A stretch of 64,000 bases of DNA, from the NCBI RefSeq assembly GCF_003003265.1, contig NZ_PVTL01000009.1:62001-126000 (forward strand), written 5' to 3'. The translations under genes and the position numbers were made by a program. This document shows positions 1 to 64,000 of the stretch, piece by piece; position 1 is the first letter of the stretch; each line of letters opens with the position of its first letter. The stretch comes from Glaciihabitans tibetensis. Lineage in GTDB: Bacteria > Actinomycetota > Actinomycetes > Actinomycetales > Microbacteriaceae. Under the pieces are notes generated by a model. The model saw only the letters and a list, made by a program, of their open reading frames with translations. It was not told the DNA's origin and did no database searches.

Positions 1-27
1 GTTAGCTAGAAGATGGAAATGCCTAGG

Positions 28-546
28 TTAGCGCCCGGTGCCGCCGTGCACGACGGCCGGGGTGTCACCGTCGAGGTCGAACGCACTGTGCACCACGCGC
101 ACCGCGTCGTTAATGGTGTCGGCGCGGGTCACCACGGAGATGCGAATCTCACTGGTCGAGATCATCTCGATGTTGATTCCCGACTCGAACAGGGCCGTGA
201 ACAGCTTCGCGGAGACGCCGGCGTTCGTGCGCATCCCGGCGCCGACGAGCGACAGCTTGCCGATCTGGTCGTCGTACTGCAGCATCTCGAAGCCGACGGA
301 CTCCCGCTGCGCCTCCAGGGCGGCGATCGTGGCCGAACCCTCGGTCTTCGGCAGCGTGAAGGAGATGTCCGTACGGCCGGTGGCCGCCGCGGAGACGTTC
401 TGCACGATCATGTCGATGTTCGCGTTGGAGCTGGCGACGATGGTGAAAATCTGAGCCGCCTTGCCCGGGATGTCGGGGACTCCAGCGACGGTGATCTTCG
501 CTTGACTCAGATCGGCTGCCACTCCGGCGATCAGGGGCTCTTCCAC
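28..546 (-). other. lysC: Probable internal translation start giving aspartokinase beta subunit
   Basis: Inside lysC an in-frame GTG at 546 is preceded by GGAG with an 8-base spacer. Starting there gives a 172-residue protein beginning [10 protein letters not shown] and holding just the two ACT domains. In Corynebacterium glutamicum the same gene makes a 172-residue beta subunit from an internal GTG, and the enzyme is an alpha2beta2 heterotetramer. The position, length and first residues agree, so this is probably a genuine second product, although expression is inferred. Confidence 0.6.
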
Positions 547-1296
547 GCTGTTTTCTCCGTCTACTGGGTTAACGACCAGGGTTCCCTCGTTGTTATTGAA
601 CGAGGATCGCACATGCAGGGTGACACCGTGGCGACGGGCGTATTCGACGGCGCGGATGTACAGCACCTTCGCGCCCGCGGCGGCGAGTTCGAGCATCTCT
701 TCGCTGGTGATGCGATCGATCTTGCGCGCAGACGGCACCTGGCGCGGGTCCGAGGTGAAGATGCCGTCGACGTCGGTGTATATCTCGCAGACGTCGGCTT
801 TGAGAGCTGCGGCGAGCGCGACGGCGGTGGTGTCTGAGCCGCCCCGGCCGAGGGTGGTGATGTCGCCGGTGACACGGTTGAACCCCTGGAAACCGGCGAC
901 GATCGCGACGGCGCCCTCGTCGAGCGCCTCCCGAACACGACCGGGCGTGACATCCACAATCCGCGCGCTGCCGTGCTGAGCGTCGGTGATCATGCCGGCC
1001 TGGCTGCCGGTGTAGCTGCGCGCGTCGACGCCGAGGCTCTTGATGGACATGGCCAGGAGCGCCATAGCAATACGTTCGCCCGCGGTGAGCAGCATGTCGA
1101 GTTCACGGCCGGACGGCAGCGGCACAACCTCGTGGGCGAGGTCCATCAGTTCGTCGGTGGTGTCACCCATGGCGGACACCACAACAACGACTTCGTTGCC
1201 GGCCTTGCGGGTCTGAACGATCCGCTTGGCCACCCGCTTGATGCTCTCGGCATCCGCGACGGAAGATCCACCGTACTTCTGTACGATCAAGCTCAC
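28..1296 (-). CDS. lysC: Aspartate kinase (aspartokinase), alpha subunit
   Basis: Phosphorylates L-aspartate to 4-phosphoaspartate, the first step towards lysine, threonine, methionine and diaminopimelate. The 422-residue product matches the usual ~421 residues of actinobacterial enzymes. The amino-acid kinase domain opens with KYGGSS at residues 7-12 and contains [13 protein letters not shown]. Two ACT domains follow at the C-terminus and are the expected site of concerted lysine/threonine feedback. I chose the GTG at 1296 because AGGAG lies a few bases upstream and conserved sequence begins exactly there; the open frame extends upstream to 1617 but that part has no kinase character. No aspartate-semialdehyde dehydrogenase gene is downstream within the window, so the usual lysC-asd pairing cannot be checked. 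Confidence 0.96.
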
Positions 1297-1733
1297 TCGG
1301 TACTCCTGGGATCTCAGCGGAACGAACGCCAGCACTGGCTTCCGAGAGACGATCTTAGTCCTCGTGATGCGGCAGAACCTCCGGTCGGGTGGGTCGACGT
1401 CGGCGTCGCAAAAAAAGTTGCCGACGGACCAATCCGGTCTTGCGCTGGCTTCGAACCACAGTTGTCGTCGATGCAAGCGACGTTTGTTGAGGAGTCGGCA
1501 AACGTGAACGGCCAGCCCCTCTCGCTCCCCGCCTGGGCTGGAGCTTGTCGCCGACACCTCGTGGAACCGACCCCCGTCTGGTTCCGCGACCGAGTCCCCG
1601 CGCGGAATGCCCCCCAAAAGCCCCGCGCGGGGACTTCCTCTGCCTAACGCGCTCCGTACGACCGTCGATTCGCTGACCGGACAACGAGCGGCCTCCCCCG
1701 ATCCCCGACCGGCCAGTTGCCGAGCTGCCGCGA
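1297..1733. other. Intergenic region with lysC promoter; no gene seen
   Basis: This 437-base stretch separates the start of lysC from the end of the VanZ-like gene, both on the minus strand. Open frames crossing it are arginine/proline-rich, show no family resemblance and look like GC-rich noise. It should contain the lysC promoter, though I cannot name convincing -35/-10 boxes. A strong inverted repeat at 1593-1635 is listed separately. Confidence 0.6.
1593..1635. terminator. Perfect 13-bp inverted repeat, possible terminator of the VanZ-like gene
   Basis: AGTCCCCGCGCGG (1593-1605) pairs perfectly with CCGCGCGGGGACT (1623-1635) around a 17-base loop. It lies about 100 bases past the stop of the VanZ-like gene. 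Neither strand has a run of T after the stem, so it is not a textbook intrinsic terminator. Confidence 0.45.
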
Positions 1734-2249
1734 TTACCGGGAGGTCCGGCGCTCTGCTGCGGCGTGCCGACGAGGATGACCCCCATCAACGGCGATGATG
1801 CCGATCGCGAGCAGCACCCCGACTACCGCGCCAACGGTATTCATGAGCCAGTCGTCGGTGTCGCAGGCGCGACCGAGGGCCGGCAGGAGGGCCTGGAGCA
1901 ACTCGATGCCCGCCGACAGTCCCGACACCGCCGCGAGCACCGCCAGTGGGCGACGGAGCCAGAGCGCCCCGAACAGGGACAGCGGCACCATCATGGCGAC
2001 GTTGGCCAGAGTATCGATCCCTCGGGACGGCACGGAAAACTGAACCGTACAGAAGCCCGAGTCGCCGCCGTCGGACGGCGACACGGTCAGCGCGATGATG
2101 CCCAAGAGCCCTATCGCAGCCAATACGGAGAGGATCCGCGATTTCCCGGATCGGTGGAGTAACCAGCCGATCGTGGCGCTCGCGGCAACTGCAACCCAGA
2201 ACAGAACGCGCACTAACGAAGCGTTCTCGACCAGAAGGGTGCTGATCAC
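1734..2249 (-). CDS. VanZ-like family membrane protein
   Basis: A 171-residue integral membrane protein of the VanZ-like family. Hydrophobic segments lie near residues 11-28, 36-57, 80-100, 100-120 and 135-155. The family signature is clear: a [15 protein letters not shown]-type segment, then IELLQ, then a [15 protein letters not shown] block close to the C-terminus. VanZ itself gives low-level teicoplanin resistance, but most family members have no assigned role and none is proposed here. The start is GTG at 2249 with GCAGG a few bases upstream. The gene stands alone between lysC and the Atu4866-family gene. Confidence 0.85.
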
Positions 2250-2361
2250 GGGCGCCTGCTTTCTTGACGGATCCCCGCGACGTGAGGGGCACTCAGAAGG
2301 TTAGGGGCATTCAGCGAGTGGGGGGCAATCGTGCCTCGGGTGATCCGCGGTCCGCACGCCA

Positions 2362-2637
2362 CTAGGGACGCGGTGCCGGCGAGGCGGCGTCACGGAACAT
2401 CACCATGCCTGCGTGGTAGAGCACGTCCTTACGGAACTCGCCGTCAGCCGAGAAGCCGGTGTCGTCGTGGTAGTAGATCATCGTTCCTTCGATTCTGTAA
2501 TCGCCGGTGTACGCCGCTTCGCGGCTGCCCCGCGCCTCGGTGTAGCGCCCCCCGGGCAAGAGACGTTGACGAATCACGCCATCGGCAGTGACCCAGAGTC
2601 CGACGAAGTCATGACCCACCGGCAATCGGTCGCTCAC
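2362..2637 (-). CDS. Atu4866-family small protein
   Basis: A 91-residue protein recognisable as an Atu4866-type domain, a small beta-barrel fold of unknown function. Characteristic stretches are GLWVTADGVIRQRLLPGGRY, a YTGDYRIEG segment, DDTGFSADG and VLYHAGMVMFR near the C-terminus. Its GTG start at 2637 overlaps the stop of the amidohydrolase gene by four bases (GTGA), so the two are almost certainly translationally coupled and co-transcribed. I do not know what it does; the pairing suggests a role linked to the amidohydrolase substrate. No signal peptide or membrane segment is visible. Confidence 0.85.
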   Translation of the reverse strand: MSDRLPVGHDFVGLWVTADGVIRQRLLPGGRYTEARGSREAAYTGDYRIEGTMIYYHDDTGFSADGEFRKDVLYHAGMVMFRDAASPAPRP

Positions 2638-4043
2638 AGGCCCGCCACCCGACGGATGATGGCGTCGCGTGAGCGAAGGACTTCGTCGCGCAGAGCGTCA
2701 AGGTCCTCACCGACTAGCACTCCTGCCCATTTGCGTGGATTTCCCGCGACGAGCACAGTTTCGATATTGCGCGCGTCGGCACCCAGAACGAGTGTTCCGA
2801 TGGCGTCGTTGAGCGGCATGTTGTTGATGCCGTCGGCCCGAACGACGAGGATGTCTGCATCCTTACCGGGGGTGAGCGAGCCGGTGACATCGCCGAGGGC
2901 ATTGGCTTTGGCGCCCTGGAGGGTGGCGAAGTCGAGCACGTCGCGGGTGCTGATGCGGTTCGGCGTCTCGGTCGTGCCGTAGGCGCTATTTGTGGCCCGC
3001 ATCCGCTGGATCGCGTGGAGGGTCCGCATCTGCGTGAACATGTCGCTTGCAAGCGCTACTTCCACGTCAATGCTCAGGCCTGGCCGAATGCCGACGGCGA
3101 GAGCCTCATCGATGGAAGGAATCGCCGTCTCGAGCCCAATCTGGGCGTCGGATGTCGGGGCGAGAGAGACCGTCACACCAGCCTCGCCCATGACCTTCCA
3201 GGCGTCAGGGGTGAGGCCCGTGGAGTGGATCAGAGTGAGAGTCGGATCGAGGATTCCCTGGCGTGCCCACCGCAGAATGGCCTCGGACGACGACAGGCCG
3301 AAGACGGCGTCGATGCTGGTCCAGACGTCGAGATCGCGGGCAAGGGCGGCGAGTTCGGGGCCGTAGGCGATGGCCGGGCCGGCAATCTCGTCGGTAGAAA
3401 GGGCGGCGAGTCTGAGCGTTACGAGTCCGTTGTTCGCGCCGTGAAACGAACCCCGGAGTCGTTCCATGTCTGCCGGCCACTGGTGGTCCCAGTCCCCGAA
3501 GTGGGGACCCATCGAGGCATGGACTCCGCGTATACCGGTGTCGATGAGGGCGTTGATGGCAGCATCCGAGTGCGCCGAAGTACGGGAGTTATGGGAGAAG
3601 TCGAGCATTGTGGTGATCCCCGAGTCGAGGGCCGTGAGCGCCGCGAGGCGGGTGCCGACGTGCATGTCGTGCGGTGTGTACAGCGGCGCGATGCCTGCGA
3701 GCGTGGACATGACGTACTCGCCGAGGTCCGTGACATCGGGGATGCTCCGACGTAGCTGGGTCTCCCACGCGTGGCGGTGGCTGTCGACGAAACCGGGGCT
3801 GACGATCGAGCCCCGTGTGTCCACAACGAGCGCTGAGGCAATTACCGCTGCGAGTTCTGGGTCGGAACGCAGGTCGGCGCCGACGGCGACGATGCGGGTT
3901 CCGGCAATCAGGACGTCGCCGGCGTCACGGTCGGGCACCTGAGGGTCCATGGTGACGACGGCCCCACCGGTCAGAAGGATCGGCCGACCGGCCGTGTGCG
4001 CAGAGGTGAACTCCGCGAGCGAGGGCGGTTGAGGGGAGGACAT
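2634..4043 (-). CDS. Amidohydrolase family protein (TRZ/ATZ or cytosine-deaminase-like metal hydrolase)
   Basis: A 469-residue metal-dependent hydrolase of the amidohydrolase superfamily. After an N-terminal composite beta domain (LTGGAVVTMD, VIVAVGADL-type strands) comes the metal motif GFVDSHRHAW, then SGITTMLDFSHN, a later histidine in LIHSTGLT and an aspartate in LAPTSDAQIG. The C-terminal GSLTPGKDADILVV stretch is typical of the family. The substrate cannot be read from sequence; cyclic amides, deaminable bases and related N-heterocycles are all possible. I chose the ATG at 4043, which has a GAAAGAAG-like site upstream and begins MSSPQPPS; the frame is open further upstream. It is divergent from the MmyB-type regulator across 176 bases. 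Confidence 0.88.
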   Translation of the reverse strand: MSSPQPPSLAEFTSAHTAGRPILLTGGAVVTMDPQVPDRDAGDVLIAGTRIVAVGADLRSDPELAAVIASALVVDTRGSIVSPGFVDSHRHAWETQLRRSIPDVTDLGEYVMSTLAGIAPLYTPHDMHVGTRLAALTALDSGITTMLDFSHNSRTSAHSDAAINALIDTGIRGVHASMGPHFGDWDHQWPADMERLRGSFHGANNGLVTLRLAALSTDEIAGPAIAYGPELAALARDLDVWTSIDAVFGLSSSEAILRWARQGILDPTLTLIHSTGLTPDAWKVMGEAGVTVSLAPTSDAQIGLETAIPSIDEALAVGIRPGLSIDVEVALASDMFTQMRTLHAIQRMRATNSAYGTTETPNRISTRDVLDFATLQGAKANALGDVTGSLTPGKDADILVVRADGINNMPLNDAIGTLVLGADARNIETVLVAGNPRKWAGVLVGEDLDALRDEVLRSRDAIIRRVAGL

Positions 4044-4219
4044 TATTCGACTTCTTTCGTAGCGTGGCGGAGGCGTTCTCATGAAGATCGACGCGGATGT
4101 CGGGATCGACTGAGCAACACGGCCAAGCCTGTCCGCTACTTGAGTTGTGGGACAGGCTGCTGTGTGCCGGGGTGCGGTGCGGCCTGCCTGAACGGGGTCC
4201 GAGCAACTACGGTCGACCT

Positions 4220-5068
4220 ATGAGTCCCACCGATCTCGGCATTTTCCTCAAGGCCCGTCGCGGCCACGTCGGGCCAGACGACGTCGGGCTGACCTCCCAG
4301 CCGGGGCGCAGAGTCTCTGGGCTGCGGCGCGAAGAGGTGGCGATGCTTGCCGGTGTAAGCGTCGACTACTACACGCGATTAGAACAGGGTCGGGAGAAAA
4401 ACCCATCGCCCGCTGTCCTGAACGCCCTCTCCCGGGCACTAAACCTCGATGCGGACCTTCGCGAGCATGTTTTCCGTCTGGCGGGCCTCGCACCTTCGCC
4501 GTTCCAGCCGCTGCAGAAATCCGTCAGCCCATCCCTGAAGGATCTTCTCGCGTCGTGGTCACATACCCCGGCCCTAATCATCAATCGGCAGCTCGACATC
4601 CTCGCCAAGAATGAACTTGCGGAAGCCCTCTACGCCGATTTCTCGACCGTCGACAACATTGTGCGCATGACCTTTATCGACCCAGCAGGTCGCGGCTTCT
4701 TCGCGGACTGGACTCGGGCGGCAGAGACATGTGTAGCCAACCTCCGACTCGCGCTCGGACATCCAAGCAGCCACGAGGCGGTCCTCGCGCTAGTGGCGGA
4801 GACGCACGCAGCTAGCGCGGAATTCCGAGCGCTCTGGGCCCGGCACGACGTGCGCGGTAAAACGCACGAGGCGAAGGCGTTCCATCATCGGGAGGTCGGT
4901 GACCTGCTTCTGAGTTACAACGCGTTCGACGTGAGGAGTTCGCCCGGCCAGCAGCTTGTTGTCTACCAAGCCGCGGCGGGAACGGCCAGCGCGGACAAGC
5001 TCCAGTTGCTCGGCACCCTCGTCGCAACGGCGCGATCTCGGCGCGCTGACACAGACACCGTCCACTGA
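4220..5068 (+). CDS. XRE-family transcriptional regulator with MmyB-like ligand-binding domain
   Basis: A 282-residue DNA-binding regulator. An N-terminal helix-turn-helix of the XRE type covers about residues 20-75 (LRREEVAMLAGVSVDYY, TRLEQGREKNPSPAVLNALS). The rest matches the MmyB-like ligand-binding domain, a PAS-like fold common in actinomycetes (RQLDILAKNELAEALYADF, HHREVGDLLLSYNAFDV). These proteins often sense a hydrophobic small molecule and frequently regulate a divergent enzyme gene. Here that neighbour is the amidohydrolase, which is the obvious candidate target. The ATG at 4220 lacks a good Shine-Dalgarno site, so the mRNA may be leaderless. Confidence 0.9.
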   Translation: MSPTDLGIFLKARRGHVGPDDVGLTSQPGRRVSGLRREEVAMLAGVSVDYYTRLEQGREKNPSPAVLNALSRALNLDADLREHVFRLAGLAPSPFQPLQKSVSPSLKDLLASWSHTPALIINRQLDILAKNELAEALYADFSTVDNIVRMTFIDPAGRGFFADWTRAAETCVANLRLALGHPSSHEAVLALVAETHAASAEFRALWARHDVRGKTHEAKAFHHREVGDLLLSYNAFDVRSSPGQQLVVYQAAAGTASADKLQLLGTLVATARSRRADTDTVH

Positions 5069-5094
5069 ATACGGCTGCAGCGCTGTTCGTTTAT

Positions 5095-5122
5095 CAGCAC
5101 TGAAAAAGTCCTCTCAGTGCTG
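5095..5122. terminator. Hairpin between convergent regulator gene and recR
   Basis: CAGCACTGA (5095-5103) pairs with TCAGTGCTG (5114-5122), a perfect 9-bp stem around a 10-base loop. The right arm includes the recR stop codon. It sits between two convergent genes and could act in both directions, although the T-run is in the loop rather than after the stem. Confidence 0.5.
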
Positions 5123-5713
5123 GACGAGCCGGCGGCCTTCGAAGGCGCGTCCGAGGGTGACCTCGTCGGCGTACTCCAGATCGCCACCGACAGGAAGTCC
5201 CGACGCCAGACGGGTTACGCGCAGGTTCGGCTGCACCAGCAATCGGGTCAGGTACGTTGCGGTCGCCTCACCCTCGAGGTTTGGGTCAGTCGCGATAATG
5301 ACCTCCGTCACCACGCCATCGGCGAGGCGTTGCACGAGGCTGCGAATGCGCAGGTCATCTGGCCCCACGCCATCAATGGGACTGATGGCGCCGCCCAGCA
5401 CGTGGTACAGGCCACGGAACTCGCGGGTGCGCTCGATAGCGACGACATCTTTCGCCTCTTCCACCACACAGATCGTGGCGGGCGAACGGCGTGGGTCGCG
5501 GCAGATACTGCAGGTCGCTTCTTCCGCGACGTTTCCGCAGATCTCGCAGAAGCGCACCTTCTCGCGAATCTCCAACAACACTTCGGCCAGACGGGTCACG
5601 TCGTAGGTTTCGGTCTGCAGGATGTGGAACGCGATGCGCTGGGCGGATTTCGGTCCAATACCGGGAAGCCGTCCGAGCTCGTCGATCAGTTCCTGGATGA
5701 TGCCTTCGTACAC
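5114..5713 (-). CDS. recR: Recombination mediator protein RecR
   Basis: RecR works with RecF and RecO to load RecA at single-strand gaps. The 199-residue length is standard. The N-terminal helix-hairpin-helix is [23 protein letters not shown] four-cysteine zinc finger follows ([18 protein letters not shown]), then a Toprim domain with [16 protein letters not shown] and a Walker-B-like [18 protein letters not shown]. The gene starts three bases after the dnaX stop, the classic dnaX-recR arrangement, but the small ybaB/ebfC gene often found between them is missing here. Confidence 0.98.
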
Positions 5714-5716
5714 GGC

Positions 5717-8700
5717 TTAGTCGTTTCTCGGCATAGGGATGACTCGGGGAGCCACCGGTTCTTCTTCAATAAAACTGGCACTGAGGATCTCGCGCACCAC
5801 GGATTCTCCGTAGCGCTGCTTCTCCCCCGGAGCCAGGCTCGGCGGCGGGGTGCCCTTGCCGAATGGTCGGGTAGGGGGCGCGGTCGGGTCGATCACCAGA
5901 CTCGGCTTCGCCGCCTGGACCGCCTTTGCTGCCTCGACGTTCTGCTGCGGCGTCGGAGTGGCGCCGCCGGGGATTGACGCGACAGCCCATCCGCCGGGTT
6001 CATACTCGGACTGCAGGTCGGGCTCGATCGGCTCGACGTAGTCGTCGGGCGGCGGGGCAAACGAGTCGGGGATGTCGCTGAGCTTGCGCTCACGCTGCCC
6101 GGCCGTCGACTGCGGCGAACGCCCCTGCTGCGACGCACCGGTTTGCGAGCGCGAGGCCTGCGGGCCGTTGGGCTGCGCACGGCTCGTCTGGGGCGAAGCT
6201 GACGGACGCCCCTGCGGCGGCGCGGTCCGGGTCGGCGCAGCCTGAGTTGGCGGAGCGGTCCGGGTCGGCGCAGCCGGAGATGGCGGCGCCGTCCGGATCG
6301 GCGCATTCTGGGTTGGCGGTGCGGTGCGAGCCTGGTCCGCTGTCGGCTGGGATCGCTGGGTCGCCTGCGACGTCTGTTGAGTTGCCTGCGATCGCTGACT
6401 GCCCTGGGGCGGCTGAGCCGACTGCTGCGGCTGAGTCGATTGCTGCGGCCGAGTCGCCTCAGGCGAACGAGGCTGTGATTGCGGCTGAGCGGAACCCGCC
6501 GAACTCTGCTGAACCGGGCGGGCGGGAGCGGGTGGCGTCGTCGTCGCGGACGCGGCAGCGGCAGCCGCCTGTGACGGGCCTCCGGTGCGGGCGGGCGGTG
6601 CGGTGTTAGCCATCGTCGGCTCCACGCGGGCGATGAACTTCACCCGGATGCCGAGCACATCGAGGATCGCCCTGCGAAGGTATTCGCTCACGCTCTCACC
6701 GTTCGACGGCGGCTGGCGGAAGTTCGCGACGTCGTTCTCACCCGGGAAGGTCAGCGTGAGCACGTCCCCCGCGAGCGCCCTGGCCTGCGACGAGAACACC
6801 ACGATCCACGCGCTGCGCTTTTCCTTCTCGACCAGCTCCAGAATCTCGGGCCAGGCGTCGCGCACCTGTTGGAGGGTGACGGGAATCACCGTCGAAGGAG
6901 CCGGGGTGGGGGATGCCGCGGCCGCCACGACCTCGGGAACCGCGGTAGCCCGTGCCGTGTCGTTGACGATGCCGGCAACAGAACGCGTGTCGGCGGGCGC
7001 CGCGGGAGCGTCGTCCGCTGCGGGAGTGTCGCCCCCGGCTTGCGATGCCGCCTCGCTGGTCGGCGGGACAGCGGTCGCGTCGGCTGCCGGAGGCGCCTGA
7101 GCCGCCGGAGGCGCCTGAGCGGCCTGAGTCGCCGGAGGTGCCTGAGTCGCGGACGCTGCGGGCGCACCCGACCCAGGAACGGCGATTGCGGGCCAGGACG
7201 TCGTCGCCGGAATGGGAGCGGCCGATCCCGGCTCGACGCCCGAAGGTGCCGAGGCTGCGGAGACTGGCGCGGTCTCGCCCTGACCTCGAACCGGTTCCCT
7301 CCGGCGTCCGACCGTGGACGATGCGTCGGGTCGGGCGGCCGCCGGCGCACCCGAGGACAGCGACGGTTCTGGCCGACGTGCAGCCCGATCAGCCATGGGC
7401 GCGGCCGAGCCACCCAGGCGCGGAGGAGCGCCGGTTCGCCCGGTACCAGCACCACTCGTACCAACTCCACCCGTACCAGCACCGCCAGAGGCGCCAACTC
7501 CCGAAGCGCCAACTCCCGCGCCACCAACACCCGAATCACCATCGCCAGCAGCGGTCGTGTCGACCCCAATGCGACGCTCGAGGCGTTCCAGCCGGGCGAG
7601 GGCTCCGCGTTCGGTCTCGTCGCTCGCGGGCACCAGCACGCGGGCGACCATGAGCTCGAGGTGCAGCCGCGGAGAGGTCGCGCCGGTCATCTCGGTCAGA
7701 GCCGCGTTGACCACGTCGGCCGCACGCGAGAGCTCCGCCGACCCAAACTTGTGGGATTGCTGCGCCATGCGCTCGAGCTCGTCCTGCGGGATTCCGCGCA
7801 GCACCGCGGAGGCACCCTCACCGGTCGCCGAAACGATGATGAGGTCGCGCAGTCGCTCGAGAAGGTCTTCGACAAATCGACGCGGGTCTTGGCCGGTCTG
7901 GATGATGCGGTCGACCGCACTGAACGCGGCTGCGGCGTCGCGGGCACCGACGGCGTCGACAACTTCGTCGAGCAGGGCACCGTGGGTGTAGCCGAGGAGC
8001 GCTACCGCCCGTTCGTACTCAATGTTGGTGCCCTCGGATCCCGCCATCAGCTGGTCGAGCAGCGACAGCGTGTCACGCACCGACCCACCACCGGCTCGCA
8101 CCACGAGCGGCAGCACTCCGGGGGCAACGGTGATGCTTTCTTCCTCGCAGAGGTGCTGAACATACTCGAGCATCTGCGCCGGTGGCACGAGCCGGAACGG
8201 GTAGTGGTGGGTGCGCGAGCGAATAGTGCCGATGACCTTCTCAGGCTCGGTCGTCGCGAAGATGAACTTGACGTGCTCCGGCGGCTCTTCGACGATCTTC
8301 AGCAGCGCGTTGAAGCCGGTCGTGGTGACCATGTGCGCTTCGTCGAGGATGAAGATCTTGTAGCGATCGCGCGCCGGGGCGAAAATGGCCCGCTCACGCA
8401 GGTCGCGGGCGTCGTCGACACCACCGTGGCTGGCGGCGTCGATCTCGACGACATCCATCGAGCCGCCCCCGTCACGCGACAGCTCAACGCAGCTGGGGCA
8501 CACTCCGCACGGGGTATCGGTCGGCCCCTCCACACAGTTCAAACAGCGGGCGAGAATACGAGCGGATGTCGTCTTGCCGCAGCCACGCGGACCACTAAAG
8601 AGGTATGCGTGGTTCACCCGGTCGGTGCGCAAAGCCGTGCGCAGCGGATCGGTCACCTGAGACTGTCCGATCAGTTCGGAAAAAGTCTCCGGGCGATACC

Positions 8701-8722
8701 GGCGATACAGGGCTGTAACCAC
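5717..8722 (-). CDS. dnaX: DNA polymerase III subunit gamma/tau
   Basis: The clamp-loader ATPase of the replicative polymerase. Residues 1-370 form the conserved AAA+ part: Walker A GPRGCGKT (44-51), a zinc site from Cys63, Cys72, Cys75 and Cys78, Walker B LDEAH, and TIRSRTHHYPF with the arginine finger. At 1001 residues it is long even for actinobacteria. The extra length comes from a Gly-rich linker (about 385-430), Ala/Pro/Gln tracts (about 500-590) and a long Pro/Gln/Thr region (about 710-880) with repeated RTAPP units, flanking a conserved tau-like segment (about 625-700). I see no A-rich slippery site of the kind E. coli uses to make gamma, so only one product is expected. Upstream of recR on the same strand. 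Confidence 0.97.
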   Translation of the reverse strand: MVTALYRRYRPETFSELIGQSQVTDPLRTALRTDRVNHAYLFSGPRGCGKTTSARILARCLNCVEGPTDTPCGVCPSCVELSRDGGGSMDVVEIDAASHGGVDDARDLRERAIFAPARDRYKIFILDEAHMVTTTGFNALLKIVEEPPEHVKFIFATTEPEKVIGTIRSRTHHYPFRLVPPAQMLEYVQHLCEEESITVAPGVLPLVVRAGGGSVRDTLSLLDQLMAGSEGTNIEYERAVALLGYTHGALLDEVVDAVGARDAAAAFSAVDRIIQTGQDPRRFVEDLLERLRDLIIVSATGEGASAVLRGIPQDELERMAQQSHKFGSAELSRAADVVNAALTEMTGATSPRLHLELMVARVLVPASDETERGALARLERLERRIGVDTTAAGDGDSGVGGAGVGASGVGASGGAGTGGVGTSGAGTGRTGAPPRLGGSAAPMADRAARRPEPSLSSGAPAAARPDASSTVGRRREPVRGQGETAPVSAASAPSGVEPGSAAPIPATTSWPAIAVPGSGAPAASATQAPPATQAAQAPPAAQAPPAADATAVPPTSEAASQAGGDTPAADDAPAAPADTRSVAGIVNDTARATAVPEVVAAAASPTPAPSTVIPVTLQQVRDAWPEILELVEKEKRSAWIVVFSSQARALAGDVLTLTFPGENDVANFRQPPSNGESVSEYLRRAILDVLGIRVKFIARVEPTMANTAPPARTGGPSQAAAAAASATTTPPAPARPVQQSSAGSAQPQSQPRSPEATRPQQSTQPQQSAQPPQGSQRSQATQQTSQATQRSQPTADQARTAPPTQNAPIRTAPPSPAAPTRTAPPTQAAPTRTAPPQGRPSASPQTSRAQPNGPQASRSQTGASQQGRSPQSTAGQRERKLSDIPDSFAPPPDDYVEPIEPDLQSEYEPGGWAVASIPGGATPTPQQNVEAAKAVQAAKPSLVIDPTAPPTRPFGKGTPPPSLAPGEKQRYGESVVREILSASFIEEEPVAPRVIPMPRND

Positions 8723-8861
8723 CTAGACAGGATAGCCGCGACCACCGACTGTCGGCTGCGTCACTCCCCAGTGGTGGCCGGCCAGCCAGCCGCGCCCGCT
8801 ACGGGGAGGAGCAGTCGCCGATTCCCGCCCACTCGCCGCCCCCGAGGACTACCCTGACCGT

Positions 8862-9344
8862 ATGGACGTGGAGGAAACGCCGCTACCCGGAATCGGCATC
8901 CGCAAAGAGATCACGGTCGCGACCGGTCGCCGGGTGGGCGTGGTCATCCACCGCGACGGCAGAAGTGAACTCATCGTGTCGCGACTCGACGATCCCGATG
9001 CCTCGTTGGTGTCCGTTCCTCTCACCGTCGAAGAAGCGGCGGGACTGGGGAGCCTGCTCGGCGGCGCTCAACTCGTCGCGCAGCTCACGGCTGAACACCG
9101 CGACATCCCGGGCGTAAGAACCGAGCAGGCATTGATCGAGCCGACTTCGCCTTTTAGCGGACGCACCCTCGGGGACACTCAACTGCGCACCCGCACAGGG
9201 GCGTCGATCGTGGCGATCCTGCGCAGCGGCGAAGTGTTGCCCTCCCCCACCCCGGACTTCGGCATCCGCACGGGTGACGTGCTCGTGATCGTGGGCACCG
9301 CCGACGGGCTCGCCGCGGCCGCCGAGATACTGCACCCGCGCTGA
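8862..9344 (+). CDS. Cation:proton antiporter regulatory subunit (TrkA-C / KhtT-like)
   Basis: A 160-residue soluble protein. Residues 1-75 form a small alpha/beta N-terminal domain, as in KhtT. Residues 85-160 are a TrkA-C (RCK_C) domain ending RTGDVLVIVGTADGLAAAAEIL. In Bacillus, KhtT controls the K+/H+ antiporter KhtU and responds to c-di-AMP and pH; here the antiporter gene begins seven bases downstream, supporting the same subunit relationship. Ligand control is inferred from the family. A short upstream region (8723-8861) is shared with the divergent dnaX promoter. Confidence 0.87.
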   Translation: MDVEETPLPGIGIRKEITVATGRRVGVVIHRDGRSELIVSRLDDPDASLVSVPLTVEEAAGLGSLLGGAQLVAQLTAEHRDIPGVRTEQALIEPTSPFSGRTLGDTQLRTRTGASIVAILRSGEVLPSPTPDFGIRTGDVLVIVGTADGLAAAAEILHPR

Positions 9345-9351
9345 GTCGATC

Positions 9352-10548
9352 ATGACAAGCACCGCGGTCTCGCTCGTTGAACTCGGTGTTGTTTTTCTGG
9401 GGCTCGGGATCCTCGGGCACCTTGCGAGCAAAATCTCGCTGTCGCCCGTTCCGCTCTACCTGGTCGGCGGGCTCATGCTCGGCCAGGGCGGCCTGGTCGA
9501 GTTCGCCGGGGTGGCTGACTTCGGCGAGATGGCGGGCGAGCTCGGTGTGGTGCTGTTGTTGCTGATGCTGGGCCTCGAGTACACCGCCGCCGAGCTCGTG
9601 ACCGGGCTCCGGCAATCCTGGATGGCCGGTGTCGTCGACCTCGTGCTCAACATGGCCCCCGGGGCGATCGTGGCGCTGCTTCTCGGCTGGGGTCCGGTCG
9701 GCGCGCTGGTCATGGCCGGCGTGACCTACATCTCGTCGTCCGGCATCATCGCGAAGGTCCTCAGCGACCTGGGGAGGCTCGGTAACCGCGAGACGCCGGT
9801 GATCCTGTCGATCCTCGTTATCGAGGACCTCGCCATGGCGCTCTACCTGCCCGTGGTGGTTGCGGTGCTCGCGGGGGTGTCCATTCTGGGAGGCCTGCAG
9901 GCGGTCGGGATCTCACTGCTCGCGCTCACCATAATTCTCGTTGCGGCGCTGCGCTACGGGCACGTGATCTCCGGAGTGATCGACAGTCCCGACCGCGAAT
10001 CGTTTTTGCTCAAGCTGATCGGCGCCGCCCTGCTCGTCGCCGGGATCGCCTCCTCGTTGCAGGTCTCCGCCGCGGTCGGCGCATTCCTGCTCGGCATCGC
10101 GATTTCCGGGGTGACAGCGGAGAACGCGACCCGGGTGCTCGAGCCGCTGCGCGACGTGTTCGCGGCCCTGTTCTTCTTCGTCTTCGGACTCAACACCGAC
10201 CCCGGAAGCATCCCGCCCGTGCTGGGGGTCGCGGTGGCGCTGGCCATCGTCACCTCCGCGACCAAGATGGTGACGGGCTGGTGGGCCGCCAAACGCCAGC
10301 GCATCGGACCGCTCGGCCGTGCGCGTGCCGGGGCGGCCCTCATCGCGCGCGGTGAGTTTTCGATCGTGATCGCCGGTCTCGCTGTCGCCTCTGGGGCGGT
10401 GGATGATGGGCTCGCAGCACTGGCATCCGCCTACGTGTTGCTGCTCGCCGTCGTGGGGCCCGTTGCCGCCCGTTTCATCGAGCCGATCATGCGCTGGCTC
10501 CGCCGGGGGCCCGCGCCAGCGTCGGCCAGTTCACGCGCTGGCGCCTGA
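9352..10548 (+). CDS. Cation:proton antiporter, CPA2 family (KhtU/Kef-like)
   Basis: A 398-residue integral membrane antiporter with about 12 hydrophobic segments. Conserved CPA2 features are VPLYLVGGLMLGQGG, LLLLMLGLEYTAAEL, the discontinuous-helix region SSSGIIAKVLSDLGRLGNRETPV and VIEDLAMALYLP with the expected transport acid. It probably exports K+ or Na+ in exchange for H+, with the TrkA-C protein just upstream as its cytoplasmic regulator. The family usually exports K+, but ion choice cannot be decided from this sequence. The C-terminus is short, with no fused RCK domain, consistent with a separate regulatory subunit. Confidence 0.92.
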   Translation: MTSTAVSLVELGVVFLGLGILGHLASKISLSPVPLYLVGGLMLGQGGLVEFAGVADFGEMAGELGVVLLLLMLGLEYTAAELVTGLRQSWMAGVVDLVLNMAPGAIVALLLGWGPVGALVMAGVTYISSSGIIAKVLSDLGRLGNRETPVILSILVIEDLAMALYLPVVVAVLAGVSILGGLQAVGISLLALTIILVAALRYGHVISGVIDSPDRESFLLKLIGAALLVAGIASSLQVSAAVGAFLLGIAISGVTAENATRVLEPLRDVFAALFFFVFGLNTDPGSIPPVLGVAVALAIVTSATKMVTGWWAAKRQRIGPLGRARAGAALIARGEFSIVIAGLAVASGAVDDGLAALASAYVLLLAVVGPVAARFIEPIMRWLRRGPAPASASSRAGA

Positions 10549-10577
10549 GTGCACTCCGCAGCGCGTCCAGTCAGGAG

Positions 10578-10641
10578 CCAGCTCAGCCCACGGCCAGCTC
10601 AGTCCACGGCCAGCTCAGTCCGCAGCCAACTCAGTCCGCAG
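10578..10641. repeat. Tandem repeat, four copies of a 16-bp unit
   Basis: Four head-to-tail copies of about CCAGCTCAGTCCACGG occupy 10578-10593, 10594-10609, 10610-10625 and 10626-10641, differing at one to four positions. The array starts 30 bases after the antiporter stop and runs into the last codons of the convergent small gene. Confidence 0.9.
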
Positions 10642-10981
10642 AGTGGTCGGTCAGACGAGCGCGATCTGCCGCGGACAGTTCCCGGTCACTTTTTGAGCTC
10701 GCGCGATCCATCGCTGCGGCTCGACGCTCGCCGTGGCCCGAGTAGGTGCCGTCCTCACTCGTGAATGCCGCGCGGTCCGCCACACGCTCGCGCTCATCCG
10801 AGACAGTGTCCCGGTCGGTCGCCTGCTCATCTCGTCGTTCGGCGTCATCCAGAATCCTCTGGTTTCGGTCACTCAGACCGCCGGACTCGGCACCCTCTGC
10901 TTGCTCACTTGTTGGACCCTCACGTTCGGATTCGGGTTCGTGCGGGTCGTCGCCGCGCTGGGAATCGGAGGTCGTGTCCAT
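10631..10981 (-). CDS. Small, highly charged hypothetical protein
   Basis: I do not recognise a family. The 116-residue product is almost free of hydrophobic residues and rich in Asp, Glu, Arg and Ser, with loosely repeated RD/ADR motifs (DAERRDEQATDRDTVSDER, ERVADRAAFTSED, SAADRARLTDHSAD). It is probably disordered and cytoplasmic. Similar Asp/Arg-rich proteins occur in actinomycetes without known function. No strong ribosome-binding site precedes the ATG at 10981. The gene could be spurious, but its composition is coherent and unlike the GC-shadow frames nearby. Its 3' end lies inside a 16-bp tandem repeat. Confidence 0.5.
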   Translation of the reverse strand: MDTTSDSQRGDDPHEPESEREGPTSEQAEGAESGGLSDRNQRILDDAERRDEQATDRDTVSDERERVADRAAFTSEDGTYSGHGERRAAAMDRASSKSDRELSAADRARLTDHSAD

Positions 10982-11153
10982 AACGGCAAGTCAACACCCC
11001 CGTCAGGTCGCTGTCGAGTCGAACGCTGATCAGGGCGGCGCAGAACGCAGGGGTGAGCGCATAGGCGAGCCCGGAGGCGCAGACTAGAGGTCGCGCTTTC
11101 CGCATCCGCCCCACGCGCTCGTTTCGCCACACCCCACCCAGAAGAGATTTTCT

Positions 11154-12185
11154 ATGACCGTCCGCACATCCCCCTCCCCCATCTCCCACCAGTGGCAGCT
11201 GATGCGCCGCCCCGTCGGTGTGCCCGTGGCCGAGGACTTCCGCTACGTCTCCGTCGAGCTGTCGCCGCTTGCGGACGGCGAGGTTCGCGTGACCAACGAG
11301 TTCATCTCCGTCGACCCGTACATGCGCGGGCGCATGAATGACGTGAAGTCGTACACCCCGCCCTACGTTCTCGGCGAGACCATGGTGGGCGGCGCGATCG
11401 GACGCGTGACCGAGTCCCGTTCCGATGCGCTCGCGGTGGGCGATCTGGTGCAGCATTTCCAGGGCTGGCGCGATGTCGCGCAGGGAGCTGCGGCGCAGTT
11501 CCGTAAGACCAACGAGATCGCCGGCGTCGCGTCATCCGTCTTCCTCGGCGCCCTGGGCATGACCAGCCTGACGGCATGGGTCGGCCTCTTTGTGATCGCC
11601 GATATGCAGCCCGGCGATACCGTCTTCGTCTCGGGAGCGGCCGGAGCAGTCGGTTCCGCCGTCGGCCAGATTGCCCGATCCCGCGGCGCCGGACGCGTCA
11701 TCGGCAGCGCTGGATCCGACGAGAAGGTGGCACACCTGATCGACCGGTACGGCTTTGATGCAGCCTTCAATTACAAAATGGGGGATGTCGCGGGCCAGCT
11801 CGCCACCGCCGCCCCCGACGGTATCGACGTCTACTTCGACAACGTGGGTGGCGACCACCTCGAGGCGGCCATCTCGTCGTTTAACGATGGCGGGCGCGCG
11901 GCGCTGTGCGGAGCAATCTCCTCCTACAACTCGTCCGAGCCTCCGGTCGGGCCCCGCAACATGTCGATGCTCACGACGAAGGGCCTGATGCTCAAGGGCT
12001 TCACGATCGGCAACTACCTCGAGTACTCGCCCCAGTTCGCCGCCGAAGTGGGGCCGCTCGTCGCTTCCGGCAAGATCGTCTACGACGAGACCGTCGTCGA
12101 CGGCATCGACAACGCGCTGGAGGCTTTCGGTGCGCTGATGCGCGGAGAGAACCTCGGCAAGATGGTCGTGCGGATCGGCGGGTAA
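11154..12185 (+). CDS. NADP-dependent oxidoreductase, zinc-independent MDR family (CurA / LTB4 dehydrogenase-like)
   Basis: A 343-residue medium-chain dehydrogenase/reductase without the zinc ligands of alcohol dehydrogenases. The N-terminal substrate domain has NEFISVDPYMRGRMND and VLGETMVGGAIGRV. The nucleotide-binding part has VSGAAGAVGSAVGQIAR, the glycine-rich Rossmann loop, and later IDVYFDNVGGDHLEAAI. Relatives (prostaglandin reductase, CurA, plant alkenal reductases) reduce alpha,beta-unsaturated ketones and aldehydes with NADPH. The start is preceded by AGAAGAGATTTTCT, a weak ribosome-binding site. It stands alone and ends at a strong bidirectional hairpin. Confidence 0.93.
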   Translation: MTVRTSPSPISHQWQLMRRPVGVPVAEDFRYVSVELSPLADGEVRVTNEFISVDPYMRGRMNDVKSYTPPYVLGETMVGGAIGRVTESRSDALAVGDLVQHFQGWRDVAQGAAAQFRKTNEIAGVASSVFLGALGMTSLTAWVGLFVIADMQPGDTVFVSGAAGAVGSAVGQIARSRGAGRVIGSAGSDEKVAHLIDRYGFDAAFNYKMGDVAGQLATAAPDGIDVYFDNVGGDHLEAAISSFNDGGRAALCGAISSYNSSEPPVGPRNMSMLTTKGLMLKGFTIGNYLEYSPQFAAEVGPLVASGKIVYDETVVDGIDNALEAFGALMRGENLGKMVVRIGG

Positions 12186-12225
12186 CGACGACCCCGCGGC
12201 ATCCGCCTGCCTGCATCGCACTTGA

Positions 12226-12270
12226 CCGCAGACACCCGCTTCCGCAGACACACGCTTCCGCAGACACGCG
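12226..12270. repeat. Tandem repeat, nearly three copies of a 16-bp unit
   Basis: Units of about CCGCAGACACACGCTT lie at 12226-12241 and 12242-12257, with a truncated third copy from 12258 to about 12270. The array sits between the oxidoreductase stop and the terminator hairpin. Confidence 0.85.
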
Positions 12271-12273
12271 CGC

Positions 12274-12307
12274 CAACGGCCGCCCAGGCTAAGCCGGGCG
12301 GCCGTTG
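12274..12307. terminator. Bidirectional terminator hairpin between convergent genes
   Basis: CAACGGCCGCCC (12274-12285) pairs perfectly with GGGCGGCCGTTG (12296-12307), a 12-bp stem. The 10-base loop contains a further GGC/GCC pair. It lies between the convergent oxidoreductase and hydrolase genes and is the expected transcription end for both. Confidence 0.8.
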
Positions 12308-12323
12308 TTGCGTTCTGCTGACG

Positions 12324-13220
<897 letters not shown>

Positions 13221-13228
13221 CTACTCTA

Positions 13229-13244
13229 GAGAACGAACGTTCTC
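13229..13244. promoter_or_regulatory. Palindromic operator 2, probable TetR site
   Basis: GAGAACGAACGTTCTC is a perfect inverted repeat with 7-bp arms and a 2-base centre. It shares the GAGAACG half-site with operator 1; the two centres are 35 bases apart. Confidence 0.75.
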
Positions 13245-13306
13245 AGCGCAAGTCGGCAGCGTTAGATTCGACACCTTTGCCGCAAGATTGTCAGGAAGAG
13301 ACGACC

Positions 13307-13876
13307 ATGGACGCCACCACCGAGCTCCGCGAGCGCGCAGTATCCGCCGCCGACCGGCTCTACTACGCGCGTGGGGTGCAGTCCGTCGGAATGGACGAGC
13401 TGCGCTCCGAGGTCGGAGTATCGCTGAAGAAGCTGTACTCGCTGTTCCCCTCCAAGGAGGCGATCGTGCTCGCTGTGCTCGACCGCCGTCACCAGGTGTG
13501 GACAGACGGCATCGAAGACACAGCCGCCGCGGTGTCGACACCGCGCGAAAAACTGCTTGCGATCTATGACTTCCTGTTCGCCTGGTTCAGCACCGACGAC
13601 TTCAACGGCTGCGGCTTCATCAACGCGTTCGGCGAACTCGGTGCCACCGTGCCGTCGGTCGCGGAGGCGGCCCGCGAACAGAAGTTGTCCTTCCAGGCCT
13701 ATGTCGCGGAACTGTCCCGCCAGGCTGGCGCCCCCGACTTCCTCGCGCCGCAGCTGGCGCTCCTCGCGGAGGGCGCCCAAACCACCGCAGCGATCTCCGG
13801 CAGCCCGGAGTCCGCCCATCACGCCCGTGCCGCGGCGGTTACCCTCATCGACGCCGCCCTCGCGCCCCAGCACTGA
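13307..13876 (+). CDS. TetR/AcrR family transcriptional regulator
   Basis: A 189-residue repressor. The N-terminal TetR DNA-binding domain is at about residues 8-55 (ADRLYYARGVQSVGMDELR, EVGVSLKKLYSLFPSKEAIV). The remaining helices form the ligand-binding and dimer domain. I chose the ATG at 13307, which has AGGAAGAG just upstream; the frame is open further upstream but that part crosses the palindromic operators. It is expected to bind those two operators and repress both itself and the divergent hydrolase. The ligand is unknown. Confidence 0.93.
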   Translation: MDATTELRERAVSAADRLYYARGVQSVGMDELRSEVGVSLKKLYSLFPSKEAIVLAVLDRRHQVWTDGIEDTAAAVSTPREKLLAIYDFLFAWFSTDDFNGCGFINAFGELGATVPSVAEAAREQKLSFQAYVAELSRQAGAPDFLAPQLALLAEGAQTTAAISGSPESAHHARAAAVTLIDAALAPQH

Positions 13877-13912
13877 GGCGTCACGAGCGAGGCGCCAAGG
13901 TCGCGGCGCCGA

Positions 13913-13954
13913 GAGCCCGGCGCCCTGAGCCCGGCGACCTGAGCCCGGCGCGGT
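13913..13954. repeat. Tandem repeat, three copies of a 14-bp unit
   Basis: Units of about GAGCCCGGCGACCT lie at 13913-13926, 13927-13940 and 13941-13954, with changes in the last four positions. The array ends on the stop codon of the phosphatase gene. Confidence 0.85.
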
Positions 13955-15162
13955 CAGGCCGTTCGCGTGACGGCGACCACGGTCAGGTCGTCGCGCGCTT
14001 TGGAGCGGCGGTTCATCGCGCTCACCCGATTAATCAGGGCTTGGGGACCGGATGTCTCGCGCACGAGTTCCGCGATCTGCGTAAGCGACGCGAGCGTACC
14101 GTCAAACAGGTTGAGCAACCCATCGGTGAACGACACGAGGGTGTCGCCCGGCTCAAGCATCGAGGAGCGTACGTCCCACGCGCCGGCGGCCAGCAGCCCG
14201 AGCGGAAACCCGGTCGATTCCAGCCGCTCGATGCCGCGGTCTGCCCGCACGATGATGGTGAGGCCGTGGCCGGCATCCGCATAATCCACGATCCCCGTCT
14301 TGGAGTCAACACGCGCCAACACCAGGGTCGCGAACGTTCCCACCGAGCGCAGGTCCTGGGAGAGCGTGCCGTTCGCATCCTGCATGGCCGCCGCAATGTC
14401 GGAGCCGTCGTACTGTTCGAACCTGCTGCGGATGGTGGAGGCGATGGCCTCGGCGGCAGCACCCTGACCCATCACGTCAGCGACAAGCAGTTCAACGCCA
14501 CCGTCGAGCTCGCGGACGGCAAAGAAGTCGCCGCCCACTTTGCGCATCGGCAGGCTGGTTCCCGAGATGGCGTAGGCGGGCACCGGTTCTCCCGGCGGAA
14601 GCGCGGGTTCGGCCAGGGCGGTGCCGGCTCCGGCGGGTTCCTCCTGGGCATCGAGACGACCGGGGCTGTCCCGCAACTCGCGCTCGACCCACATCCCGAT
14701 GTCATCAAGAAGGCGCAATTGCACGTCATCCAGGTCTCTCGGCTGGGTGTCGACGAGGCACAGCGTTCCCACCCGCGACTCGCCATCGATGCTCAGGGGG
14801 CGTCCGGCATAGAAGCGGATGTTTCGTGGACCGGTCACACCGCCCTTGGCAGCAAAACGCTCGTCCTGGGTCGCGTCGGAGACAACCAGGATTTCGTCGC
14901 TCTCGATGGCAACGTGGCAGAACGAGTCAAACCGGTCGCTGGCGGCACTCTCTCCCGGAACCTGCGGCGAGTGCGTGTACTGGCGGAACTCGTCGAGCAG
15001 GTTGATCTCAGCCACGGGAACGTTGAAAATCTGCCGCGCAATACGCGTGATGCGGTCGAACCTCTCCTCGGGAGAGGTATCCAGGAGCTTCAGCGCGTCA
15101 ACCGCCTCCAGGCGCGCCTTCTCGGCGGCGGCTCGGTCAGCTTTCTTCAACATTCTCGGCAC
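13954..15162 (-). CDS. GAF-domain PP2C-type (SpoIIE) serine phosphatase
   Basis: A 402-residue cytoplasmic signalling protein. Residues about 20-170 form a GAF sensor (DRITRIARQIFNVPVAEINL, SFCHVAIESDEILVVSDA, FYAGRPLSIDGESRVGTLCL). Residues about 200-400 are a SpoIIE-like PP2C phosphatase with GGDFFAVRELDGGVELLVADVMGQG and LVSFTDGLLN, including the expected metal-binding aspartates. Such proteins usually dephosphorylate anti-anti-sigma factors in response to a signal bound by GAF. No anti-sigma or STAS partner lies nearby. The GTG at 15162 has AAGGGG upstream at good spacing; the ATG nine bases further in is an alternative. Confidence 0.9.
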   Translation of the reverse strand: MPRMLKKADRAAAEKARLEAVDALKLLDTSPEERFDRITRIARQIFNVPVAEINLLDEFRQYTHSPQVPGESAASDRFDSFCHVAIESDEILVVSDATQDERFAAKGGVTGPRNIRFYAGRPLSIDGESRVGTLCLVDTQPRDLDDVQLRLLDDIGMWVERELRDSPGRLDAQEEPAGAGTALAEPALPPGEPVPAYAISGTSLPMRKVGGDFFAVRELDGGVELLVADVMGQGAAAEAIASTIRSRFEQYDGSDIAAAMQDANGTLSQDLRSVGTFATLVLARVDSKTGIVDYADAGHGLTIIVRADRGIERLESTGFPLGLLAAGAWDVRSSMLEPGDTLVSFTDGLLNLFDGTLASLTQIAELVRETSGPQALINRVSAMNRRSKARDDLTVVAVTRTA

Positions 15163-15466
15163 AGTTGCCCCTTCTCGACGCCAGCGGTCGGGTACACCGC
15201 CGGATTGCGTTTATGCTTCCACACCTTGCGCAGCCCTCGATCGTTGCGCACGCGATGTTTCCCTGCTCGTTGCGCACCCGATGTTTACTCAGTCGTCGTG
15301 CGCGATGGGCAGGGGGTGTTTATTTGTGGCACAACGGATGTCTCGACCGGCTACGAATCGTATTCGGAGCAGCGCGCGCTGCGGATTGGCCAGGGCGAAT
15401 GCCGGCTCGATCTCGGACACCCTGGCGCCGCCGGAGAAAGTCGCTGCCGGACATGACACATCCCGG
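15163..15466. other. Intergenic region carrying the phosphatase promoter and a direct repeat
   Basis: This 304-base gap lies between the GH81 stop and the phosphatase start. I see no gene and no clear terminator. Near the middle it holds a pair of 20-bp direct repeats, listed separately. Confidence 0.55.
15241..15286. repeat. Pair of 20-bp direct repeats, 26-bp period
   Basis: TCGTTGCGCACGCGATGTTT at 15241-15260 recurs at 15267-15286 with one change. A weaker partial match follows near 15296. The pair lies about 80-125 bases upstream of the phosphatase start. Confidence 0.8.
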
Positions 15467-18400
15467 TCAGCGAATGTCGATCTCGAAAATCGAGTAGCCG
15501 TACGGCGTCGCGCGACGCAGCCCCTGCACACGAATGTACTGGTACTCCCCGGTTACCTCGAACGACTCACGTCCGCCGTCCCCGGCGCTTTCGGTAGCGA
15601 GGGTCGTGAACGGACCGCTTGCGCTGGTTGCACCCTGAACGAGGTATTCCGAGGCGTAGGCGTCCTCCCACTGCACCGCGACCGTAGAAACAAGTACGCG
15701 CTCTCCGAGATCAACCGTGATCGACTGGTCGTCTCTCGCCTCGCTCGACCAACGCGACGACGCATTGCCGTCGACCGCGTTGTTGGCTCGGGTTCCCGAG
15801 GCCTCTTCGCTCGTGGCAATCGCCGTCGCTCCGGCGGCGAGGTTCTTCGCCACGACAGTTCCGTCGGTCGACCAAACTGACAGGTCGAAGAGCGAGTAGC
15901 CATACTGGGTGGCCCGCTCGACGCCCTGCATGCGCAAGTAACGGCCGTGGGCGTCAACGACGTGGCTGTCGGTGGCACCGTCTCCGTCGTTCTCGGTGAC
16001 CACCGTTGTCCAGTCGTCTGTCGCCTTGTCACGAGTTTGCACCAGGTACTTGGCACCGTAGGCGCCCTCCCAAGTCAGGTCGACGCGCTCGATCGAGGTA
16101 ACCGTGTCGAGGTCGACCTCGATCCACGCACCATCGCTGGCACCGCTCGACCAGCGCGAAGCAGCAGAAGCGTCAACGGCAAACTCGGCCGGGGTGTCCG
16201 AGTTCTCGCGCGACGATGCGGTGACGGACTTGCCGAACGCCACGTTTGCGAGTAAGTCGGGCGCCGGGTCGTCCGGCCCTCCGCCAGGCTCGTCGGTCGG
16301 AGTGTTCGCGCTCACGGTGGCCGTCGCCGATCCCTCGACGCCGTCGAACTCCACGGCGACGGGGTAGATCCCTGCGGTCTTGCCAGCTGTGTAGGTGCCA
16401 TCTGTGTCGATGTCACCACCGTCGGCCGTCCACGGACGGGTGGTGACGCGCCCGCCATTGCCCGACTCGTCGAAAGCGTAGGCGGTGAACTGCACCTCCC
16501 GGCCACTGACAACCGCCGCGTTGCGCGGCGTGACCAGCAATGTGCTCGTGTCGATCGAGGCGGTGGACAGTGTCCCTGTGATCTCCAGATCCCAAATGGA
16601 GTAACCGTAGTTGGTGAGGCGCTCGAGCCCAAGGATCCGTACGAACCGGCCTGTCGCCTCAACCGCGACGTCATCGGGTGCCGCGTTCTCCTTCGTCACG
16701 GTCCTGACGGTCTGCCACGGGCCTTCCGCCCGATCCGAAACCTGAATCTCGAATTTCGCTGCGGCCGCGCTCTCCCAATTGATGCGCACCGACGAAATGT
16801 CGAAAGACTTTTCTAGATCGATGCGGACCCACTGTTCGCCCGCGCCGTGCGCGCTCTCCCAGCGAGTGTTCGACGAACCGTCCACGGCCGAACCGGCGGT
16901 GTTTGAACCGTCCGAGCTCGAGGCGGTCGCCGGCTTGCCCAACGCGATGTCCGCTGCTTCAGCGACCACTGCGACAACCGCGGTTCCAGTTACGGCCCCC
17001 GCAGAGGCAGTGACATATCCGGCGCCGGCTGAGTCGGTCACCATCACACCAGATTCATCGATGGAGCCCTGTGCAGTGGTAGCCCACGTGACCGTGCCCG
17101 ACTCGATCGGGTCTGCGTACTGGTCAAGGCCGGACGCCGTGAACGTCGTCGTGCCAGCCTCGGTCACGCGAACGAACTCGGGCGATACCGCAAGGCTCGA
17201 CAGCACGGGTCGAGGTGCGACGCGAACCTGATAGGTCGCCTCTGTCGTGCCGGAGGTAGCCGTGACCGTCACCGGATCGGCGTTCTTCGTTGCCGAGAAC
17301 GTGCCCAGCCCGGTGATGGTTCCGCCAGCATCCACCGACCACTGAAGGTCGTCGACGGGGATGACGGCGCCGTACTGGTCGTAGCCTACGGCCGTGAATT
17401 CGAGCGAGTCGCCGCGTTGCACCGTCTTCGCACTTCCGGGAGCGGTGATCACGATGTGATCCAGCTTCGCGTCGAGATGGTGCTGCACGAGCGTATGGGC
17501 CGGCACCTGGATGGTGCCAATCACGGCGTCGCCGTCGTAGACCGTGTACCCAGCTTGCGCGTCGGTCGGGTTGAAGACCGCGTAGCTGTAGGCGTTCGTC
17601 TTGGCGTTGTAGTGCACCTGGCTCGTCGGGTTAGCGACGTGGCGGGTGAGTACCTCGCTGCCGAGAGATCGGTTCGACATGGCGTTGTAGTACACCGCGC
17701 CGGCCATCGAGTCATTCGTGACCACAGGGTCGCCGGTCTTGATCAGCTCACCGTACATGTCGGCGTAGAAATCAGGGTCGGACTGCGCGGTGAGACCGAG
17801 CACCACGTTGCCGAGGGCATCACCCATGCGGCTGTAAACGCTGGCCGCCTGTGCGGTGTCGGGTCCGGCGTCGTAGCCGGACACGTCGTAATTGTGCAAC
17901 TTCTGTTGCACGGCGGGGTCGACGTCGTAGTTTGTGGAGAGGTAGGAGAACAGCGTCCAATTCTGCGCCCACAGCTTAGGATCGCTATCCGGTTTGTCTG
18001 CGGGCGGGGTGGCCGGCACGAGCACCGTCGGCAGGGTATCCGGCGTCCAGTGCGCTTCGGGGAACACCAGCTGGCCCGTGCCGTCGACGCTGAAGTACAA
18101 CTCACCGGCGGAGGCGTTGAACAGCGGGTTCGCTGCTACCTTGGCGCTCGTGTAAGTCGGGTTGTTGAGGTACGCCGTTCGGACGGCGTCCTTCAGCGTG
18201 TTGACGGAATCGACTGGGTTTTTTGTTACTTTTCCGCCGTAGGAGGTGCCGAGACCGACCATTTGCTTGGCCGCCAGGCCAAGAATCCCGCCGACGTCCC
18301 CCTTCACGTAGGCACCAAGCGAAGCCGGGCGCTCGTCGAACATATCGTTCAGCAGGCTCTTGGAGAATTGGCGGTCCCAACCGAGGTAGTTCAGCCACGG

Positions 18401-20845
18401 ACCCGTTGGCATCCACTGGATTCCGAAGATCCAGGCGGGGTCGCCGCTGAAGTAGGTACCGAATGCCTGTCCCGAGTCGCCGAGGATACCCACGGTGCTG
18501 TGCGCGTAGGCCGCCGGAAATACCCCCGTGCCGGTGCCGTTGGAGGCATTCGGATTCCCGTTGTAGTTGAGGTAGTAGTCCATCACTGCGGCGCGCTCGG
18601 TGACATAACCCATGGCGCCGGTGGCCTGCATCTCGGCGTTACCTAAAGCGGAGCCGAGCATAAAGATGCCGGCCCATGACTGGATGGCTTCTGAGCTGGA
18701 CTCCTGGTTGTTCCCGCCGCCGGAGCTGTAGCCGCCGGCATAAGAATGCCCCTCGAACACATCGAAGGTGCGCAGGTATGGGAAGTTCTTGTCGTTACGG
18801 TCCCAGTTGGCGTACTGCTTCGCCACGAGAGTCGCCATCGGACCGTAGTGAGCAGCCCACTCTGGGTCTTCGAACGCAAGCAAGCCGGCCGCGAGGGTGA
18901 AGTAGCCGTAGTGAAAGTGGTTGTCTGTGAACTCGTACGACCCGTAGGAGTCATTGAACCCGACGAGGGCTTTCCACGTGTCGTAGCGAGCGAAAAACTT
19001 CTCGCTCTCACCCGGGGTGTAGGTAAACCAGTCGGAGAGTGCGGTCTTCAGTGAAGACTTCAGCGTCTCGTACGACTCGAGGTCACCGATTTGCTTGGCC
19101 ATGGTCATGTATTGCGCGAATTGCAGGACGTCCTTGCCACCCCAGTAGGTGTCTCCACCGTATTCGGTGCGTTTGGCGTAGCTGCTGACGAACTCTTTCA
19201 TCGTGGCGACGCTGTATTCATTACTTCCCCCGGTTTCTTGTGGAGCGGGGGCGACCGGTGTGAGGCCGGTGAATGGGTAGGTGACCGTCCAGCCGCCATG
19301 TCCGATTGCGGTCTTCATCAGGCCTCGGGGGGTGGAGTAGGTGGGCTTTGCGAAGTCAATGTTGGTGGCCGTGCTGTTGTAAGTGTGCGGTAACCAGCCC
19401 TGGATGGTGTCGAGGTTAGTACCCTGCAGTGCCTCGGTCTTGAGTGCGTACGTCTCGACGACTTCGGCGTTCTCGACGCTGTAGTCGTATTCCATGGTGG
19501 TATCGCGCGGGATCGCGAACGCGTGCTGCGACATAGCATCGAGGTCAGCGCCCTCGGCTGGCAGGGCGCTCACCACAAGGTGTCCAGCGGCGAGTTTGGC
19601 CTCGATGGTGTTGCCGACGAGCTCGAACGAGCTGCCCGCCGGGGCATGGATACCGAAGCTGCGATTGTCCTGGGTGATCGTGAACGCATCGACGGTTGCC
19701 GGGAACTCAAGCGGAGATCCGCTCGCGGTAGCAAAGGTCGCGTTGGGACTAACGCTGATCTTGGGAATCACGTTGTCGAACTCGAACCAGGTGTACGGCG
19801 TACCGCGAGCGATGGTGACGTCCATAAACTGATCTGCTGACTGGCGCATACGCCAGCTGACATTCCAGTCGCCCCATCGCAACGCGTCGGCCTGGGCCGC
19901 GCGAAATGAGGTGCCGAACCGCTCGGCGATGCCTTCGGGCACGTCGGTGCGCACAATCTGGTCGACGAGCACGTGGGCCCAGCCTGCCGGTATGTCGTCG
20001 ACAATTTGGATGGTTGCGGTTTGTCCGGCAAACGCGGTGACGTCCCAGGTGACCCAGCGCAGTATCTCGGACTGCTCGCCGGTGGCGGACGCGACGGTCG
20101 CGCCGTCAACTACGAGACGGACTTCTGTGCGTCCGGGGTTGTTTCCGCCGCCGACCATCAGGGCGATGAAGTCGCGGTCGACGGTGAATTCGGGCGAGGA
20201 GAGCGTCCCCATGGCTTCATCCCCCTTCTCCGAGGTGAACGAGTTGACGAGTCCCTTGCCGAGGTATTTCTCCACAGTTGTCTGTCCAGTGGCGGTTCCC
20301 TTCGACGGACTCTGGAATGCATCGCCCGTCGACGTCCATCCGACGCCGAATGCCGCATCTTCGAATCTAGCCATCTCGATGTCGGAAGCGTCGGGCTGGG
20401 GCGGCACGCTTCCCTGCACCTGGATCGCGGAGTTGTCGAGCATGGTGTTGCCCTCTTTGCTCCACTCGGTCGGGTAGGCGATGCGGGTACCCAACTCGGT
20501 GTTCGACACCACCAAGGGATCGGCCCACAGGTTGCCGGAGTACTTGTTGACGATCAGATCAGACCACCACTTGTTGGTCGGTATCGGTTCGCCGCTCAGC
20601 GAGGCGTCGATGTACAGCTTCTTGTTCACAACGCCGGACACGTCGTGGCCTTCGCGGTCAAGCGACGTCGGTGGCGCTGCCGCGTAGGACCCGCCCCCGA
20701 TCGCGATGGGCGTGGACGCACCGGGCTCGGCAGCCGCGTCCGAGCGGGCTGCGGGAGCTGTCGCCGTGAGCGTCAGCGCGGTCAAGGCCGAAGCCACGAC
20801 GAGCGCGGTAAAGCGCACGCCCGGCCGCGAGGAAGGTCGGGTCAT
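15467..20845 (-). CDS. Secreted multidomain GH81 endo-1,3-beta-glucanase
   Basis: A 1792-residue exported enzyme expected to cut beta-1,3-glucans such as laminarin or fungal wall glucan. A signal peptide covers about residues 1-34 (RFTALVVASALTALTLTATA). GH81 begins near PTNKWWSDLIVNKYSG (90-105) and carries catalytic candidates Asp641 in TDNHFHYGYF and Glu715/Glu719 in NNQESSSEAIQSW. Residues about 158-301 are an inserted module resembling the extra sandwich domain of GH32 levanases (GLVNSF, LMVGGGNNPGRTEVRLVVDG, GWAHVLVDQI). After GH81 come two Ig-like domains (about 1128-1215 and 1212-1298), F5/8C (1298-1427), Ig-like (1428-1520) and two more F5/8C domains (about 1533-1660 and 1665-1792), probably glycan-binding. 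There is no sortase or other anchor motif. The ribosome-binding site is weak. Confidence 0.95.
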   Translation of the reverse strand: MTRPSSRPGVRFTALVVASALTALTLTATAPAARSDAAAEPGASTPIAIGGGSYAAAPPTSLDREGHDVSGVVNKKLYIDASLSGEPIPTNKWWSDLIVNKYSGNLWADPLVVSNTELGTRIAYPTEWSKEGNTMLDNSAIQVQGSVPPQPDASDIEMARFEDAAFGVGWTSTGDAFQSPSKGTATGQTTVEKYLGKGLVNSFTSEKGDEAMGTLSSPEFTVDRDFIALMVGGGNNPGRTEVRLVVDGATVASATGEQSEILRWVTWDVTAFAGQTATIQIVDDIPAGWAHVLVDQIVRTDVPEGIAERFGTSFRAAQADALRWGDWNVSWRMRQSADQFMDVTIARGTPYTWFEFDNVIPKISVSPNATFATASGSPLEFPATVDAFTITQDNRSFGIHAPAGSSFELVGNTIEAKLAAGHLVVSALPAEGADLDAMSQHAFAIPRDTTMEYDYSVENAEVVETYALKTEALQGTNLDTIQGWLPHTYNSTATNIDFAKPTYSTPRGLMKTAIGHGGWTVTYPFTGLTPVAPAPQETGGSNEYSVATMKEFVSSYAKRTEYGGDTYWGGKDVLQFAQYMTMAKQIGDLESYETLKSSLKTALSDWFTYTPGESEKFFARYDTWKALVGFNDSYGSYEFTDNHFHYGYFTLAAGLLAFEDPEWAAHYGPMATLVAKQYANWDRNDKNFPYLRTFDVFEGHSYAGGYSSGGGNNQESSSEAIQSWAGIFMLGSALGNAEMQATGAMGYVTERAAVMDYYLNYNGNPNASNGTGTGVFPAAYAHSTVGILGDSGQAFGTYFSGDPAWIFGIQWMPTGPWLNYLGWDRQFSKSLLNDMFDERPASLGAYVKGDVGGILGLAAKQMVGLGTSYGGKVTKNPVDSVNTLKDAVRTAYLNNPTYTSAKVAANPLFNASAGELYFSVDGTGQLVFPEAHWTPDTLPTVLVPATPPADKPDSDPKLWAQNWTLFSYLSTNYDVDPAVQQKLHNYDVSGYDAGPDTAQAASVYSRMGDALGNVVLGLTAQSDPDFYADMYGELIKTGDPVVTNDSMAGAVYYNAMSNRSLGSEVLTRHVANPTSQVHYNAKTNAYSYAVFNPTDAQAGYTVYDGDAVIGTIQVPAHTLVQHHLDAKLDHIVITAPGSAKTVQRGDSLEFTAVGYDQYGAVIPVDDLQWSVDAGGTITGLGTFSATKNADPVTVTATSGTTEATYQVRVAPRPVLSSLAVSPEFVRVTEAGTTTFTASGLDQYADPIESGTVTWATTAQGSIDESGVMVTDSAGAGYVTASAGAVTGTAVVAVVAEAADIALGKPATASSSDGSNTAGSAVDGSSNTRWESAHGAGEQWVRIDLEKSFDISSVRINWESAAAAKFEIQVSDRAEGPWQTVRTVTKENAAPDDVAVEATGRFVRILGLERLTNYGYSIWDLEITGTLSTASIDTSTLLVTPRNAAVVSGREVQFTAYAFDESGNGGRVTTRPWTADGGDIDTDGTYTAGKTAGIYPVAVEFDGVEGSATATVSANTPTDEPGGGPDDPAPDLLANVAFGKSVTASSRENSDTPAEFAVDASAASRWSSGASDGAWIEVDLDTVTSIERVDLTWEGAYGAKYLVQTRDKATDDWTTVVTENDGDGATDSHVVDAHGRYLRMQGVERATQYGYSLFDLSVWSTDGTVVAKNLAAGATAIATSEEASGTRANNAVDGNASSRWSSEARDDQSITVDLGERVLVSTVAVQWEDAYASEYLVQGATSASGPFTTLATESAGDGGRESFEVTGEYQYIRVQGLRRATPYGYSIFEIDIR

Positions 20846-21206
20846 GGTCTTCTCTTAACATTGGGAGAACGCGGTAAGCGGGCAGACGGTGCAGCTATTT
20901 CGTCTGAGGATATATCCACATAGTGTCTGCCTAGTTACGCGCGGAGCCCGCGCCGTCGCGGCCGCGCAATGCTCTTTCTTGCCGGGCGCGCTTTGTGCGT
21001 CATGCGACCAGCGTGCGAGCGGGGCGTGAATGGGCGGGAGAGCCACAATATGGGCAATCGCGATAGTCATCGAGCTACCGGTGTTAAACCGAGCTACAGG
21101 TATCGACCTGTCCGCGATTCCCCCGGTCCCGCGATTGGTGGACAGCTGACGATGACGACAGGGACGCCGGACAGAGACGGGAAAACGACAATCGGAGAAA
21201 GTAAAA
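20846..21206. other. Intergenic region upstream of the GH81 gene; no gene seen
   Basis: About 360 bases separate the GH81 start from the SRP RNA. Open frames here overlap the RNA or lack any protein character. The stretch should contain the GH81 promoter. A perfect 10-bp palindrome, GGATATATCC, lies at 20908-20917 and could be an operator, but it matches no named site I know. Confidence 0.5.
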
Positions 21207-21294
21207 GACCCCTCGCGCACCCGCCAGAGCCCGGTTACCCTTGCTACGTTTCCGTCCTGGGGGAGTTGGCCTGGATGGCGCCACGCGAGGAGCC
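21207..21294 (-). ncRNA. ffs: Signal recognition particle 4.5S RNA (small bacterial SRP RNA)
   Basis: The RNA scaffold that binds Ffh in co-translational protein targeting. On the minus strand the SRP core is clear: CCCAGGACGGAAACGTAGCA, a hairpin closed by ACG/CGT with a GAAA tetraloop and the conserved AGCA internal-loop strand, followed by AGGGTAACCGGGCTCTGG. The two ends pair: CCTCGCG (21284-21290) with CGCGAGG (21211-21217), and then CGCCA with TGGCG further in. A T-run follows immediately at 21206-21203 and should terminate transcription. The length of about 88 nt and the sequence fit actinobacterial 4.5S RNA. The exact 5' end is uncertain by several bases. Confidence 0.87.
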
Positions 21295-21336
21295 AGTACT
21301 CAGTTTACCTGACTCCAGACGTGCTTAACTCGACTG

Positions 21337-21984
21337 ATGAAGATTGTCATCGCCGGAGGTCACGGCAAGATCGCTCTTATCCTCGAAAACCTACTCTCGG
21401 AGGCCGGTCACACCCCGATCGGAATCATCCGCAATCCCGCGCACGCCGCGGACGTGCTGGGTGCGGGCGCATCCCCGCTGCTGCTCGACCTGGAAAGCAC
21501 GGATGCTGCGACCCTCGCTGACTCGCTGTCCGAGGTGGACGCTGTCGTCTTCGCTGCGGGCGGTGGCCCGAACAGCGGCCCGGATCGCAAGCTCACCGTC
21601 GACCGTGACGCCGCGATCCTGCTCGCCGACGCCGCCGAGATCGCGGGCGTCCGCCGGATCGTGATTGTGTCGGCCATGGCCACCGATGACTACGACGCCG
21701 ACTCCGACGACGGGTTCCAGATCTACCTCAAGGCGAAGAGTGAGGCGGATGCCGCGATCCGCAGTCGCGACCTGGACTGGACGATCGTGCGTCCAGGTGG
21801 GTTGACGGATGATGCGGGCACGGGCCTCGTACAGGTATCCGAGTCCATCGGTCACGGGTCGATCCCTCGCGCCGACGTCGCCGCGCTCATCGCCGCCATA
21901 CTGGTCGACAACCTCGCGGTGAGGAAGCAGTTCGAGGTCATCTCCGGCGAAAAGTCCGCCTCGGAAGCGCTCGCGGACCTGTAA
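21337..21984 (+). CDS. NAD(P)-binding SDR-type oxidoreductase
   Basis: A 215-residue atypical short-chain dehydrogenase of the NAD(P)H-binding (YwnB/YhfK-like) type. The nucleotide loop is VIAGGHGKIA at residues 4-13, and later family blocks are VDAVVFAAGGGPNSG, RRIVIVSAMATDDYD, YLKAKSEADAAIRSRDLDWTIVRPG and IPRADVAALIAAIL. Members are thought to act as NADPH-dependent reductases or redox sensors; no substrate can be given. No Shine-Dalgarno site is visible before the ATG, so a leaderless start is possible. Transcription ends at the hairpin at 22000-22031. Confidence 0.9.
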   Translation: MKIVIAGGHGKIALILENLLSEAGHTPIGIIRNPAHAADVLGAGASPLLLDLESTDAATLADSLSEVDAVVFAAGGGPNSGPDRKLTVDRDAAILLADAAEIAGVRRIVIVSAMATDDYDADSDDGFQIYLKAKSEADAAIRSRDLDWTIVRPGGLTDDAGTGLVQVSESIGHGSIPRADVAALIAAILVDNLAVRKQFEVISGEKSASEALADL

Positions 21985-21999
21985 CACCTTCACCGCGGA

Positions 22000-22031
22000 G
22001 GCGCTGGCGGGGTACTAATCCCGCCAGCGCC
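22000..22031. terminator. Bidirectional terminator hairpin between SDR gene and ackA
   Basis: GGCGCTGGCGGG (22000-22011) pairs perfectly with CCCGCCAGCGCC (22020-22031), a 12-bp stem with an 8-base loop. It lies between two convergent genes. Confidence 0.78.
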
Positions 22032-22077
22032 ATTCCGCCCGCTATTTCGCTACCTGGGCCGCGCGCTACGCCGCTAC

Positions 22078-23205
22078 CTACGCCGCGAGCAGCGTCGCAG
22101 TCTGGCGAGCGATCTCCAGCTCTTCGTTGGTCGGAACGACCAGCACCTTGACCGGCGAGTTCTCCGCCGAGATGTAGCGCGGCTTCTTCGAGCGCGGCTC
22201 GTTGAGGGCCAGGTCGAGCTCGATTCCGAGGAACTCCAGTCCCTCGAGCACCAACCGTCGCAACTCCTCGTCGTTCTCGCCGATACCCGCGGTGAATACG
22301 ATGGCGTCCACGCCCTTGAGGTGCAAGATGTAGGCACCCAGATAGCGGATGATCCGGTGGCGGTAAACGGCGAGCGCAGCCAGTGCGGTCTCGTCGCCTT
22401 CCCACGAAGCGTTCTGCACGTCGCGCATGTCGCTGTTGCCGGCCATGCCCAGCAGGCCGCTCCGACGGTTGAGCAGGACATCGATCTCGTCGAACGACAG
22501 GCCAGCCTGGCGGTGCAGGTGAATGAGCACGGCGGGGTCGAGGTCGCCCGAGCGGGTGCCCATAACCAGGCCCTCGAGCGGAGTCATGCCCATGCTCGTC
22601 TCGATGCAGACGCCGCCGTCGATCGCGGAGAGCGAGCCGCCGTTACCGATGTGCAAAACGATGATCTTGAGTTCCTCCAACGGCCGACCCATGAACTTTG
22701 CGGTTTCCTCGGAAACGAACTTGTGCGAGGTGCCGTGGGCGCCGTACTTGCGAATGCCGTATTTGTGCGCGATTTCGGCGTCGATGGCATAGGTGTATGC
22801 CTCCGCCGGGATCGTCTGGTGAAACGCTGTGTCGAAGATGGCGACGTGGGGCACATCGGGCAACGCGATTTTCGCGGCGCGAATGCCGAGCAGGTTTGCC
22901 GGGTTGTGCAGCGGCGCGAGCGCCGACAGCTCCTCGATCTGCGCCTCAACCTCCTCGGTGATGAGGGTCGCGCGGTCGAAAAGCGAACCGCCCTGAACAA
23001 CGCGGTGCCCGACGGCGACGATGTGGTTGTCGGTACCGAGGTGCTCAAGCACAAACTTCATGCCTGCTACGTGGTCGGCGATCTCCGACCCGGGCTCGCC
23101 AATGCGCTCGACCAGGCCGCCGAGCACGGCTTCCTCGGTCTCGCTGTCGATCAGCTGGTATTTGATGGATGAGGAACCGGAATTGACGACAAAAATCTGG
23201 GGCAT
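22078..23205 (-). CDS. ackA: Acetate kinase
   Basis: Converts acetyl phosphate and ADP to acetate and ATP, or the reverse during acetate uptake. The 375-residue product has the ASKHA fold signatures FVVNSGSSSIKYQLID at the N-terminus, GHRVVQGG, FDTAFHQTIP, YGAHGTSHKFV and a GGVCIETSMGMTPLEGLVMGTRSGD block. It is slightly shorter than the ~400-residue E. coli enzyme, which is common in actinobacteria. It lies 44 bases downstream of pta on the same strand, the usual pta-ackA operon. Confidence 0.97.
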   Translation of the reverse strand: MPQIFVVNSGSSSIKYQLIDSETEEAVLGGLVERIGEPGSEIADHVAGMKFVLEHLGTDNHIVAVGHRVVQGGSLFDRATLITEEVEAQIEELSALAPLHNPANLLGIRAAKIALPDVPHVAIFDTAFHQTIPAEAYTYAIDAEIAHKYGIRKYGAHGTSHKFVSEETAKFMGRPLEELKIIVLHIGNGGSLSAIDGGVCIETSMGMTPLEGLVMGTRSGDLDPAVLIHLHRQAGLSFDEIDVLLNRRSGLLGMAGNSDMRDVQNASWEGDETALAALAVYRHRIIRYLGAYILHLKGVDAIVFTAGIGENDEELRRLVLEGLEFLGIELDLALNEPRSKKPRYISAENSPVKVLVVPTNEELEIARQTATLLAA

Positions 23206-23249
23206 GAAATGTCCTTGGCGCTAGAGGGTGGGGAGGGGGATGCGGGTGA

Positions 23250-25352
23250 TCAGGCGACCGGGGTCGCTGCCTGGATTGCCGTGATGGCCACCGTGTTGAT
23301 GATGTCCTCAACCAGGGCCCCCCTCGACAGGTCGTTGATGGGTTTGTTCAGACCCTGCAAGACCGGACCCATCGCGACTGCGCCAGCGCTACGCTGCACC
23401 GCCTTGTACGTGTTGTTACCCGTATTGAGGTCGGGGAAAATGAACACGGTCGCGCGGCCGGCAACCGGGGAGTCCGGCATTTTCGCGGCAGCAACGGCCG
23501 CATCAGCGGCGGCGTCGTACTGGATCGGGCCTGCGACCAGCAGGTCGGGACGGCGCTCCACCAGCAGTTCCGTTGCCAGTCGCACCTTCTCGACATCGGC
23601 CCCGGATCCAGACGTCCCGGTCGAGTAGCTCAGCATGGCAACCCGCGGGTCGATACCGAACTGCACGGCCGTCTCCGAGGAGGAGATGGCAATGTCGGCC
23701 AGCTGCTCGGCGGTCGGGTCGGGGTTGACCGCGCAGTCGCCGTAGACGAGAACACGGTCGGCCAGCGCCATCAGGAACACGCTGGAAACAACCGAGACGC
23801 CGGGCTTCGTTTTGATGATTTCAAACGACGGACGAATGGTGTGCGCGGTGGTGTGAGTGGCACCCGAGACCATGCCGTCTGCGAGGCCAAGGTGAACCAT
23901 CATCGTTCCGAAGTACGAGACGTCGGTGACGGTATCCATTGCCAGCAGCTTGGTCATGCCCTTGTGGGCTCGAACCCGCGCGTATTCCTCGGCGAACCGG
24001 TCGCGCAGCTCTTCGTTGAACGGGCTGATGATGGCGGCTTCGCTGAGGTCGAGTCCGAGCTCGGCTCCGCGAGCGCGGATCGCTGTCTCGTCGCCGAGGA
24101 TGGTGAGCCGGGCAACCTTACGCTGCAGCAGCGAACTCGCCGCCCGCAGGATGCGGTCGTCCTCGCCCTCGGGCAGCACGATGTGCTTCTGGCTCTCCCG
24201 CGCCCGGTCGAGCAGGTTGTACTGGAACATCAGCGGGGTGACAACGCTCGAGGGATTGACCTCGAGCAGGCGGAGCAGGGCTGCGCCATCGACGTTGTTA
24301 TCGAAGAGCTCGCGGGCGGTGTCGTACTTGCGCTTCGAGTCTGCTGCGAGGCGACCTCGGGTCGCCGTGATGCGTTGGGCTGTCTCGAAGGTTCCGAGCG
24401 GGCTTGTGGCGATCGGCAGTGCGGACTGCAAACCAAAGACCAGACGCTCCACCTGGGGCGGCAGCGAAATGCCGCCGTTGAGGATGATGCCCGCCAGGCT
24501 GGGGAACGTTTCAGAGCTGTGGGCCAGAAGCGTGGCGACGATCACGTCGCTGCGATCCCCAGGGACAACAACTACGGCACCTTCGATGAGACGGGGCAGC
24601 ACGTTCTCGAGGGACATCGCCGCAATCACCGTGCCCAGTGCCTCGCGCTCAAGCAGCGCGGGATCACCGGAGACGAGTGTCGACTCGGTCGACTTGAGTA
24701 CCGCGGCCACGGTGGGGGCTTCAAGGAACGGGTCTTCTGGGACCGCCCAGACCGGCACGGAGGCGGCGGTGTCGTCGAATGCGGAGGAAACTCCGGCGAT
24801 AATCTCGTCGAGGGCATCGGGGTCGGCGCGGTTCACAATGACGGCCAGCAGGCCCGCGTGCGCGAGGCGCAGCTCGGTGGAGGTGAGCTCCGCGATCTGC
24901 CGCATGTCTTCGGTTGTGCGGCTTTCCGAACCGTTCGAAGTGCGGCCACCGAGCACCAGCAGCACAGGCGCGCCAAGGTTCGCAGCGATTCGCGCGTTGT
25001 AGCTGAGTTCCGTCGGGCTGCCGACGTCGGTGTAGTCAGAGCCAACGATCACAACGGCGTCGCACTGGCGCTCGATCGCCGCGAAGCGCGACACGATGTC
25101 GGTCAGGGCGCCGTCCGGGTCGCTGTGCACCCGGTCGTAGCTGACGCCGACACAGTCCTCGTAGGCCAGATTCAGGTTGGTGTGGGCGAGCAGGAGTTCG
25201 AGCACGTAATCCGGCTCGGTGGTGGAACGTGTAATGGGCCTGAAGACCCCCACGCGACCAACCTCGCGGGTGAGCGTTTCGAGCACCCCCAGCGCGATCG
25301 AGGACTTGCCGGTATGACCTTCGGCGGAGGCGATGTAAATTCGAGTTGGCAC
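23250..25352 (-). CDS. pta: Phosphate acetyltransferase, long form
   Basis: Interconverts acetyl-CoA and acetyl phosphate. The 700 residues have the three-part long architecture: an N-terminal P-loop/BioD-like domain (IYIASAEGHTGKSSIALG, residues 5-22), a central DRTGG domain (about 215-320), and the catalytic PTA domain from about 370 to the end (HIVLPEGEDDRILRAAS, ATHTTAHTIRPSFEIIKTKPG, MLSYSTGTSGSG, GPIQYDAAAD). It comes first in the pta-ackA operon. The N-terminal regions are known in E. coli to mediate allosteric control and hexamer stability. Confidence 0.97.
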   Translation of the reverse strand: MPTRIYIASAEGHTGKSSIALGVLETLTREVGRVGVFRPITRSTTEPDYVLELLLAHTNLNLAYEDCVGVSYDRVHSDPDGALTDIVSRFAAIERQCDAVVIVGSDYTDVGSPTELSYNARIAANLGAPVLLVLGGRTSNGSESRTTEDMRQIAELTSTELRLAHAGLLAVIVNRADPDALDEIIAGVSSAFDDTAASVPVWAVPEDPFLEAPTVAAVLKSTESTLVSGDPALLEREALGTVIAAMSLENVLPRLIEGAVVVVPGDRSDVIVATLLAHSSETFPSLAGIILNGGISLPPQVERLVFGLQSALPIATSPLGTFETAQRITATRGRLAADSKRKYDTARELFDNNVDGAALLRLLEVNPSSVVTPLMFQYNLLDRARESQKHIVLPEGEDDRILRAASSLLQRKVARLTILGDETAIRARGAELGLDLSEAAIISPFNEELRDRFAEEYARVRAHKGMTKLLAMDTVTDVSYFGTMMVHLGLADGMVSGATHTTAHTIRPSFEIIKTKPGVSVVSSVFLMALADRVLVYGDCAVNPDPTAEQLADIAISSSETAVQFGIDPRVAMLSYSTGTSGSGADVEKVRLATELLVERRPDLLVAGPIQYDAAADAAVAAAKMPDSPVAGRATVFIFPDLNTGNNTYKAVQRSAGAVAMGPVLQGLNKPINDLSRGALVEDIINTVAITAIQAATPVA

Positions 25353-25517
25353 GCTACAAGCTTAGGCACTCGCTGCCGCGCAACCTGCAGCCTTTAGTCC
25401 CGGATTATGGACTTTGGTCCCTCCCCCGCGCGCCCTCCCACGCGGTACGTGACAGCGGGGCCGCACATTACGGGTAGGATGCTCTATGGCTCTTCCGCAC
25501 TGTGGAAGAAACGGCCC

Positions 25518-25602
25518 GGAGAATTCGCCTAGTGGCCTATGGCGCACGCTTGGAAAGCGTGTTGGGTGCAAGCCCTCGGGGGTTCGAATCCCCCATTCTC
25601 CG
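25518..25602 (+). tRNA. tRNA-Ser (anticodon GGA)
   Basis: The acceptor stem GGAGAAT pairs with ATTCTCC, with discriminator G at 25602. The anticodon stem CACGC/GCGTG encloses TTGGAAA with anticodon GGA at 25552-25554. A long class II variable arm (TTGGGTGCAAGCCCTC) and the T-arm GGGGGTTCGAATCCCCC are present. CCA is not encoded. A TAGGAT -10-like box lies about 40 bases upstream. Confidence 0.97.
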
Positions 25603-25627
25603 CCGGTGTCCTGTCTCAGGACGCAGG

Positions 25628-25667
25628 AAAGCTCCAAACCTACGGTTTGGAGCTTTTCTTATTTTTC
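25628..25667 (+). terminator. Intrinsic terminator of tRNA-Ser
   Basis: AAAGCTCCAAACC (25628-25640) pairs perfectly with GGTTTGGAGCTTT (25644-25656) around a 3-base loop, followed by a T-rich tail. This is the most classical terminator in the window. Confidence 0.9.
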
Positions 25668-25745
25668 CTCGTGTTTGCATCGAGAGGCCCGCTGGTTCGT
25701 CGTAAAGTAGACAGATCCGACTACCAGGGGGGGGTGGAAGCGGGA

Positions 25746-26375
25746 TTGACCGAGCTCACCGATCCACACGCGGTGCGAATGCGCGTACGCCCGAAATCTG
25801 TGCTGAGCCGTCTCGGCGTGCTGACGTTCCTGATCACGATCGTGCCGCTGTTCGGGGTTCTGTACTGGTACACGGCCCCCTACGATGTCTGGACCGAGCT
25901 TCTCGCTGTGCAGGGAGCCATCCTCGTCGGCTGCCTGGCGGCCTACTGGCGGCAGACCCGGGTGTTCTCTTCGGTGTCCGCCGCCACCCTGAAGGGCAAC
26001 GGCATCTTCAGCCCGACCGCGATCATCGCGCGCGACACCGTCAGCCGGGTGGTGCTGGTTCCGGTTTACCGCAGCCACCCGAGTGAGGCGAATACCCAGC
26101 TGATCGCCCTGACGCACGACGACGGATGTGTGTTTCGGATGCGCGGGCAGTTTTGGCACGCCTCGGACCTGACTGGGTTCGCGGCGGCCATCGGGCGTCC
26201 CGTCACGGTGGAGACCACGGCCATCAGCGAAAAAGAGTTCTTTCACGACTACCCCGGCAGCGCCTATTGGTTTGAGAAAGGCCCGGGCGTCCGGCTCGTC
26301 GTGGTGCTGGCCATCGTCGCAGTGGTCAGCGCGTTCGTCATCGCCATCATGAGCACCGTCGGGCGCGTGCAGTAG
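25746..26375 (+). CDS. Membrane protein with PH-like domain, unknown function
   Basis: Not assigned to a named family. Two hydrophobic helices lie near the N-terminus (LGVLTFLITIVPLFGVLYW, LLAVQGAILVGCLAAYW). A middle soluble part of about 110 residues has a beta-rich pattern like bacterial PH domains (ATLKGNGIFSPTAIIARDTV, LIALTHDDGCVFRMRG). A C-terminal helix follows (LVVVLAIVAVVSAFVIAIM). The frame stays open back through the tRNA, which is clearly wrong. I prefer the TTG at 25746, with GGAAG five bases upstream, giving 209 residues; the GTG at 25734 and the ATG near 25777 are alternatives. Confidence 0.72.
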   Translation: MTELTDPHAVRMRVRPKSVLSRLGVLTFLITIVPLFGVLYWYTAPYDVWTELLAVQGAILVGCLAAYWRQTRVFSSVSAATLKGNGIFSPTAIIARDTVSRVVLVPVYRSHPSEANTQLIALTHDDGCVFRMRGQFWHASDLTGFAAAIGRPVTVETTAISEKEFFHDYPGSAYWFEKGPGVRLVVVLAIVAVVSAFVIAIMSTVGRVQ

Positions 26376-26391
26376 CGAGTGCCCAGCACCG

Positions 26392-27507
26392 TCACCGCGC
26401 GATGTGCAGCACCAGCGGGTCCCCGAGCGCAAAGATCTTGACGAGGTCTTCGCGCACCTCCACACCCGAACCCGCCCCCGTCGGCACATTCATTTCGCCG
26501 TCGCGCATCACAAATGGCTCGGTGATGTCTTCCTGAAAATAGCGGGATGACGCGGACGTGTCGCCCGGCAGCAGAAAGTTCTCCATCGCCGAGAGGGCCA
26601 CGTTCGCCGCACGACCAATGCCCGTCTCGAGCATGCCCCCGCACCAGACGGCAACACCGAGCTCGGCGCAGACATCGTGCACCCGCACCGCTTCGAGATA
26701 CCCGCCGACCCGCCCGGCCTTCACGTTGATGATGCTCGTCGCACCCCGCTCGATCGCATCGACTGCCACCGCGGCGTTGAGAATCGACTCGTCCAGGCAA
26801 ATCGGGGTGTCGATGGCCTCGGCCAGTTGAATGTGACCGATGAAGTCCTCCTCCGCGAACGGCTGTTCCAGAAGCACCAGCTCGAAGTCATCCAACTTTT
26901 TTAGATGGCGGATGTCCGCGGCGCTGTACGCCGTGTTGGCGTCGACCTGCAGCAGGGCATCGCTCCCGATCGCCTCGCGCACGGCGCGCACCGGTTCGAT
27001 GTCCCAGCCGGGCTTGATTTTCAGCTTGACGCGCCGGTATCCGGCGGCGCGGTAGTCGTCCACTTCCTCGAGGAGGGCGTCGATGCTGTCAGCGATCCCC
27101 ACGGAGACTCCGCATTCGACCGTGCTGCGGGTTGCTCCGAAATACGCCGCGAAGCTGGTGCCCTCCGCGCGTAACTCGGCGTCGAGGATCGCGGTCTCCA
27201 GCGCGGCCTTCGCCATCCGGTGGCCCACAACAAATGACACAACGGTCGCGAAGTCCACCGCGGTGGTCTCGGGGGCTGCGAGCAGGGCGGGCACGAGGTA
27301 GTCGCGCAGAACCGCCTCGGCGCCGTCAACGTACTCGCTCGAGTACACCGGGTTCGACATGGCCACACATTCGCCCCAGCCGTCGCCCTCAGAGGTGAGC
27401 ACGTGCACCAGGAGCACGTCGCGGGCGTTCTGTCGCCCGAACGACGTCACAAACGGCCGCACCAGAGGCATCCCGATGCGATGCAACTCGACAGCTTCGA
27501 TACTCAT
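26392..27507 (-). CDS. Enolase-superfamily N-succinylamino acid racemase / o-succinylbenzoate synthase-like protein
   Basis: A 371-residue member of the muconate-lactonizing/OSBS branch of the enolase superfamily. The lid domain is at residues 1-130. The barrel carries the catalytic KLKIKPG (KxK) motif, metal ligands in QVDANTAYS, LLEQPF and CLDES, and the second catalytic lysine in INVKAGRVGG. Overall it resembles N-succinylamino acid racemases more than dedicated menaquinone MenC. No men genes are nearby, so racemisation of N-acylated amino acids is the better guess. I chose the ATG at 27507, which has GGGAGG eight bases upstream; the frame opens at 27540. The gene lies 51 bases downstream of the saccharopine-dehydrogenase-like gene. 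Confidence 0.87.
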   Translation of the reverse strand: MSIEAVELHRIGMPLVRPFVTSFGRQNARDVLLVHVLTSEGDGWGECVAMSNPVYSSEYVDGAEAVLRDYLVPALLAAPETTAVDFATVVSFVVGHRMAKAALETAILDAELRAEGTSFAAYFGATRSTVECGVSVGIADSIDALLEEVDDYRAAGYRRVKLKIKPGWDIEPVRAVREAIGSDALLQVDANTAYSAADIRHLKKLDDFELVLLEQPFAEEDFIGHIQLAEAIDTPICLDESILNAAVAVDAIERGATSIINVKAGRVGGYLEAVRVHDVCAELGVAVWCGGMLETGIGRAANVALSAMENFLLPGDTSASSRYFQEDITEPFVMRDGEMNVPTGAGSGVEVREDLVKIFALGDPLVLHIAR

Positions 27508-27558
27508 ATAACCGACCTCCCATGCAGCGCCCTTGCGCATGTGGAACAGGAGAGAAGC

Positions 27559-28836
27559 CTATCCACCCGTCAGGCGATCCTCCAGACCCCAACGCTGGCC
27601 GTACCCGCCCTGGGCGATCGGCAACGCCATGAGGTCAAGGAAGGCAGTGGCGTCGAACGCCTCGGGCCCGAGCACCCCGGTGCCGGTCCACAGGCCGAGG
27701 GAAAGCAGCTCCAGGGCGATGACCGGATTCAGGGCGGTCTGCCAGACCACGCACTGGGCGTCGTACTCGGCCATCGTCCACTCGTTGTCACTCACGTGGT
27801 ACAGATACACCTCTCGGGGTGTGCCGTCCGTCCCGGTGCCGGTAACCCAGAGGCCGGCACAGGTTTTTCCGGTCATGCGCGGCCCGATCGTGGCCGGGTC
27901 GGGCAGCGCAGCGGCGACCACATCGCGCGGCGCCACCTGCACAGGGCCGCCGCTGGAACGCACCGACAGGGGTGTGGTCGAGTCGAGCCCCAGCTGGTGG
28001 AGCGTCTTCAGAATGCCGATGAATTCGTCGCCCAACCCGTATTTGAAGGTGACGCGTTTGGCATCGACCCAGCGCGGCATCAACAGCACCTCTTCGTGTT
28101 CGACGTTGACGCACTCGACCGCGCCGATTCCCTCGGGAAAATCGAACATCTCCGGCTCGCTGAACGGAGGCGTGGTGAACCAGCCGCGTTCCTTCTCCCA
28201 CACCACGGGTGGGTTGAGGCACTCCTCGATGGTGGTCCAGATACTGAACGAGGGGGCGAACATCTCGGCGCCGTTCTCGTCGCGCACCACCAGGTTCGCG
28301 CCGTCGCGGGTGCCGAGCTCGTCGATCTCATTGAACAGGTTGTCAGCAGCGAACCGCGCGAAAACGTCGCTGAGCCCGGGCTCTACGCCCATGCCAACGA
28401 GGGCCAGCCGGTCGGCGGTCTCCCAGTCGGCGGCCTGCGCGAACTGATCGTCGCCAAGTTTGACCCCGGACTCCTCGTACGGATGGGTCGGATGCGGCTC
28501 CGACAGGCTCATTGCCATGTCGACATAGTCCGCGCCCGCGGCAAGCGCGCCGGCAAACACGGTGAGCACGAACTTCGGCTCGACCGCGTTCATCACGTGT
28601 GTGGCGCCGTGCTCACGCGCGACGGCGGCAACCCGGTCCGGATCGGACGCGTCAATCTGGGCGGCGACAAACCGCCCGCGCTGGCTGCCATGCTTTGCCT
28701 CGATCCAGGCGATGGTGCGTTCTGCCCGGGTCAGGTCGAAGTCGCTCACCACCATGACCTCGAAGAACGATCGTCTAGCGGCAATCTTTGCTATCGCGTC
28801 GCCGACACCGCCGGCGCCCACCAGGAGGATTCTCAT
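27559..28836 (-). CDS. Saccharopine dehydrogenase family protein
   Basis: A 425-residue NAD(P)-dependent enzyme of the saccharopine dehydrogenase / lysine-6-dehydrogenase type. The N-terminal Rossmann loop is LLVGAGGVGDAIAKIAA at residues 4-20. The middle carries AGADYVDMAMSL and GMGVEPGLSDVFAR, usual in this family, where the enzyme makes or breaks a secondary amine between an amino acid and a keto acid. The substrate is not clear. Its close partner downstream is the NSAR-like enolase, so a route for an unusual amino acid is likely. It starts at the ATG at 28836 and ends 51 bases before that partner. Confidence 0.88.
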   Translation of the reverse strand: MRILLVGAGGVGDAIAKIAARRSFFEVMVVSDFDLTRAERTIAWIEAKHGSQRGRFVAAQIDASDPDRVAAVAREHGATHVMNAVEPKFVLTVFAGALAAGADYVDMAMSLSEPHPTHPYEESGVKLGDDQFAQAADWETADRLALVGMGVEPGLSDVFARFAADNLFNEIDELGTRDGANLVVRDENGAEMFAPSFSIWTTIEECLNPPVVWEKERGWFTTPPFSEPEMFDFPEGIGAVECVNVEHEEVLLMPRWVDAKRVTFKYGLGDEFIGILKTLHQLGLDSTTPLSVRSSGGPVQVAPRDVVAAALPDPATIGPRMTGKTCAGLWVTGTGTDGTPREVYLYHVSDNEWTMAEYDAQCVVWQTALNPVIALELLSLGLWTGTGVLGPEAFDATAFLDLMALPIAQGGYGQRWGLEDRLTGG

Positions 28837-28874
28837 CTCCCCAAACTAGTGGTGGCGCCCCACCAAAACATGGC

Positions 28875-29570
28875 CTAGCGCTGAAGCTGTGCGCGCGTGC
28901 GTCTGCCGATCAGGGGTCGCGGGGGCGATTTTCTCTCCTGGTGAAGCCGGTAGGCGAACGGAGCCCAGATGATGACCGCGACCGCCGCGCCCAGCACCAC
29001 ACCGCCGACGGTGTCGCTCAGCCAGTGCGCGCCGAGGTAGGTGCGGCTGAGCACCATCACCACCGTGTAGATGATGCCCGCAACCCAGACCCACAGGCGG
29101 CGGATGATGAACCCGAGGACAACCGCCATCGTCGCGGCGTTGGCCGAGTGACCGGAAGGAAACGACCCAACGTCGGAGACCACAAGGATCTCTTCCGGAC
29201 GGGGACGGTCGTAGAGGTTCTTGAGCAACTGCACCAGGGCGGCGCTACTGACGGTTGCGGTGAAGAAGTAGAGCGCGCTGACGAACCGGCGATAAAAACA
29301 GAGCACCGCGATGATCAGCAACGGCACCACGAATACGCCAAACAGCCCGCCGCCGACGTTGTTCATGAGCATCGCGGGCAGCTCCCACCACGGGTGCCGG
29401 TGCTCGACAATTTCTTCCATCCACTCGGCGTCGGACTCGGACGGGAGGTTTCCGCGGATCGCGATGATTCCGCCGAGGCCCGCCACCAGGAGCACGGCCA
29501 TTGCCCCGCTGATGAGGGGCCAACGGTGGCTGACGCGCGCCGCGTCGCGTTCGGTTTCGTTGTCGGTCAT
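28875..29570 (-). CDS. PAP2-family membrane phosphatase
   Basis: A 231-residue integral membrane acid phosphatase of the PAP2 superfamily. All three signature motifs are present in order: KNLYDRPRP, the PSGHS block in VGSFPSGHSANAATM, and SRTYLGAHWLSD with the catalytic histidine. About five or six transmembrane segments surround them, so the active site should face outside. Likely substrates are lipid phosphates such as undecaprenyl pyrophosphate or phosphatidate; sequence does not decide between them. It is on the same strand as the MFS gene upstream (56 bases) and the saccharopine-type gene downstream (38 bases). Confidence 0.94.
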   Translation of the reverse strand: MTDNETERDAARVSHRWPLISGAMAVLLVAGLGGIIAIRGNLPSESDAEWMEEIVEHRHPWWELPAMLMNNVGGGLFGVFVVPLLIIAVLCFYRRFVSALYFFTATVSSAALVQLLKNLYDRPRPEEILVVSDVGSFPSGHSANAATMAVVLGFIIRRLWVWVAGIIYTVVMVLSRTYLGAHWLSDTVGGVVLGAAVAVIIWAPFAYRLHQERKSPPRPLIGRRTRAQLQR

Positions 29571-29625
29571 CCGTCCACGTTAACTTGCGAACCTGTGCCG
29601 ATCCCGTCCCCCGGAGCGGGCGCGA

Positions 29626-30858
29626 TCAGCGCGTCAGTGCGGGCACGGTGCTCGGTCGAACCAGGAACCACAGGGTGATGATCGACACCACAGCCGTCGC
29701 GGCCATTACGGCACCCATCGGGGTGGCGGTCTCCACCCCGAAGAAACCGACGATGGGCGAAATCACTCCGGCCAGCCCGAAGTTCACCGCACCGAGCACA
29801 GACGCGGCGGTCGCAGCCTCCCGCCCGTGGTTGGCGAGCGCGATCACCTGGATGCAGGGGAACGACAGGCCGCAGGCGAGGATGAAGAACCAGAGCGGAA
29901 CGAGGATGCCGAAGAGCCCGAAGTTCAGCGAGTCGAGCAGCACGATCGTCAGCGAGGAGACCAGCAGCAGGACGGTGGAGAAGGCGAGGATCCACTGCGG
30001 ACCCACCTTGCGCACGAGGCGGGAGCTGAACTGCACACCGAAGACGATGCCGAGCGAGTTCGCGGCGAACAGCAGTCCGTATTGCTGGGCGTCGAGCCCA
30101 TAGACATCCTGGAACACGAAGGACGACGAGGAGAGGTAGGCGAACAGCCCGGAGAAGGTCATGCCGCCGAGGATGGCCATACCAACGAAGATCCGGTCGG
30201 TGAAAAGCGCTCGGTAGCGCTGGCCCATCGTGGAGTGCACGACATCCGCTCGACGTTCTGCAGGCAGCGTTTCGACGATGAAGAACAGGGCCGCCGAGAG
30301 CGCAAGGATGCCGTAAGCGGCGAGGAAGAAGAAGATCCCGCGCCAGTCGAGCCAGAGCAGCAGCTGCGACCCGATGACGGGTGCCGCGATCGGCGCGAGT
30401 CCGCTCACCAGGGCGAGGCGGGAGAGCATTCGCACGAGCGGCTGGCCACCGAAGAGGTCGCGCACCATCGCGATGGCGACGACGCTGCCGCCGGCGGTGC
30501 CGATGCCCTGCAGCACGCGGAAGACGGTGAGCACCTCGATGTCGGGGGCGAACGCGACTCCGAAGCTGGCGACCACGTGCACCGCGGTCGCGACGATCAG
30601 CGGAAGGCGCCTGCCCACCTTGTCGCTCCACGGCCCGACGACGAGCTGACCGAGTGCGAACCCGATTGTCGTCGCGGTGAGCGTGAGCTGCACCACCGCC
30701 GCGGTGACGTCGAGCTCCGACTGGATGACCGGGAATGCCGGCAGGTAGAGGTCGATGGTGAACGGGCCGAGCGCGGTGAGGGCGCCGAGAACGATGATGT
30801 AGATGAGTCGCTGGCGGCGGGTGAGCGCGTCGCCGGGGTGCAGCACAGTGGTGGTCAC
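29626..30858 (-). CDS. MFS multidrug exporter, Bcr/CflA family
   Basis: A 410-residue drug:proton antiporter with 12 predicted transmembrane segments. The first helix carries LTALGPFTIDLYLPAFP, diagnostic for the Bcr/CflA group. Motif A is GPWSDKVGRRLPL between helices 2 and 3. Members export chloramphenicol, bicyclomycin, sulfonamides or endogenous small molecules; the substrate here is unknown. I chose the GTG at 30858, which has AAGGAC nine bases upstream; the frame is open to 30918 but the added residues are not conserved in character. It is divergent from an alpha/beta hydrolase gene across about 200 bases. Confidence 0.92.
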   Translation of the reverse strand: MTTTVLHPGDALTRRQRLIYIIVLGALTALGPFTIDLYLPAFPVIQSELDVTAAVVQLTLTATTIGFALGQLVVGPWSDKVGRRLPLIVATAVHVVASFGVAFAPDIEVLTVFRVLQGIGTAGGSVVAIAMVRDLFGGQPLVRMLSRLALVSGLAPIAAPVIGSQLLLWLDWRGIFFFLAAYGILALSAALFFIVETLPAERRADVVHSTMGQRYRALFTDRIFVGMAILGGMTFSGLFAYLSSSSFVFQDVYGLDAQQYGLLFAANSLGIVFGVQFSSRLVRKVGPQWILAFSTVLLLVSSLTIVLLDSLNFGLFGILVPLWFFILACGLSFPCIQVIALANHGREAATAASVLGAVNFGLAGVISPIVGFFGVETATPMGAVMAATAVVSIITLWFLVRPSTVPALTR

Positions 30859-31055
30859 GAAACGGACGTCCTTGCAGGGGTGGAGGTGGCGCATCACTGC
30901 ACTCGAGGACCGGGTCACTCAGAAGTCCCCGGGAGAACGGCCACGGCTCGTGTTCGGAGGGCCTGCACCAAGCCTATCCGAGCCTCCTTGCGCCGCGCCC
31001 GCTGCGGTACACAATTTGGTGCCCGGGCAGCAGAAACCTCTGCCATCATCGAGGC

Positions 31056-31958
31056 ATGACACCTGCTACGCCGTTGATTGCCCGCACGCCCGTGCTCGAT
31101 ATCGCGTACGAGTCGGTCAACGACAGCGCGGCCGAGGCGGTCATCCTCCTTCACGGGTTTCCCTATGATGTTCGAGCATTCGATGCGGTGGTGCCAGCTC
31201 TCGCCGCCCGCGGGCTGCGTGTTGTTGTTCCGTACCTGCGTGGTTTCGGAGCAACCGCCTTCCGCTCGCGCGAGACGCCCCGATCGGGCCAGCAGGCGGC
31301 CCTCGGGCGTGACCTCATCGACCTGATGGACGCCCTCAAGATTGAGAACGCCGTTGTCGGTGGGTACGACTGGGGCGGACGTGCGGCATGCATCGCCGCG
31401 GCGATCTTTCCGGAACGCGTGATCGGTCTGGTCTCGGTCGACGGGTACAACATTCAGAACCTGGCGAGTGCGGGAGAACCCGATCCCCCCGCCTGGGAAA
31501 GCACCTACTGGTATCAGTACTACTTCCAGACCGAGCGCGGGCGACGCGGGCTGGAGCTGAACAGGGATGAGTTGTGTGAGCTCCTGTGGCGCAGCTGGTC
31601 GCCAACCTGGACCGACGCGGCGGCCGCGTTCCAGCACTCGTCGGCGAGCCTGCACAACCCGGATTTCGTCGACGTGGTCATCCACTCCTATCGACACCGC
31701 ATGGGAGCCGCGCCGGGTGACCCGCGCTACCAGGGCATCGAAGACCTCCTTGCGGCCTCGCCGAAGATAGCGGTGCCCACCATTGTGCTCGAGTGCACCG
31801 CAGACGGCATCGGCGGCCCCTCCGCCTCGGAGGATGCCCCCATGTTCGTTGGGCCTTTCCAGCACCGGCTAATTGAAGGTGTGGGACACAACGTTCCGCA
31901 GGAAGCGCCCGAGGCATTCAGCCGAGCGATACTCGATGTGCGCGCACTGCGCGGCTAA
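31056..31958 (+). CDS. Alpha/beta hydrolase, epoxide hydrolase / dehalogenase type
   Basis: A 300-residue alpha/beta-hydrolase whose nucleophile elbow is GGYDWGG, so the nucleophile is an aspartate, as in epoxide hydrolases and haloalkane dehalogenases, rather than a serine. The oxyanion hole is LLHGFPYDVRAF near residues 31-42, and the C-terminal histidine is in EGVGHNVPQEAPEAF. A helical lid lies between about residues 130 and 220. The start is the ATG at 31056 with no strong Shine-Dalgarno site. It converges with the ROK gene. The substrate is unknown. Confidence 0.92.
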   Translation: MTPATPLIARTPVLDIAYESVNDSAAEAVILLHGFPYDVRAFDAVVPALAARGLRVVVPYLRGFGATAFRSRETPRSGQQAALGRDLIDLMDALKIENAVVGGYDWGGRAACIAAAIFPERVIGLVSVDGYNIQNLASAGEPDPPAWESTYWYQYYFQTERGRRGLELNRDELCELLWRSWSPTWTDAAAAFQHSSASLHNPDFVDVVIHSYRHRMGAAPGDPRYQGIEDLLAASPKIAVPTIVLECTADGIGGPSASEDAPMFVGPFQHRLIEGVGHNVPQEAPEAFSRAILDVRALRG

Positions 31959-32012
31959 CACTCCGCCAAAAGCTAGACCGGTCAGAACCGGGCCGGTCGC
32001 CAGCTGCACGGC

Positions 32013-33196
32013 TCAGAAGCTGGACGGGTCGGACAGGATCGACTCGAACGCGAGCTCGGCCGCGCCGATCATGAGCAGCCGGGTGCCGAGTTCGGCGCGA
32101 GCGATGCGCACGCTGTCTCTCGCCGAGGGCAGCGACTGTTCGCCGACCCGCAGCTCGAGCCGGGCGGCATCCACCGCATAGAGGGCTCCGAGAAATCCGC
32201 CTAAAACGATGAGCTGCGGGTTGAGCGTGTTGATGGCGTTACGCAGCGTGATGGCCAGGGTGTCAATCTGGCGGATGATTTCTGCCGCCACGATCGGCGA
32301 ATCCGAGGCGAGGAGAGCGTTCTCCAGTTCGTCGGCGTCGACATCCGCCAGCCCGACGGCCCGCAGCAGCGACGACCGGCTCACCTCGGTCTCGAGGCAG
32401 CCCCGCGCGCCGCAGTGGCAGATGACGCCGGAGGAGTTCACGAGGGTGTGGCCGAATTCGCCCGCGTAGCCGGAGATGCCGCGCAGGGGCGCTCCGTTGA
32501 CGATCGCTCCCCCGCCGATGCCGCTGGCGCCGCCGTTGAGGTAGACGAGGTCAGTGAGGCCGCGACCCGCGCCGAAGATGCTTTCGGCGAGGGTGCCGAG
32601 ACGGGCGTCGTTTGCGGCGACGACCGGCAGGCCAATGGCCTCCTCGAGCATCTCGGCGAGCGGTTCGTCCACCCAGCCGAGGTGCGGGGCGAGGCGCACC
32701 AGACCGTCGTGGGTGCGCACGAGGCCCGGCACTGCGACACCGACGCCGACGGCGCGGTGTGCAAGATCGAACTCCTCGCGGAGGGAGTCGATCAGTTGCG
32801 CGCTGATCGCGACCGCCTCCGCGGCGCTCGGCACGTGATCGACCGAGAAACGCACCCGCCGCAGCACGGTGCCGCCGAGACCCACGATTCCCACCGTGAT
32901 GGAGTCGATCTCGGGATTGATGGCGATGCCGAGGGCGCGCGGGCCGGGGCGCACGATCGGGGACGGGCGGCCGACCTGGTTGCGTGAGTTCGGCTCGCTC
33001 TCCACCACCAGTTCGCGCTCGACGAGTTCTCCGACCAGGGCGGCGATGGTGGAGCGGTTGAGGCCCGTCTGCCGGGTCAACTGCGAACGGGAAATGCCGT
33101 CGGATCGGTGCACCAGGCGCAGCAGCACCGAGAGGTTGTGGCGGCGCACCGAGTCGTTGCTGTTACCCAGTCCGCCCGCGGCCGTTCCGGCGAGGG

Positions 33197-33200
<4 letters not shown>
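32013..33200 (-). CDS. ROK-family transcriptional regulator, distal gene of the xyloside operon
   Basis: A 395-residue ROK repressor. The N-terminal winged helix is at about residues 15-75 (LLRLVHRSDGISRSQLTRQT, GLNRSTIAALVGELVEREL). The sugar-kinase-like ROK domain has [19 protein letters not shown] and the zinc motif CHCGARGCLETE. The ATG at 33200 overlaps the beta-glucosidase stop by four bases (ATGA), so it is translated with that gene. As the last gene of the run it probably provides sugar-responsive feedback on the operon. I chose this start because conserved sequence begins here; the frame is open further upstream inside the glucosidase gene. Confidence 0.93.
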
Positions 33201-34645
<1,445 letters not shown>

Positions 34646-34690
34646 AGTCGAACTCCTCTATGCCCTGAGTTTTTACTCTATCGGCGCCGG

Positions 34691-35299
34691 TCACGGCGTG
34701 GGACTCGGGGCGGGGGGCGTTGAGGTGAGCGTTGAGGGGGGCGTTGTGGGGAGCATTGTGGGCACGTAGTTGGCCAGCTCCGGTGGTAACTGCGGCCGCT
34801 CGCCCGGCCACTCGCCATACCGGTCCTCGACGTCCTGCACGGCGAGGTCGAGCCCGGGGCTGGTGTAGCCCGTCGTCCACCCGAACGATTCCGCTGTGGG
34901 CACCAGATCGACACCTTCGCCAAGCCGGAGGAAACCTATCGACATGGCCCCCGGTTTTTTCTCCGGCACCGACCACACCAGCGCCAGCATGTAGTCCGCG
35001 AGGGGAGTGATGAGTTCGTCGGGGTAGGCGTCCTCGAGGTTGAGGCCGGTCGTCAGGTCCTTGCCCCACGGGAGGCCATTGAGGGTTCCGAGAGCCACGT
35101 AGGAGACCTCCACGCCGGGAATGCTGTCAAGTTCTGCGCGGGCCGCGGCGTGGGTGAGTGCCACTTCGCCAGGCTCCAGGGTGTTCTCCGCGACGTCGTC
35201 ACCTCCGCCAATCAGAGCGCAGCCGCTTGCCACCATCACACCGGCCACCAGCAACACTGCAGTGAGCGTGCGCCGCCCGGTGCGACCGGCACGGAGCAT
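34691..35299 (-). CDS. Putative lipoprotein of unknown function
   Basis: A 202-residue product with a lipoprotein signal peptide: basic N-terminus (RAGRTGRR), hydrophobic TLTAVLLVAGVMVAS and the lipobox cysteine in ASGCALIGG near residue 27. The rest is soluble with no family I recognise. The C-terminal 25 residues are a Pro/Thr/Ser tail (TMLPTTPPSTLTSTPPAPSP) encoded by degenerate repeats. The ATG at 35299 shares one base with the stop of the upstream membrane-protein gene; a GTG three bases earlier is possible. It should sit on the outer face of the membrane, perhaps beside that membrane protein. Confidence 0.8.
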   Translation of the reverse strand: MLRAGRTGRRTLTAVLLVAGVMVASGCALIGGGDDVAENTLEPGEVALTHAAARAELDSIPGVEVSYVALGTLNGLPWGKDLTTGLNLEDAYPDELITPLADYMLALVWSVPEKKPGAMSIGFLRLGEGVDLVPTAESFGWTTGYTSPGLDLAVQDVEDRYGEWPGERPQLPPELANYVPTMLPTTPPSTLTSTPPAPSPTP

Positions 35300-36183
35300 C
35301 ACGAGTACGACTCCCCGGAGCCGAGGGGCTCGCCCGCTCGCCAGTAGTTGAGGCTCAGCAGCATCCCCCCGATAAAAAAGACACCGCCGATGGCGAGCGT
35401 GCTGAGATAAAACGGGAGGTCCTCGAACCCGAGGGCGATGACGCCCGCCCCCAGGAATGCGGCTCCGACGCCCGCGATCCACAGGTCGAAGCGCCAGCGG
35501 AACGTGATCCACCGCCAGATCCCGCGCCCGCCGCGCGCGATCTTGTCGGGATGATCGGTTGCGATCCTGACGTACACGGCCTTTTTCACCAGCGACGTGA
35601 CCATCACGCCGAACACCCCGGCGGCGACTGCGCCGTAGGAGCCGAGACCCAGCCACACCGCGGTCATGTTGTCGTCAGGAATACCCGCGGGGAAGTCCCC
35701 GGCGATCATGCTGCGCAGCGGAAGGAGAATCAGCGCGGCCCATACCGCGAGCGGGACGAGGCACCAGAGCGCGTGCGCCCAGAACGCGAGAGGGCGGTAG
35801 GTTGCCAGCACCGACCCGCCCCGCCAGAACGTCGTTGGGACCGACCGAACGGTGGCGCGGCGCAGGAGGTAGCCCGGAATCAGGCACGACATCGCGGTCA
35901 CGAGCAGGATGCCCGGTATTGCCAGCATCGCGGTGAGCGACGAGATTTCACGCCTCACGAAGCCGAACTCTGCGTAATAGCTGAGGTTATTGGCCTCGAT
36001 TCGGGCGAGCACGTCGGACTGCAACACTGCCAGCCCGAGAACCGTGAATGCCAGCAGGCCGAGCGCCGCGACGGTGAGCACAGCGCCGATGGCCAGCAGC
36101 ACCGCGCCGAGCATCGGGCGGTTGCGCCGCTTGCGGGGACGACGTGCGTCGGCGGGCGCCGGCTGCGATGCGGTGGTGGTCAT
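35299..36183 (-). CDS. Six-TM membrane protein of unknown function
   Basis: A 294-residue protein with a charged Pro/Arg-rich N-terminus (about 1-22) and six hydrophobic segments at roughly residues 24-55, 80-107, 127-155, 168-196, 228-251 and 255-278. I recognise no transporter or enzyme family. Its ATG at 36183 overlaps the stop of the deaminase gene by four bases, and its own stop overlaps the lipoprotein start by one base. The three products are therefore probably made in step. Its topology and role are unknown. Confidence 0.8.
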   Translation of the reverse strand: MTTTASQPAPADARRPRKRRNRPMLGAVLLAIGAVLTVAALGLLAFTVLGLAVLQSDVLARIEANNLSYYAEFGFVRREISSLTAMLAIPGILLVTAMSCLIPGYLLRRATVRSVPTTFWRGGSVLATYRPLAFWAHALWCLVPLAVWAALILLPLRSMIAGDFPAGIPDDNMTAVWLGLGSYGAVAAGVFGVMVTSLVKKAVYVRIATDHPDKIARGGRGIWRWITFRWRFDLWIAGVGAAFLGAGVIALGFEDLPFYLSTLAIGGVFFIGGMLLSLNYWRAGEPLGSGESYS

Positions 36184-36788
36184 ATCCGCGACCCCGTGCC
36201 GCGCGCGTTGTAGACGATCGAGTTGGAGGCGCCGTAGTCGGCGAAAACCGCGATGGCCTCGTCTCGCAGCACGTCGATGGTGACGCTGATGCCGCGGGCC
36301 TCGAGCTCGGCACGCCAGTCGCCGCCGGGGATGGGTCCCTCGTCAAAGCCGGTGAGCTGCTCGAGCTCCTCACCATCGCCGGCGATCACGAGATGCTTGA
36401 CGCCCGACCAGATGAGCGACCCGTAACACATGATGCACGGCCGCCAGTTGACCACGAGTTCGAGATCCTGGTCGGGCGAGGCGCCGAGGTCCCAGCCGCC
36501 GAGACGCGTCTGCGCGAGCGACAGGGCCGTGAATTCGGCGTGGCCCGCGCTCAGTCCCGAGCTCAGCACGATATTGACGCCGACCGACACGATCAGGCCG
36601 GTCGTGCGGTCGACGACGATCGCGGCAAACGGGCCCCCGTTGCCCTCGCGATAGTTGCGCGCGGCCAACTCGTTCACCAGAGCCATGCGCTGCTCGTGTG
36701 TCTCCAGCGGCGCGGTGAGCTCAGCGAGCTCAGCCTCAAGCCACGCGGGCAGTTCGGCCGAAATGCTCGTGGGGAAGGAATGGTTCAT
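36180..36788 (-). CDS. Nucleoside/guanine deaminase family protein (CDA fold)
   Basis: A 202-residue zinc hydrolase of the cytidine deaminase-like superfamily. The zinc ligand and catalytic acid are in the HAE of GHAEFTALSL, and the other two ligands are in PCIMC (WRPCIMCYGSLIWSG). Its length and the GPFAAIVVDRTTG segment fit the guanine/nucleoside deaminase branch more than tRNA adenosine deaminase. The ATG at 36788 is one base after the alpha-xylosidase stop. A base-salvage enzyme is unexpected in a xyloside operon; its partners are the six-TM protein and lipoprotein that follow. Confidence 0.88.
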   Translation of the reverse strand: MNHSFPTSISAELPAWLEAELAELTAPLETHEQRMALVNELAARNYREGNGGPFAAIVVDRTTGLIVSVGVNIVLSSGLSAGHAEFTALSLAQTRLGGWDLGASPDQDLELVVNWRPCIMCYGSLIWSGVKHLVIAGDGEELEQLTGFDEGPIPGGDWRAELEARGISVTIDVLRDEAIAVFADYGASNSIVYNARGTGSRI

Positions 36789-36789
36789 G

Positions 36790-39132
36790 TCAGAAGAGTA
36801 TGCCCGCCGAACCGTCCACCGCCGCAACGCTCGCCCCGCCCACGCTTCGCACATTCCACCCGCTGTCACGGTCGCTCGTCACGTTCACCGCATCGCCCTC
36901 CCGCACGACGGTGAACGTGGCAGTCTCCCCGGTGGGTGTGGTGAGGTGGATGTCGCGGTGCCCCACTGCATCCGAGCTGACAAGATTCAGCGCAGCGCTA
37001 CGGGGATACACAACCAGAGTGAGCCCGTCGAGGTAGTCGTAATCCGGCCGGTCCTCCCGGTTTCCCACCGGCAGCACGGCGCCATCGCGCACGTAGAGGG
37101 GAACGCTGTCGAAGCCGTGCGTTTCGCGGCGCCACACCGGGCCCTGCACCTGCTCGCCCGTGAAGTAGTTGGTCCAGGTGCCCGCCGGCAGGTAAAACTC
37201 GACGGACCCGTCCGCCGTGAACACGGGAGCGACGAGCAGGTCTGGGCCCAGCAGATACTGCCGGTCCAGGTAGGCACAGCTCGGGTCATCCGGAAATTCG
37301 ATCTGCATCGGGCGCATCACCGGGGTCCCGCGCTCGGTTGCCTCGCGGCCCGCGGCGTAAAGGTAGGGCATGAGGCGCAGCTTCAGCTTGCTGAACGTGC
37401 GGGTGACGTCGACCGCTTCCTCGTCGAACGCCCACGGCACCCGGTAAGAGTTGCTGCCGTGCAGGCGGGAGTGGCTCGACAGCATCCCGAAGGCGACCCA
37501 GCGTTTGAAGACTCCCGCGTCGGGTGTTCCCTCGAAGCCGCCGATGTCGTGCGACCAGAAACCGAACCCGCTGAGGGCGAGCGACAGCCCGCCGCGGAGG
37601 CTCTCTGCCATCGACTCATAGGTGGAGGTGCAGTCCCCGCCCCAGTGCACCGGCAGCTTCTGGCCGCCGACGGTGGCGCTGCGCGCGAAGAGCACCGCAT
37701 CGCCCTCGCCGCGGGCCTCCACCAGAACCTCGTGCACTGCTTCGTTGTACAGCTGGGTGTACCAGTTGTGCATCCGCTCGGGCGAAGAGCCGTCGAAGTA
37801 GTCGACCTCCAGCGGGATCCGCTCGCCGAAGTCCGTCTTGAACGCGTCCACCCCCTGGTCGAGCAGCACGCGCAGCTTCGACTGGTACCAGGCCTTCGCG
37901 TCGGGGTTGGTGAAGTCCACCAGCGCCATGCCCGCCTGCCACAGGTCCCACTGCCAGACGTCACCGTTCGGCCGCTTCACGAGATACCCGGCGGCCTTCG
38001 CCTCAGCGAACAGCGGGGCGCGCTGCGCGATGTACGGGTTGATCCAGACACAGACGTGCAGATCCTTCTCGTGCAACCGGGCCAGCATGCCCTCCGGGTC
38101 GGGGAAGGTGCGCGCATCCCACTCGAAGTCGCTCCAGTTGAACTCGCGCATCCAGAAGCAGTCGAAGTGGAACACGCTCAGCGGCAGGTCGCGCTCGGCC
38201 ATCGCATCGATGAAGCCGGTCACGGTCGCTTCGTCGTAGTTGGTGGTGAAGCTCGTCGTCAGCCACAGCCCGTACGACCAGGCCGGAACCGCGGCGGGCC
38301 GGCCGGTCAGTTCGGTGTACCGGCTCAGCACCTCCTTCGGCGTCGGCCCGTCGATCACGAAGTACTCGATGCTCTCGCCGGCCACGGAGAACTGCACCCG
38401 CTCGACTGCCTCCGACCCGACCTCGAAGGCGACGTGCCCCGGGTGGTTCACGAGAACGCCGTACCCGCGGTTCGACAGGTAGAAGGGAACGTTTTTGTAC
38501 GCCTGCTCGCTGCTGGTTCCGCCGTCGGCGTTCCAGATGTCCACGCTCTGCCCGTTTTTCACCAGCGGTCCAAAGCGTTCGCCGAGACCGTAGATGAGCT
38601 CCCCGACCCCGAGGCCGAGCTGAGCGTGCAGGTAGGTGTCGCTGGTGGGCCGGTCGCCGCCCTCGCGCGAGTTGCTGACCGGGCCCGGGTCGACCTGGGC
38701 ATCGCCTGCGAGCCGGATGTATCCAAGCGACTTGTCGCCGCTGCCGGTGAGTACCCGTCCGTTCGATTCGAAGGTGAGGTTCCACGGGGCGCCCGGGGTG
38801 ATGCGTGCGGTGAGTGAGCCGCTCGTGAGAGTGCCGCCCCCGGCATCCACCACGACAACGCCCTGGCCCTCCAGCGCGCCGTCGAGATCAAATCCGGCCT
38901 CCTGCCGACCGCCCTGGAAGTGCTCGACCCGCACCCCGATCACACCGGGCAACGGCGAGGTCAGGGTCACGGTCAGGGTCGGGCGGTTGAGGGTGTCTCC
39001 GCGATGGCGGATGACCGCGGTCGGCGCCGTCACCGTGAGGGAGTGTTCCCCCGCGACGATGTCGTGCGCCTCCTGCGCGTAGAGGGCGGTAACACCCGGC
39101 CGAAGCTGCCAAAAACCGTCAGAAAACTTCAT
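36790..39132 (-). CDS. GH31 alpha-xylosidase (YicI-like)
   Basis: A 780-residue intracellular retaining alpha-xylosidase that removes alpha-xylosyl units from isoprimeverose and xyloglucan oligosaccharides. The nucleophile Asp434 is in AFKTDFGERIP and the acid/base Asp500 in WGGDCTSTYESM; the 66-residue spacing equals that of E. coli YicI (Asp416/Asp482). The N-terminal beta-sandwich fills about residues 1-260, the barrel about 260-600, and two C-terminal beta domains follow. SLALSGFGFWSHDIGGFEG is also YicI-like. The gene follows the ABC permeases by 93 bases and is joined almost directly to the deaminase gene. Confidence 0.96.
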   Translation of the reverse strand: MKFSDGFWQLRPGVTALYAQEAHDIVAGEHSLTVTAPTAVIRHRGDTLNRPTLTVTLTSPLPGVIGVRVEHFQGGRQEAGFDLDGALEGQGVVVVDAGGGTLTSGSLTARITPGAPWNLTFESNGRVLTGSGDKSLGYIRLAGDAQVDPGPVSNSREGGDRPTSDTYLHAQLGLGVGELIYGLGERFGPLVKNGQSVDIWNADGGTSSEQAYKNVPFYLSNRGYGVLVNHPGHVAFEVGSEAVERVQFSVAGESIEYFVIDGPTPKEVLSRYTELTGRPAAVPAWSYGLWLTTSFTTNYDEATVTGFIDAMAERDLPLSVFHFDCFWMREFNWSDFEWDARTFPDPEGMLARLHEKDLHVCVWINPYIAQRAPLFAEAKAAGYLVKRPNGDVWQWDLWQAGMALVDFTNPDAKAWYQSKLRVLLDQGVDAFKTDFGERIPLEVDYFDGSSPERMHNWYTQLYNEAVHEVLVEARGEGDAVLFARSATVGGQKLPVHWGGDCTSTYESMAESLRGGLSLALSGFGFWSHDIGGFEGTPDAGVFKRWVAFGMLSSHSRLHGSNSYRVPWAFDEEAVDVTRTFSKLKLRLMPYLYAAGREATERGTPVMRPMQIEFPDDPSCAYLDRQYLLGPDLLVAPVFTADGSVEFYLPAGTWTNYFTGEQVQGPVWRRETHGFDSVPLYVRDGAVLPVGNREDRPDYDYLDGLTLVVYPRSAALNLVSSDAVGHRDIHLTTPTGETATFTVVREGDAVNVTSDRDSGWNVRSVGGASVAAVDGSAGILF

Positions 39133-39185
39133 TGCTGTGCCAATCGAGTGTGCAAAAGGGGTAGATGGATGTCGGGAGCGCGGGC

Positions 39186-39225
39186 CGTGCAGGCGCGAGT
39201 CGTGCAGGCGCGAGTCGTGCCGGCG
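39186..39225. repeat. Tandem repeat, 2.7 copies of a 15-bp unit
   Basis: CGTGCAGGCGCGAGT occurs at 39186-39200 and 39201-39215, with a partial copy to 39225. The array ends exactly at the stop codon of the permease gene. Confidence 0.88.
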
Positions 39226-40131
39226 CTACTTAACCGCGCCTGCGGTGATCCCCTGCGTGAGCGTGCGCTGGAAGATCAGGAAGAAAACCAGGGTGGGGAT
39301 GAGCCCGAGCAGCGCGGAGGCACTCGTGGTCGTGACATCCATGAGGCGGTCCCCCTGCAGCGAGGCGATGGCGATCGGAACCGTCTGGTTCGCGTTGCTG
39401 ACCAGGAAGGTAAGCGGGATGAGGAACTCGTTCCAGGTCCAGATGAAGAAGAAGATCACCAGCACCGAGAGGGTGGGGCGGCTGATCGGTACCACGACCC
39501 GCCACAGCATCTGCCACCGGGTGGCCCCGTCGAGCGCTGCGGCCTCGAGGATTTCCTTGGGGAAGGTGCCGTAGACACTCGACAGCAGATAGGTGCCGAA
39601 AGCGCTCTGGATCACGGTGAAGATGATGATCACCGACCAGATGTTGTCGTACAGGCCGACCGACTTGAACATGAAGTACAGCGGGTACAGCAGCGCTTCC
39701 TGGGGCAGCACGTTGGCCAGCAGGAACAGCACGACGATCCAGGTGCGGCCCTTCACCCGCCCGATGCCGATGGCGTAGGCGTTGAGCACGGACACGATCA
39801 CGGCGAAGATCGACACCGCGAGGGAGATGAAGATGCTGTTAAGGAGCTTCTCCGGAAAGTTGACCCGGTTCCAGAAGTTGATGATGCCGTCGAAGCTCAG
39901 CTGCGTCGGCAACTGGAGCGGCCCGCCCGAGCTGTAGTCGGCGGGCGACTTGAACGAGTTGATGAGGATGAGATAGAACGGCACGGCGATGGCGATGCCG
40001 ACGAGGATGGCGACGGCCAGGATGGTCCAGTCGCCCGCGGTGCGCTTGGTCTTGCGCTTGCGGATCTTCAGCGGGGCGTCGCGCTTGACCGGCGTCTCGT
40101 TCGGCGCTGCGGCCTTGGTGATGGTGGACAT
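39226..40131 (-). CDS. ABC sugar transporter permease, MalG type
   Basis: A 301-residue inner-membrane permease of a CUT1-type carbohydrate importer. It has six transmembrane segments, the first near residue 35 (WTILAVAILVGIAIAVPFYL). The EAA loop that contacts the ATPase is EILEAAALDGATRWQMLWRVV. Its start shares a base with the stop of the other permease. No ATPase gene is in this operon, as is usual for CUT1 systems in actinobacteria, which use a shared MsiK-type ATPase encoded elsewhere. The likely substrate is a xylose-containing oligosaccharide. Confidence 0.94.
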   Translation of the reverse strand: MSTITKAAAPNETPVKRDAPLKIRKRKTKRTAGDWTILAVAILVGIAIAVPFYLILINSFKSPADYSSGGPLQLPTQLSFDGIINFWNRVNFPEKLLNSIFISLAVSIFAVIVSVLNAYAIGIGRVKGRTWIVVLFLLANVLPQEALLYPLYFMFKSVGLYDNIWSVIIIFTVIQSAFGTYLLSSVYGTFPKEILEAAALDGATRWQMLWRVVVPISRPTLSVLVIFFFIWTWNEFLIPLTFLVSNANQTVPIAIASLQGDRLMDVTTTSASALLGLIPTLVFFLIFQRTLTQGITAGAVK

Positions 40132-41111
40132 CAGCGGGTACCTTCCGCTTCCTCTGCCCGGTTCTGGGCCTTGATAAAGAACACCGACACGATGACGATG
40201 ACGATGGTCAGAGCGGTGGCGATTGTCGCGCCGTAGCCGACCTGTTGGCTCTGGAAGAACTCGCTGTACGAGTAGTAGCTCGGCACAATGGTCGAGTCGC
40301 CCGGGCCTCCCCGGGTCAGGGTGTAGATCGGACCGAAGACCTTCAGCGCCGCGATGGTGGAGGTCAGCACGACGACGAAGATCTCGGGCCGGATGATCGA
40401 CACCGTGATCGAGCGGAAGCGCTGAAACCAGTTGGCACCGTCGAGCTCGGCCGCCTCGTACAGTTCCGGGTCAACCCGGGACAGCGCGGCCATAAAGATC
40501 ACGACCGGGTATCCGAGCTGGATCCACACCATCACCACCATGATGCTGGCGAGGGCGGTGTCGGGGCTTCCGAGCCAGTTGTGGGCGAGTGCGCCGAGCC
40601 CGATATTGCGCAGGATCTCATTCAGCGCGCCGTTGTCCGGGCGCAGGATCCAGCCAATGACGATCGCGCCGACCACCACGGGAAGGATCTGGGGAAGGTA
40701 GTAGGTGGCGCGCAAGAAGCTGGCGACCTTGCCGCCGAACTTCTTGCCTACCAGGTCGAACAACATCGCGGCGAGGACGAGACCCACCAGGGTCGGGATC
40801 ACGACCATCGCGATGATGAGCGCCACACTGTTGCCGAACGATGTCCAGAACTTCTCGTCCCCCATCAGCTCGACCCAGTTTTCGAGGCCGATCCACTCCG
40901 GCGGCCGGATGCCGCGGTAGGAGGTGAAGCTGAGGTAGATGTTCCAGATCAGCGGGATCACCACGATCACCGTGATCAGCACAAACCCCGGGATGAGGTA
41001 CAACCAGTACCCAGCGGAGCGCCGGCTGCCCCGGACGCTCACCGGAGGAGCATCCTCCGGTGAGGCGGAGCCGAGCCCGCGGGTGCGGGTCTCTGGGGGA
41101 ACAGTGGCCAT
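40131..41111 (-). CDS. ABC sugar transporter permease, MalF type
   Basis: A 326-residue CUT1 permease with six or seven transmembrane segments, the first at about residues 33-55 (GYWLYLIPGFVLITVIVVIP). The EAA loop is LYEAAELDGANWFQRFRSITV. The stretch YTLTRGGPGDSTIVPSYYSY is typical of MalF/UgpA-like permeases. It pairs with the MalG-type subunit that overlaps its stop and with the binding protein upstream. A 174-base gap with a hairpin separates it from the binding-protein gene. Confidence 0.94.
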   Translation of the reverse strand: MATVPPETRTRGLGSASPEDAPPVSVRGSRRSAGYWLYLIPGFVLITVIVVIPLIWNIYLSFTSYRGIRPPEWIGLENWVELMGDEKFWTSFGNSVALIIAMVVIPTLVGLVLAAMLFDLVGKKFGGKVASFLRATYYLPQILPVVVGAIVIGWILRPDNGALNEILRNIGLGALAHNWLGSPDTALASIMVVMVWIQLGYPVVIFMAALSRVDPELYEAAELDGANWFQRFRSITVSIIRPEIFVVVLTSTIAALKVFGPIYTLTRGGPGDSTIVPSYYSYSEFFQSQQVGYGATIATALTIVIVIVSVFFIKAQNRAEEAEGTR

Positions 41112-41216
41112 GTCGATAAGCCTTTCTTGGACAAAGCTGCGGGGGTGCTGGAGGGCTCGTGCCCCTGAGGGGCGGGAGGAGGAGGCGCCTCGGCCGGAAA
41201 GCCGCGGTCACCTCTT

Positions 41217-41247
41217 CCTCCCGCTAAACCGCTCGTCGTGCGGGAGG
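41217..41247 (-). terminator. Hairpin between binding-protein and permease genes
   Basis: CCTCCCGC (41217-41224) pairs with GCGGGAGG (41240-41247), an 8-bp stem. It lies in the 174-base gap after the binding-protein gene. Such hairpins often protect the upstream mRNA or partly stop transcription, so that binding protein outnumbers permease. Confidence 0.5.
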
Positions 41248-41285
41248 GAGCGTTGCGCCCGAGCGCTACGCGCGAGCGTTGCTAC

Positions 41286-42602
41286 CTACTTGATGTCGGC
41301 GACGCCGGCCTCGTAGTCCTCGCCCAGCTGGGTGAGCATCTCCTCCGGAGAGGTCGAGCCGTTGACCAGTTCCTGGAGCCCCGCGTTCAGCTCGTCGTAG
41401 AAGGTCGCGGTGGGCCAGTCGGGGTAGAACGCCAGGCCATCACGCTCGGTAAGGGTGTTGAAGTTGTCGATCAGTTCCTTGCTCTTCTCGTCGGTGATGT
41501 CCGCGGCATCCGCTGCCACCGGGATTCCGCCGTTGTTACCGATGAGGGCCTGGATCTCGGGGCTCATCGTGATGTCGATGAACTTGTACGCGAGGTCCTT
41601 CTGATCCGAGTTTTCGGGGACGACCCAGAGGTTGCCTGACGAGCCGGGTGCCATGTCGGAGCCGGGGAACAGGAAGCTGCTCCACTGGAAGTCGGTGACC
41701 TCTTCGACGAAGCGGCCGTACCACCAGCTACCCGAGTAGAAGATCGGGTTGGTGCCGTTGATGAAGTTGGTGCCTGCGTCCTCGGCCTTCAGCCCCGAGA
41801 CATCCTCCGAAATGTAGCCCTTCTCGACCCAGTCCTGGATGGTCTCGGTCGCGAAGGTGAAGTTTTCGTCCTGGAAGTCGACCGGGCCGGTGTAGGTCTG
41901 GAAGTCGGTGACCCACTCGCGGGTGGCGTCGCTCAGCGCGAGCTGGTACCAGAGCTGGCCGAGCGGGTACTCTCCGGCTGCCTCGGCCAGGGGGGTCACA
42001 CCGTTCTGCTTGAAGGTCTCAAGCGCCGCCTCGAACTCCTCGAACGTGGTGGGGACCGCGATGTTGTACTGCGCGAAGGCGTCCACGTTGTAGTACACGT
42101 CCACGAACTCGCCATAGTTGGGAATGCCGTAGGTGCTGCCGGAACCCATGACGCCGTCTTCGTCGTACTTGGTGGTCGTCTGCAGCGACTCGGACAGCTT
42201 GTCGGCCCAGCCGTAGGCCTCCGACGCCTCATCGAGCGAGGTCAACAGGCCCTGGCTGGCGAGCAGCCCGGCGGTCGCGTTGCCCTTGTTGTATTCGAGA
42301 ATGTCGGGCGCGGCATCGGAGTTGAGCACCTGGCTGGCCGTCGAGCGGATCTGCTCGAAGCTCTTGGCCTCGAACTCGACGGTGGCGCCGGTCTCTTCCT
42401 CGAACTGCTTGATCGCCTCTGTCCAGGCGACGCCCATGGCGCTCGTCTCGGACTCGTAGTGCCAGAGGGTCAGCGTCTCGCCGTCACCACTCGGGTCGGT
42501 GTTGACTGGTCCGTCTTCGGCGGCGGTGCCCCCGGAACATCCCGCCAACAGCATCGCTGTCGTGGCGAACACGGCTCCGAATGTCAGGTATCTCTTGTGC
42601 AT
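41286..42602 (-). CDS. ABC sugar transporter substrate-binding lipoprotein
   Basis: A 438-residue CUT1-type solute-binding protein. The signal peptide ends in the lipobox MLLAGC near residue 21, followed by the flexible SGGTAAEDG linker. The mature part has the bilobal pattern (LTLWHYESETSAMGVAW, FEQIRSTASQVLNSDAAPDI, SGSWWYGRFVEEV). The ATG at 42602 has a perfect AAGGAGG five bases upstream; the GTG just before it is too close to that site. It is the first gene of the xyloside operon, and its promoter carries two candidate operators. The ligand is probably a xyloside or xylo-oligosaccharide, inferred from context. Confidence 0.94.
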   Translation of the reverse strand: MHKRYLTFGAVFATTAMLLAGCSGGTAAEDGPVNTDPSGDGETLTLWHYESETSAMGVAWTEAIKQFEEETGATVEFEAKSFEQIRSTASQVLNSDAAPDILEYNKGNATAGLLASQGLLTSLDEASEAYGWADKLSESLQTTTKYDEDGVMGSGSTYGIPNYGEFVDVYYNVDAFAQYNIAVPTTFEEFEAALETFKQNGVTPLAEAAGEYPLGQLWYQLALSDATREWVTDFQTYTGPVDFQDENFTFATETIQDWVEKGYISEDVSGLKAEDAGTNFINGTNPIFYSGSWWYGRFVEEVTDFQWSSFLFPGSDMAPGSSGNLWVVPENSDQKDLAYKFIDITMSPEIQALIGNNGGIPVAADAADITDEKSKELIDNFNTLTERDGLAFYPDWPTATFYDELNAGLQELVNGSTSPEEMLTQLGEDYEAGVADIK

Positions 42603-42664
42603 CACTACCTCCTTGTAATGGGAGCAGATGCCTCACGCGGCCCGCATCCACTCCGATGCTGTGT

Positions 42665-42707
42665 TTGTTGATGTCCACAACATACGCATCGGGAGAGCGC
42701 TCCCGCA
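42665..42707 (-). promoter_or_regulatory. Promoter of the xyloside operon with two candidate operators
   Basis: On the minus strand TTGCGG (-35, 42702-42707) and TATGTT (-10, 42678-42683) are 18 bases apart. A LacI-type palindrome, GGGAGAGCGCTCCC (42690-42703), fills the spacer. A second palindrome, TGTTG-N7-CAACA (42665-42681), covers the -10 and start region and may be a ROK-regulator site. Either would block RNA polymerase when bound. Confidence 0.6.
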
Positions 42708-42778
42708 AGCTTTGTAGCCAAATTGTTCAGGAAAACTTTTGTGGAAGGGGCTGACGTGCGCGCGCCGGCCGGCAATCG

Positions 42779-43996
42779 CTACGCTCGGCTCGAGGCGTAT
42801 CCCGACGGGTCGCCGAGCACGCCAGCAAAAACAAGTTCGGCGGCACCGATCAGCAGTTGGTCGGCGCCGAACCTGGCCCGCTCGACGCGCACCGACTCGC
42901 GGGCCGCGAGCACTGCCTCGGCGGGAAGGATCGCGCTCGCGTCATCCCCCGACCCCTCCATCAGGGCGGCGAGAAAACCGGCAAGCACAACGACACTGGG
43001 GTTGAAGAGGTTCACCGCGTTGCGGATGGCGATCGCGACCAGGGCGACGTCCTCGGCCACGGCCGCTCGCACCGCTGGTTCGGTGGACGCGGCGAGCGCG
43101 GGGCCCAGCTCGGCGATCTGCGACGGGGGCAGGTTCACCAGCTGGAGCAGGCGCGCCTGGGTAACCTCCGCCTCGAGGCATCCGTGGGCACCACAGAAGC
43201 AACTCGCGCCGCTCGAGCGCACAAAGGTGTGCCCGATCTCCCCGGCGTACCCGGCTGCGCCCGTCACGATTTTGCCGCCGCTCACCATCCCGCCGCCGAT
43301 GCCGCTCGCGCCCCCGATGACGTACACAAAATTGTCGACACCCTTGCCGGCCCCGAATACACTCTCCGCGCGCATCGCGAGAATCGCCGCGTTGGCGGCG
43401 AAGGTGGGAAACCCGGTGGCTGCCTCGAACATCGCCGCGACGGGTTCCTCGAACCAGCCCATGTGCGACGCTTCACGCACCTGCCCGTCTCCGATGCGCA
43501 CCTGGCCGGGCACGGCGATGCCCGCCCCGAAGACGCGATGGCCCGGCAGCTCCGCGAGAAGCGCGTGTGCCTCCGCTGCGGCAATCCGGACAACCTCCGA
43601 AGCGGATGCCTCGGGGCCGATGCCCACGCTCGACCGAGCCAGAACGACTCCGCCCAGGGCCACGATGCCGACGTGTACCGCGTCCACCTCGGGGTTCACC
43701 GCCACGGCGACGGTGCGCTCGTTCGGGTGCACCACAGGACTCGGTCGCCCGGCACGGAAGTCCAGCGGAGGACGCTCGTCGACAAAGCCGAGCGCCGCCA
43801 GCTCCGCCGCAATCGCGCCCACGGTCGAGCGGTTGAGCGACGTGAGCCGGGTGAGATCGGCGCGCGACAACGCCCCCTCGCGGTGGATAAGCGTCAGGAT
43901 CTTCGACAGGTTATTGCGACGAAGCTGGTCGGTTGTCGACCCGGAGGTCGGCCGTACCGCCAAGTGGTCCGCGATGGGGGAGTCTGCCGGGCACAT
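42779..43996 (-). CDS. ROK-family transcriptional regulator (XylR-like)
   Basis: A 405-residue ROK repressor. The winged helix is at about residues 25-80 ([38 protein letters not shown]). The ROK domain has [19 protein letters not shown] and the zinc motif [12 protein letters not shown]. It is divergent from xylA and next to the xyloside transporter promoter, the typical place for the xylose repressor XylR, which releases DNA when it binds xylose. It is related to but distinct from the ROK gene at the far end of the operon. The name XylR is inferred from position. Confidence 0.93.
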
Positions 43997-44056
43997 GCCC
44001 TGATCCTAATTGCCAGCCGAGGGATGCCGGCGCGCCTTGCGATCGGACCGTGCGCG

Positions 44057-44080
44057 TAATATGTTTGTCGTACCAACAAA
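44057..44080 (+). promoter_or_regulatory. xylA -10 box and candidate XylR operator
   Basis: TAATAT (44057-44062) is a good -10 box. TTTGT-N7-ACAAA (44064-44080) follows at once, where the transcript should start, and is a likely operator for the divergent ROK regulator. No convincing -35 box is at the right distance. Confidence 0.55.
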
Positions 44081-44109
44081 TCATCAACGAAGCTGAAGGA
44101 CGCGCCCTC

Positions 44110-45303
44110 ATGGCCTTAACACCCACCCGCGAAGACAAATTCTCATTCGGTCTGTGGACCGTGGGGTACAACGGAGCCGACCCATTTGGCGGCCCGACCC
44201 GCGCGCACCTCGACACCGTGCACGCGGTCGAGAAGCTGGCCGAACTCGGCGCGTACGGACTCACCTTCCATGACGATGACCTGTTCGCGTTCGGGTCAAC
44301 CGACGCCCAGCGCCAGCACGAGATCGACCGCCTCAAGCAGGTGCTCGCCGACACCGGCCTGATCATTCCGATGGTCACCACGAACCTCTTCTCCGCCCCC
44401 GTGTTCAAGGACGGCGGTTTTACCTCGAACGACCGTGGGGTGCGCCGTTTCGCGCTGCGCAAGGTGCTGCGCAACATCGACCTCGCCGCTGAGCTCGGCG
44501 CGAAGACGTTCGTGATGTGGGGTGGCCGCGAGGGTGCGGAGTACGACTCCGCGAAGGACATCCGCCAGGCGCTCGAGCGTTACCGCGAGGCCGTCAACCT
44601 GCTCGGCGACTACGTCACCGACAAGGGTTACGACATCAAGTTCGCCATCGAGCCCAAGCCCAACGAGCCCCGCGGCGATATCCTGCTGCCGACCCTCGGC
44701 CACGCGCTCGCGTTCATCACCACCCTCGAGCGTCCGGAACTCGTCGGCGTAAACCCCGAGGTCGGGCACGAGCAGATGGCCGGGCTCAACTTCGCCGCGG
44801 GCATCGCGCAGGCGCTCTACCAGGGCAAGCTGTTCCACATCGACCTCAATGGCCAGCGTGGCATCAAGTACGACCAGGACCTCGTCTTCGGCCATGGCGA
44901 CCTGCACAACGCGTTCGCGCTCGTCGACCTGCTCGAGAACGGTGGCCCGGGCGGCGGACCCACCTACGATGGCCCGCGTCACTTCGACTACAAGCCCTCG
45001 CGCACCGAGGACGAGAAGGGTGTCTGGGACTCCGCCGCGGCGAACATGCAGACCTACCTGCTGCTCAAGGAGCGCGCCGCCGCTTTCCGCGCCGACCCCG
45101 AGGTGCAGGAAGCCCTCGAGGCCTCCCGGGTCAACGAACTCGCCGTCACCACGCTGGGCGAGGGCGAGACCTACGACGAGCTGTTGGCCGACACGGCGTC
45201 CTACGAGGAGTTCGACACAGACGCCTACTTCAACGGCAAGGGCTTCGGCTTCGTGCGCCTGCAGCAGCTCGCCACCGAGCACCTCCTCGGCGCGCGCGGC
45301 TAG
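44110..45303 (+). CDS. xylA: Xylose isomerase
   Basis: Converts D-xylose to D-xylulose with two divalent metal ions. The 397 residues are the length of the short, class I actinobacterial enzymes (about 390), which lack the N-terminal extension of the E. coli type. Visible marks are [16 protein letters not shown], the catalytic histidine in [26 protein letters not shown], the metal-binding block [13 protein letters not shown] and [10 protein letters not shown]. The ATG at 44110 has AAGGAC eight bases upstream. It is followed by xylB after 141 bases containing two hairpins, and is probably repressed by the divergent ROK protein. Confidence 0.98.
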
Positions 45304-45316
45304 CAGCTGCACGACC

Positions 45317-45375
45317 AGCCGCCCGGGTTCTCCCCCGGGCGGCTTGCGGCCGCGGTCCCTGCACGGGCCGCGGCC
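45317..45375 (+). terminator. Two tandem hairpins between xylA and xylB
   Basis: The first stem is AGCCGCCCGGG (45317-45327) with CCCGGGCGGCT (45334-45344), 11 bp with a 6-base loop. The second is GGCCGCGG (45348-45355) with CCGCGGCC (45368-45375), extended by CCC/GGG. Neither has a T-run, so partial termination or RNA stabilisation is likelier than a full stop. Confidence 0.6.
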
Positions 45376-45444
45376 ATTCTCAATCGGCACGCCGACATCT
45401 CCACCAGCACTTCGCACCCTCCCCTTACGAACGGAACCCCGGCA

Positions 45445-46938
45445 ATGACGCTCGTCGCAGGCATCGACTCCTCCACCCAGAGCTGCAAGGTCGTCATCCG
45501 CGACCTCGATTCCGGAGCTGTTGTGCGCTCGGGCCGCGCGTCCCACCCGAGCGGCACCGAGGTGGATCCCGAGTTTTGGTGGGAGGCCCTGCGCACTGCC
45601 ATCGCTGACGCTGGCGGGCTCGACGATGTCGCCGCAGTCTCCGTCGGTGGACAGCAGCACGGCATGGTCGCGCTCGATGCGAGCGGACGTGTCATCCGTC
45701 CCGCCCTGCTCTGGAACGACACCCGCTCCGCCCAGGCGGCCCTCGACCTGATCGACGAGGTCGGCGCCGCGGACTTCGCCGAGCGCACCGGCACCGTGCC
45801 GGTCGCCTCTTTCACCATCACCAAGCTGCGCTGGCTTGCCGACGCCGAACCAGACAACGCTGCCCGCGTCGCCGCTGTCGCCCTGCCGCACGACTGGCTG
45901 ACCTGGCGTCTGCGCGGGTTCGGCCCGCACAATCCCGTGCTGGCGGAGCTGATCACGGACCGCTCCGATGCGAGCGGCACAACCTACTTCGATTCCTCCC
46001 GCAACGACTACGACCGCGCCCTGCTCGCGCTGGCGCTCCGGCGTCCAACCGCCGACGACGTGGTGCTGCCCGCCGTGCTCCAGCCAGACGAGTTCCGTCT
46101 CGCCGCCACGGAGACCCCGGGCAACGCCGCCGCGACCCCGACCACGACCCCAGCTACCGGTGGCAGCACCGTCGTCGACCCTGCGGGCACCAGCATCCCC
46201 CTGCCCGCACGCATTCGATTTGCCCCGGGCGCCGGCGACAACGCCGCTGCAGCCCTCGGACTCGGAGCTGTCCCCGGCGATGTCGTGGTGTCTATCGGAA
46301 CCAGCGGAACCGTGTTCGCGGTCACCGAGTCTCCGGCGCGTGACGCGACCGGTGTGGTTGCGGGATTTGCGGATGCCGCGGGCAACTACCTTCCGCTGGT
46401 GGCCACCCTCAACGCCGCACGTATCCTCGACGCGATCAGCACCCTCCTCGACGCGGACCACACCGAACTCGGGCGCCTCGCGCTGTCGGCAGAACCCGGT
46501 TCTGCGGGGGCGGTTCTGCAGCCGTACTTCGAGGGCGAGCGCACGCCGAATCTGCCCCAGGCGACTGGCACGCTATTCGGGATGACCCTCGCCTCCACCA
46601 CCCGTCCGAACCTGGCGCGGGCCGCGATCGAGGGCATGCTCTGCGGGCTCGCCGACGGTCTCGATGCGCTGCGGTCACAGGGCGTCGTGGCCAGCCGGCT
46701 GCTCCTCATTGGCGGGGCTGCGCAGAACCCAGCGGTCAGCACGATCGCGGCGCAGGTCTTCTCGGTGCCTGTCGTGGTTCCCGAACCCGGCGAGTATGTC
46801 GCGGCGGGCGCGGCAGCACAGGCGGCGTGGGTCGTCACCGGATCCCGGCCCACCTGGCCGATCGCGCTGTTGGCGGAGCCGGCGGTGGACTTCCGGCCGG
46901 TGATCCGTGACCAGTACCGCGCGGTGGCCGTGGTCTAG
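45445..46938 (+). CDS. xylB: Xylulokinase
   Basis: Phosphorylates D-xylulose to xylulose 5-phosphate for the pentose phosphate pathway. The 497-residue FGGY kinase has [13 protein letters not shown] at residues 6-18, the substrate loop [11 protein letters not shown], the [15 protein letters not shown] block, and [10 protein letters not shown] in the nucleotide-binding half. The [13 protein letters not shown] segment is typical of xylulokinases. A Pro/Thr/Ala stretch ([18 protein letters not shown], about residues 228-245) looks like a lineage-specific loop. The ATG follows a weak GAACGGAA site. Confidence 0.97.
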
Positions 46939-46960
46939 CCACCACCGGCTCACCGCCTCG

Positions 46961-47010
46961 CAGCACCTCGCAGCACCTGGCAGCACCTGGCAGCACCTGG
47001 CGGCACCTGG
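46961..47010. repeat. Tandem repeat, five copies of a 10-bp unit
   Basis: CAGCACCTGG or near variants occur in register at 46961-46970 through 47001-47010; the third and fourth copies are identical to the second. The array fills the space between the convergent xylB and permease genes and stops 15 bases before the permease stop codon. Confidence 0.92.
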
Positions 47011-47025
47011 CGTAGCCTCGCCCGC

Positions 47026-48594
47026 TCACCGTTTGTCGCGGGAGGCACCCTTGGTGAGGGTGTTCCCGCGGAAGAAGGCCGGGTCGACCGCGCGCATGAT
47101 CAACATCAGCACGATACCGGCGACGAACAGCACCACAGCGAGGATAAACACCAGTCCGATACCGCCGATTTCGGAGCCGCTGCCGTAGGCGGGGTCGGTG
47201 CTGTCGATCAGAGTGGTGACGAAGATCACGGCGAGGATGGCCCCGCCGAGGAGCGGCGCGAGCAACTTGAGCAGGAACGCGCGCACGCTTGTGAAGACCT
47301 CGCGTCGGAAGAACCAGACGCACGCAAACGCCGTGACCCCGTAGTAGAAGCAGATCATGATGCCCAGGGTGAGGATCGTGTCGGTGAGCACGTCGGTGCT
47401 CAGCACGCGCATCACCGCGTAGAAACCCCAGGCCACCACGCCGGCGATGATCGTGGCGAACCCTGGCGACTTGAACCGTGGGCTGATCGCCGCGAACCGG
47501 GCCGGGAACGCCCGGTAGTGGCCCATCGCGAGCATGGTCCGGGCGGGGCCGACGAAAGTCGACTGCAGCGAGGCGGCGGAACTCGACAGCACGGCAAGGG
47601 ACATCAGGATGGCGAAGGGGCCCATCACCGGCCCGGCGAGCGCGGCAAACACATTGCCCTGGATGTCCTCGTTACCCATCCCCAGTTCTCCGGTGCCGAC
47701 ACCCGAGAACATGAGCACCGACACCGACACCAGGATGTACAGCGCGAAGATGATCGCCACCGTGAGGGTGGCTGCGCGGCCGGGGGTGGTCTGCGGATTC
47801 TTGGTCTCCTCGTTCATCGTGAGGGTCACGTCCCACCCCCAGTAGATGAAGATCGACAGCGACACGCCCGCCGCGAACGCGGAGAACGACGGCGCGAGGA
47901 ACGGATTGAACCAGTCCACGCTGAAACCCAGGGCGTCGAAGGCTGTGCCGTTGACGACGTGCATCAACGCGGCGATGCTGAACCAGAGCAGCACCACCAG
48001 TTGGAACGCCACCAGCACGTACTGCACCATCTTGGTTGCTTCCATGCCCCGGTAGGAGATGTAACAGGCCGCCGCGATAAAGACGAGGCAGGTGAGGATG
48101 TTGATCCACACGTTTCCGGCCAGATCAGCGAGCCCGGGGTTGCCGAAAAGCTGCGCGAGCATGAGATACAGGAAGTCCACGGCCACTCCGGCCAGGTTGG
48201 ACAGCACGACCACCGTCGCCACGATCAGGCCCCAGCCGCCCATCCAGCCCAGCCACGGTCCGAACGCGCGCGACGCCCAGGTGAAGGAGGTACCGGCATC
48301 GGGCATCGCGTTGTTGAGCTCGCGATAGCCGAGCGCCACCAGCAGCATCGGGAGGAACCCCACCACAAAGATCCCGGGCATCTGGGTCCCCACCGCGGCA
48401 ACCGTGGGGCCGAGCGAGGCCGTCAGTGTGTACGCCGGAGCGATACAGGAGATGCCGATGACGGTTACGCCGAGCAGCCCGACCGAACCGGCGCTCAAGC
48501 CCTTTGCAGAGAGCCCGCCCGCGCCGGTCGCGGGCTCGGGCGGGGTACTGGGCGGTGTGGGAGCGGAGGAAGCTGGGACGGATGATCGTGCCAT
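47026..48594 (-). CDS. APC-family amino acid / polyamine permease
   Basis: A 522-residue membrane permease of the amino acid-polyamine-organocation superfamily with about 12 transmembrane segments. The first contains GLLGVTVIGISCIAPAYTLT (residues 38-57), the unwound-helix region typical of APC carriers. The N-terminal 30 residues are a Pro/Ser/Ala tail. It is the last gene of a run with aldehyde dehydrogenase, copper amine oxidase and a stress protein, so import of putrescine or another primary amine is the best guess. The ATG has AAGGACAGG upstream. Confidence 0.93.
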   Translation of the reverse strand: MARSSVPASSAPTPPSTPPEPATGAGGLSAKGLSAGSVGLLGVTVIGISCIAPAYTLTASLGPTVAAVGTQMPGIFVVGFLPMLLVALGYRELNNAMPDAGTSFTWASRAFGPWLGWMGGWGLIVATVVVLSNLAGVAVDFLYLMLAQLFGNPGLADLAGNVWINILTCLVFIAAACYISYRGMEATKMVQYVLVAFQLVVLLWFSIAALMHVVNGTAFDALGFSVDWFNPFLAPSFSAFAAGVSLSIFIYWGWDVTLTMNEETKNPQTTPGRAATLTVAIIFALYILVSVSVLMFSGVGTGELGMGNEDIQGNVFAALAGPVMGPFAILMSLAVLSSSAASLQSTFVGPARTMLAMGHYRAFPARFAAISPRFKSPGFATIIAGVVAWGFYAVMRVLSTDVLTDTILTLGIMICFYYGVTAFACVWFFRREVFTSVRAFLLKLLAPLLGGAILAVIFVTTLIDSTDPAYGSGSEIGGIGLVFILAVVLFVAGIVLMLIMRAVDPAFFRGNTLTKGASRDKR

Positions 48595-48627
48595 GAACCT
48601 GTCCTTCGGATTAACTGCGGAGCGGGG

Positions 48628-48657
48628 TTGCTGCTGGGCGGCTGGCTGCTGGGCGGG
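48628..48657. repeat. Tandem repeat, two copies of a 15-bp unit
   Basis: TTGCTGCTGGGCGGC (48628-48642) is followed by TGGCTGCTGGGCGGG (48643-48657). The array ends exactly at the stop codon of the stress-protein gene. Confidence 0.8.
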
Positions 48658-49530
48658 TCAGCTGCGGGCTGGGGTGGCGGGGACAACAACGAGCGGCACC
48701 GGCAGGGCGTGCAGCATGCGGTGCGCGGTGACGCCGAGGAAGATCCTGTTCGGCGCGGCCAAACGGCTCGACCCCACGAAGGCGATCTCGTCTGGTCGCC
48801 AGTCCAGCGCTTCCACGGCGGCCTCGACACCGGTTCCGGTGCCCACCTCGGTGGTGATGACCCCGCCGCCGCGCGCGTGCCGCTGGTGATAGGTAAGCAC
48901 GGTGTCGAGGTGCGCGGCGCTGTCGGCGACCGCGGAGTGCTTCTCGTGGGCCGCGTCCACCTCCACCAGCGTGACGAACCGCAGGTCGATGGTCAGGCCC
49001 TCCGTGAATGCCGCCAGGGAATCGAGCAGGGCTTCCCAGCCCGTCCGGGTACCGAGTGCGCAGGTGATGCGGGTCAGTTGGACACCTGCTTTGTACCCCC
49101 GTGGCGCAAGGGCCACCGGCACCGGCGAGGCGTGCAACAGCGCGTTGGCAACACTGCCGATGGTGAACCGGTTGAGGATGCCGCCGCGGGCAGCACCCAC
49201 GACTAGACGGTCCGACTCAAGGTCGGCGACCGCCTGGATCAGGCCCTCCGAAGTCGAATCGGCCCAGAGCAGGTGGGTCGTTGCAGTGACATCGGTGGGC
49301 ACCAGGGCCAGCGCATCGGCGAGCCATTGCTCCGCCTGTTTGGCCAGCAGCGCCTCAAAGTCGGAGCTGGTGGCGTAGATCTTCGCGGGCACGCCCCCCG
49401 CGCGCTGCAGGACGAGGCAGATACGCAGCTCGGCTCGGGTGAGTCTGGCCATGGCGGTGCCGAGCTCGAGCGCATCCCGGCCCTGGGGAGTGGCCTCGTA
49501 GGCCACGACGTAGTTTGGCACTCGCGTCAC
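48658..49530 (-). CDS. Universal stress protein, tandem USP domains
   Basis: A 290-residue protein made of two UspA-type domains. The first (about residues 5-140) starts NYVVAYEATPQGRDALELG and ends with the nucleotide-loop block LVVGAARGGILNRFTIGSVA. The second (about 150-290) ends EIAFVGSSRLAAPNRIFLG, a degenerate form of the G-x2-G-x9-G-S/T motif. Such proteins bind ATP or act as stress chaperones. Its GTG start at 49530 overlaps the amine oxidase stop by four bases (GTGA), so it is made together with the oxidase. A role against peroxide or aldehyde released by that enzyme is possible but inferred. Confidence 0.92.
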   Translation of the reverse strand: MTRVPNYVVAYEATPQGRDALELGTAMARLTRAELRICLVLQRAGGVPAKIYATSSDFEALLAKQAEQWLADALALVPTDVTATTHLLWADSTSEGLIQAVADLESDRLVVGAARGGILNRFTIGSVANALLHASPVPVALAPRGYKAGVQLTRITCALGTRTGWEALLDSLAAFTEGLTIDLRFVTLVEVDAAHEKHSAVADSAAHLDTVLTYHQRHARGGGVITTEVGTGTGVEAAVEALDWRPDEIAFVGSSRLAAPNRIFLGVTAHRMLHALPVPLVVVPATPARS

Positions 49531-51554
49531 GCTGTTCTCCTCGGTTCGGTTTCGGTGGATGGGTGGTCGTGGTCGGCGGGGTCGTGGTCGGCGTGATCGT
49601 GGTCGGCATGGCCGGGGCCGCAGTGCGCCGGGCTCGGCTCGACGTCGAGCGAGGGATTGCGGTCAAAAAATCCGACGGGCTTCAACCAGAACGAGACGAC
49701 GTCGGCGGGCATCACCGGCCAGTCCTCCGGCCGGGTGATGTGATGGATGCCGAAGGTGTACCAGAGCACGAGGTCCACGTCGCGCACCGAACGGCCTGCC
49801 TGGATCCACTCGGGGAGACCATGGTCGGTGCCGCTCTGGTTCACAAACTCGCCGCAGGGCCACCGCTGCCCCGGGTCGTTGGGCGTCACCCAGACGGTGT
49901 GCCCGATCACCTGCGCGCGCTGGAGCGCCGGGGCAGACTCGTGGAAGAACGACGGGATGGCGCCACCGGGTACGAGCTTGTACGACACCGGGGTGCCGAG
50001 ACCGTTGCGGGTCTGCTCGTTCACTACCTTCCAGGCCCGCTGGGTATTCCAGTCGAAGTCGTCGAAGCCCTCGGTCTCAATCGGGGTGTTGCGTTGGGTG
50101 AGCGCAAGCCCGAGCGGATTGGCGTCATCGATAGGTTCGATCTGGGTCTCGCTGCGAAAAACCGTGTTGGCCGTCCCGTCGATGTCGAGATCGAGTCGTG
50201 CCACGATGAAGTGCTGGTGGAACGGCGCGTAGGTGCGCTCGTCCACGAGCGTGCCGTTCGGGTGCGGCTGGCCCACCTCAAGGTGGGTGACCACCATGAT
50301 CCCGGTGGCGCGCACCTCGCACTCGATGTTGCCGTCCTGGTAGAACCGCCAGTACACGAGGTATTCGTAGTTGGCGACGGTCACGTGGAACGACACCACG
50401 AGCCGGCGCATGCGTCGCACCTCGGCTCCGCCGTCGTGGTCCACGTGTTTCCACAGCACCGCGTTGTCTTCCTCGTGCACGCAGAACGCATTCGGAATCG
50501 TGTACGGCTCCCCAGCGCTGTTGTGCAGCACCGCATCGATGTAGCGGATCTCGCCGAGGCAGTCACACCCGAGTTCCAGCGAGGTAGTCATGAAGCCGAG
50601 GCCCCACTCACCGATGTCGAAGGCTGTGCGGCGAAAGTGGTCGACGCTCGGGTCACGGTAGGGCACGACCATCTCGGCGAAGGACAACCTGTTGGCAATC
50701 GGGCGCTCCCGTCCGGCATCGGTGTAGCTCACCCGGTGCAGGGTCATCCCCTCGCGGTAATTGAAGCCCACCCGGAATGACCAGTTCTGCCAGCGCACCA
50801 GATTTCCGTCGATGCTAAAACCGGGTCCCTCGCTCTGCACGATATCGAGCGGCTTCACCGGCGGCCGGGTACTCGCGGCGCGGATGCGTTCCGGCACCAG
50901 ATGGGGCACGTACTCCCCCATCACCGCCGGCGGGTCGACGCTGAAGGTGTCCTCGACTTCCAGCAGGTCCATCGTGTTCACGTCGATCACGAAGTGCAGC
51001 CCGCTGACCGGCCCCGCGTAGGGGTTTGCTCCGGTGCCTGCCCGCACCCAGACATCCGCCCACCCCAACCGCAGCCCCCGGTACCGGTCGGGGATCACGG
51101 CATCGCCGTAGGTCCAGGTGTCGATGAATACGTGTTCGAGGGCGGTGATGCCCCGCTTGGCCAGCGCTGCTATCACCTCGGGGTGGGCCCGCAACGCGGC
51201 ATCCGCCTCCTCCCATTCATCGACGGTGAAGTTGGCCTGCACGCCCGGGACGTCGCCCCATTCGAGCACCCGGTCGGTGTCCAGCGAGACGATGGCCACC
51301 CAGGTGCGGTTTGCACTTCGGTCGAGCACTACTGCCCTGGCCAGGCGCTCGGGCACCGCGGCATCCACCACACCCCCATCGGCAACGCCCGGTGCAATGG
51401 TGCGCTCGTATAACGCGAGCTCAGCGCGGCTCGGCTCGACGAGCTCGATCGACGCGAACCGCCACCCGGTGCCTACCCCATGCTCGCGTGCGAGCACACC
51501 AGCAGCTTTCGTGAACTCAGCGGCGGACAAGGGGTCAAGTGGGTGGAAGGTCAT
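49527..51554 (-). CDS. Copper-containing primary-amine oxidase
   Basis: Oxidises primary amines to aldehydes, releasing H2O2 and ammonia. The 675-residue protein has the topaquinone precursor Tyr396 in VANYEYLVYW. Copper-ligand histidines lie in FHQHF and HHITRPEDWPVMP. The N-terminal N2/N3-type domains are present (AEFTKAAGVLAREHG and YGDAVIPDRYRGLRLGWADV). No signal peptide is visible, so it is cytoplasmic, as in Arthrobacter enzymes. The last 37 residues are an unusual His/Asp tail (GHADHDHADHDPADHDH) encoded by short repeats, perhaps able to hold copper. It starts four bases after the aldehyde dehydrogenase stop; putrescine or phenethylamine are plausible substrates. Confidence 0.95.
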   Translation of the reverse strand: MTFHPLDPLSAAEFTKAAGVLAREHGVGTGWRFASIELVEPSRAELALYERTIAPGVADGGVVDAAVPERLARAVVLDRSANRTWVAIVSLDTDRVLEWGDVPGVQANFTVDEWEEADAALRAHPEVIAALAKRGITALEHVFIDTWTYGDAVIPDRYRGLRLGWADVWVRAGTGANPYAGPVSGLHFVIDVNTMDLLEVEDTFSVDPPAVMGEYVPHLVPERIRAASTRPPVKPLDIVQSEGPGFSIDGNLVRWQNWSFRVGFNYREGMTLHRVSYTDAGRERPIANRLSFAEMVVPYRDPSVDHFRRTAFDIGEWGLGFMTTSLELGCDCLGEIRYIDAVLHNSAGEPYTIPNAFCVHEEDNAVLWKHVDHDGGAEVRRMRRLVVSFHVTVANYEYLVYWRFYQDGNIECEVRATGIMVVTHLEVGQPHPNGTLVDERTYAPFHQHFIVARLDLDIDGTANTVFRSETQIEPIDDANPLGLALTQRNTPIETEGFDDFDWNTQRAWKVVNEQTRNGLGTPVSYKLVPGGAIPSFFHESAPALQRAQVIGHTVWVTPNDPGQRWPCGEFVNQSGTDHGLPEWIQAGRSVRDVDLVLWYTFGIHHITRPEDWPVMPADVVSFWLKPVGFFDRNPSLDVEPSPAHCGPGHADHDHADHDPADHDHPSTETEPRRTA

Positions 51555-51558
51555 GGCG

Positions 51559-52989
51559 CTACTCCAGCGCGCTCATGACGTGCTTGATGCGCGTGTAATC
51601 TTCGACGCCATACATCGACAGGTCCTTTCCGTAGCCGGAATACTTGAAGCCCCCGTGCGGCATTTCGGCGGTGAGCAGGATGTGGGTGTTGATCCACACG
51701 GCGCCGAAGTCGAGGTCGCGGGAGACTCGCAGGGCGCGGGCGTGATCCCGGGTCCACACGCTCGAGGCGAGGGCATATCTCACGTCGTTTGCCATCGTGA
51801 TCGCCTCCTCCTCGGTTCTGAAGCTCTGCACGGTGATGACCGGACCAAAGGTTTCGTCCTGCACGATCGCATCGGACTGCCGCACCTGGGTCACGACGGT
51901 GGGTTCGAAGAAGAATCCGGTCTCCCCCACCCTGTGCCCACCTGTGGTGATCACCGCGTGCTCGGGCAATGCGGCAACCTTGCCGACAACGTCGGAGAAG
52001 TGCCGCTCGTTGTTGAGCGGACCGAAGTAGTTGTCCGCGTCGCTGGGCGCCCCGGTGATGCGCCGCTCGGCCTCGGCGGTGAACGCGGCCACAAATCCGT
52101 CGTGGATCGACTCCTGCACCAGCACCCGGGTGATCGCGGTGCAGTCCTGGCCAGCGTTGTAGAACGAGAAATCGGCGATGGCGGCTGCGGTTTTCTCCAC
52201 GTCGACGTCGTCGAACACCACCGCGGGTGCCTTGCCGCCGAGCTCGAGGTGGGCACGCTTGAGCGTGTGCGCTGCCCCCGCGGCGACCGCCATGCCCGCC
52301 CGGACGCTCCCGGTGATGGATACCAGGCCGGGAACCGGGTGCTCGACGATGAGCGAACCGGTAGTGGCGTCTCCGAGCACGATGTTCATCACACCGTCGG
52401 GCAGAATGCCCTGGCTGATCCTGGCGAGTTCGAGAGTCGACTCCGGCGTGGTGTCGCTGGGCTTGAGCACGAGAGTGTTGCCGACGGCGAGCGCGGGGCC
52501 GATCTTCCAGATCGCCATCAGGAGCGGGAAGTTCCACGGGGTGACCTGGCCGACCACGCCGATCGGCTCGCGACGCACCCACGAAGTCATGCCCTCGAGG
52601 TACTCGCCAGCCGACTTCCCCTCGAGCAGACGCGCGGCTCCGGCGAAGAACCGCAACTGGTCGGCACCGGCGGCCACTTCATCGGCGGCGATGGTGGCTC
52701 GAGGCTGGCCCGTGTTGCGGTGCTGCGCCTCCACGAGGGAGTCACTGTTCGCGTCGACCGCGTCCGCGAGGAGCAGCAGCGCGCGTTGTCGCTCGGAGGG
52801 TGTGCGCCGACTCCAGCCGGGAAACGCGGCCCTCGCGGCGGCCATGGCGTCATCGATGTCGCTCCCGACCGACACCGGCGCCCGCGCCACGGTGTCTCCG
52901 GTTGACGGATCGACGATGTTCAGCAGCCCGGAGCCGGCCGGCGCGACAAACTGGCCGTTGATGAAATTAGCAAGGATCGGGGTGCTCAC
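51559..52989 (-). CDS. Aldehyde dehydrogenase, aminobutyraldehyde dehydrogenase-like
   Basis: A 476-residue NAD(P)-dependent dehydrogenase. The catalytic cysteine lies in NAGQDCTAITRV and the general-base glutamate in LELGGKAPAVVF; TPWNFPLLMAIWKIGPAL and QDETFGPVITVQ are also standard. The NAGQDC context and VSITGSVRAG resemble gamma-aminobutyraldehyde dehydrogenases (PatD/YdcW). With the amine oxidase downstream it would turn putrescine-derived 4-aminobutanal into GABA. I chose the GTG at 52989 with GAGGAG just upstream; the frame is open to 53019. It follows the LacI gene by 89 bases. Confidence 0.94.
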   Translation of the reverse strand: MSTPILANFINGQFVAPAGSGLLNIVDPSTGDTVARAPVSVGSDIDDAMAAARAAFPGWSRRTPSERQRALLLLADAVDANSDSLVEAQHRNTGQPRATIAADEVAAGADQLRFFAGAARLLEGKSAGEYLEGMTSWVRREPIGVVGQVTPWNFPLLMAIWKIGPALAVGNTLVLKPSDTTPESTLELARISQGILPDGVMNIVLGDATTGSLIVEHPVPGLVSITGSVRAGMAVAAGAAHTLKRAHLELGGKAPAVVFDDVDVEKTAAAIADFSFYNAGQDCTAITRVLVQESIHDGFVAAFTAEAERRITGAPSDADNYFGPLNNERHFSDVVGKVAALPEHAVITTGGHRVGETGFFFEPTVVTQVRQSDAIVQDETFGPVITVQSFRTEEEAITMANDVRYALASSVWTRDHARALRVSRDLDFGAVWINTHILLTAEMPHGGFKYSGYGKDLSMYGVEDYTRIKHVMSALE

Positions 52990-53078
52990 AAGGCTCCTCT
53001 TCGCTGAGTTTCCGCCCAAGTATGGCAGTTGACAGGAAAAAAGGCACCCCGCTGGCGCGTCGGCGAAGCCGCCAGCCG

Positions 53079-54176
53079 CTAGGGACGGTGCGGCGGGGCT
53101 GTGGATCCCCGCACCACTAAAGTGGCGCTGGGTCGGACATGGTTCGTCGCCGAATCGTCGTCGCGCAGAATCTCGATCAGCGTCGCCATCACGTCGCGGC
53201 CCAGCTCCTCGAAGTCCTGCCGCACCGTGGTGAGGGGTGGGGTGAAGTGTTCCGCCTCGGGAATGTCGTCGAATCCCAGCACACTCACGTCTTGCGGAAC
53301 CCGCACCCCGTTCTCGGTGAACGCGTGCAACAGTCCGAGCGCCACTTGGTCGTTACCCGCGAAAACGGCCGTGGCTTGCCGATTCTCGAGAAGCTTCTGC
53401 CCGATCTGGTAGCCACTACGCGGAGACCAATCCGACACAAGCGGCTCGCGGGCGACAAGGCCATGCTCCGACAGTGACGCGCGCCAGCCGCGCACCCGCT
53501 CCGCGGCATCCATCGAATCATCGGGGCCGGCGACGTGGAGGATGTCGCGGTGCCCCAGTTGCACCAGGTAATCGGTGGCCGCGCGCGCGGCGGCAAACTG
53601 GTCAACACAGACACTGTGAAATCCCGCGCGGCCGCTGCTCTCCACCGCGACCAACGGAACGCCCAGCTCGATGGCCGTAATCGCGTCGAGTGCGCCCCGG
53701 TGGCCGGCGATCAGCACGATGGCCTCGACGTTCTGGCCCAGCAGCTGTTCCACCGACGATCGCATCGAGCCGGGTGTTGCCTCCACCATGCTGGCGATGC
53801 TCACTGTGTATCGAGCCTGCCGAGCTGCGTCGCTGAAACCCAGCACGGTGCTGGACGGGCCATAGTCGGGGCGCCCCGTGGTGATGAGGCCGATCGTTCG
53901 AGACCGTTTGGTGACCAAGGCACGGGCGGCGGTGCTGGGGCGATAGCGCAGCTGGCGGATGGCATCTTCGACGCGAGCGCGTGTGGCCGGGCGCACGTTC
54001 GGAATGTCATTCACGACCCGGGAGACAGTCTGATGCGACACACCGGCCAGCCTGGCCACGTCAAAGATGTTGGCGGTGCGGGGGGCTGGGGCAGTGCCGT
54101 CCCGCGGCAGGCCCAGCACACCGGCGTCGACCGCGGCGGAGGCGTCGGAGTTGTCGGTGTTCACCGCATCCGCCAA
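53079..54176 (-). CDS. LacI-family transcriptional regulator
   Basis: A 365-residue repressor. A 33-residue tail precedes the LacI helix-turn-helix at about residues 36-90 (VARLAGVSHQTVSRVVN, RPSTAARALVTKRS). The periplasmic-binding-protein-like sugar domain follows (IGLITTGRPDYGPSSTVLGF, FAGNDQVALGLLHAF, VSVLGFDDIPEAEHFTPPLTTVRQ). It is 61 bases downstream of the furanose ABC permease on the same strand, so it is probably the repressor of that transporter, acting at the LacI-type operator at 59109-59124. The inducer may be arabinose or a related furanose; this is inferred. Confidence 0.94.
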   Translation of the reverse strand: MADAVNTDNSDASAAVDAGVLGLPRDGTAPAPRTANIFDVARLAGVSHQTVSRVVNDIPNVRPATRARVEDAIRQLRYRPSTAARALVTKRSRTIGLITTGRPDYGPSSTVLGFSDAARQARYTVSIASMVEATPGSMRSSVEQLLGQNVEAIVLIAGHRGALDAITAIELGVPLVAVESSGRAGFHSVCVDQFAAARAATDYLVQLGHRDILHVAGPDDSMDAAERVRGWRASLSEHGLVAREPLVSDWSPRSGYQIGQKLLENRQATAVFAGNDQVALGLLHAFTENGVRVPQDVSVLGFDDIPEAEHFTPPLTTVRQDFEELGRDVMATLIEILRDDDSATNHVRPSATLVVRGSTAPPHRP

Positions 54177-54237
54177 CTTCCTTCTTCCGCCGGTAGACCC
54201 GGATGACCGTCCAATTATGCCCGCGTGAGCTGAGGGG

Positions 54238-55272
54238 TCACCGCCGCCGCGGTGTCAACGCACGCTGCAGAAGAATAAATACCAGCAGCAGCGACCCGAT
54301 CACGATTCGCGTCCACCACGAACTCAGGGTTCCCTCGAAGCTGATGATGGTCTGGATCACCCCAAGCACGAGTACCCCGAGTACCGAGCCGAGAACAAAG
54401 CCCGAGCCGCCCGTGAGCAGGGTTCCGCCGATGACCACGGCTGCGATGGCGTCCAACTCCATCCCCACCGCGGTGAGACTGTAGCCCGAGAGGGTGTAAA
54501 AGGTGAAGAGCACCCCCGCGATTGCGGAGCAGAGCCCGCTGATCGCGTACACGAGGATCTTGGTGCGCTTGACTGGCAAGCCCATCAGCATCGCTGACTG
54601 CCCGCCGTTGCCAATCGCGTAGACCGTGCGGCCGGTGCGGGTGTAGTGCAACACGGCAAACGCGATGGCCACCACCGCGAGCGCCACCACAACGCTTGGC
54701 GAGATACGCAGGCCGGGGGCGAGCGGGATCCGGGCGTTCGCCATGTCGACAAAAAACGGATCGACGATCGAGATCGAACTGGTACTGATCACATAACAGA
54801 GACCGCGGGCGAGAAACATCGCGGCGAGGGTGGCAATGAAGGGTTGCACGTCGAAGTAGAAGATCACCAGCCCCACCAGGAAGCCGAGCGTCGTGCCCAC
54901 CACCAGAACGGTGAGAATCACGGCCGGTGGTGACCAGCCCGATTGCAGGAGGGATGCCGCGATCATGGTCGACAGGGCGACCACCGATCCCACCGACAGG
55001 TCGATGCCGCCGGTGAGGATCACAAACGTCATACCCACCGCCAAAACGATGAGAAATGCGTTATCGATGAACAGGTTCAGTACTACCTGGCCGGACAAAA
55101 ATCCGCGGTAGCGAACCGAACCCACGGCGAAAGTCGCGACAAGCAGGAGGAGGGTGACCAGCACGGAGGCGTACCGGGAGGACAGCAGCATCCGTGCCCC
55201 GGTGCCGAGCCCACCCGGGTTGGGACGGGGAGTTGGGCGCTTACTCGGGCGGGTTGTGGTGGGCGCACTCAT
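54238..55272 (-). CDS. yjfF: ABC sugar permease, YjfF-like (furanose importer)
   Basis: A 344-residue CUT2-type permease with eight to ten transmembrane segments. It contains FVILTGGIDLSVGSVVALST, the family signature, and ends with YSLTAVGMELDAIAAVVIGG and LTGGSGFVLGSVLGVLVLGV. Its start overlaps the YtfT-like gene by four bases (ATGA). In E. coli, YtfQRT-YjfF imports galactofuranose using two different permeases; the same four-gene layout is seen here. In plant-polymer degraders the ligand is often arabinofuranose. The gene ends 61 bases before the LacI gene. Confidence 0.9.
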   Translation of the reverse strand: MSAPTTTRPSKRPTPRPNPGGLGTGARMLLSSRYASVLVTLLLLVATFAVGSVRYRGFLSGQVVLNLFIDNAFLIVLAVGMTFVILTGGIDLSVGSVVALSTMIAASLLQSGWSPPAVILTVLVVGTTLGFLVGLVIFYFDVQPFIATLAAMFLARGLCYVISTSSISIVDPFFVDMANARIPLAPGLRISPSVVVALAVVAIAFAVLHYTRTGRTVYAIGNGGQSAMLMGLPVKRTKILVYAISGLCSAIAGVLFTFYTLSGYSLTAVGMELDAIAAVVIGGTLLTGGSGFVLGSVLGVLVLGVIQTIISFEGTLSSWWTRIVIGSLLLVFILLQRALTPRRR

Positions 55273-56381
55273 CGGACAATCGCTTTCTCACGCGGGGCGG
55301 ACGGGACGGACGGGCCTTTTCGGCTACGCAGTCGCGCGAAGCCTGCCCGCGTGCGTGGAGCCTGCAGCAGCACCACGGCGATGACCACCAGTGCCTTGAA
55401 CACCAGGGTGATCTCGGGCGCGATACCGATGGAGTACACCGTGGTCGTGAGGGTCTGGATCACAAAAGCGCCAATCAACGTTCCGGTGAGCGAATACCTG
55501 CCACCGGCGAGGGAGGTGCCGCCGAGAACAACAGCGAGGATGGCATCCATCTCTATCCACAGGCCCGCACTGTTTGCGTCAGCGGCGGTGATATTAGAGC
55601 TGATCATCAGGCCAGCGATCGCCGCACATACCGCGCTGAAGGTGTAGACCATGAAGATGATGACGCGGGAACTGACCCCGGCGAGCCTGCTGGCCTCCGG
55701 GTTGATCCCTACCGATTCGATCAGCATTCCGAGAGCGGTTTTGCGGGTGAGGATTGCGACCAGAGCAAACAACGCCGCAGCGATGATGATGGATGCCGGC
55801 AACGCAAACCAGTAACCACCGCCGATGACCTTATACGGCGCGCTGCTGACGGTGAGGATCTGGCCCTCGGTGATCAGCATCGCGATGCCCCGCCCGGCGG
55901 TCATCAGTATCAGGGTCGCGATAATCGGTTGGATCCCGAAGACCGCGATCAGAAGCCCGTTCCACGCGCCGAGCACCAGCGCGAAAACCAATGATGCGGC
56001 CACCGCCCCCAGGACGACCCCCATGCTGTTCGGGTTATCCGAGCCGCCGATGATGGACAAGGCAAACGCACCGGAGATTGCGACCACCGCTCCCACAGAC
56101 AGATCAATGCCACGGGTCGCGATGACCAGCGTCATTCCCAGTGCCACCAGCACGATGGGTGCGCCATTGCGCAGAATGTCTATCAGGCTGCCGAACAGAT
56201 GGCCGTCCTGAATGCGGATCGAGAGAAAGTTTGGGGACTTCACCACGTTCGTGACCAGCAGGGCGATCAGCGCAACAGCGGGCCAGACCAGTCGGCTGCG
56301 CACCGCTGCGTGAACCAGGCTGCCTGTCCGGCTCGCCAGTGGAGAAGCGAGGGCGTTCTTGGGGTCTTGCGGGGTGTTCAT
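55269..56381 (-). CDS. ytfT: ABC sugar permease, YtfT-like (furanose importer)
   Basis: A 370-residue CUT2-type permease, the partner of the YjfF-like subunit. It carries LVIATRGIDLSVGAVVAISG and SAGLWIEMDAILAVVLGGTSL with the usual GGRYSLTGTLIGAFVIQTL ending. An N-terminal tail of about 25 residues precedes the first membrane segment. Its ATG overlaps the stop of the ATPase gene by four bases and its stop overlaps the next permease likewise, so the three are tightly coupled. Confidence 0.9.
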   Translation of the reverse strand: MNTPQDPKNALASPLASRTGSLVHAAVRSRLVWPAVALIALLVTNVVKSPNFLSIRIQDGHLFGSLIDILRNGAPIVLVALGMTLVIATRGIDLSVGAVVAISGAFALSIIGGSDNPNSMGVVLGAVAASLVFALVLGAWNGLLIAVFGIQPIIATLILMTAGRGIAMLITEGQILTVSSAPYKVIGGGYWFALPASIIIAAALFALVAILTRKTALGMLIESVGINPEASRLAGVSSRVIIFMVYTFSAVCAAIAGLMISSNITAADANSAGLWIEMDAILAVVLGGTSLAGGRYSLTGTLIGAFVIQTLTTTVYSIGIAPEITLVFKALVVIAVVLLQAPRTRAGFARLRSRKGPSVPSAPREKAIVR

Positions 56382-57901
56382 TCGTCCGCTCCGCTCGCGA
56401 TGAGGGTCATTACCTGGCCAACGGTGACGTCGTCGTTTTCCAGATCCGCCACCTTTTTCCGGTCGCGCATCACCACAATGCGGTGACTCAACCGGAGCAC
56501 CTCCTCCAGTTCCGCGGAGATGTACACCACACTCATGCCCTCCTCGGCGAGGTTCGACACCAGTCGCTGGATCTCAGCCTTCGCCCCCACGTCTATGCCG
56601 CGGGTGGGTTCGTCGAGAATCAGCAGCCGGGGAGCGATCGCCAGCCAGCGGGCGAGCAGCACCTTCTGCTGATTGCCGCCGCTGAGGTTGCGTACGAGAG
56701 CCTCCGGGTTGGCCGGACGGATGCCCAGGGCCGAGATGTAGCTCGCGGCCAGCTCGTCTTGCCGTCTGCGCGGGATCCTGCGGAACCAACCCCGATCAGC
56801 CTGGAGGGCGAGCACGATGTTGTCCCGGACCGTGAGGTCTTCGATAATCCCCTCACGTTTCCGATCCTCGGACGAGTAGGCGATGCGGCGTTTAAGAGCC
56901 ATTCGGGCGGTGCGTAGCCGCTGGGTGCGGCCCTCAATCTTCAACTCGCCTGTGTCTGGCTTGTCGATGCCGCTAAGGATCCGGGCGAGCTCGGTTCGGC
57001 CCGAACCGAGAAGCCCGGCCAGCCCGACCACCTCCCCCTCGGCGATAGCGAAGTCCAGCGGGTCGATCGATCCCTTGCGGCCGAGCCCTACCGCCGCCAG
57101 GTAAGGGATGGTGGTCGTGGTTTCAGCGACCGCGTTGCGTGTTTTCGTGTCCAGATCGGTGAGCACTGCGATGTCTTTGCCGATCATTTTGTGCACCAGC
57201 TCGATCCGCAGAATTTCCTTCGTTCGGTACTCCCCCACCAGCGAGCCGTTGCGCAACACCGTGAGGCGGTCTGCGATCTCGTACACCTGATCGAGAAAGT
57301 GAGAGACAAAAAGGATCGCCACCCCCTCGCGTTTCAGCGCCGTGATCACGCGGAATAGCTCGGCGACCTCGTCCACGTCGAGGCTGGACGTGGGTTCGTC
57401 GAGGATCAGCACTTTGGCGTTGACATCGAGTGCCCGGGCGATGGCGACGAGTTGCTGCACGGCGAGTGAGTGTGAGCCGAGCAGCGACCCCGGATCGATG
57501 TCGAGGTGCAGGCGGTGCAGAATCGCCGCCGCGCGCTCCCTCATCTCTTTCCAGTGGATTCCTCCGAACCGCCGGGGCTCGCGGCCAAGAAGGATGTTCT
57601 CGGCGACGGACAAATTCGTCAAGAGGTTCACCTCCTGGTAGACCGTGCTGATGCCGGCGCGTTGCGAGTCCGCGGGGCCCGTCACCAGCAGTGGCTGCCC
57701 TGCCAGCAGGATAGAACCGGCATCGATGGGATAGACCCCGGTGAGAGCCTTAATCAGAGTCGACTTGCCGGCGCCGTTCTCCCCCATCAGGGAGTGCACC
57801 TCGCCCGGGAACATTCGGAAATCGACCCCGTCGAGGGCCTTGACCCCCGGGAAGCTGATCGAAATCCCGGTCATCTCTACGATGGGGACTGCGCTGTCCA
57901 T
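56378..57901 (-). CDS. ytfR: ABC sugar transporter ATP-binding protein, YtfR-like
   Basis: A 507-residue duplicated ATPase that powers furanose uptake. The first domain has Walker [13 protein letters not shown], signature SLAVQQLVAIARAL and Walker [13 protein letters not shown]. The second has the degenerate Walker A LLGSGRTELARIL usual in sugar ATPases, then [17 protein letters not shown] and [17 protein letters not shown] prefer the ATG at 57901, which has AAGGA six bases upstream, over the one at 57907, which has no space for it. The intergenic region before it (57908-58024) is rich in short GC inverted repeats. Confidence 0.93.
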   Translation of the reverse strand: MDSAVPIVEMTGISISFPGVKALDGVDFRMFPGEVHSLMGENGAGKSTLIKALTGVYPIDAGSILLAGQPLLVTGPADSQRAGISTVYQEVNLLTNLSVAENILLGREPRRFGGIHWKEMRERAAAILHRLHLDIDPGSLLGSHSLAVQQLVAIARALDVNAKVLILDEPTSSLDVDEVAELFRVITALKREGVAILFVSHFLDQVYEIADRLTVLRNGSLVGEYRTKEILRIELVHKMIGKDIAVLTDLDTKTRNAVAETTTTIPYLAAVGLGRKGSIDPLDFAIAEGEVVGLAGLLGSGRTELARILSGIDKPDTGELKIEGRTQRLRTARMALKRRIAYSSEDRKREGIIEDLTVRDNIVLALQADRGWFRRIPRRRQDELAASYISALGIRPANPEALVRNLSGGNQQKVLLARWLAIAPRLLILDEPTRGIDVGAKAEIQRLVSNLAEEGMSVVYISAELEEVLRLSHRIVVMRDRKKVADLENDDVTVGQVMTLIASGADE

Positions 57902-58024
57902 AACCATTCCTTATCTAAACGTTCAATAGCCGTCTGCTCCCCCGGCCGCGGGGCCGTAGCCGCGACAAGCCCGCGGGAACTCCACCCGGGCCGATCACGG
58001 CCACGGCCGCTGGTCGGTGCGCGC

Positions 58025-58999
58025 CTAGTACTGGCGGTCCGGCAGCGCTTCGATCGCTTGCTCCTGTGTGAAGGTGGTCTCTTCCGTGACTATCCGCTTT
58101 TCGACGCTGCCACCATCGTGCAGCGTGGTGACGATGTCGACCAGCTGGGCACCGAGCAGCGGCGAGCACTCCACAATGAAGTTGATCTTGCCGTCGGCCA
58201 GCGCCTGCATCCCGTCCTTCACCGCATCGACGGTGACGATCTTGATGTCGGTTCCCGGAACCAGACCGGCCGCCTCGATCGCTTCGATGGCACCGAGCCC
58301 CATGTCGTCGTTGTGGGCGTAGACGAGATCGATGTCGGGGTTCGACTTGAGGAAGGCCTCCATGACCTGCTTCCCTCCGGCACGGGTGAAGTCGCCGGTC
58401 TGCGAAGCGATGATCTCGAACTTGTCTTCGCCTGCGATCGCATCCCGGAACCCCTGCGCCCTGTCGTTCGCCGGGGCGGCACCGGTGGTTCCTTGCAGCT
58501 CCACGACGTTCACGACGTCTGCGTCAGCGAACTCCTCGAGAACCCAGGCGCCAGCCCGCTCCCCCTCAATGATGAAATCGGAACCAAGGAACGATTCGTA
58601 CAGGGTGTCGTCCTCCGAATCGACCGCGCGGTCCGTAAGCACAACAGGTATCCCCGCGTCTTTTGCCTCGTTCAACACCGTGTCCCACCCGGACTCGACC
58701 ACGGGCGAAAACGCGATCACGTCGACCTGCTGCTGGATATACGAACGGATCGCCTTGATTTGGTTCTCCTGCTTGCCCTGTGCGTCCGAGAACTTCAACT
58801 CGATGCCCGCCTCCTCGAAGGCACCCTGGATGTCCTTGGTGTTAGCGGTACGCCATCCGCTCTCCGCGCCTACTTGTGAGAATCCCACGATCAACTCGTC
58901 GTCGCCGCCACCGCCCGACTCATCGCCACCGCCTGCGGCACATCCCACCATCGACACGAGCAGCGCGCCCGTCAACGCGAGACCCAAGATTTTCTTCAT
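58025..58999 (-). CDS. ytfQ: ABC furanose-binding lipoprotein, YtfQ-like
   Basis: A 324-residue periplasmic-type binding protein. The signal peptide MKKILGLALTGALLVSMVGC ends at the lipobox cysteine, followed by a Gly/Asp linker. The mature part is YtfQ-like: IVGFSQVGAESGWRTANTK, QVDVIAFSPVVESGWDTVL, VVLTDRAVDSEDDTLYESF, LQGTTGAAPANDRAQGF and VYAHNDDMGLGAIEAIE. YtfQ binds furanose sugars. The ATG at 58999 has a perfect AAGGAGG site. It is first in its operon and has a LacI-type operator on its promoter. Confidence 0.94.
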   Translation of the reverse strand: MKKILGLALTGALLVSMVGCAAGGGDESGGGGDDELIVGFSQVGAESGWRTANTKDIQGAFEEAGIELKFSDAQGKQENQIKAIRSYIQQQVDVIAFSPVVESGWDTVLNEAKDAGIPVVLTDRAVDSEDDTLYESFLGSDFIIEGERAGAWVLEEFADADVVNVVELQGTTGAAPANDRAQGFRDAIAGEDKFEIIASQTGDFTRAGGKQVMEAFLKSNPDIDLVYAHNDDMGLGAIEAIEAAGLVPGTDIKIVTVDAVKDGMQALADGKINFIVECSPLLGAQLVDIVTTLHDGGSVEKRIVTEETTFTQEQAIEALPDRQY

Positions 59000-59108
59000 G
59001 ACCAAACCTCCTTGTTCAGTGTTCCGATCACCCGAACCCAGTGAGCAGCACATCTGTGTGCGCGCCGTGGGCGGTTCTCAGCCGATCAGGTCCTTCTGAT
59101 CTGGTGCG

Positions 59109-59138
59109 ATGTTAGCGCTCACATATTTTGGGATTCAA
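59109..59138 (-). promoter_or_regulatory. ytfQ promoter with LacI-type operator
   Basis: On the minus strand TTGAAT (-35, 59133-59138) and TAACAT (-10, 59109-59114) are 18 bases apart. The 16-bp palindrome ATGTTAGCGCTCACAT (59109-59124) overlaps the -10 and has the AGCGCT core of LacI-family operators, with one mismatched pair. A smaller palindrome, GATCAG-N6-CTGATC (59084-59101), lies just downstream. The rest of this 333-base gap (59000-59332) holds only the mmsB terminator. Confidence 0.75.
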
Positions 59139-59271
59139 GGGTCGTTGGGTCACGATAACGTAACGAAGCCCGCGACTGATGGGCTCAGTGATCTCGGGTG
59201 GCGTTTGTCAGCTGTCGCGCACGCGGTCCACGGCACCCGGATGTGAAGGTTCTCATCTCTTTAGACATAAA

Positions 59272-59305
59272 AGCGGCCTCGCTTCCCGAAGGATGCGAGG
59301 CCGCT
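59272..59305 (-). terminator. Intrinsic terminator of the mmsA-mmsB unit
   Basis: AGCGGCCTCGC (59272-59282) pairs perfectly with GCGAGGCCGCT (59295-59305), an 11-bp stem with a 12-base loop. On the minus strand the stem is followed by TTT. It lies 28 bases past the mmsB stop. Confidence 0.85.
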
Positions 59306-59332
59306 GATGTGAAGCAGACGGAGCTGGCGGGA

Positions 59333-60559
59333 CTAGCGGCCGCCGGAGCGACGCTTGTTGAACACGTCGAAGGCGACGGCGAACAACAGCACGAGGCCCT
59401 TGACTGCCTGCTGCCACTCAATGCCGATACCGAGGATCGACATACCGTTGTTCAGCACACCGATGATCAGACCACCGATGATGGCTCCACCGATGGTTCC
59501 GACACCACCGGCGACGGCGGCGCCACCGATGAAGGCGGCGGAGATGGCCTCGAGCTCGAAGCCGTCACCTGCCTTCGGTCCTGCGAGGTTCAGGCGGGCG
59601 GTGAAGACCAACCCGGCGAGAGCCGCGAGGAATCCCATGTTGACGAACAGCCAGAAGTCGACCTGGCGGGTCTTGACACCCGAGAGCTCGGCCGCGTGAC
59701 GGTTGCCACCGATGGCGAAGATGTGGCGGCCGAACACCGAGCGGTTGCTCACGATGCTGTACACGATTACGAGCACACCCAGGATGATCAGGGTGATCGG
59801 GATTCCCTTGAACACGGCGAGCGCGTAGGTGAAGAATCCCAGGGCTACGACGATCAGCACGAGCTTGATCGCGAACCAGCCGACCGGCTCGACGTCCTGG
59901 CCATACTTCTGGCGGCCGGAACGCGTGCGAACCTGCTGAACGACGATGAGGATCGCGGCGATGATGCCGATGCCGATGGTGAACGGATCGATTTCGAACT
60001 CACCGAATAGGTTGGTCAGGTAACCGTTTCCGAGCGAGCGGTACTCCGCCGGGAAGGAACCGATGTTCGCGTTGCCGAGCACCGCGAGCGCGAGGCCGCG
60101 GAAGATCAACATGCCGGCCAGGGTCACGATGAACGCCGGTATGCCGACGTACGCAATCCAGAATCCCTGCCATGCACCGACCAGGGCTCCGACGAGCAGC
60201 GAGAGGATGATGGCCAGCCACCACGGAAGGCCCCACTGCACGGCAAATACACCGGATACAGCGCCGACGAACGCCGCCACGGATCCGACCGACAGGTCGA
60301 TGTGGCCCGCGACGATCACGAGCACCATTCCGATCGCCAGGATCAGGATGTACCCGTTCTGCACAATCAGGTTGGAGATGTTCTGCGGGCGAAGCAGGAT
60401 GCCGTCGGTGAGGATGGTGAAGAGCACCACCACCACGATGAGGGCGATGAAGATACCGTTCTTGCCGAGGTCGGTGACGACATGGCTGATCGCCGATCCG
60501 AACCGGCTTGTGGGTGGGGGTCCGAGCGGCTCTGTCGCCCGGGTGTCTGTGTCAGTCAT
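59333..60559 (-). CDS. mmsB: Multiple-monosaccharide ABC transporter permease (MmsB/GguB-like)
   Basis: A 408-residue CUT2 permease with about 10 to 12 transmembrane segments, longer than ribose-type permeases. Family blocks are NGYILILAIGMVLVIVAGHI, DLSVGSVAAFVGAVSG, WIAYVGIPAFIVTLAGMLI, FAIGGNRHAAELSGVKTRQV and the C-terminal LNNGMSILGIGIEWQQAVKG. In Agrobacterium this type imports arabinose, xylose, galactose and glucose together with ChvE. The ATG at 60559 has GGAGAC six bases upstream. It follows the ATPase gene by 33 bases. Confidence 0.92.
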   Translation of the reverse strand: MTDTDTRATEPLGPPPTSRFGSAISHVVTDLGKNGIFIALIVVVVLFTILTDGILLRPQNISNLIVQNGYILILAIGMVLVIVAGHIDLSVGSVAAFVGAVSGVFAVQWGLPWWLAIILSLLVGALVGAWQGFWIAYVGIPAFIVTLAGMLIFRGLALAVLGNANIGSFPAEYRSLGNGYLTNLFGEFEIDPFTIGIGIIAAILIVVQQVRTRSGRQKYGQDVEPVGWFAIKLVLIVVALGFFTYALAVFKGIPITLIILGVLVIVYSIVSNRSVFGRHIFAIGGNRHAAELSGVKTRQVDFWLFVNMGFLAALAGLVFTARLNLAGPKAGDGFELEAISAAFIGGAAVAGGVGTIGGAIIGGLIIGVLNNGMSILGIGIEWQQAVKGLVLLFAVAFDVFNKRRSGGR

Positions 60560-60592
60560 TGAAGTGTCTCCTTAGTACTCGCGCGCCAGGCG

Positions 60593-62122
60593 CTAGCGCT
60601 GCTTTTCCATGGTCATGAGTTTGAGTACCGCTTCTGGCGTTGCCTCGGCGATGGGAAGTTCCCCGGTGATGCGTCCTTCGGACAGTGCGTACACCCGGTC
60701 GCAGATTCCCAGCAGCTCGGGCAGCTCAGAGGAAATGACGATGATGCCCTTTCCCTCCGCCGCGAGCCGATTGATGATCGTGTAGATCTCGTATTTCGCA
60801 CCCACGTCGATTCCTCGGGTGGGCTCATCGAGAATGAGCACGTCGGGATCTGAGTAGATCCACTTGCTCAGCACAACCTTCTGCTGGTTTCCGCCGCTGA
60901 GCTTGCCAGTTTTCGCAAGCACGGTCGGAGACTTGATGTTCATGCTCTTGCGGTATTCGTTGGCGACCTTGAATTCCTCGTTGTCGTCAACCAGCCCGCC
61001 GCGCTTCAGCTTCTCGAGGGACGCAAGCGAGACGTTCCGCTTGATGTCCTCAATGAGGTTGAGGCCGTATTCCTTGCGGTCTTCGGTCGCGTAGGCCAGA
61101 CCGTTCGCAATGGCCTCGGCCACGTTGCGGGTCTGGATCTCCTTGCCGTTCTTGAAGACCTTGCCGGTGATCTTGGTGCCGTAGCTGCGTCCGAACAGGC
61201 TCATCGCGAACTCGGTGCGGCCGGCGCCCATCAGGCCGGCGATACCCACGATCTCGCCCGCACGGACGTTGAGGTTCACCTTGTCGACAACCACGCGGTT
61301 GATGTCCTGCGGGTGGTGTGCGGTCCAGTCCTCGACCCGGAGAATCTCTTCACCAATGTGCGGGGTGTGGTCCGGGTAGCGGTGCTCAAGGTCACGGCCG
61401 ACCATGTCCTTGATGATGCGGTCTTCACTCACGTCGGCCTTGGCGATCGTCTCGATCGTTTTGCCGTCACGGATGATCGTCACGCTGTCTGAAATCTTTT
61501 TGATCTCGTTCAGCTTGTGGCTGATGATGATCGAGGTGATCCCCTGCCCCTTGAGGTGGATGATCAGATCGAGCAGGTGATCGGAGTCCTCGTCGTTGAG
61601 GGCCGCGGTCGGCTCGTCCAGAATCAGGAGCTTCACGCGCTTGGAGAGAGCCTTGGCGATCTCGACAAGCTGCTGCTTGCCAACACCGATGTCCATGATC
61701 TTGGTGGTCGGCTTCTCCGACAGACCTACGCGCGCGAGAAGCTTTCCCGCCTCCGAGTTGGTCTTGTTCCAGTCGATGAGGCCGGCGAACCCCTTGACCT
61801 CGTTATTGAGGAAGATGTTTTCGGCGATCGACAGGTACGGGGACAGCGCGAGTTCCTGATGGATGATCACGATGCCCTTGGCCTCGCTGTCGCGGATGTC
61901 GCGGAATTGAACGGTCTCGTTCTCGAAGACGATGTCGCCGTCGTAGGTTCCATGGGGGTAAACGCCCGAGAGCACTTTCATCAGCGTGGATTTGCCGGCT
62001 CCATTTTCGCCGCAGATCGCGTGGATCTCGCCGCGTGCCACCTCAAGGGTGACATCCGATAGAGCCTTCACGCCGGGAAAGGTCTTGGTGATCGACCGCA
62101 TTTCCAGGATGTTGGTGGTCAC
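60593..62122 (-). CDS. mmsA: Multiple-monosaccharide ABC transporter ATP-binding protein (MmsA/GguA-like)
   Basis: A 509-residue duplicated sugar ATPase. The first half has Walker [13 protein letters not shown], signature [15 protein letters not shown] and Walker [14 protein letters not shown]. The second has [31 protein letters not shown] and [18 protein letters not shown]. The sequence [20 protein letters not shown] at the N-terminus is typical of MmsA/GguA. The GTG at 62122 has AAAGGAAG about 11 bases upstream. A strong stem-loop lies between it and the binding-protein gene. Confidence 0.93.
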
Positions 62123-62167
62123 TGTGAAGCCAGCTTCCTTTTATTGATATCAAGTGGGGGGGGTGAA

Positions 62168-62202
62168 GCCGGTGGTGGGGAGGATCCCTCCCCACCACCG
62201 GC
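62168..62202 (-). terminator. Strong 16-bp stem-loop between chvE and mmsA
   Basis: GCCGGTGGTGGGGAGG (62168-62183) pairs perfectly with CCTCCCCACCACCGGC (62187-62202) around a 3-base loop. It is the longest perfect stem I found in the window. It follows the binding-protein gene and has a C-run but no T-run on the minus strand, so it may protect the upstream mRNA and allow only partial read-through. Confidence 0.8.
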
Positions 62203-62274
62203 GGGTGTTGCGATGGTACTGAACTGCCGTCGTGCTGTTATTCGGTGGTGCTGTAGTTCGGGCGTGCGGTGTGG

Positions 62275-63399
62275 TTACAGGCCGATTTCGTCAGCGGTCC
62301 AGTAGCCGGTGTCGACGAGCTGCTCCTGGATGTTGTCCTTCACCACGATGCTCGGCTCGAGCAGGAAGGACGGAACAACGAACTCTCCGTTGTCGTAGTC
62401 CTCGGTGTTGTTCACCTCGGGCTCCTCGCCGGCCAGAACGGCGGTGGTCATTTCCACTGCCTTCGCGGCCAGGTCACGGGTGTCCTTGAAGATGGTGCCG
62501 TACTGCTCACCGGCAACGATCGCCTTGACGGAGTCGAGCTCGGCGTCCTGGCCGGAGATGACGGGCCATTCGGCACCGACGGTGTAGCCCGAGCCTTCAA
62601 GCGCGGAGATGATTCCACGGCTGATGCCATCGTAGGGCGAGAGAATTCCGTTGACGCGAACGTCACCCGAGTACTCGGAGGTCAGAATGTCCTCCATGCG
62701 GCTCTGGGCGGTTTCTCCATCCCAACGCAGGGTTGCAACCTGCTCGATGTCGGTCTGGCCACTGGGAATCACGATGGTTCCTGCATCGATGAAGGGCTGG
62801 AGAACATCCATCGCGCCATCGAAGAAGAAGAACGCGTTGTTGTCGTCCAGCGAACCGGCGAACAGCTCGACGTTAAACGGACCTGCGGGAGCGCCGTCGA
62901 TCGGGGTTCCATCGAGTTCGGTGAGTCCGAGCCCGTTGGTGACCGTCCACGCCTGCTGCTGTCCGACGAGGAAGTTGTCGAACGTCGCGTAGTAGCTCAC
63001 CGCAGTCGTGTCGCGCAGCAGACGGTCGTAGGCGATGACGGGGATGTCAGCGGCTTCGGCGTCGGCGAGCACGTTCGTCAGGGTGGTTCCATCGATCGAT
63101 GCGACGATCAGGGCAACTGCACCCTTGGTGATCATGTTCTCGATCTGGCTGACCTGAACGGGGATGTCGTCTTCTGCGTACTGCAGGTCGACCTCGTATC
63201 CGGCCTCCTCCAGCTGAGACTTGACGGCGTCGCCGTCGTTGATCCAGCGCTCGGAGGACTTGGTCGGCATCGCAACTCCGATGAGGCCGCCCTCACCCTC
63301 GCCGCCGTCGCCTGATCCGCTGTCTCCTGATGAACACGCCGCAAGGCCGACGACCATCGCGCTTGCTGCGACGATGGAGAGAATCGCTCTCTTCTTCAC
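62275..63399 (-). CDS. chvE: Multiple-monosaccharide-binding lipoprotein (ChvE-like)
   Basis: A 374-residue binding protein for the MmsAB transporter. The signal peptide (residues about 1-22, [17 protein letters not shown]) ends at a lipobox cysteine, followed by a Ser/Gly/Asp/Glu linker. The mature part has [50 protein letters not shown] and [17 protein letters not shown], all ChvE-like. The family binds arabinose, xylose, galactose, fucose and glucose. The GTG at 63399 has AAAGGA upstream; the frame is open a further 20 codons but without signal-peptide character. It follows araA by 145 bases. Confidence 0.94.
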
Positions 63400-63544
63400 T
63401 GTGTTTCCTTTCACAAATACTCGGTTGGACTTCATTGTCATTGCCACTGTGATTGCCACTGTGTTGGTGCTATTGATCCGGTGTCGTCCACGAAAACCGG
63501 ACCCTTGACCGGGAATGCTCCCGGCAAGATTGTGGGATGGCGCC

Positions 63545-64000
63545 CTAGATACCCTGCGCCAATCGGTAGTACGCCGCGTTCCAGCGCACCTGGTTGGTGA
63601 ACTCGCGCACGGTGGTGTGCTCGTCGATCACCAAAAGCTCTGTTGCTGCCATCAGCGCGAAGTCCTCGAACTCCTCGAGGCCGATCGCGGTGCTCATCAC
63701 CGTGTGGTGGGCCGCTCCCGCGGTCAGCCATGCGGTGGTGGATGTCGCGAAGTCCGGCGCCGGCTTCCAGACAGCACGGGCTACCGGAAGGTGGGGCAGC
63801 GGCTCCGGAAGCGGGACGACCTCGACGACGTTCGCCACGAGACGGAAGCGGTCGCGCATGTCGCTCATCGCGACCACGATGCCCTCGCCAGCGTCGGTGT
63901 CGAAGACCAGGCGAACCGGGTCTTCCCGGCCGCCGATGCCCAGCGGGTGGATCTCGAGCGACGGACGCGAGGTGGTCAGCGTCGGGCAGATCTCCAGCAT
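63545..64000 (-). CDS. araA: L-arabinose isomerase, C-terminal part (gene runs off the window)
   Basis: Converts L-arabinose to L-ribulose. Only the last 151 codons are in the window; the 5' part lies beyond 64000. The sequence is clearly the AraA C-terminus: [86 protein letters not shown] with a catalytic histidine, and [12 protein letters not shown] at the end. The first methionine in the window is internal, not a start. Its place just upstream of the ChvE-type importer supports arabinose as one of that importer's sugars. Confidence 0.95.

Follow-up and report, generated by a model that had tools for sequence, protein, structure and literature searches.

A CBM-like module inserted in the N-terminal domain of a predicted secreted GH81 glucanase is shared by one clade of GH81 proteins

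The window analysed here, a stretch of 64,000 nucleotides from Glaciihabitans tibetensis (Microbacteriaceae; contig NZ_PVTL01000009.1), contains on its minus strand an ORF (15467..20845) encoding a protein of 1792 aa that is predicted to be secreted. According to the original prediction, residues 158–301 or thereabouts interrupt the N-terminal sandwich of a GH81 glucanase and carry the pattern of the extra domain of GH32 levanases and fructanases. The locus raises the questions of whether an extra domain is indeed inserted into the GH81 fold, where else such a domain occurs, and what it may do in a glucanase.

Organization of the GH81 protein

From its sequence, the protein was assigned to GH81 with certainty. 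Pfam recognized the catalytic domain (Glyco_hydro81C, PF17652; E 5.5e-39, 134.8 bits compared to a cut-off of 25.6) and gave a weak match to the GH81 N-terminal domain at residues 84–124, while no GH32 catalytic domain was found by Pfam in this protein. In an alignment of 29 GH81 proteins with and without the insert, the columns of the motifs TDNHFHYGY and NNQESSSEA were invariant or nearly so, and the counterpart of E715 in CtLam81A was E515, which is mutated (E515A) in 6fop. Since these motifs are kept across insert-bearing and insert-less enzymes, activity on beta-1,3-glucan would be expected from knowledge of the family. Beta-1,3-glucan occurs in fungal cell walls. The N-terminal beta domain, catalytic domain, catalytic motifs and fold resemble those of CtLam81A (6fop) and BhGH81 (BH0236; 5t49), both of which, unlike the window protein, do not contain the inserted module. 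Characterized GH81 enzymes have been described with an appended CBM56, CBM6 or CBM52, or with no CBM (PMC9609564).

Besides the GH81 domains, the three expected F5/8C stretches were found by Pfam (Table 1). The first showed its best PDB matches to domains of a glucanase/chitosanase (2rv9, 4zxe; E 4.8e-25), which suggests a chitosan- or glucan-directed anchor and may point to fungal wall material. The three Ig-like domains that had also been proposed were weakly supported: pieces of the protein gave sub-threshold matches to Big_1, Invasin_D3 and PKD, and two of the putative Ig-like pieces showed weak mutual similarity, but no Pfam Ig model matched on the whole protein. The ten neighbouring genes surveyed did not form a glycan-use locus and were of housekeeping, regulatory and metabolic types (DNA polymerase III subunit, Na/H exchanger, SpoIIE-type phosphatase, dehydrogenases).

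Table 1. Features of the GH81 protein, with residue numbers and positions in the window
Feature	Residues	Positions	Strand	Basis
Signal-peptide-like N-terminus	1-36	20738..20845	-	Sequence reading
GH81 N-terminal domain, first part	65-147	20405..20653	-	Alignment with PDB and ordinary GH81 proteins; model
Inserted module with linkers	148-313	19907..20404	-	Not in ordinary GH81; homologue of GH32/GH116 module; own beta-sandwich (model)
Sandwich core of inserted module	155-301	19943..20383	-	
GH81 N-terminal domain, second part	314-488	19382..19906	-	PDB match from 314-318; superposition on 6fop
GH81 catalytic domain	561-838	18332..19165	-	Pfam PF17652; 6fop alignment; TDNHFHYGY and NNQESSSEA
F5/8C domain 1	1306-1418	16592..16930	-	Pfam; closest PDB sequences are glucanase/chitosanase domains
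F5/8C domain 2	~1534-1658	15872..16246	-	Pfam; bounds estimated from BLAST self-similarity
F5/8C domain 3	~1668-1791	15473..15844	-	Pfam; bounds estimated from BLAST

An extra domain within the GH81 N-terminal domain

The presence of an extra domain within the GH81 N-terminal domain, absent from ordinary GH81 proteins, was confirmed, and its bounds could be refined compared to those first proposed (Table 1). The solved GH81 proteins 6fop and 5t49 gave strong matches to residues 314–838 and weak ones to the part ending at residue ~125, with no match to either in between. GH81 sequence is thus present on both sides of the insert, as had been claimed, and ordinary GH81 proteins join directly across it, skipping residues 158–301 instead of aligning with them end to end. 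The net excess of ~160 residues is located at a turn joining two strands: ordinary GH81 proteins have a short turn at this point (DLTLGLAGL followed directly by NSPDAKADGWGDWTV), where the window protein reads SAIQVQGSV, then the whole insert, and then FRAAQADALRWGDWNV. Ordinary GH81 proteins from the same class, which show ~29–37% identity to the window protein over the catalytic region, had no trace of the module, and it was also missing from 30 further GH81 proteins of the family. A literature search for GH81 proteins with an insertion gave nothing on topic.

In an AlphaFold2 model of residues 65–500 (mean pLDDT 82.9; ~90–98 through the module), the module was predicted to form a beta-sandwich of its own, inserted between strands 141–146 and 318–324 of the GH81 N-terminal domain. 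VIA-align superposed model residues 26–425 on residues 61–290 of 6fop (225 residues, 3.8 Å, Z 22.3); the superposed stretch is 400 residues long in the model and 230 in the template, so that the GH81 fold closes up with the insert left out. A model of residues 45–1100 had solved GH81 structures as its best matches. Its alignment was shallow over the first half of the module, which was poorly modelled there, and the module was read from the 65–500 model. Alignments mixing insert-less GH81 proteins with the insert misalign across the gap and were left out of the structure work.

Relatives of the module

In a domain search, residues 150–310 alone matched nothing in NCBIfam or the PDB, and nothing over cut-off in Pfam. 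The CBM_35 profile (PF16990) reached 12.6 bits, below its cut-off of 28, and the segment was not assigned to CBM35. A PDB profile search with the module gave short marginal matches only, the best (E 0.0022 over 27 residues) to bean lectin-like inhibitors, and these were judged to be due to chance. On the level of the predicted fold, a porphyran-binding CBM ranked first among solved structures (8xmz; Z 12.5, 2.7 Å, 128 residues). Modules of the CBM16 and CBM29 types came next, and MAM and reelin domains ranked just below these. A related fold (Foldseek), besides the weak profile likeness, was also seen in CBM35-type modules, among them the sandwich of cycloisomaltooligosaccharide glucanotransferase (3wnk, 3wnl), which we take to lie within the catalytic domain of that enzyme; they differ in host family.

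The likeness to the GH32 extra domain was well founded, as the module showed clear end-to-end homology to GH32-associated modules of actinobacteria, planctomycetes and verrucomicrobia (E down to 1e-41, identity up to 53%). The three motifs from which it had been recognized were located at residues 198–203 (GLVNSF), 229–248 and 288–297 (GWAHVLVDQI). It is not specific to GH32, however, since it was also found in GH116 proteins and inside copies of itself. Among 299 genomes of the family, the top matches to the module were GH81 proteins and the next-best proteins tested were GH32 (Pfam). A scan of genomes from 84,980 species gave at least 541 confirmed relatives; the best 80 of these loci comprised 17 GH81 proteins, with most of the rest being GH32, from Streptomyces, Pseudonocardiaceae, Planctomycetota, Verrucomicrobiota and others.

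The GH81 form is a single copy and belongs to a clade of its own, whereas the GH32 form often consists of two nested copies or a single N- or C-terminal copy. Most GH32 proteins tested contained a first half (module positions 9–88), a complete inner copy (9–154) and a second half (91–154). Such module-in-module nesting was observed in actinobacterial GH32 proteins at L112:3005-5653 and at loci L113-L118, L061-L063, L065, L066, L068-L070 and L072-L076. As in GH81, the Actinomycetota copy is itself inserted in the catalytic fold: the GH32 propeller was interrupted by the nested pair in many of the proteins, e.g., in L061 with positions 1–248 of the GH32N profile before the pair and 239–307 after it. 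Planctomycete and verrucomicrobial GH32 proteins had a single module N-terminal to the catalytic domain. GH116 proteins with the module were found in Planctomycetota and Hydrogenedentota (L146:272-3391, L110:2978-6085, L169:2759-5491), and in L146 the GH116 N-terminal domain is interrupted by it (profile positions 1–154 before, 229–312 after). In a protein from Phycisphaerales (L140:74-3004), the module was joined to a hydrazine-synthase-alpha-like domain together with weak cytochrome c matches. Plasmid records contained the module at <60% identity only, in GH32 genes where annotated; a plasmid of the marine Catenovulum adriaticum (NZ_CP109966.1) had 11 module-matching places, the best of them in a gene annotated as GH32. 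With related modules inside two other enzyme families, the module looks like a portable plug-in part.

CBM38 has been described as residues 32–389 of a GH32 fructanotransferase, predicted to comprise two beta-sandwich domains and binding levan and inulin (PMC10076258). Compared by description only, this GH32-associated beta-sandwich region of the Paenibacillus macerans enzyme (AAG47946.1) fits the nested pair of ~320 residues in size and is possibly the same thing, differing from the single module in GH81 by its two domains. By that description, the module may correspond to the inulin-binding CAZy family CBM38.

Distribution and history of the insertion

GH81 proteins with the insert at the same place were found in at least 22 actinobacterial genomes, including Clavibacter, Cellulomonas, Modestobacter, Herbiconiux, Curtobacterium, Mycetocola and the window genome, which rules out an oddity of the window or an assembly artefact. 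The genome collections are samples; in that of the family, GH81 was present in 47 of 299 genomes and the insert in 9 of these 47, in a total of eleven genes. The window genome contained a single copy of the module, and the two other genomes of its genus in the family sample had neither GH81 nor the insert.

In a tree of the catalytic region, which lies behind the insert, a branch with support 100 separated all 20 rows with the insert from the 62 without it. A tree of the modules, in which the GH116 labels of L151, L160 and L161 were assumed from length, likewise placed 18 GH81 modules in one clade on a long stem (support 100/99). This agreement between the two trees points to one old, retained acquisition, and the simplest history is a single gain that was then inherited, with some transfer. 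The insert clade has a stem of ~2 changes per site. Insert-less intermediates were absent from the phylum-wide sample, and given the long stem they may exist outside it. Two Mycetocola genomes each contained two insert-bearing GH81 genes side by side (L080:7413-12503 and 12673-17292, with the same pair in L081), which are probably the result of duplication.

Possible function of the module

We consider it probable that the protein is a secreted GH81 endo-beta-1,3-glucanase of a divergent subfamily with an inserted CBM-like, putatively glycan-binding module. A CBM-like beta-sandwich of ~150 residues would have entered a GH81 ancestor, most simply once, where the N-terminal domain makes a beta-hairpin turn. 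There it would bind polysaccharide and, tethered at both ends, could fix the orientation of a glycan strand with respect to the GH81 core. The C-terminal F5/8C (CBM32-like) domains would provide a looser attachment of the enzyme to insoluble wall material, perhaps that of fungi.

Glycan binding is in our opinion the likeliest role of the module, ahead of a structural one, and is held with reasonable confidence; binding of a second glycan, as originally suggested, is plausible. The modelled fold is CBM-like, which by itself is no proof of binding, and the sharing of this fold by MAM and reelin domains, which do not bind glycans, counts against it. The widely differing substrates of the hosts (fructan, GH116 substrates, beta-1,3-glucan) also speak against a single ligand set by the substrate of the enzyme. 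The MAM and reelin domains likewise favour a less likely reading, to which we give some weight, that the module is a structural or stabilizing insert (packing, protease resistance, subunit contact) binding no glycan. Such a role would agree with its retention at one site across the whole GH81 clade, its occurrence in host enzymes with unrelated substrates, once in a hydrazine-synthase-alpha-like protein, and the predominance of Gly, Asp and core residues among the conserved positions; nearly all hosts found are glycosidases, however, and among solved structures a CBM is closest in fold.

It is improbable that the module is a CBM38-like fructan binder, unchanged from GH32, that would direct the glucanase to levan- or inulin-containing matrices. 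GH32 proteins do house the closest relatives outside GH81, and the two-sandwich description of CBM38 (PMC10076258) agrees in size with the nested pair, but the GH81 modules form a separate clade on a long stem with some changes of their own, e.g., GW(A)H for GWGH, and a search of the window genome, which is 93% complete, detected no GH32 gene, so that the genomic context gives a fructan role no support. That the segment is an ordinary, merely diverged part of the GH81 N-terminal domain has next to no probability, since ordinary GH81 proteins of the family and class have no counterpart, the GH81 domain closes without the segment, and the segment is homologous to modules of other enzymes.

Beyond glycan binding as the preferred role, a tentative and rather doubtful extension is that the module represents a CBM family not yet described, which would have spread mainly by insertion instead of tandem linkage and would serve as a plug-in site for binding, clamped at its two ends.

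Most binding modules are attached at the ends of enzymes. The module described here is instead located inside the fold, at a hairpin, and has been kept by a whole GH81 lineage; judged from the sequences compared, the insertion is fixed in one GH81 clade and is not an oddity of the window genome. As Pfam lacks a model for the module and no solved structure matches it in sequence, annotation pipelines that depend on these would overlook it in these glucanases and in hundreds of fructanases. The presence of one module in three unrelated host enzymes, and within itself, offers a clean comparison between internally clamped and appended modules.
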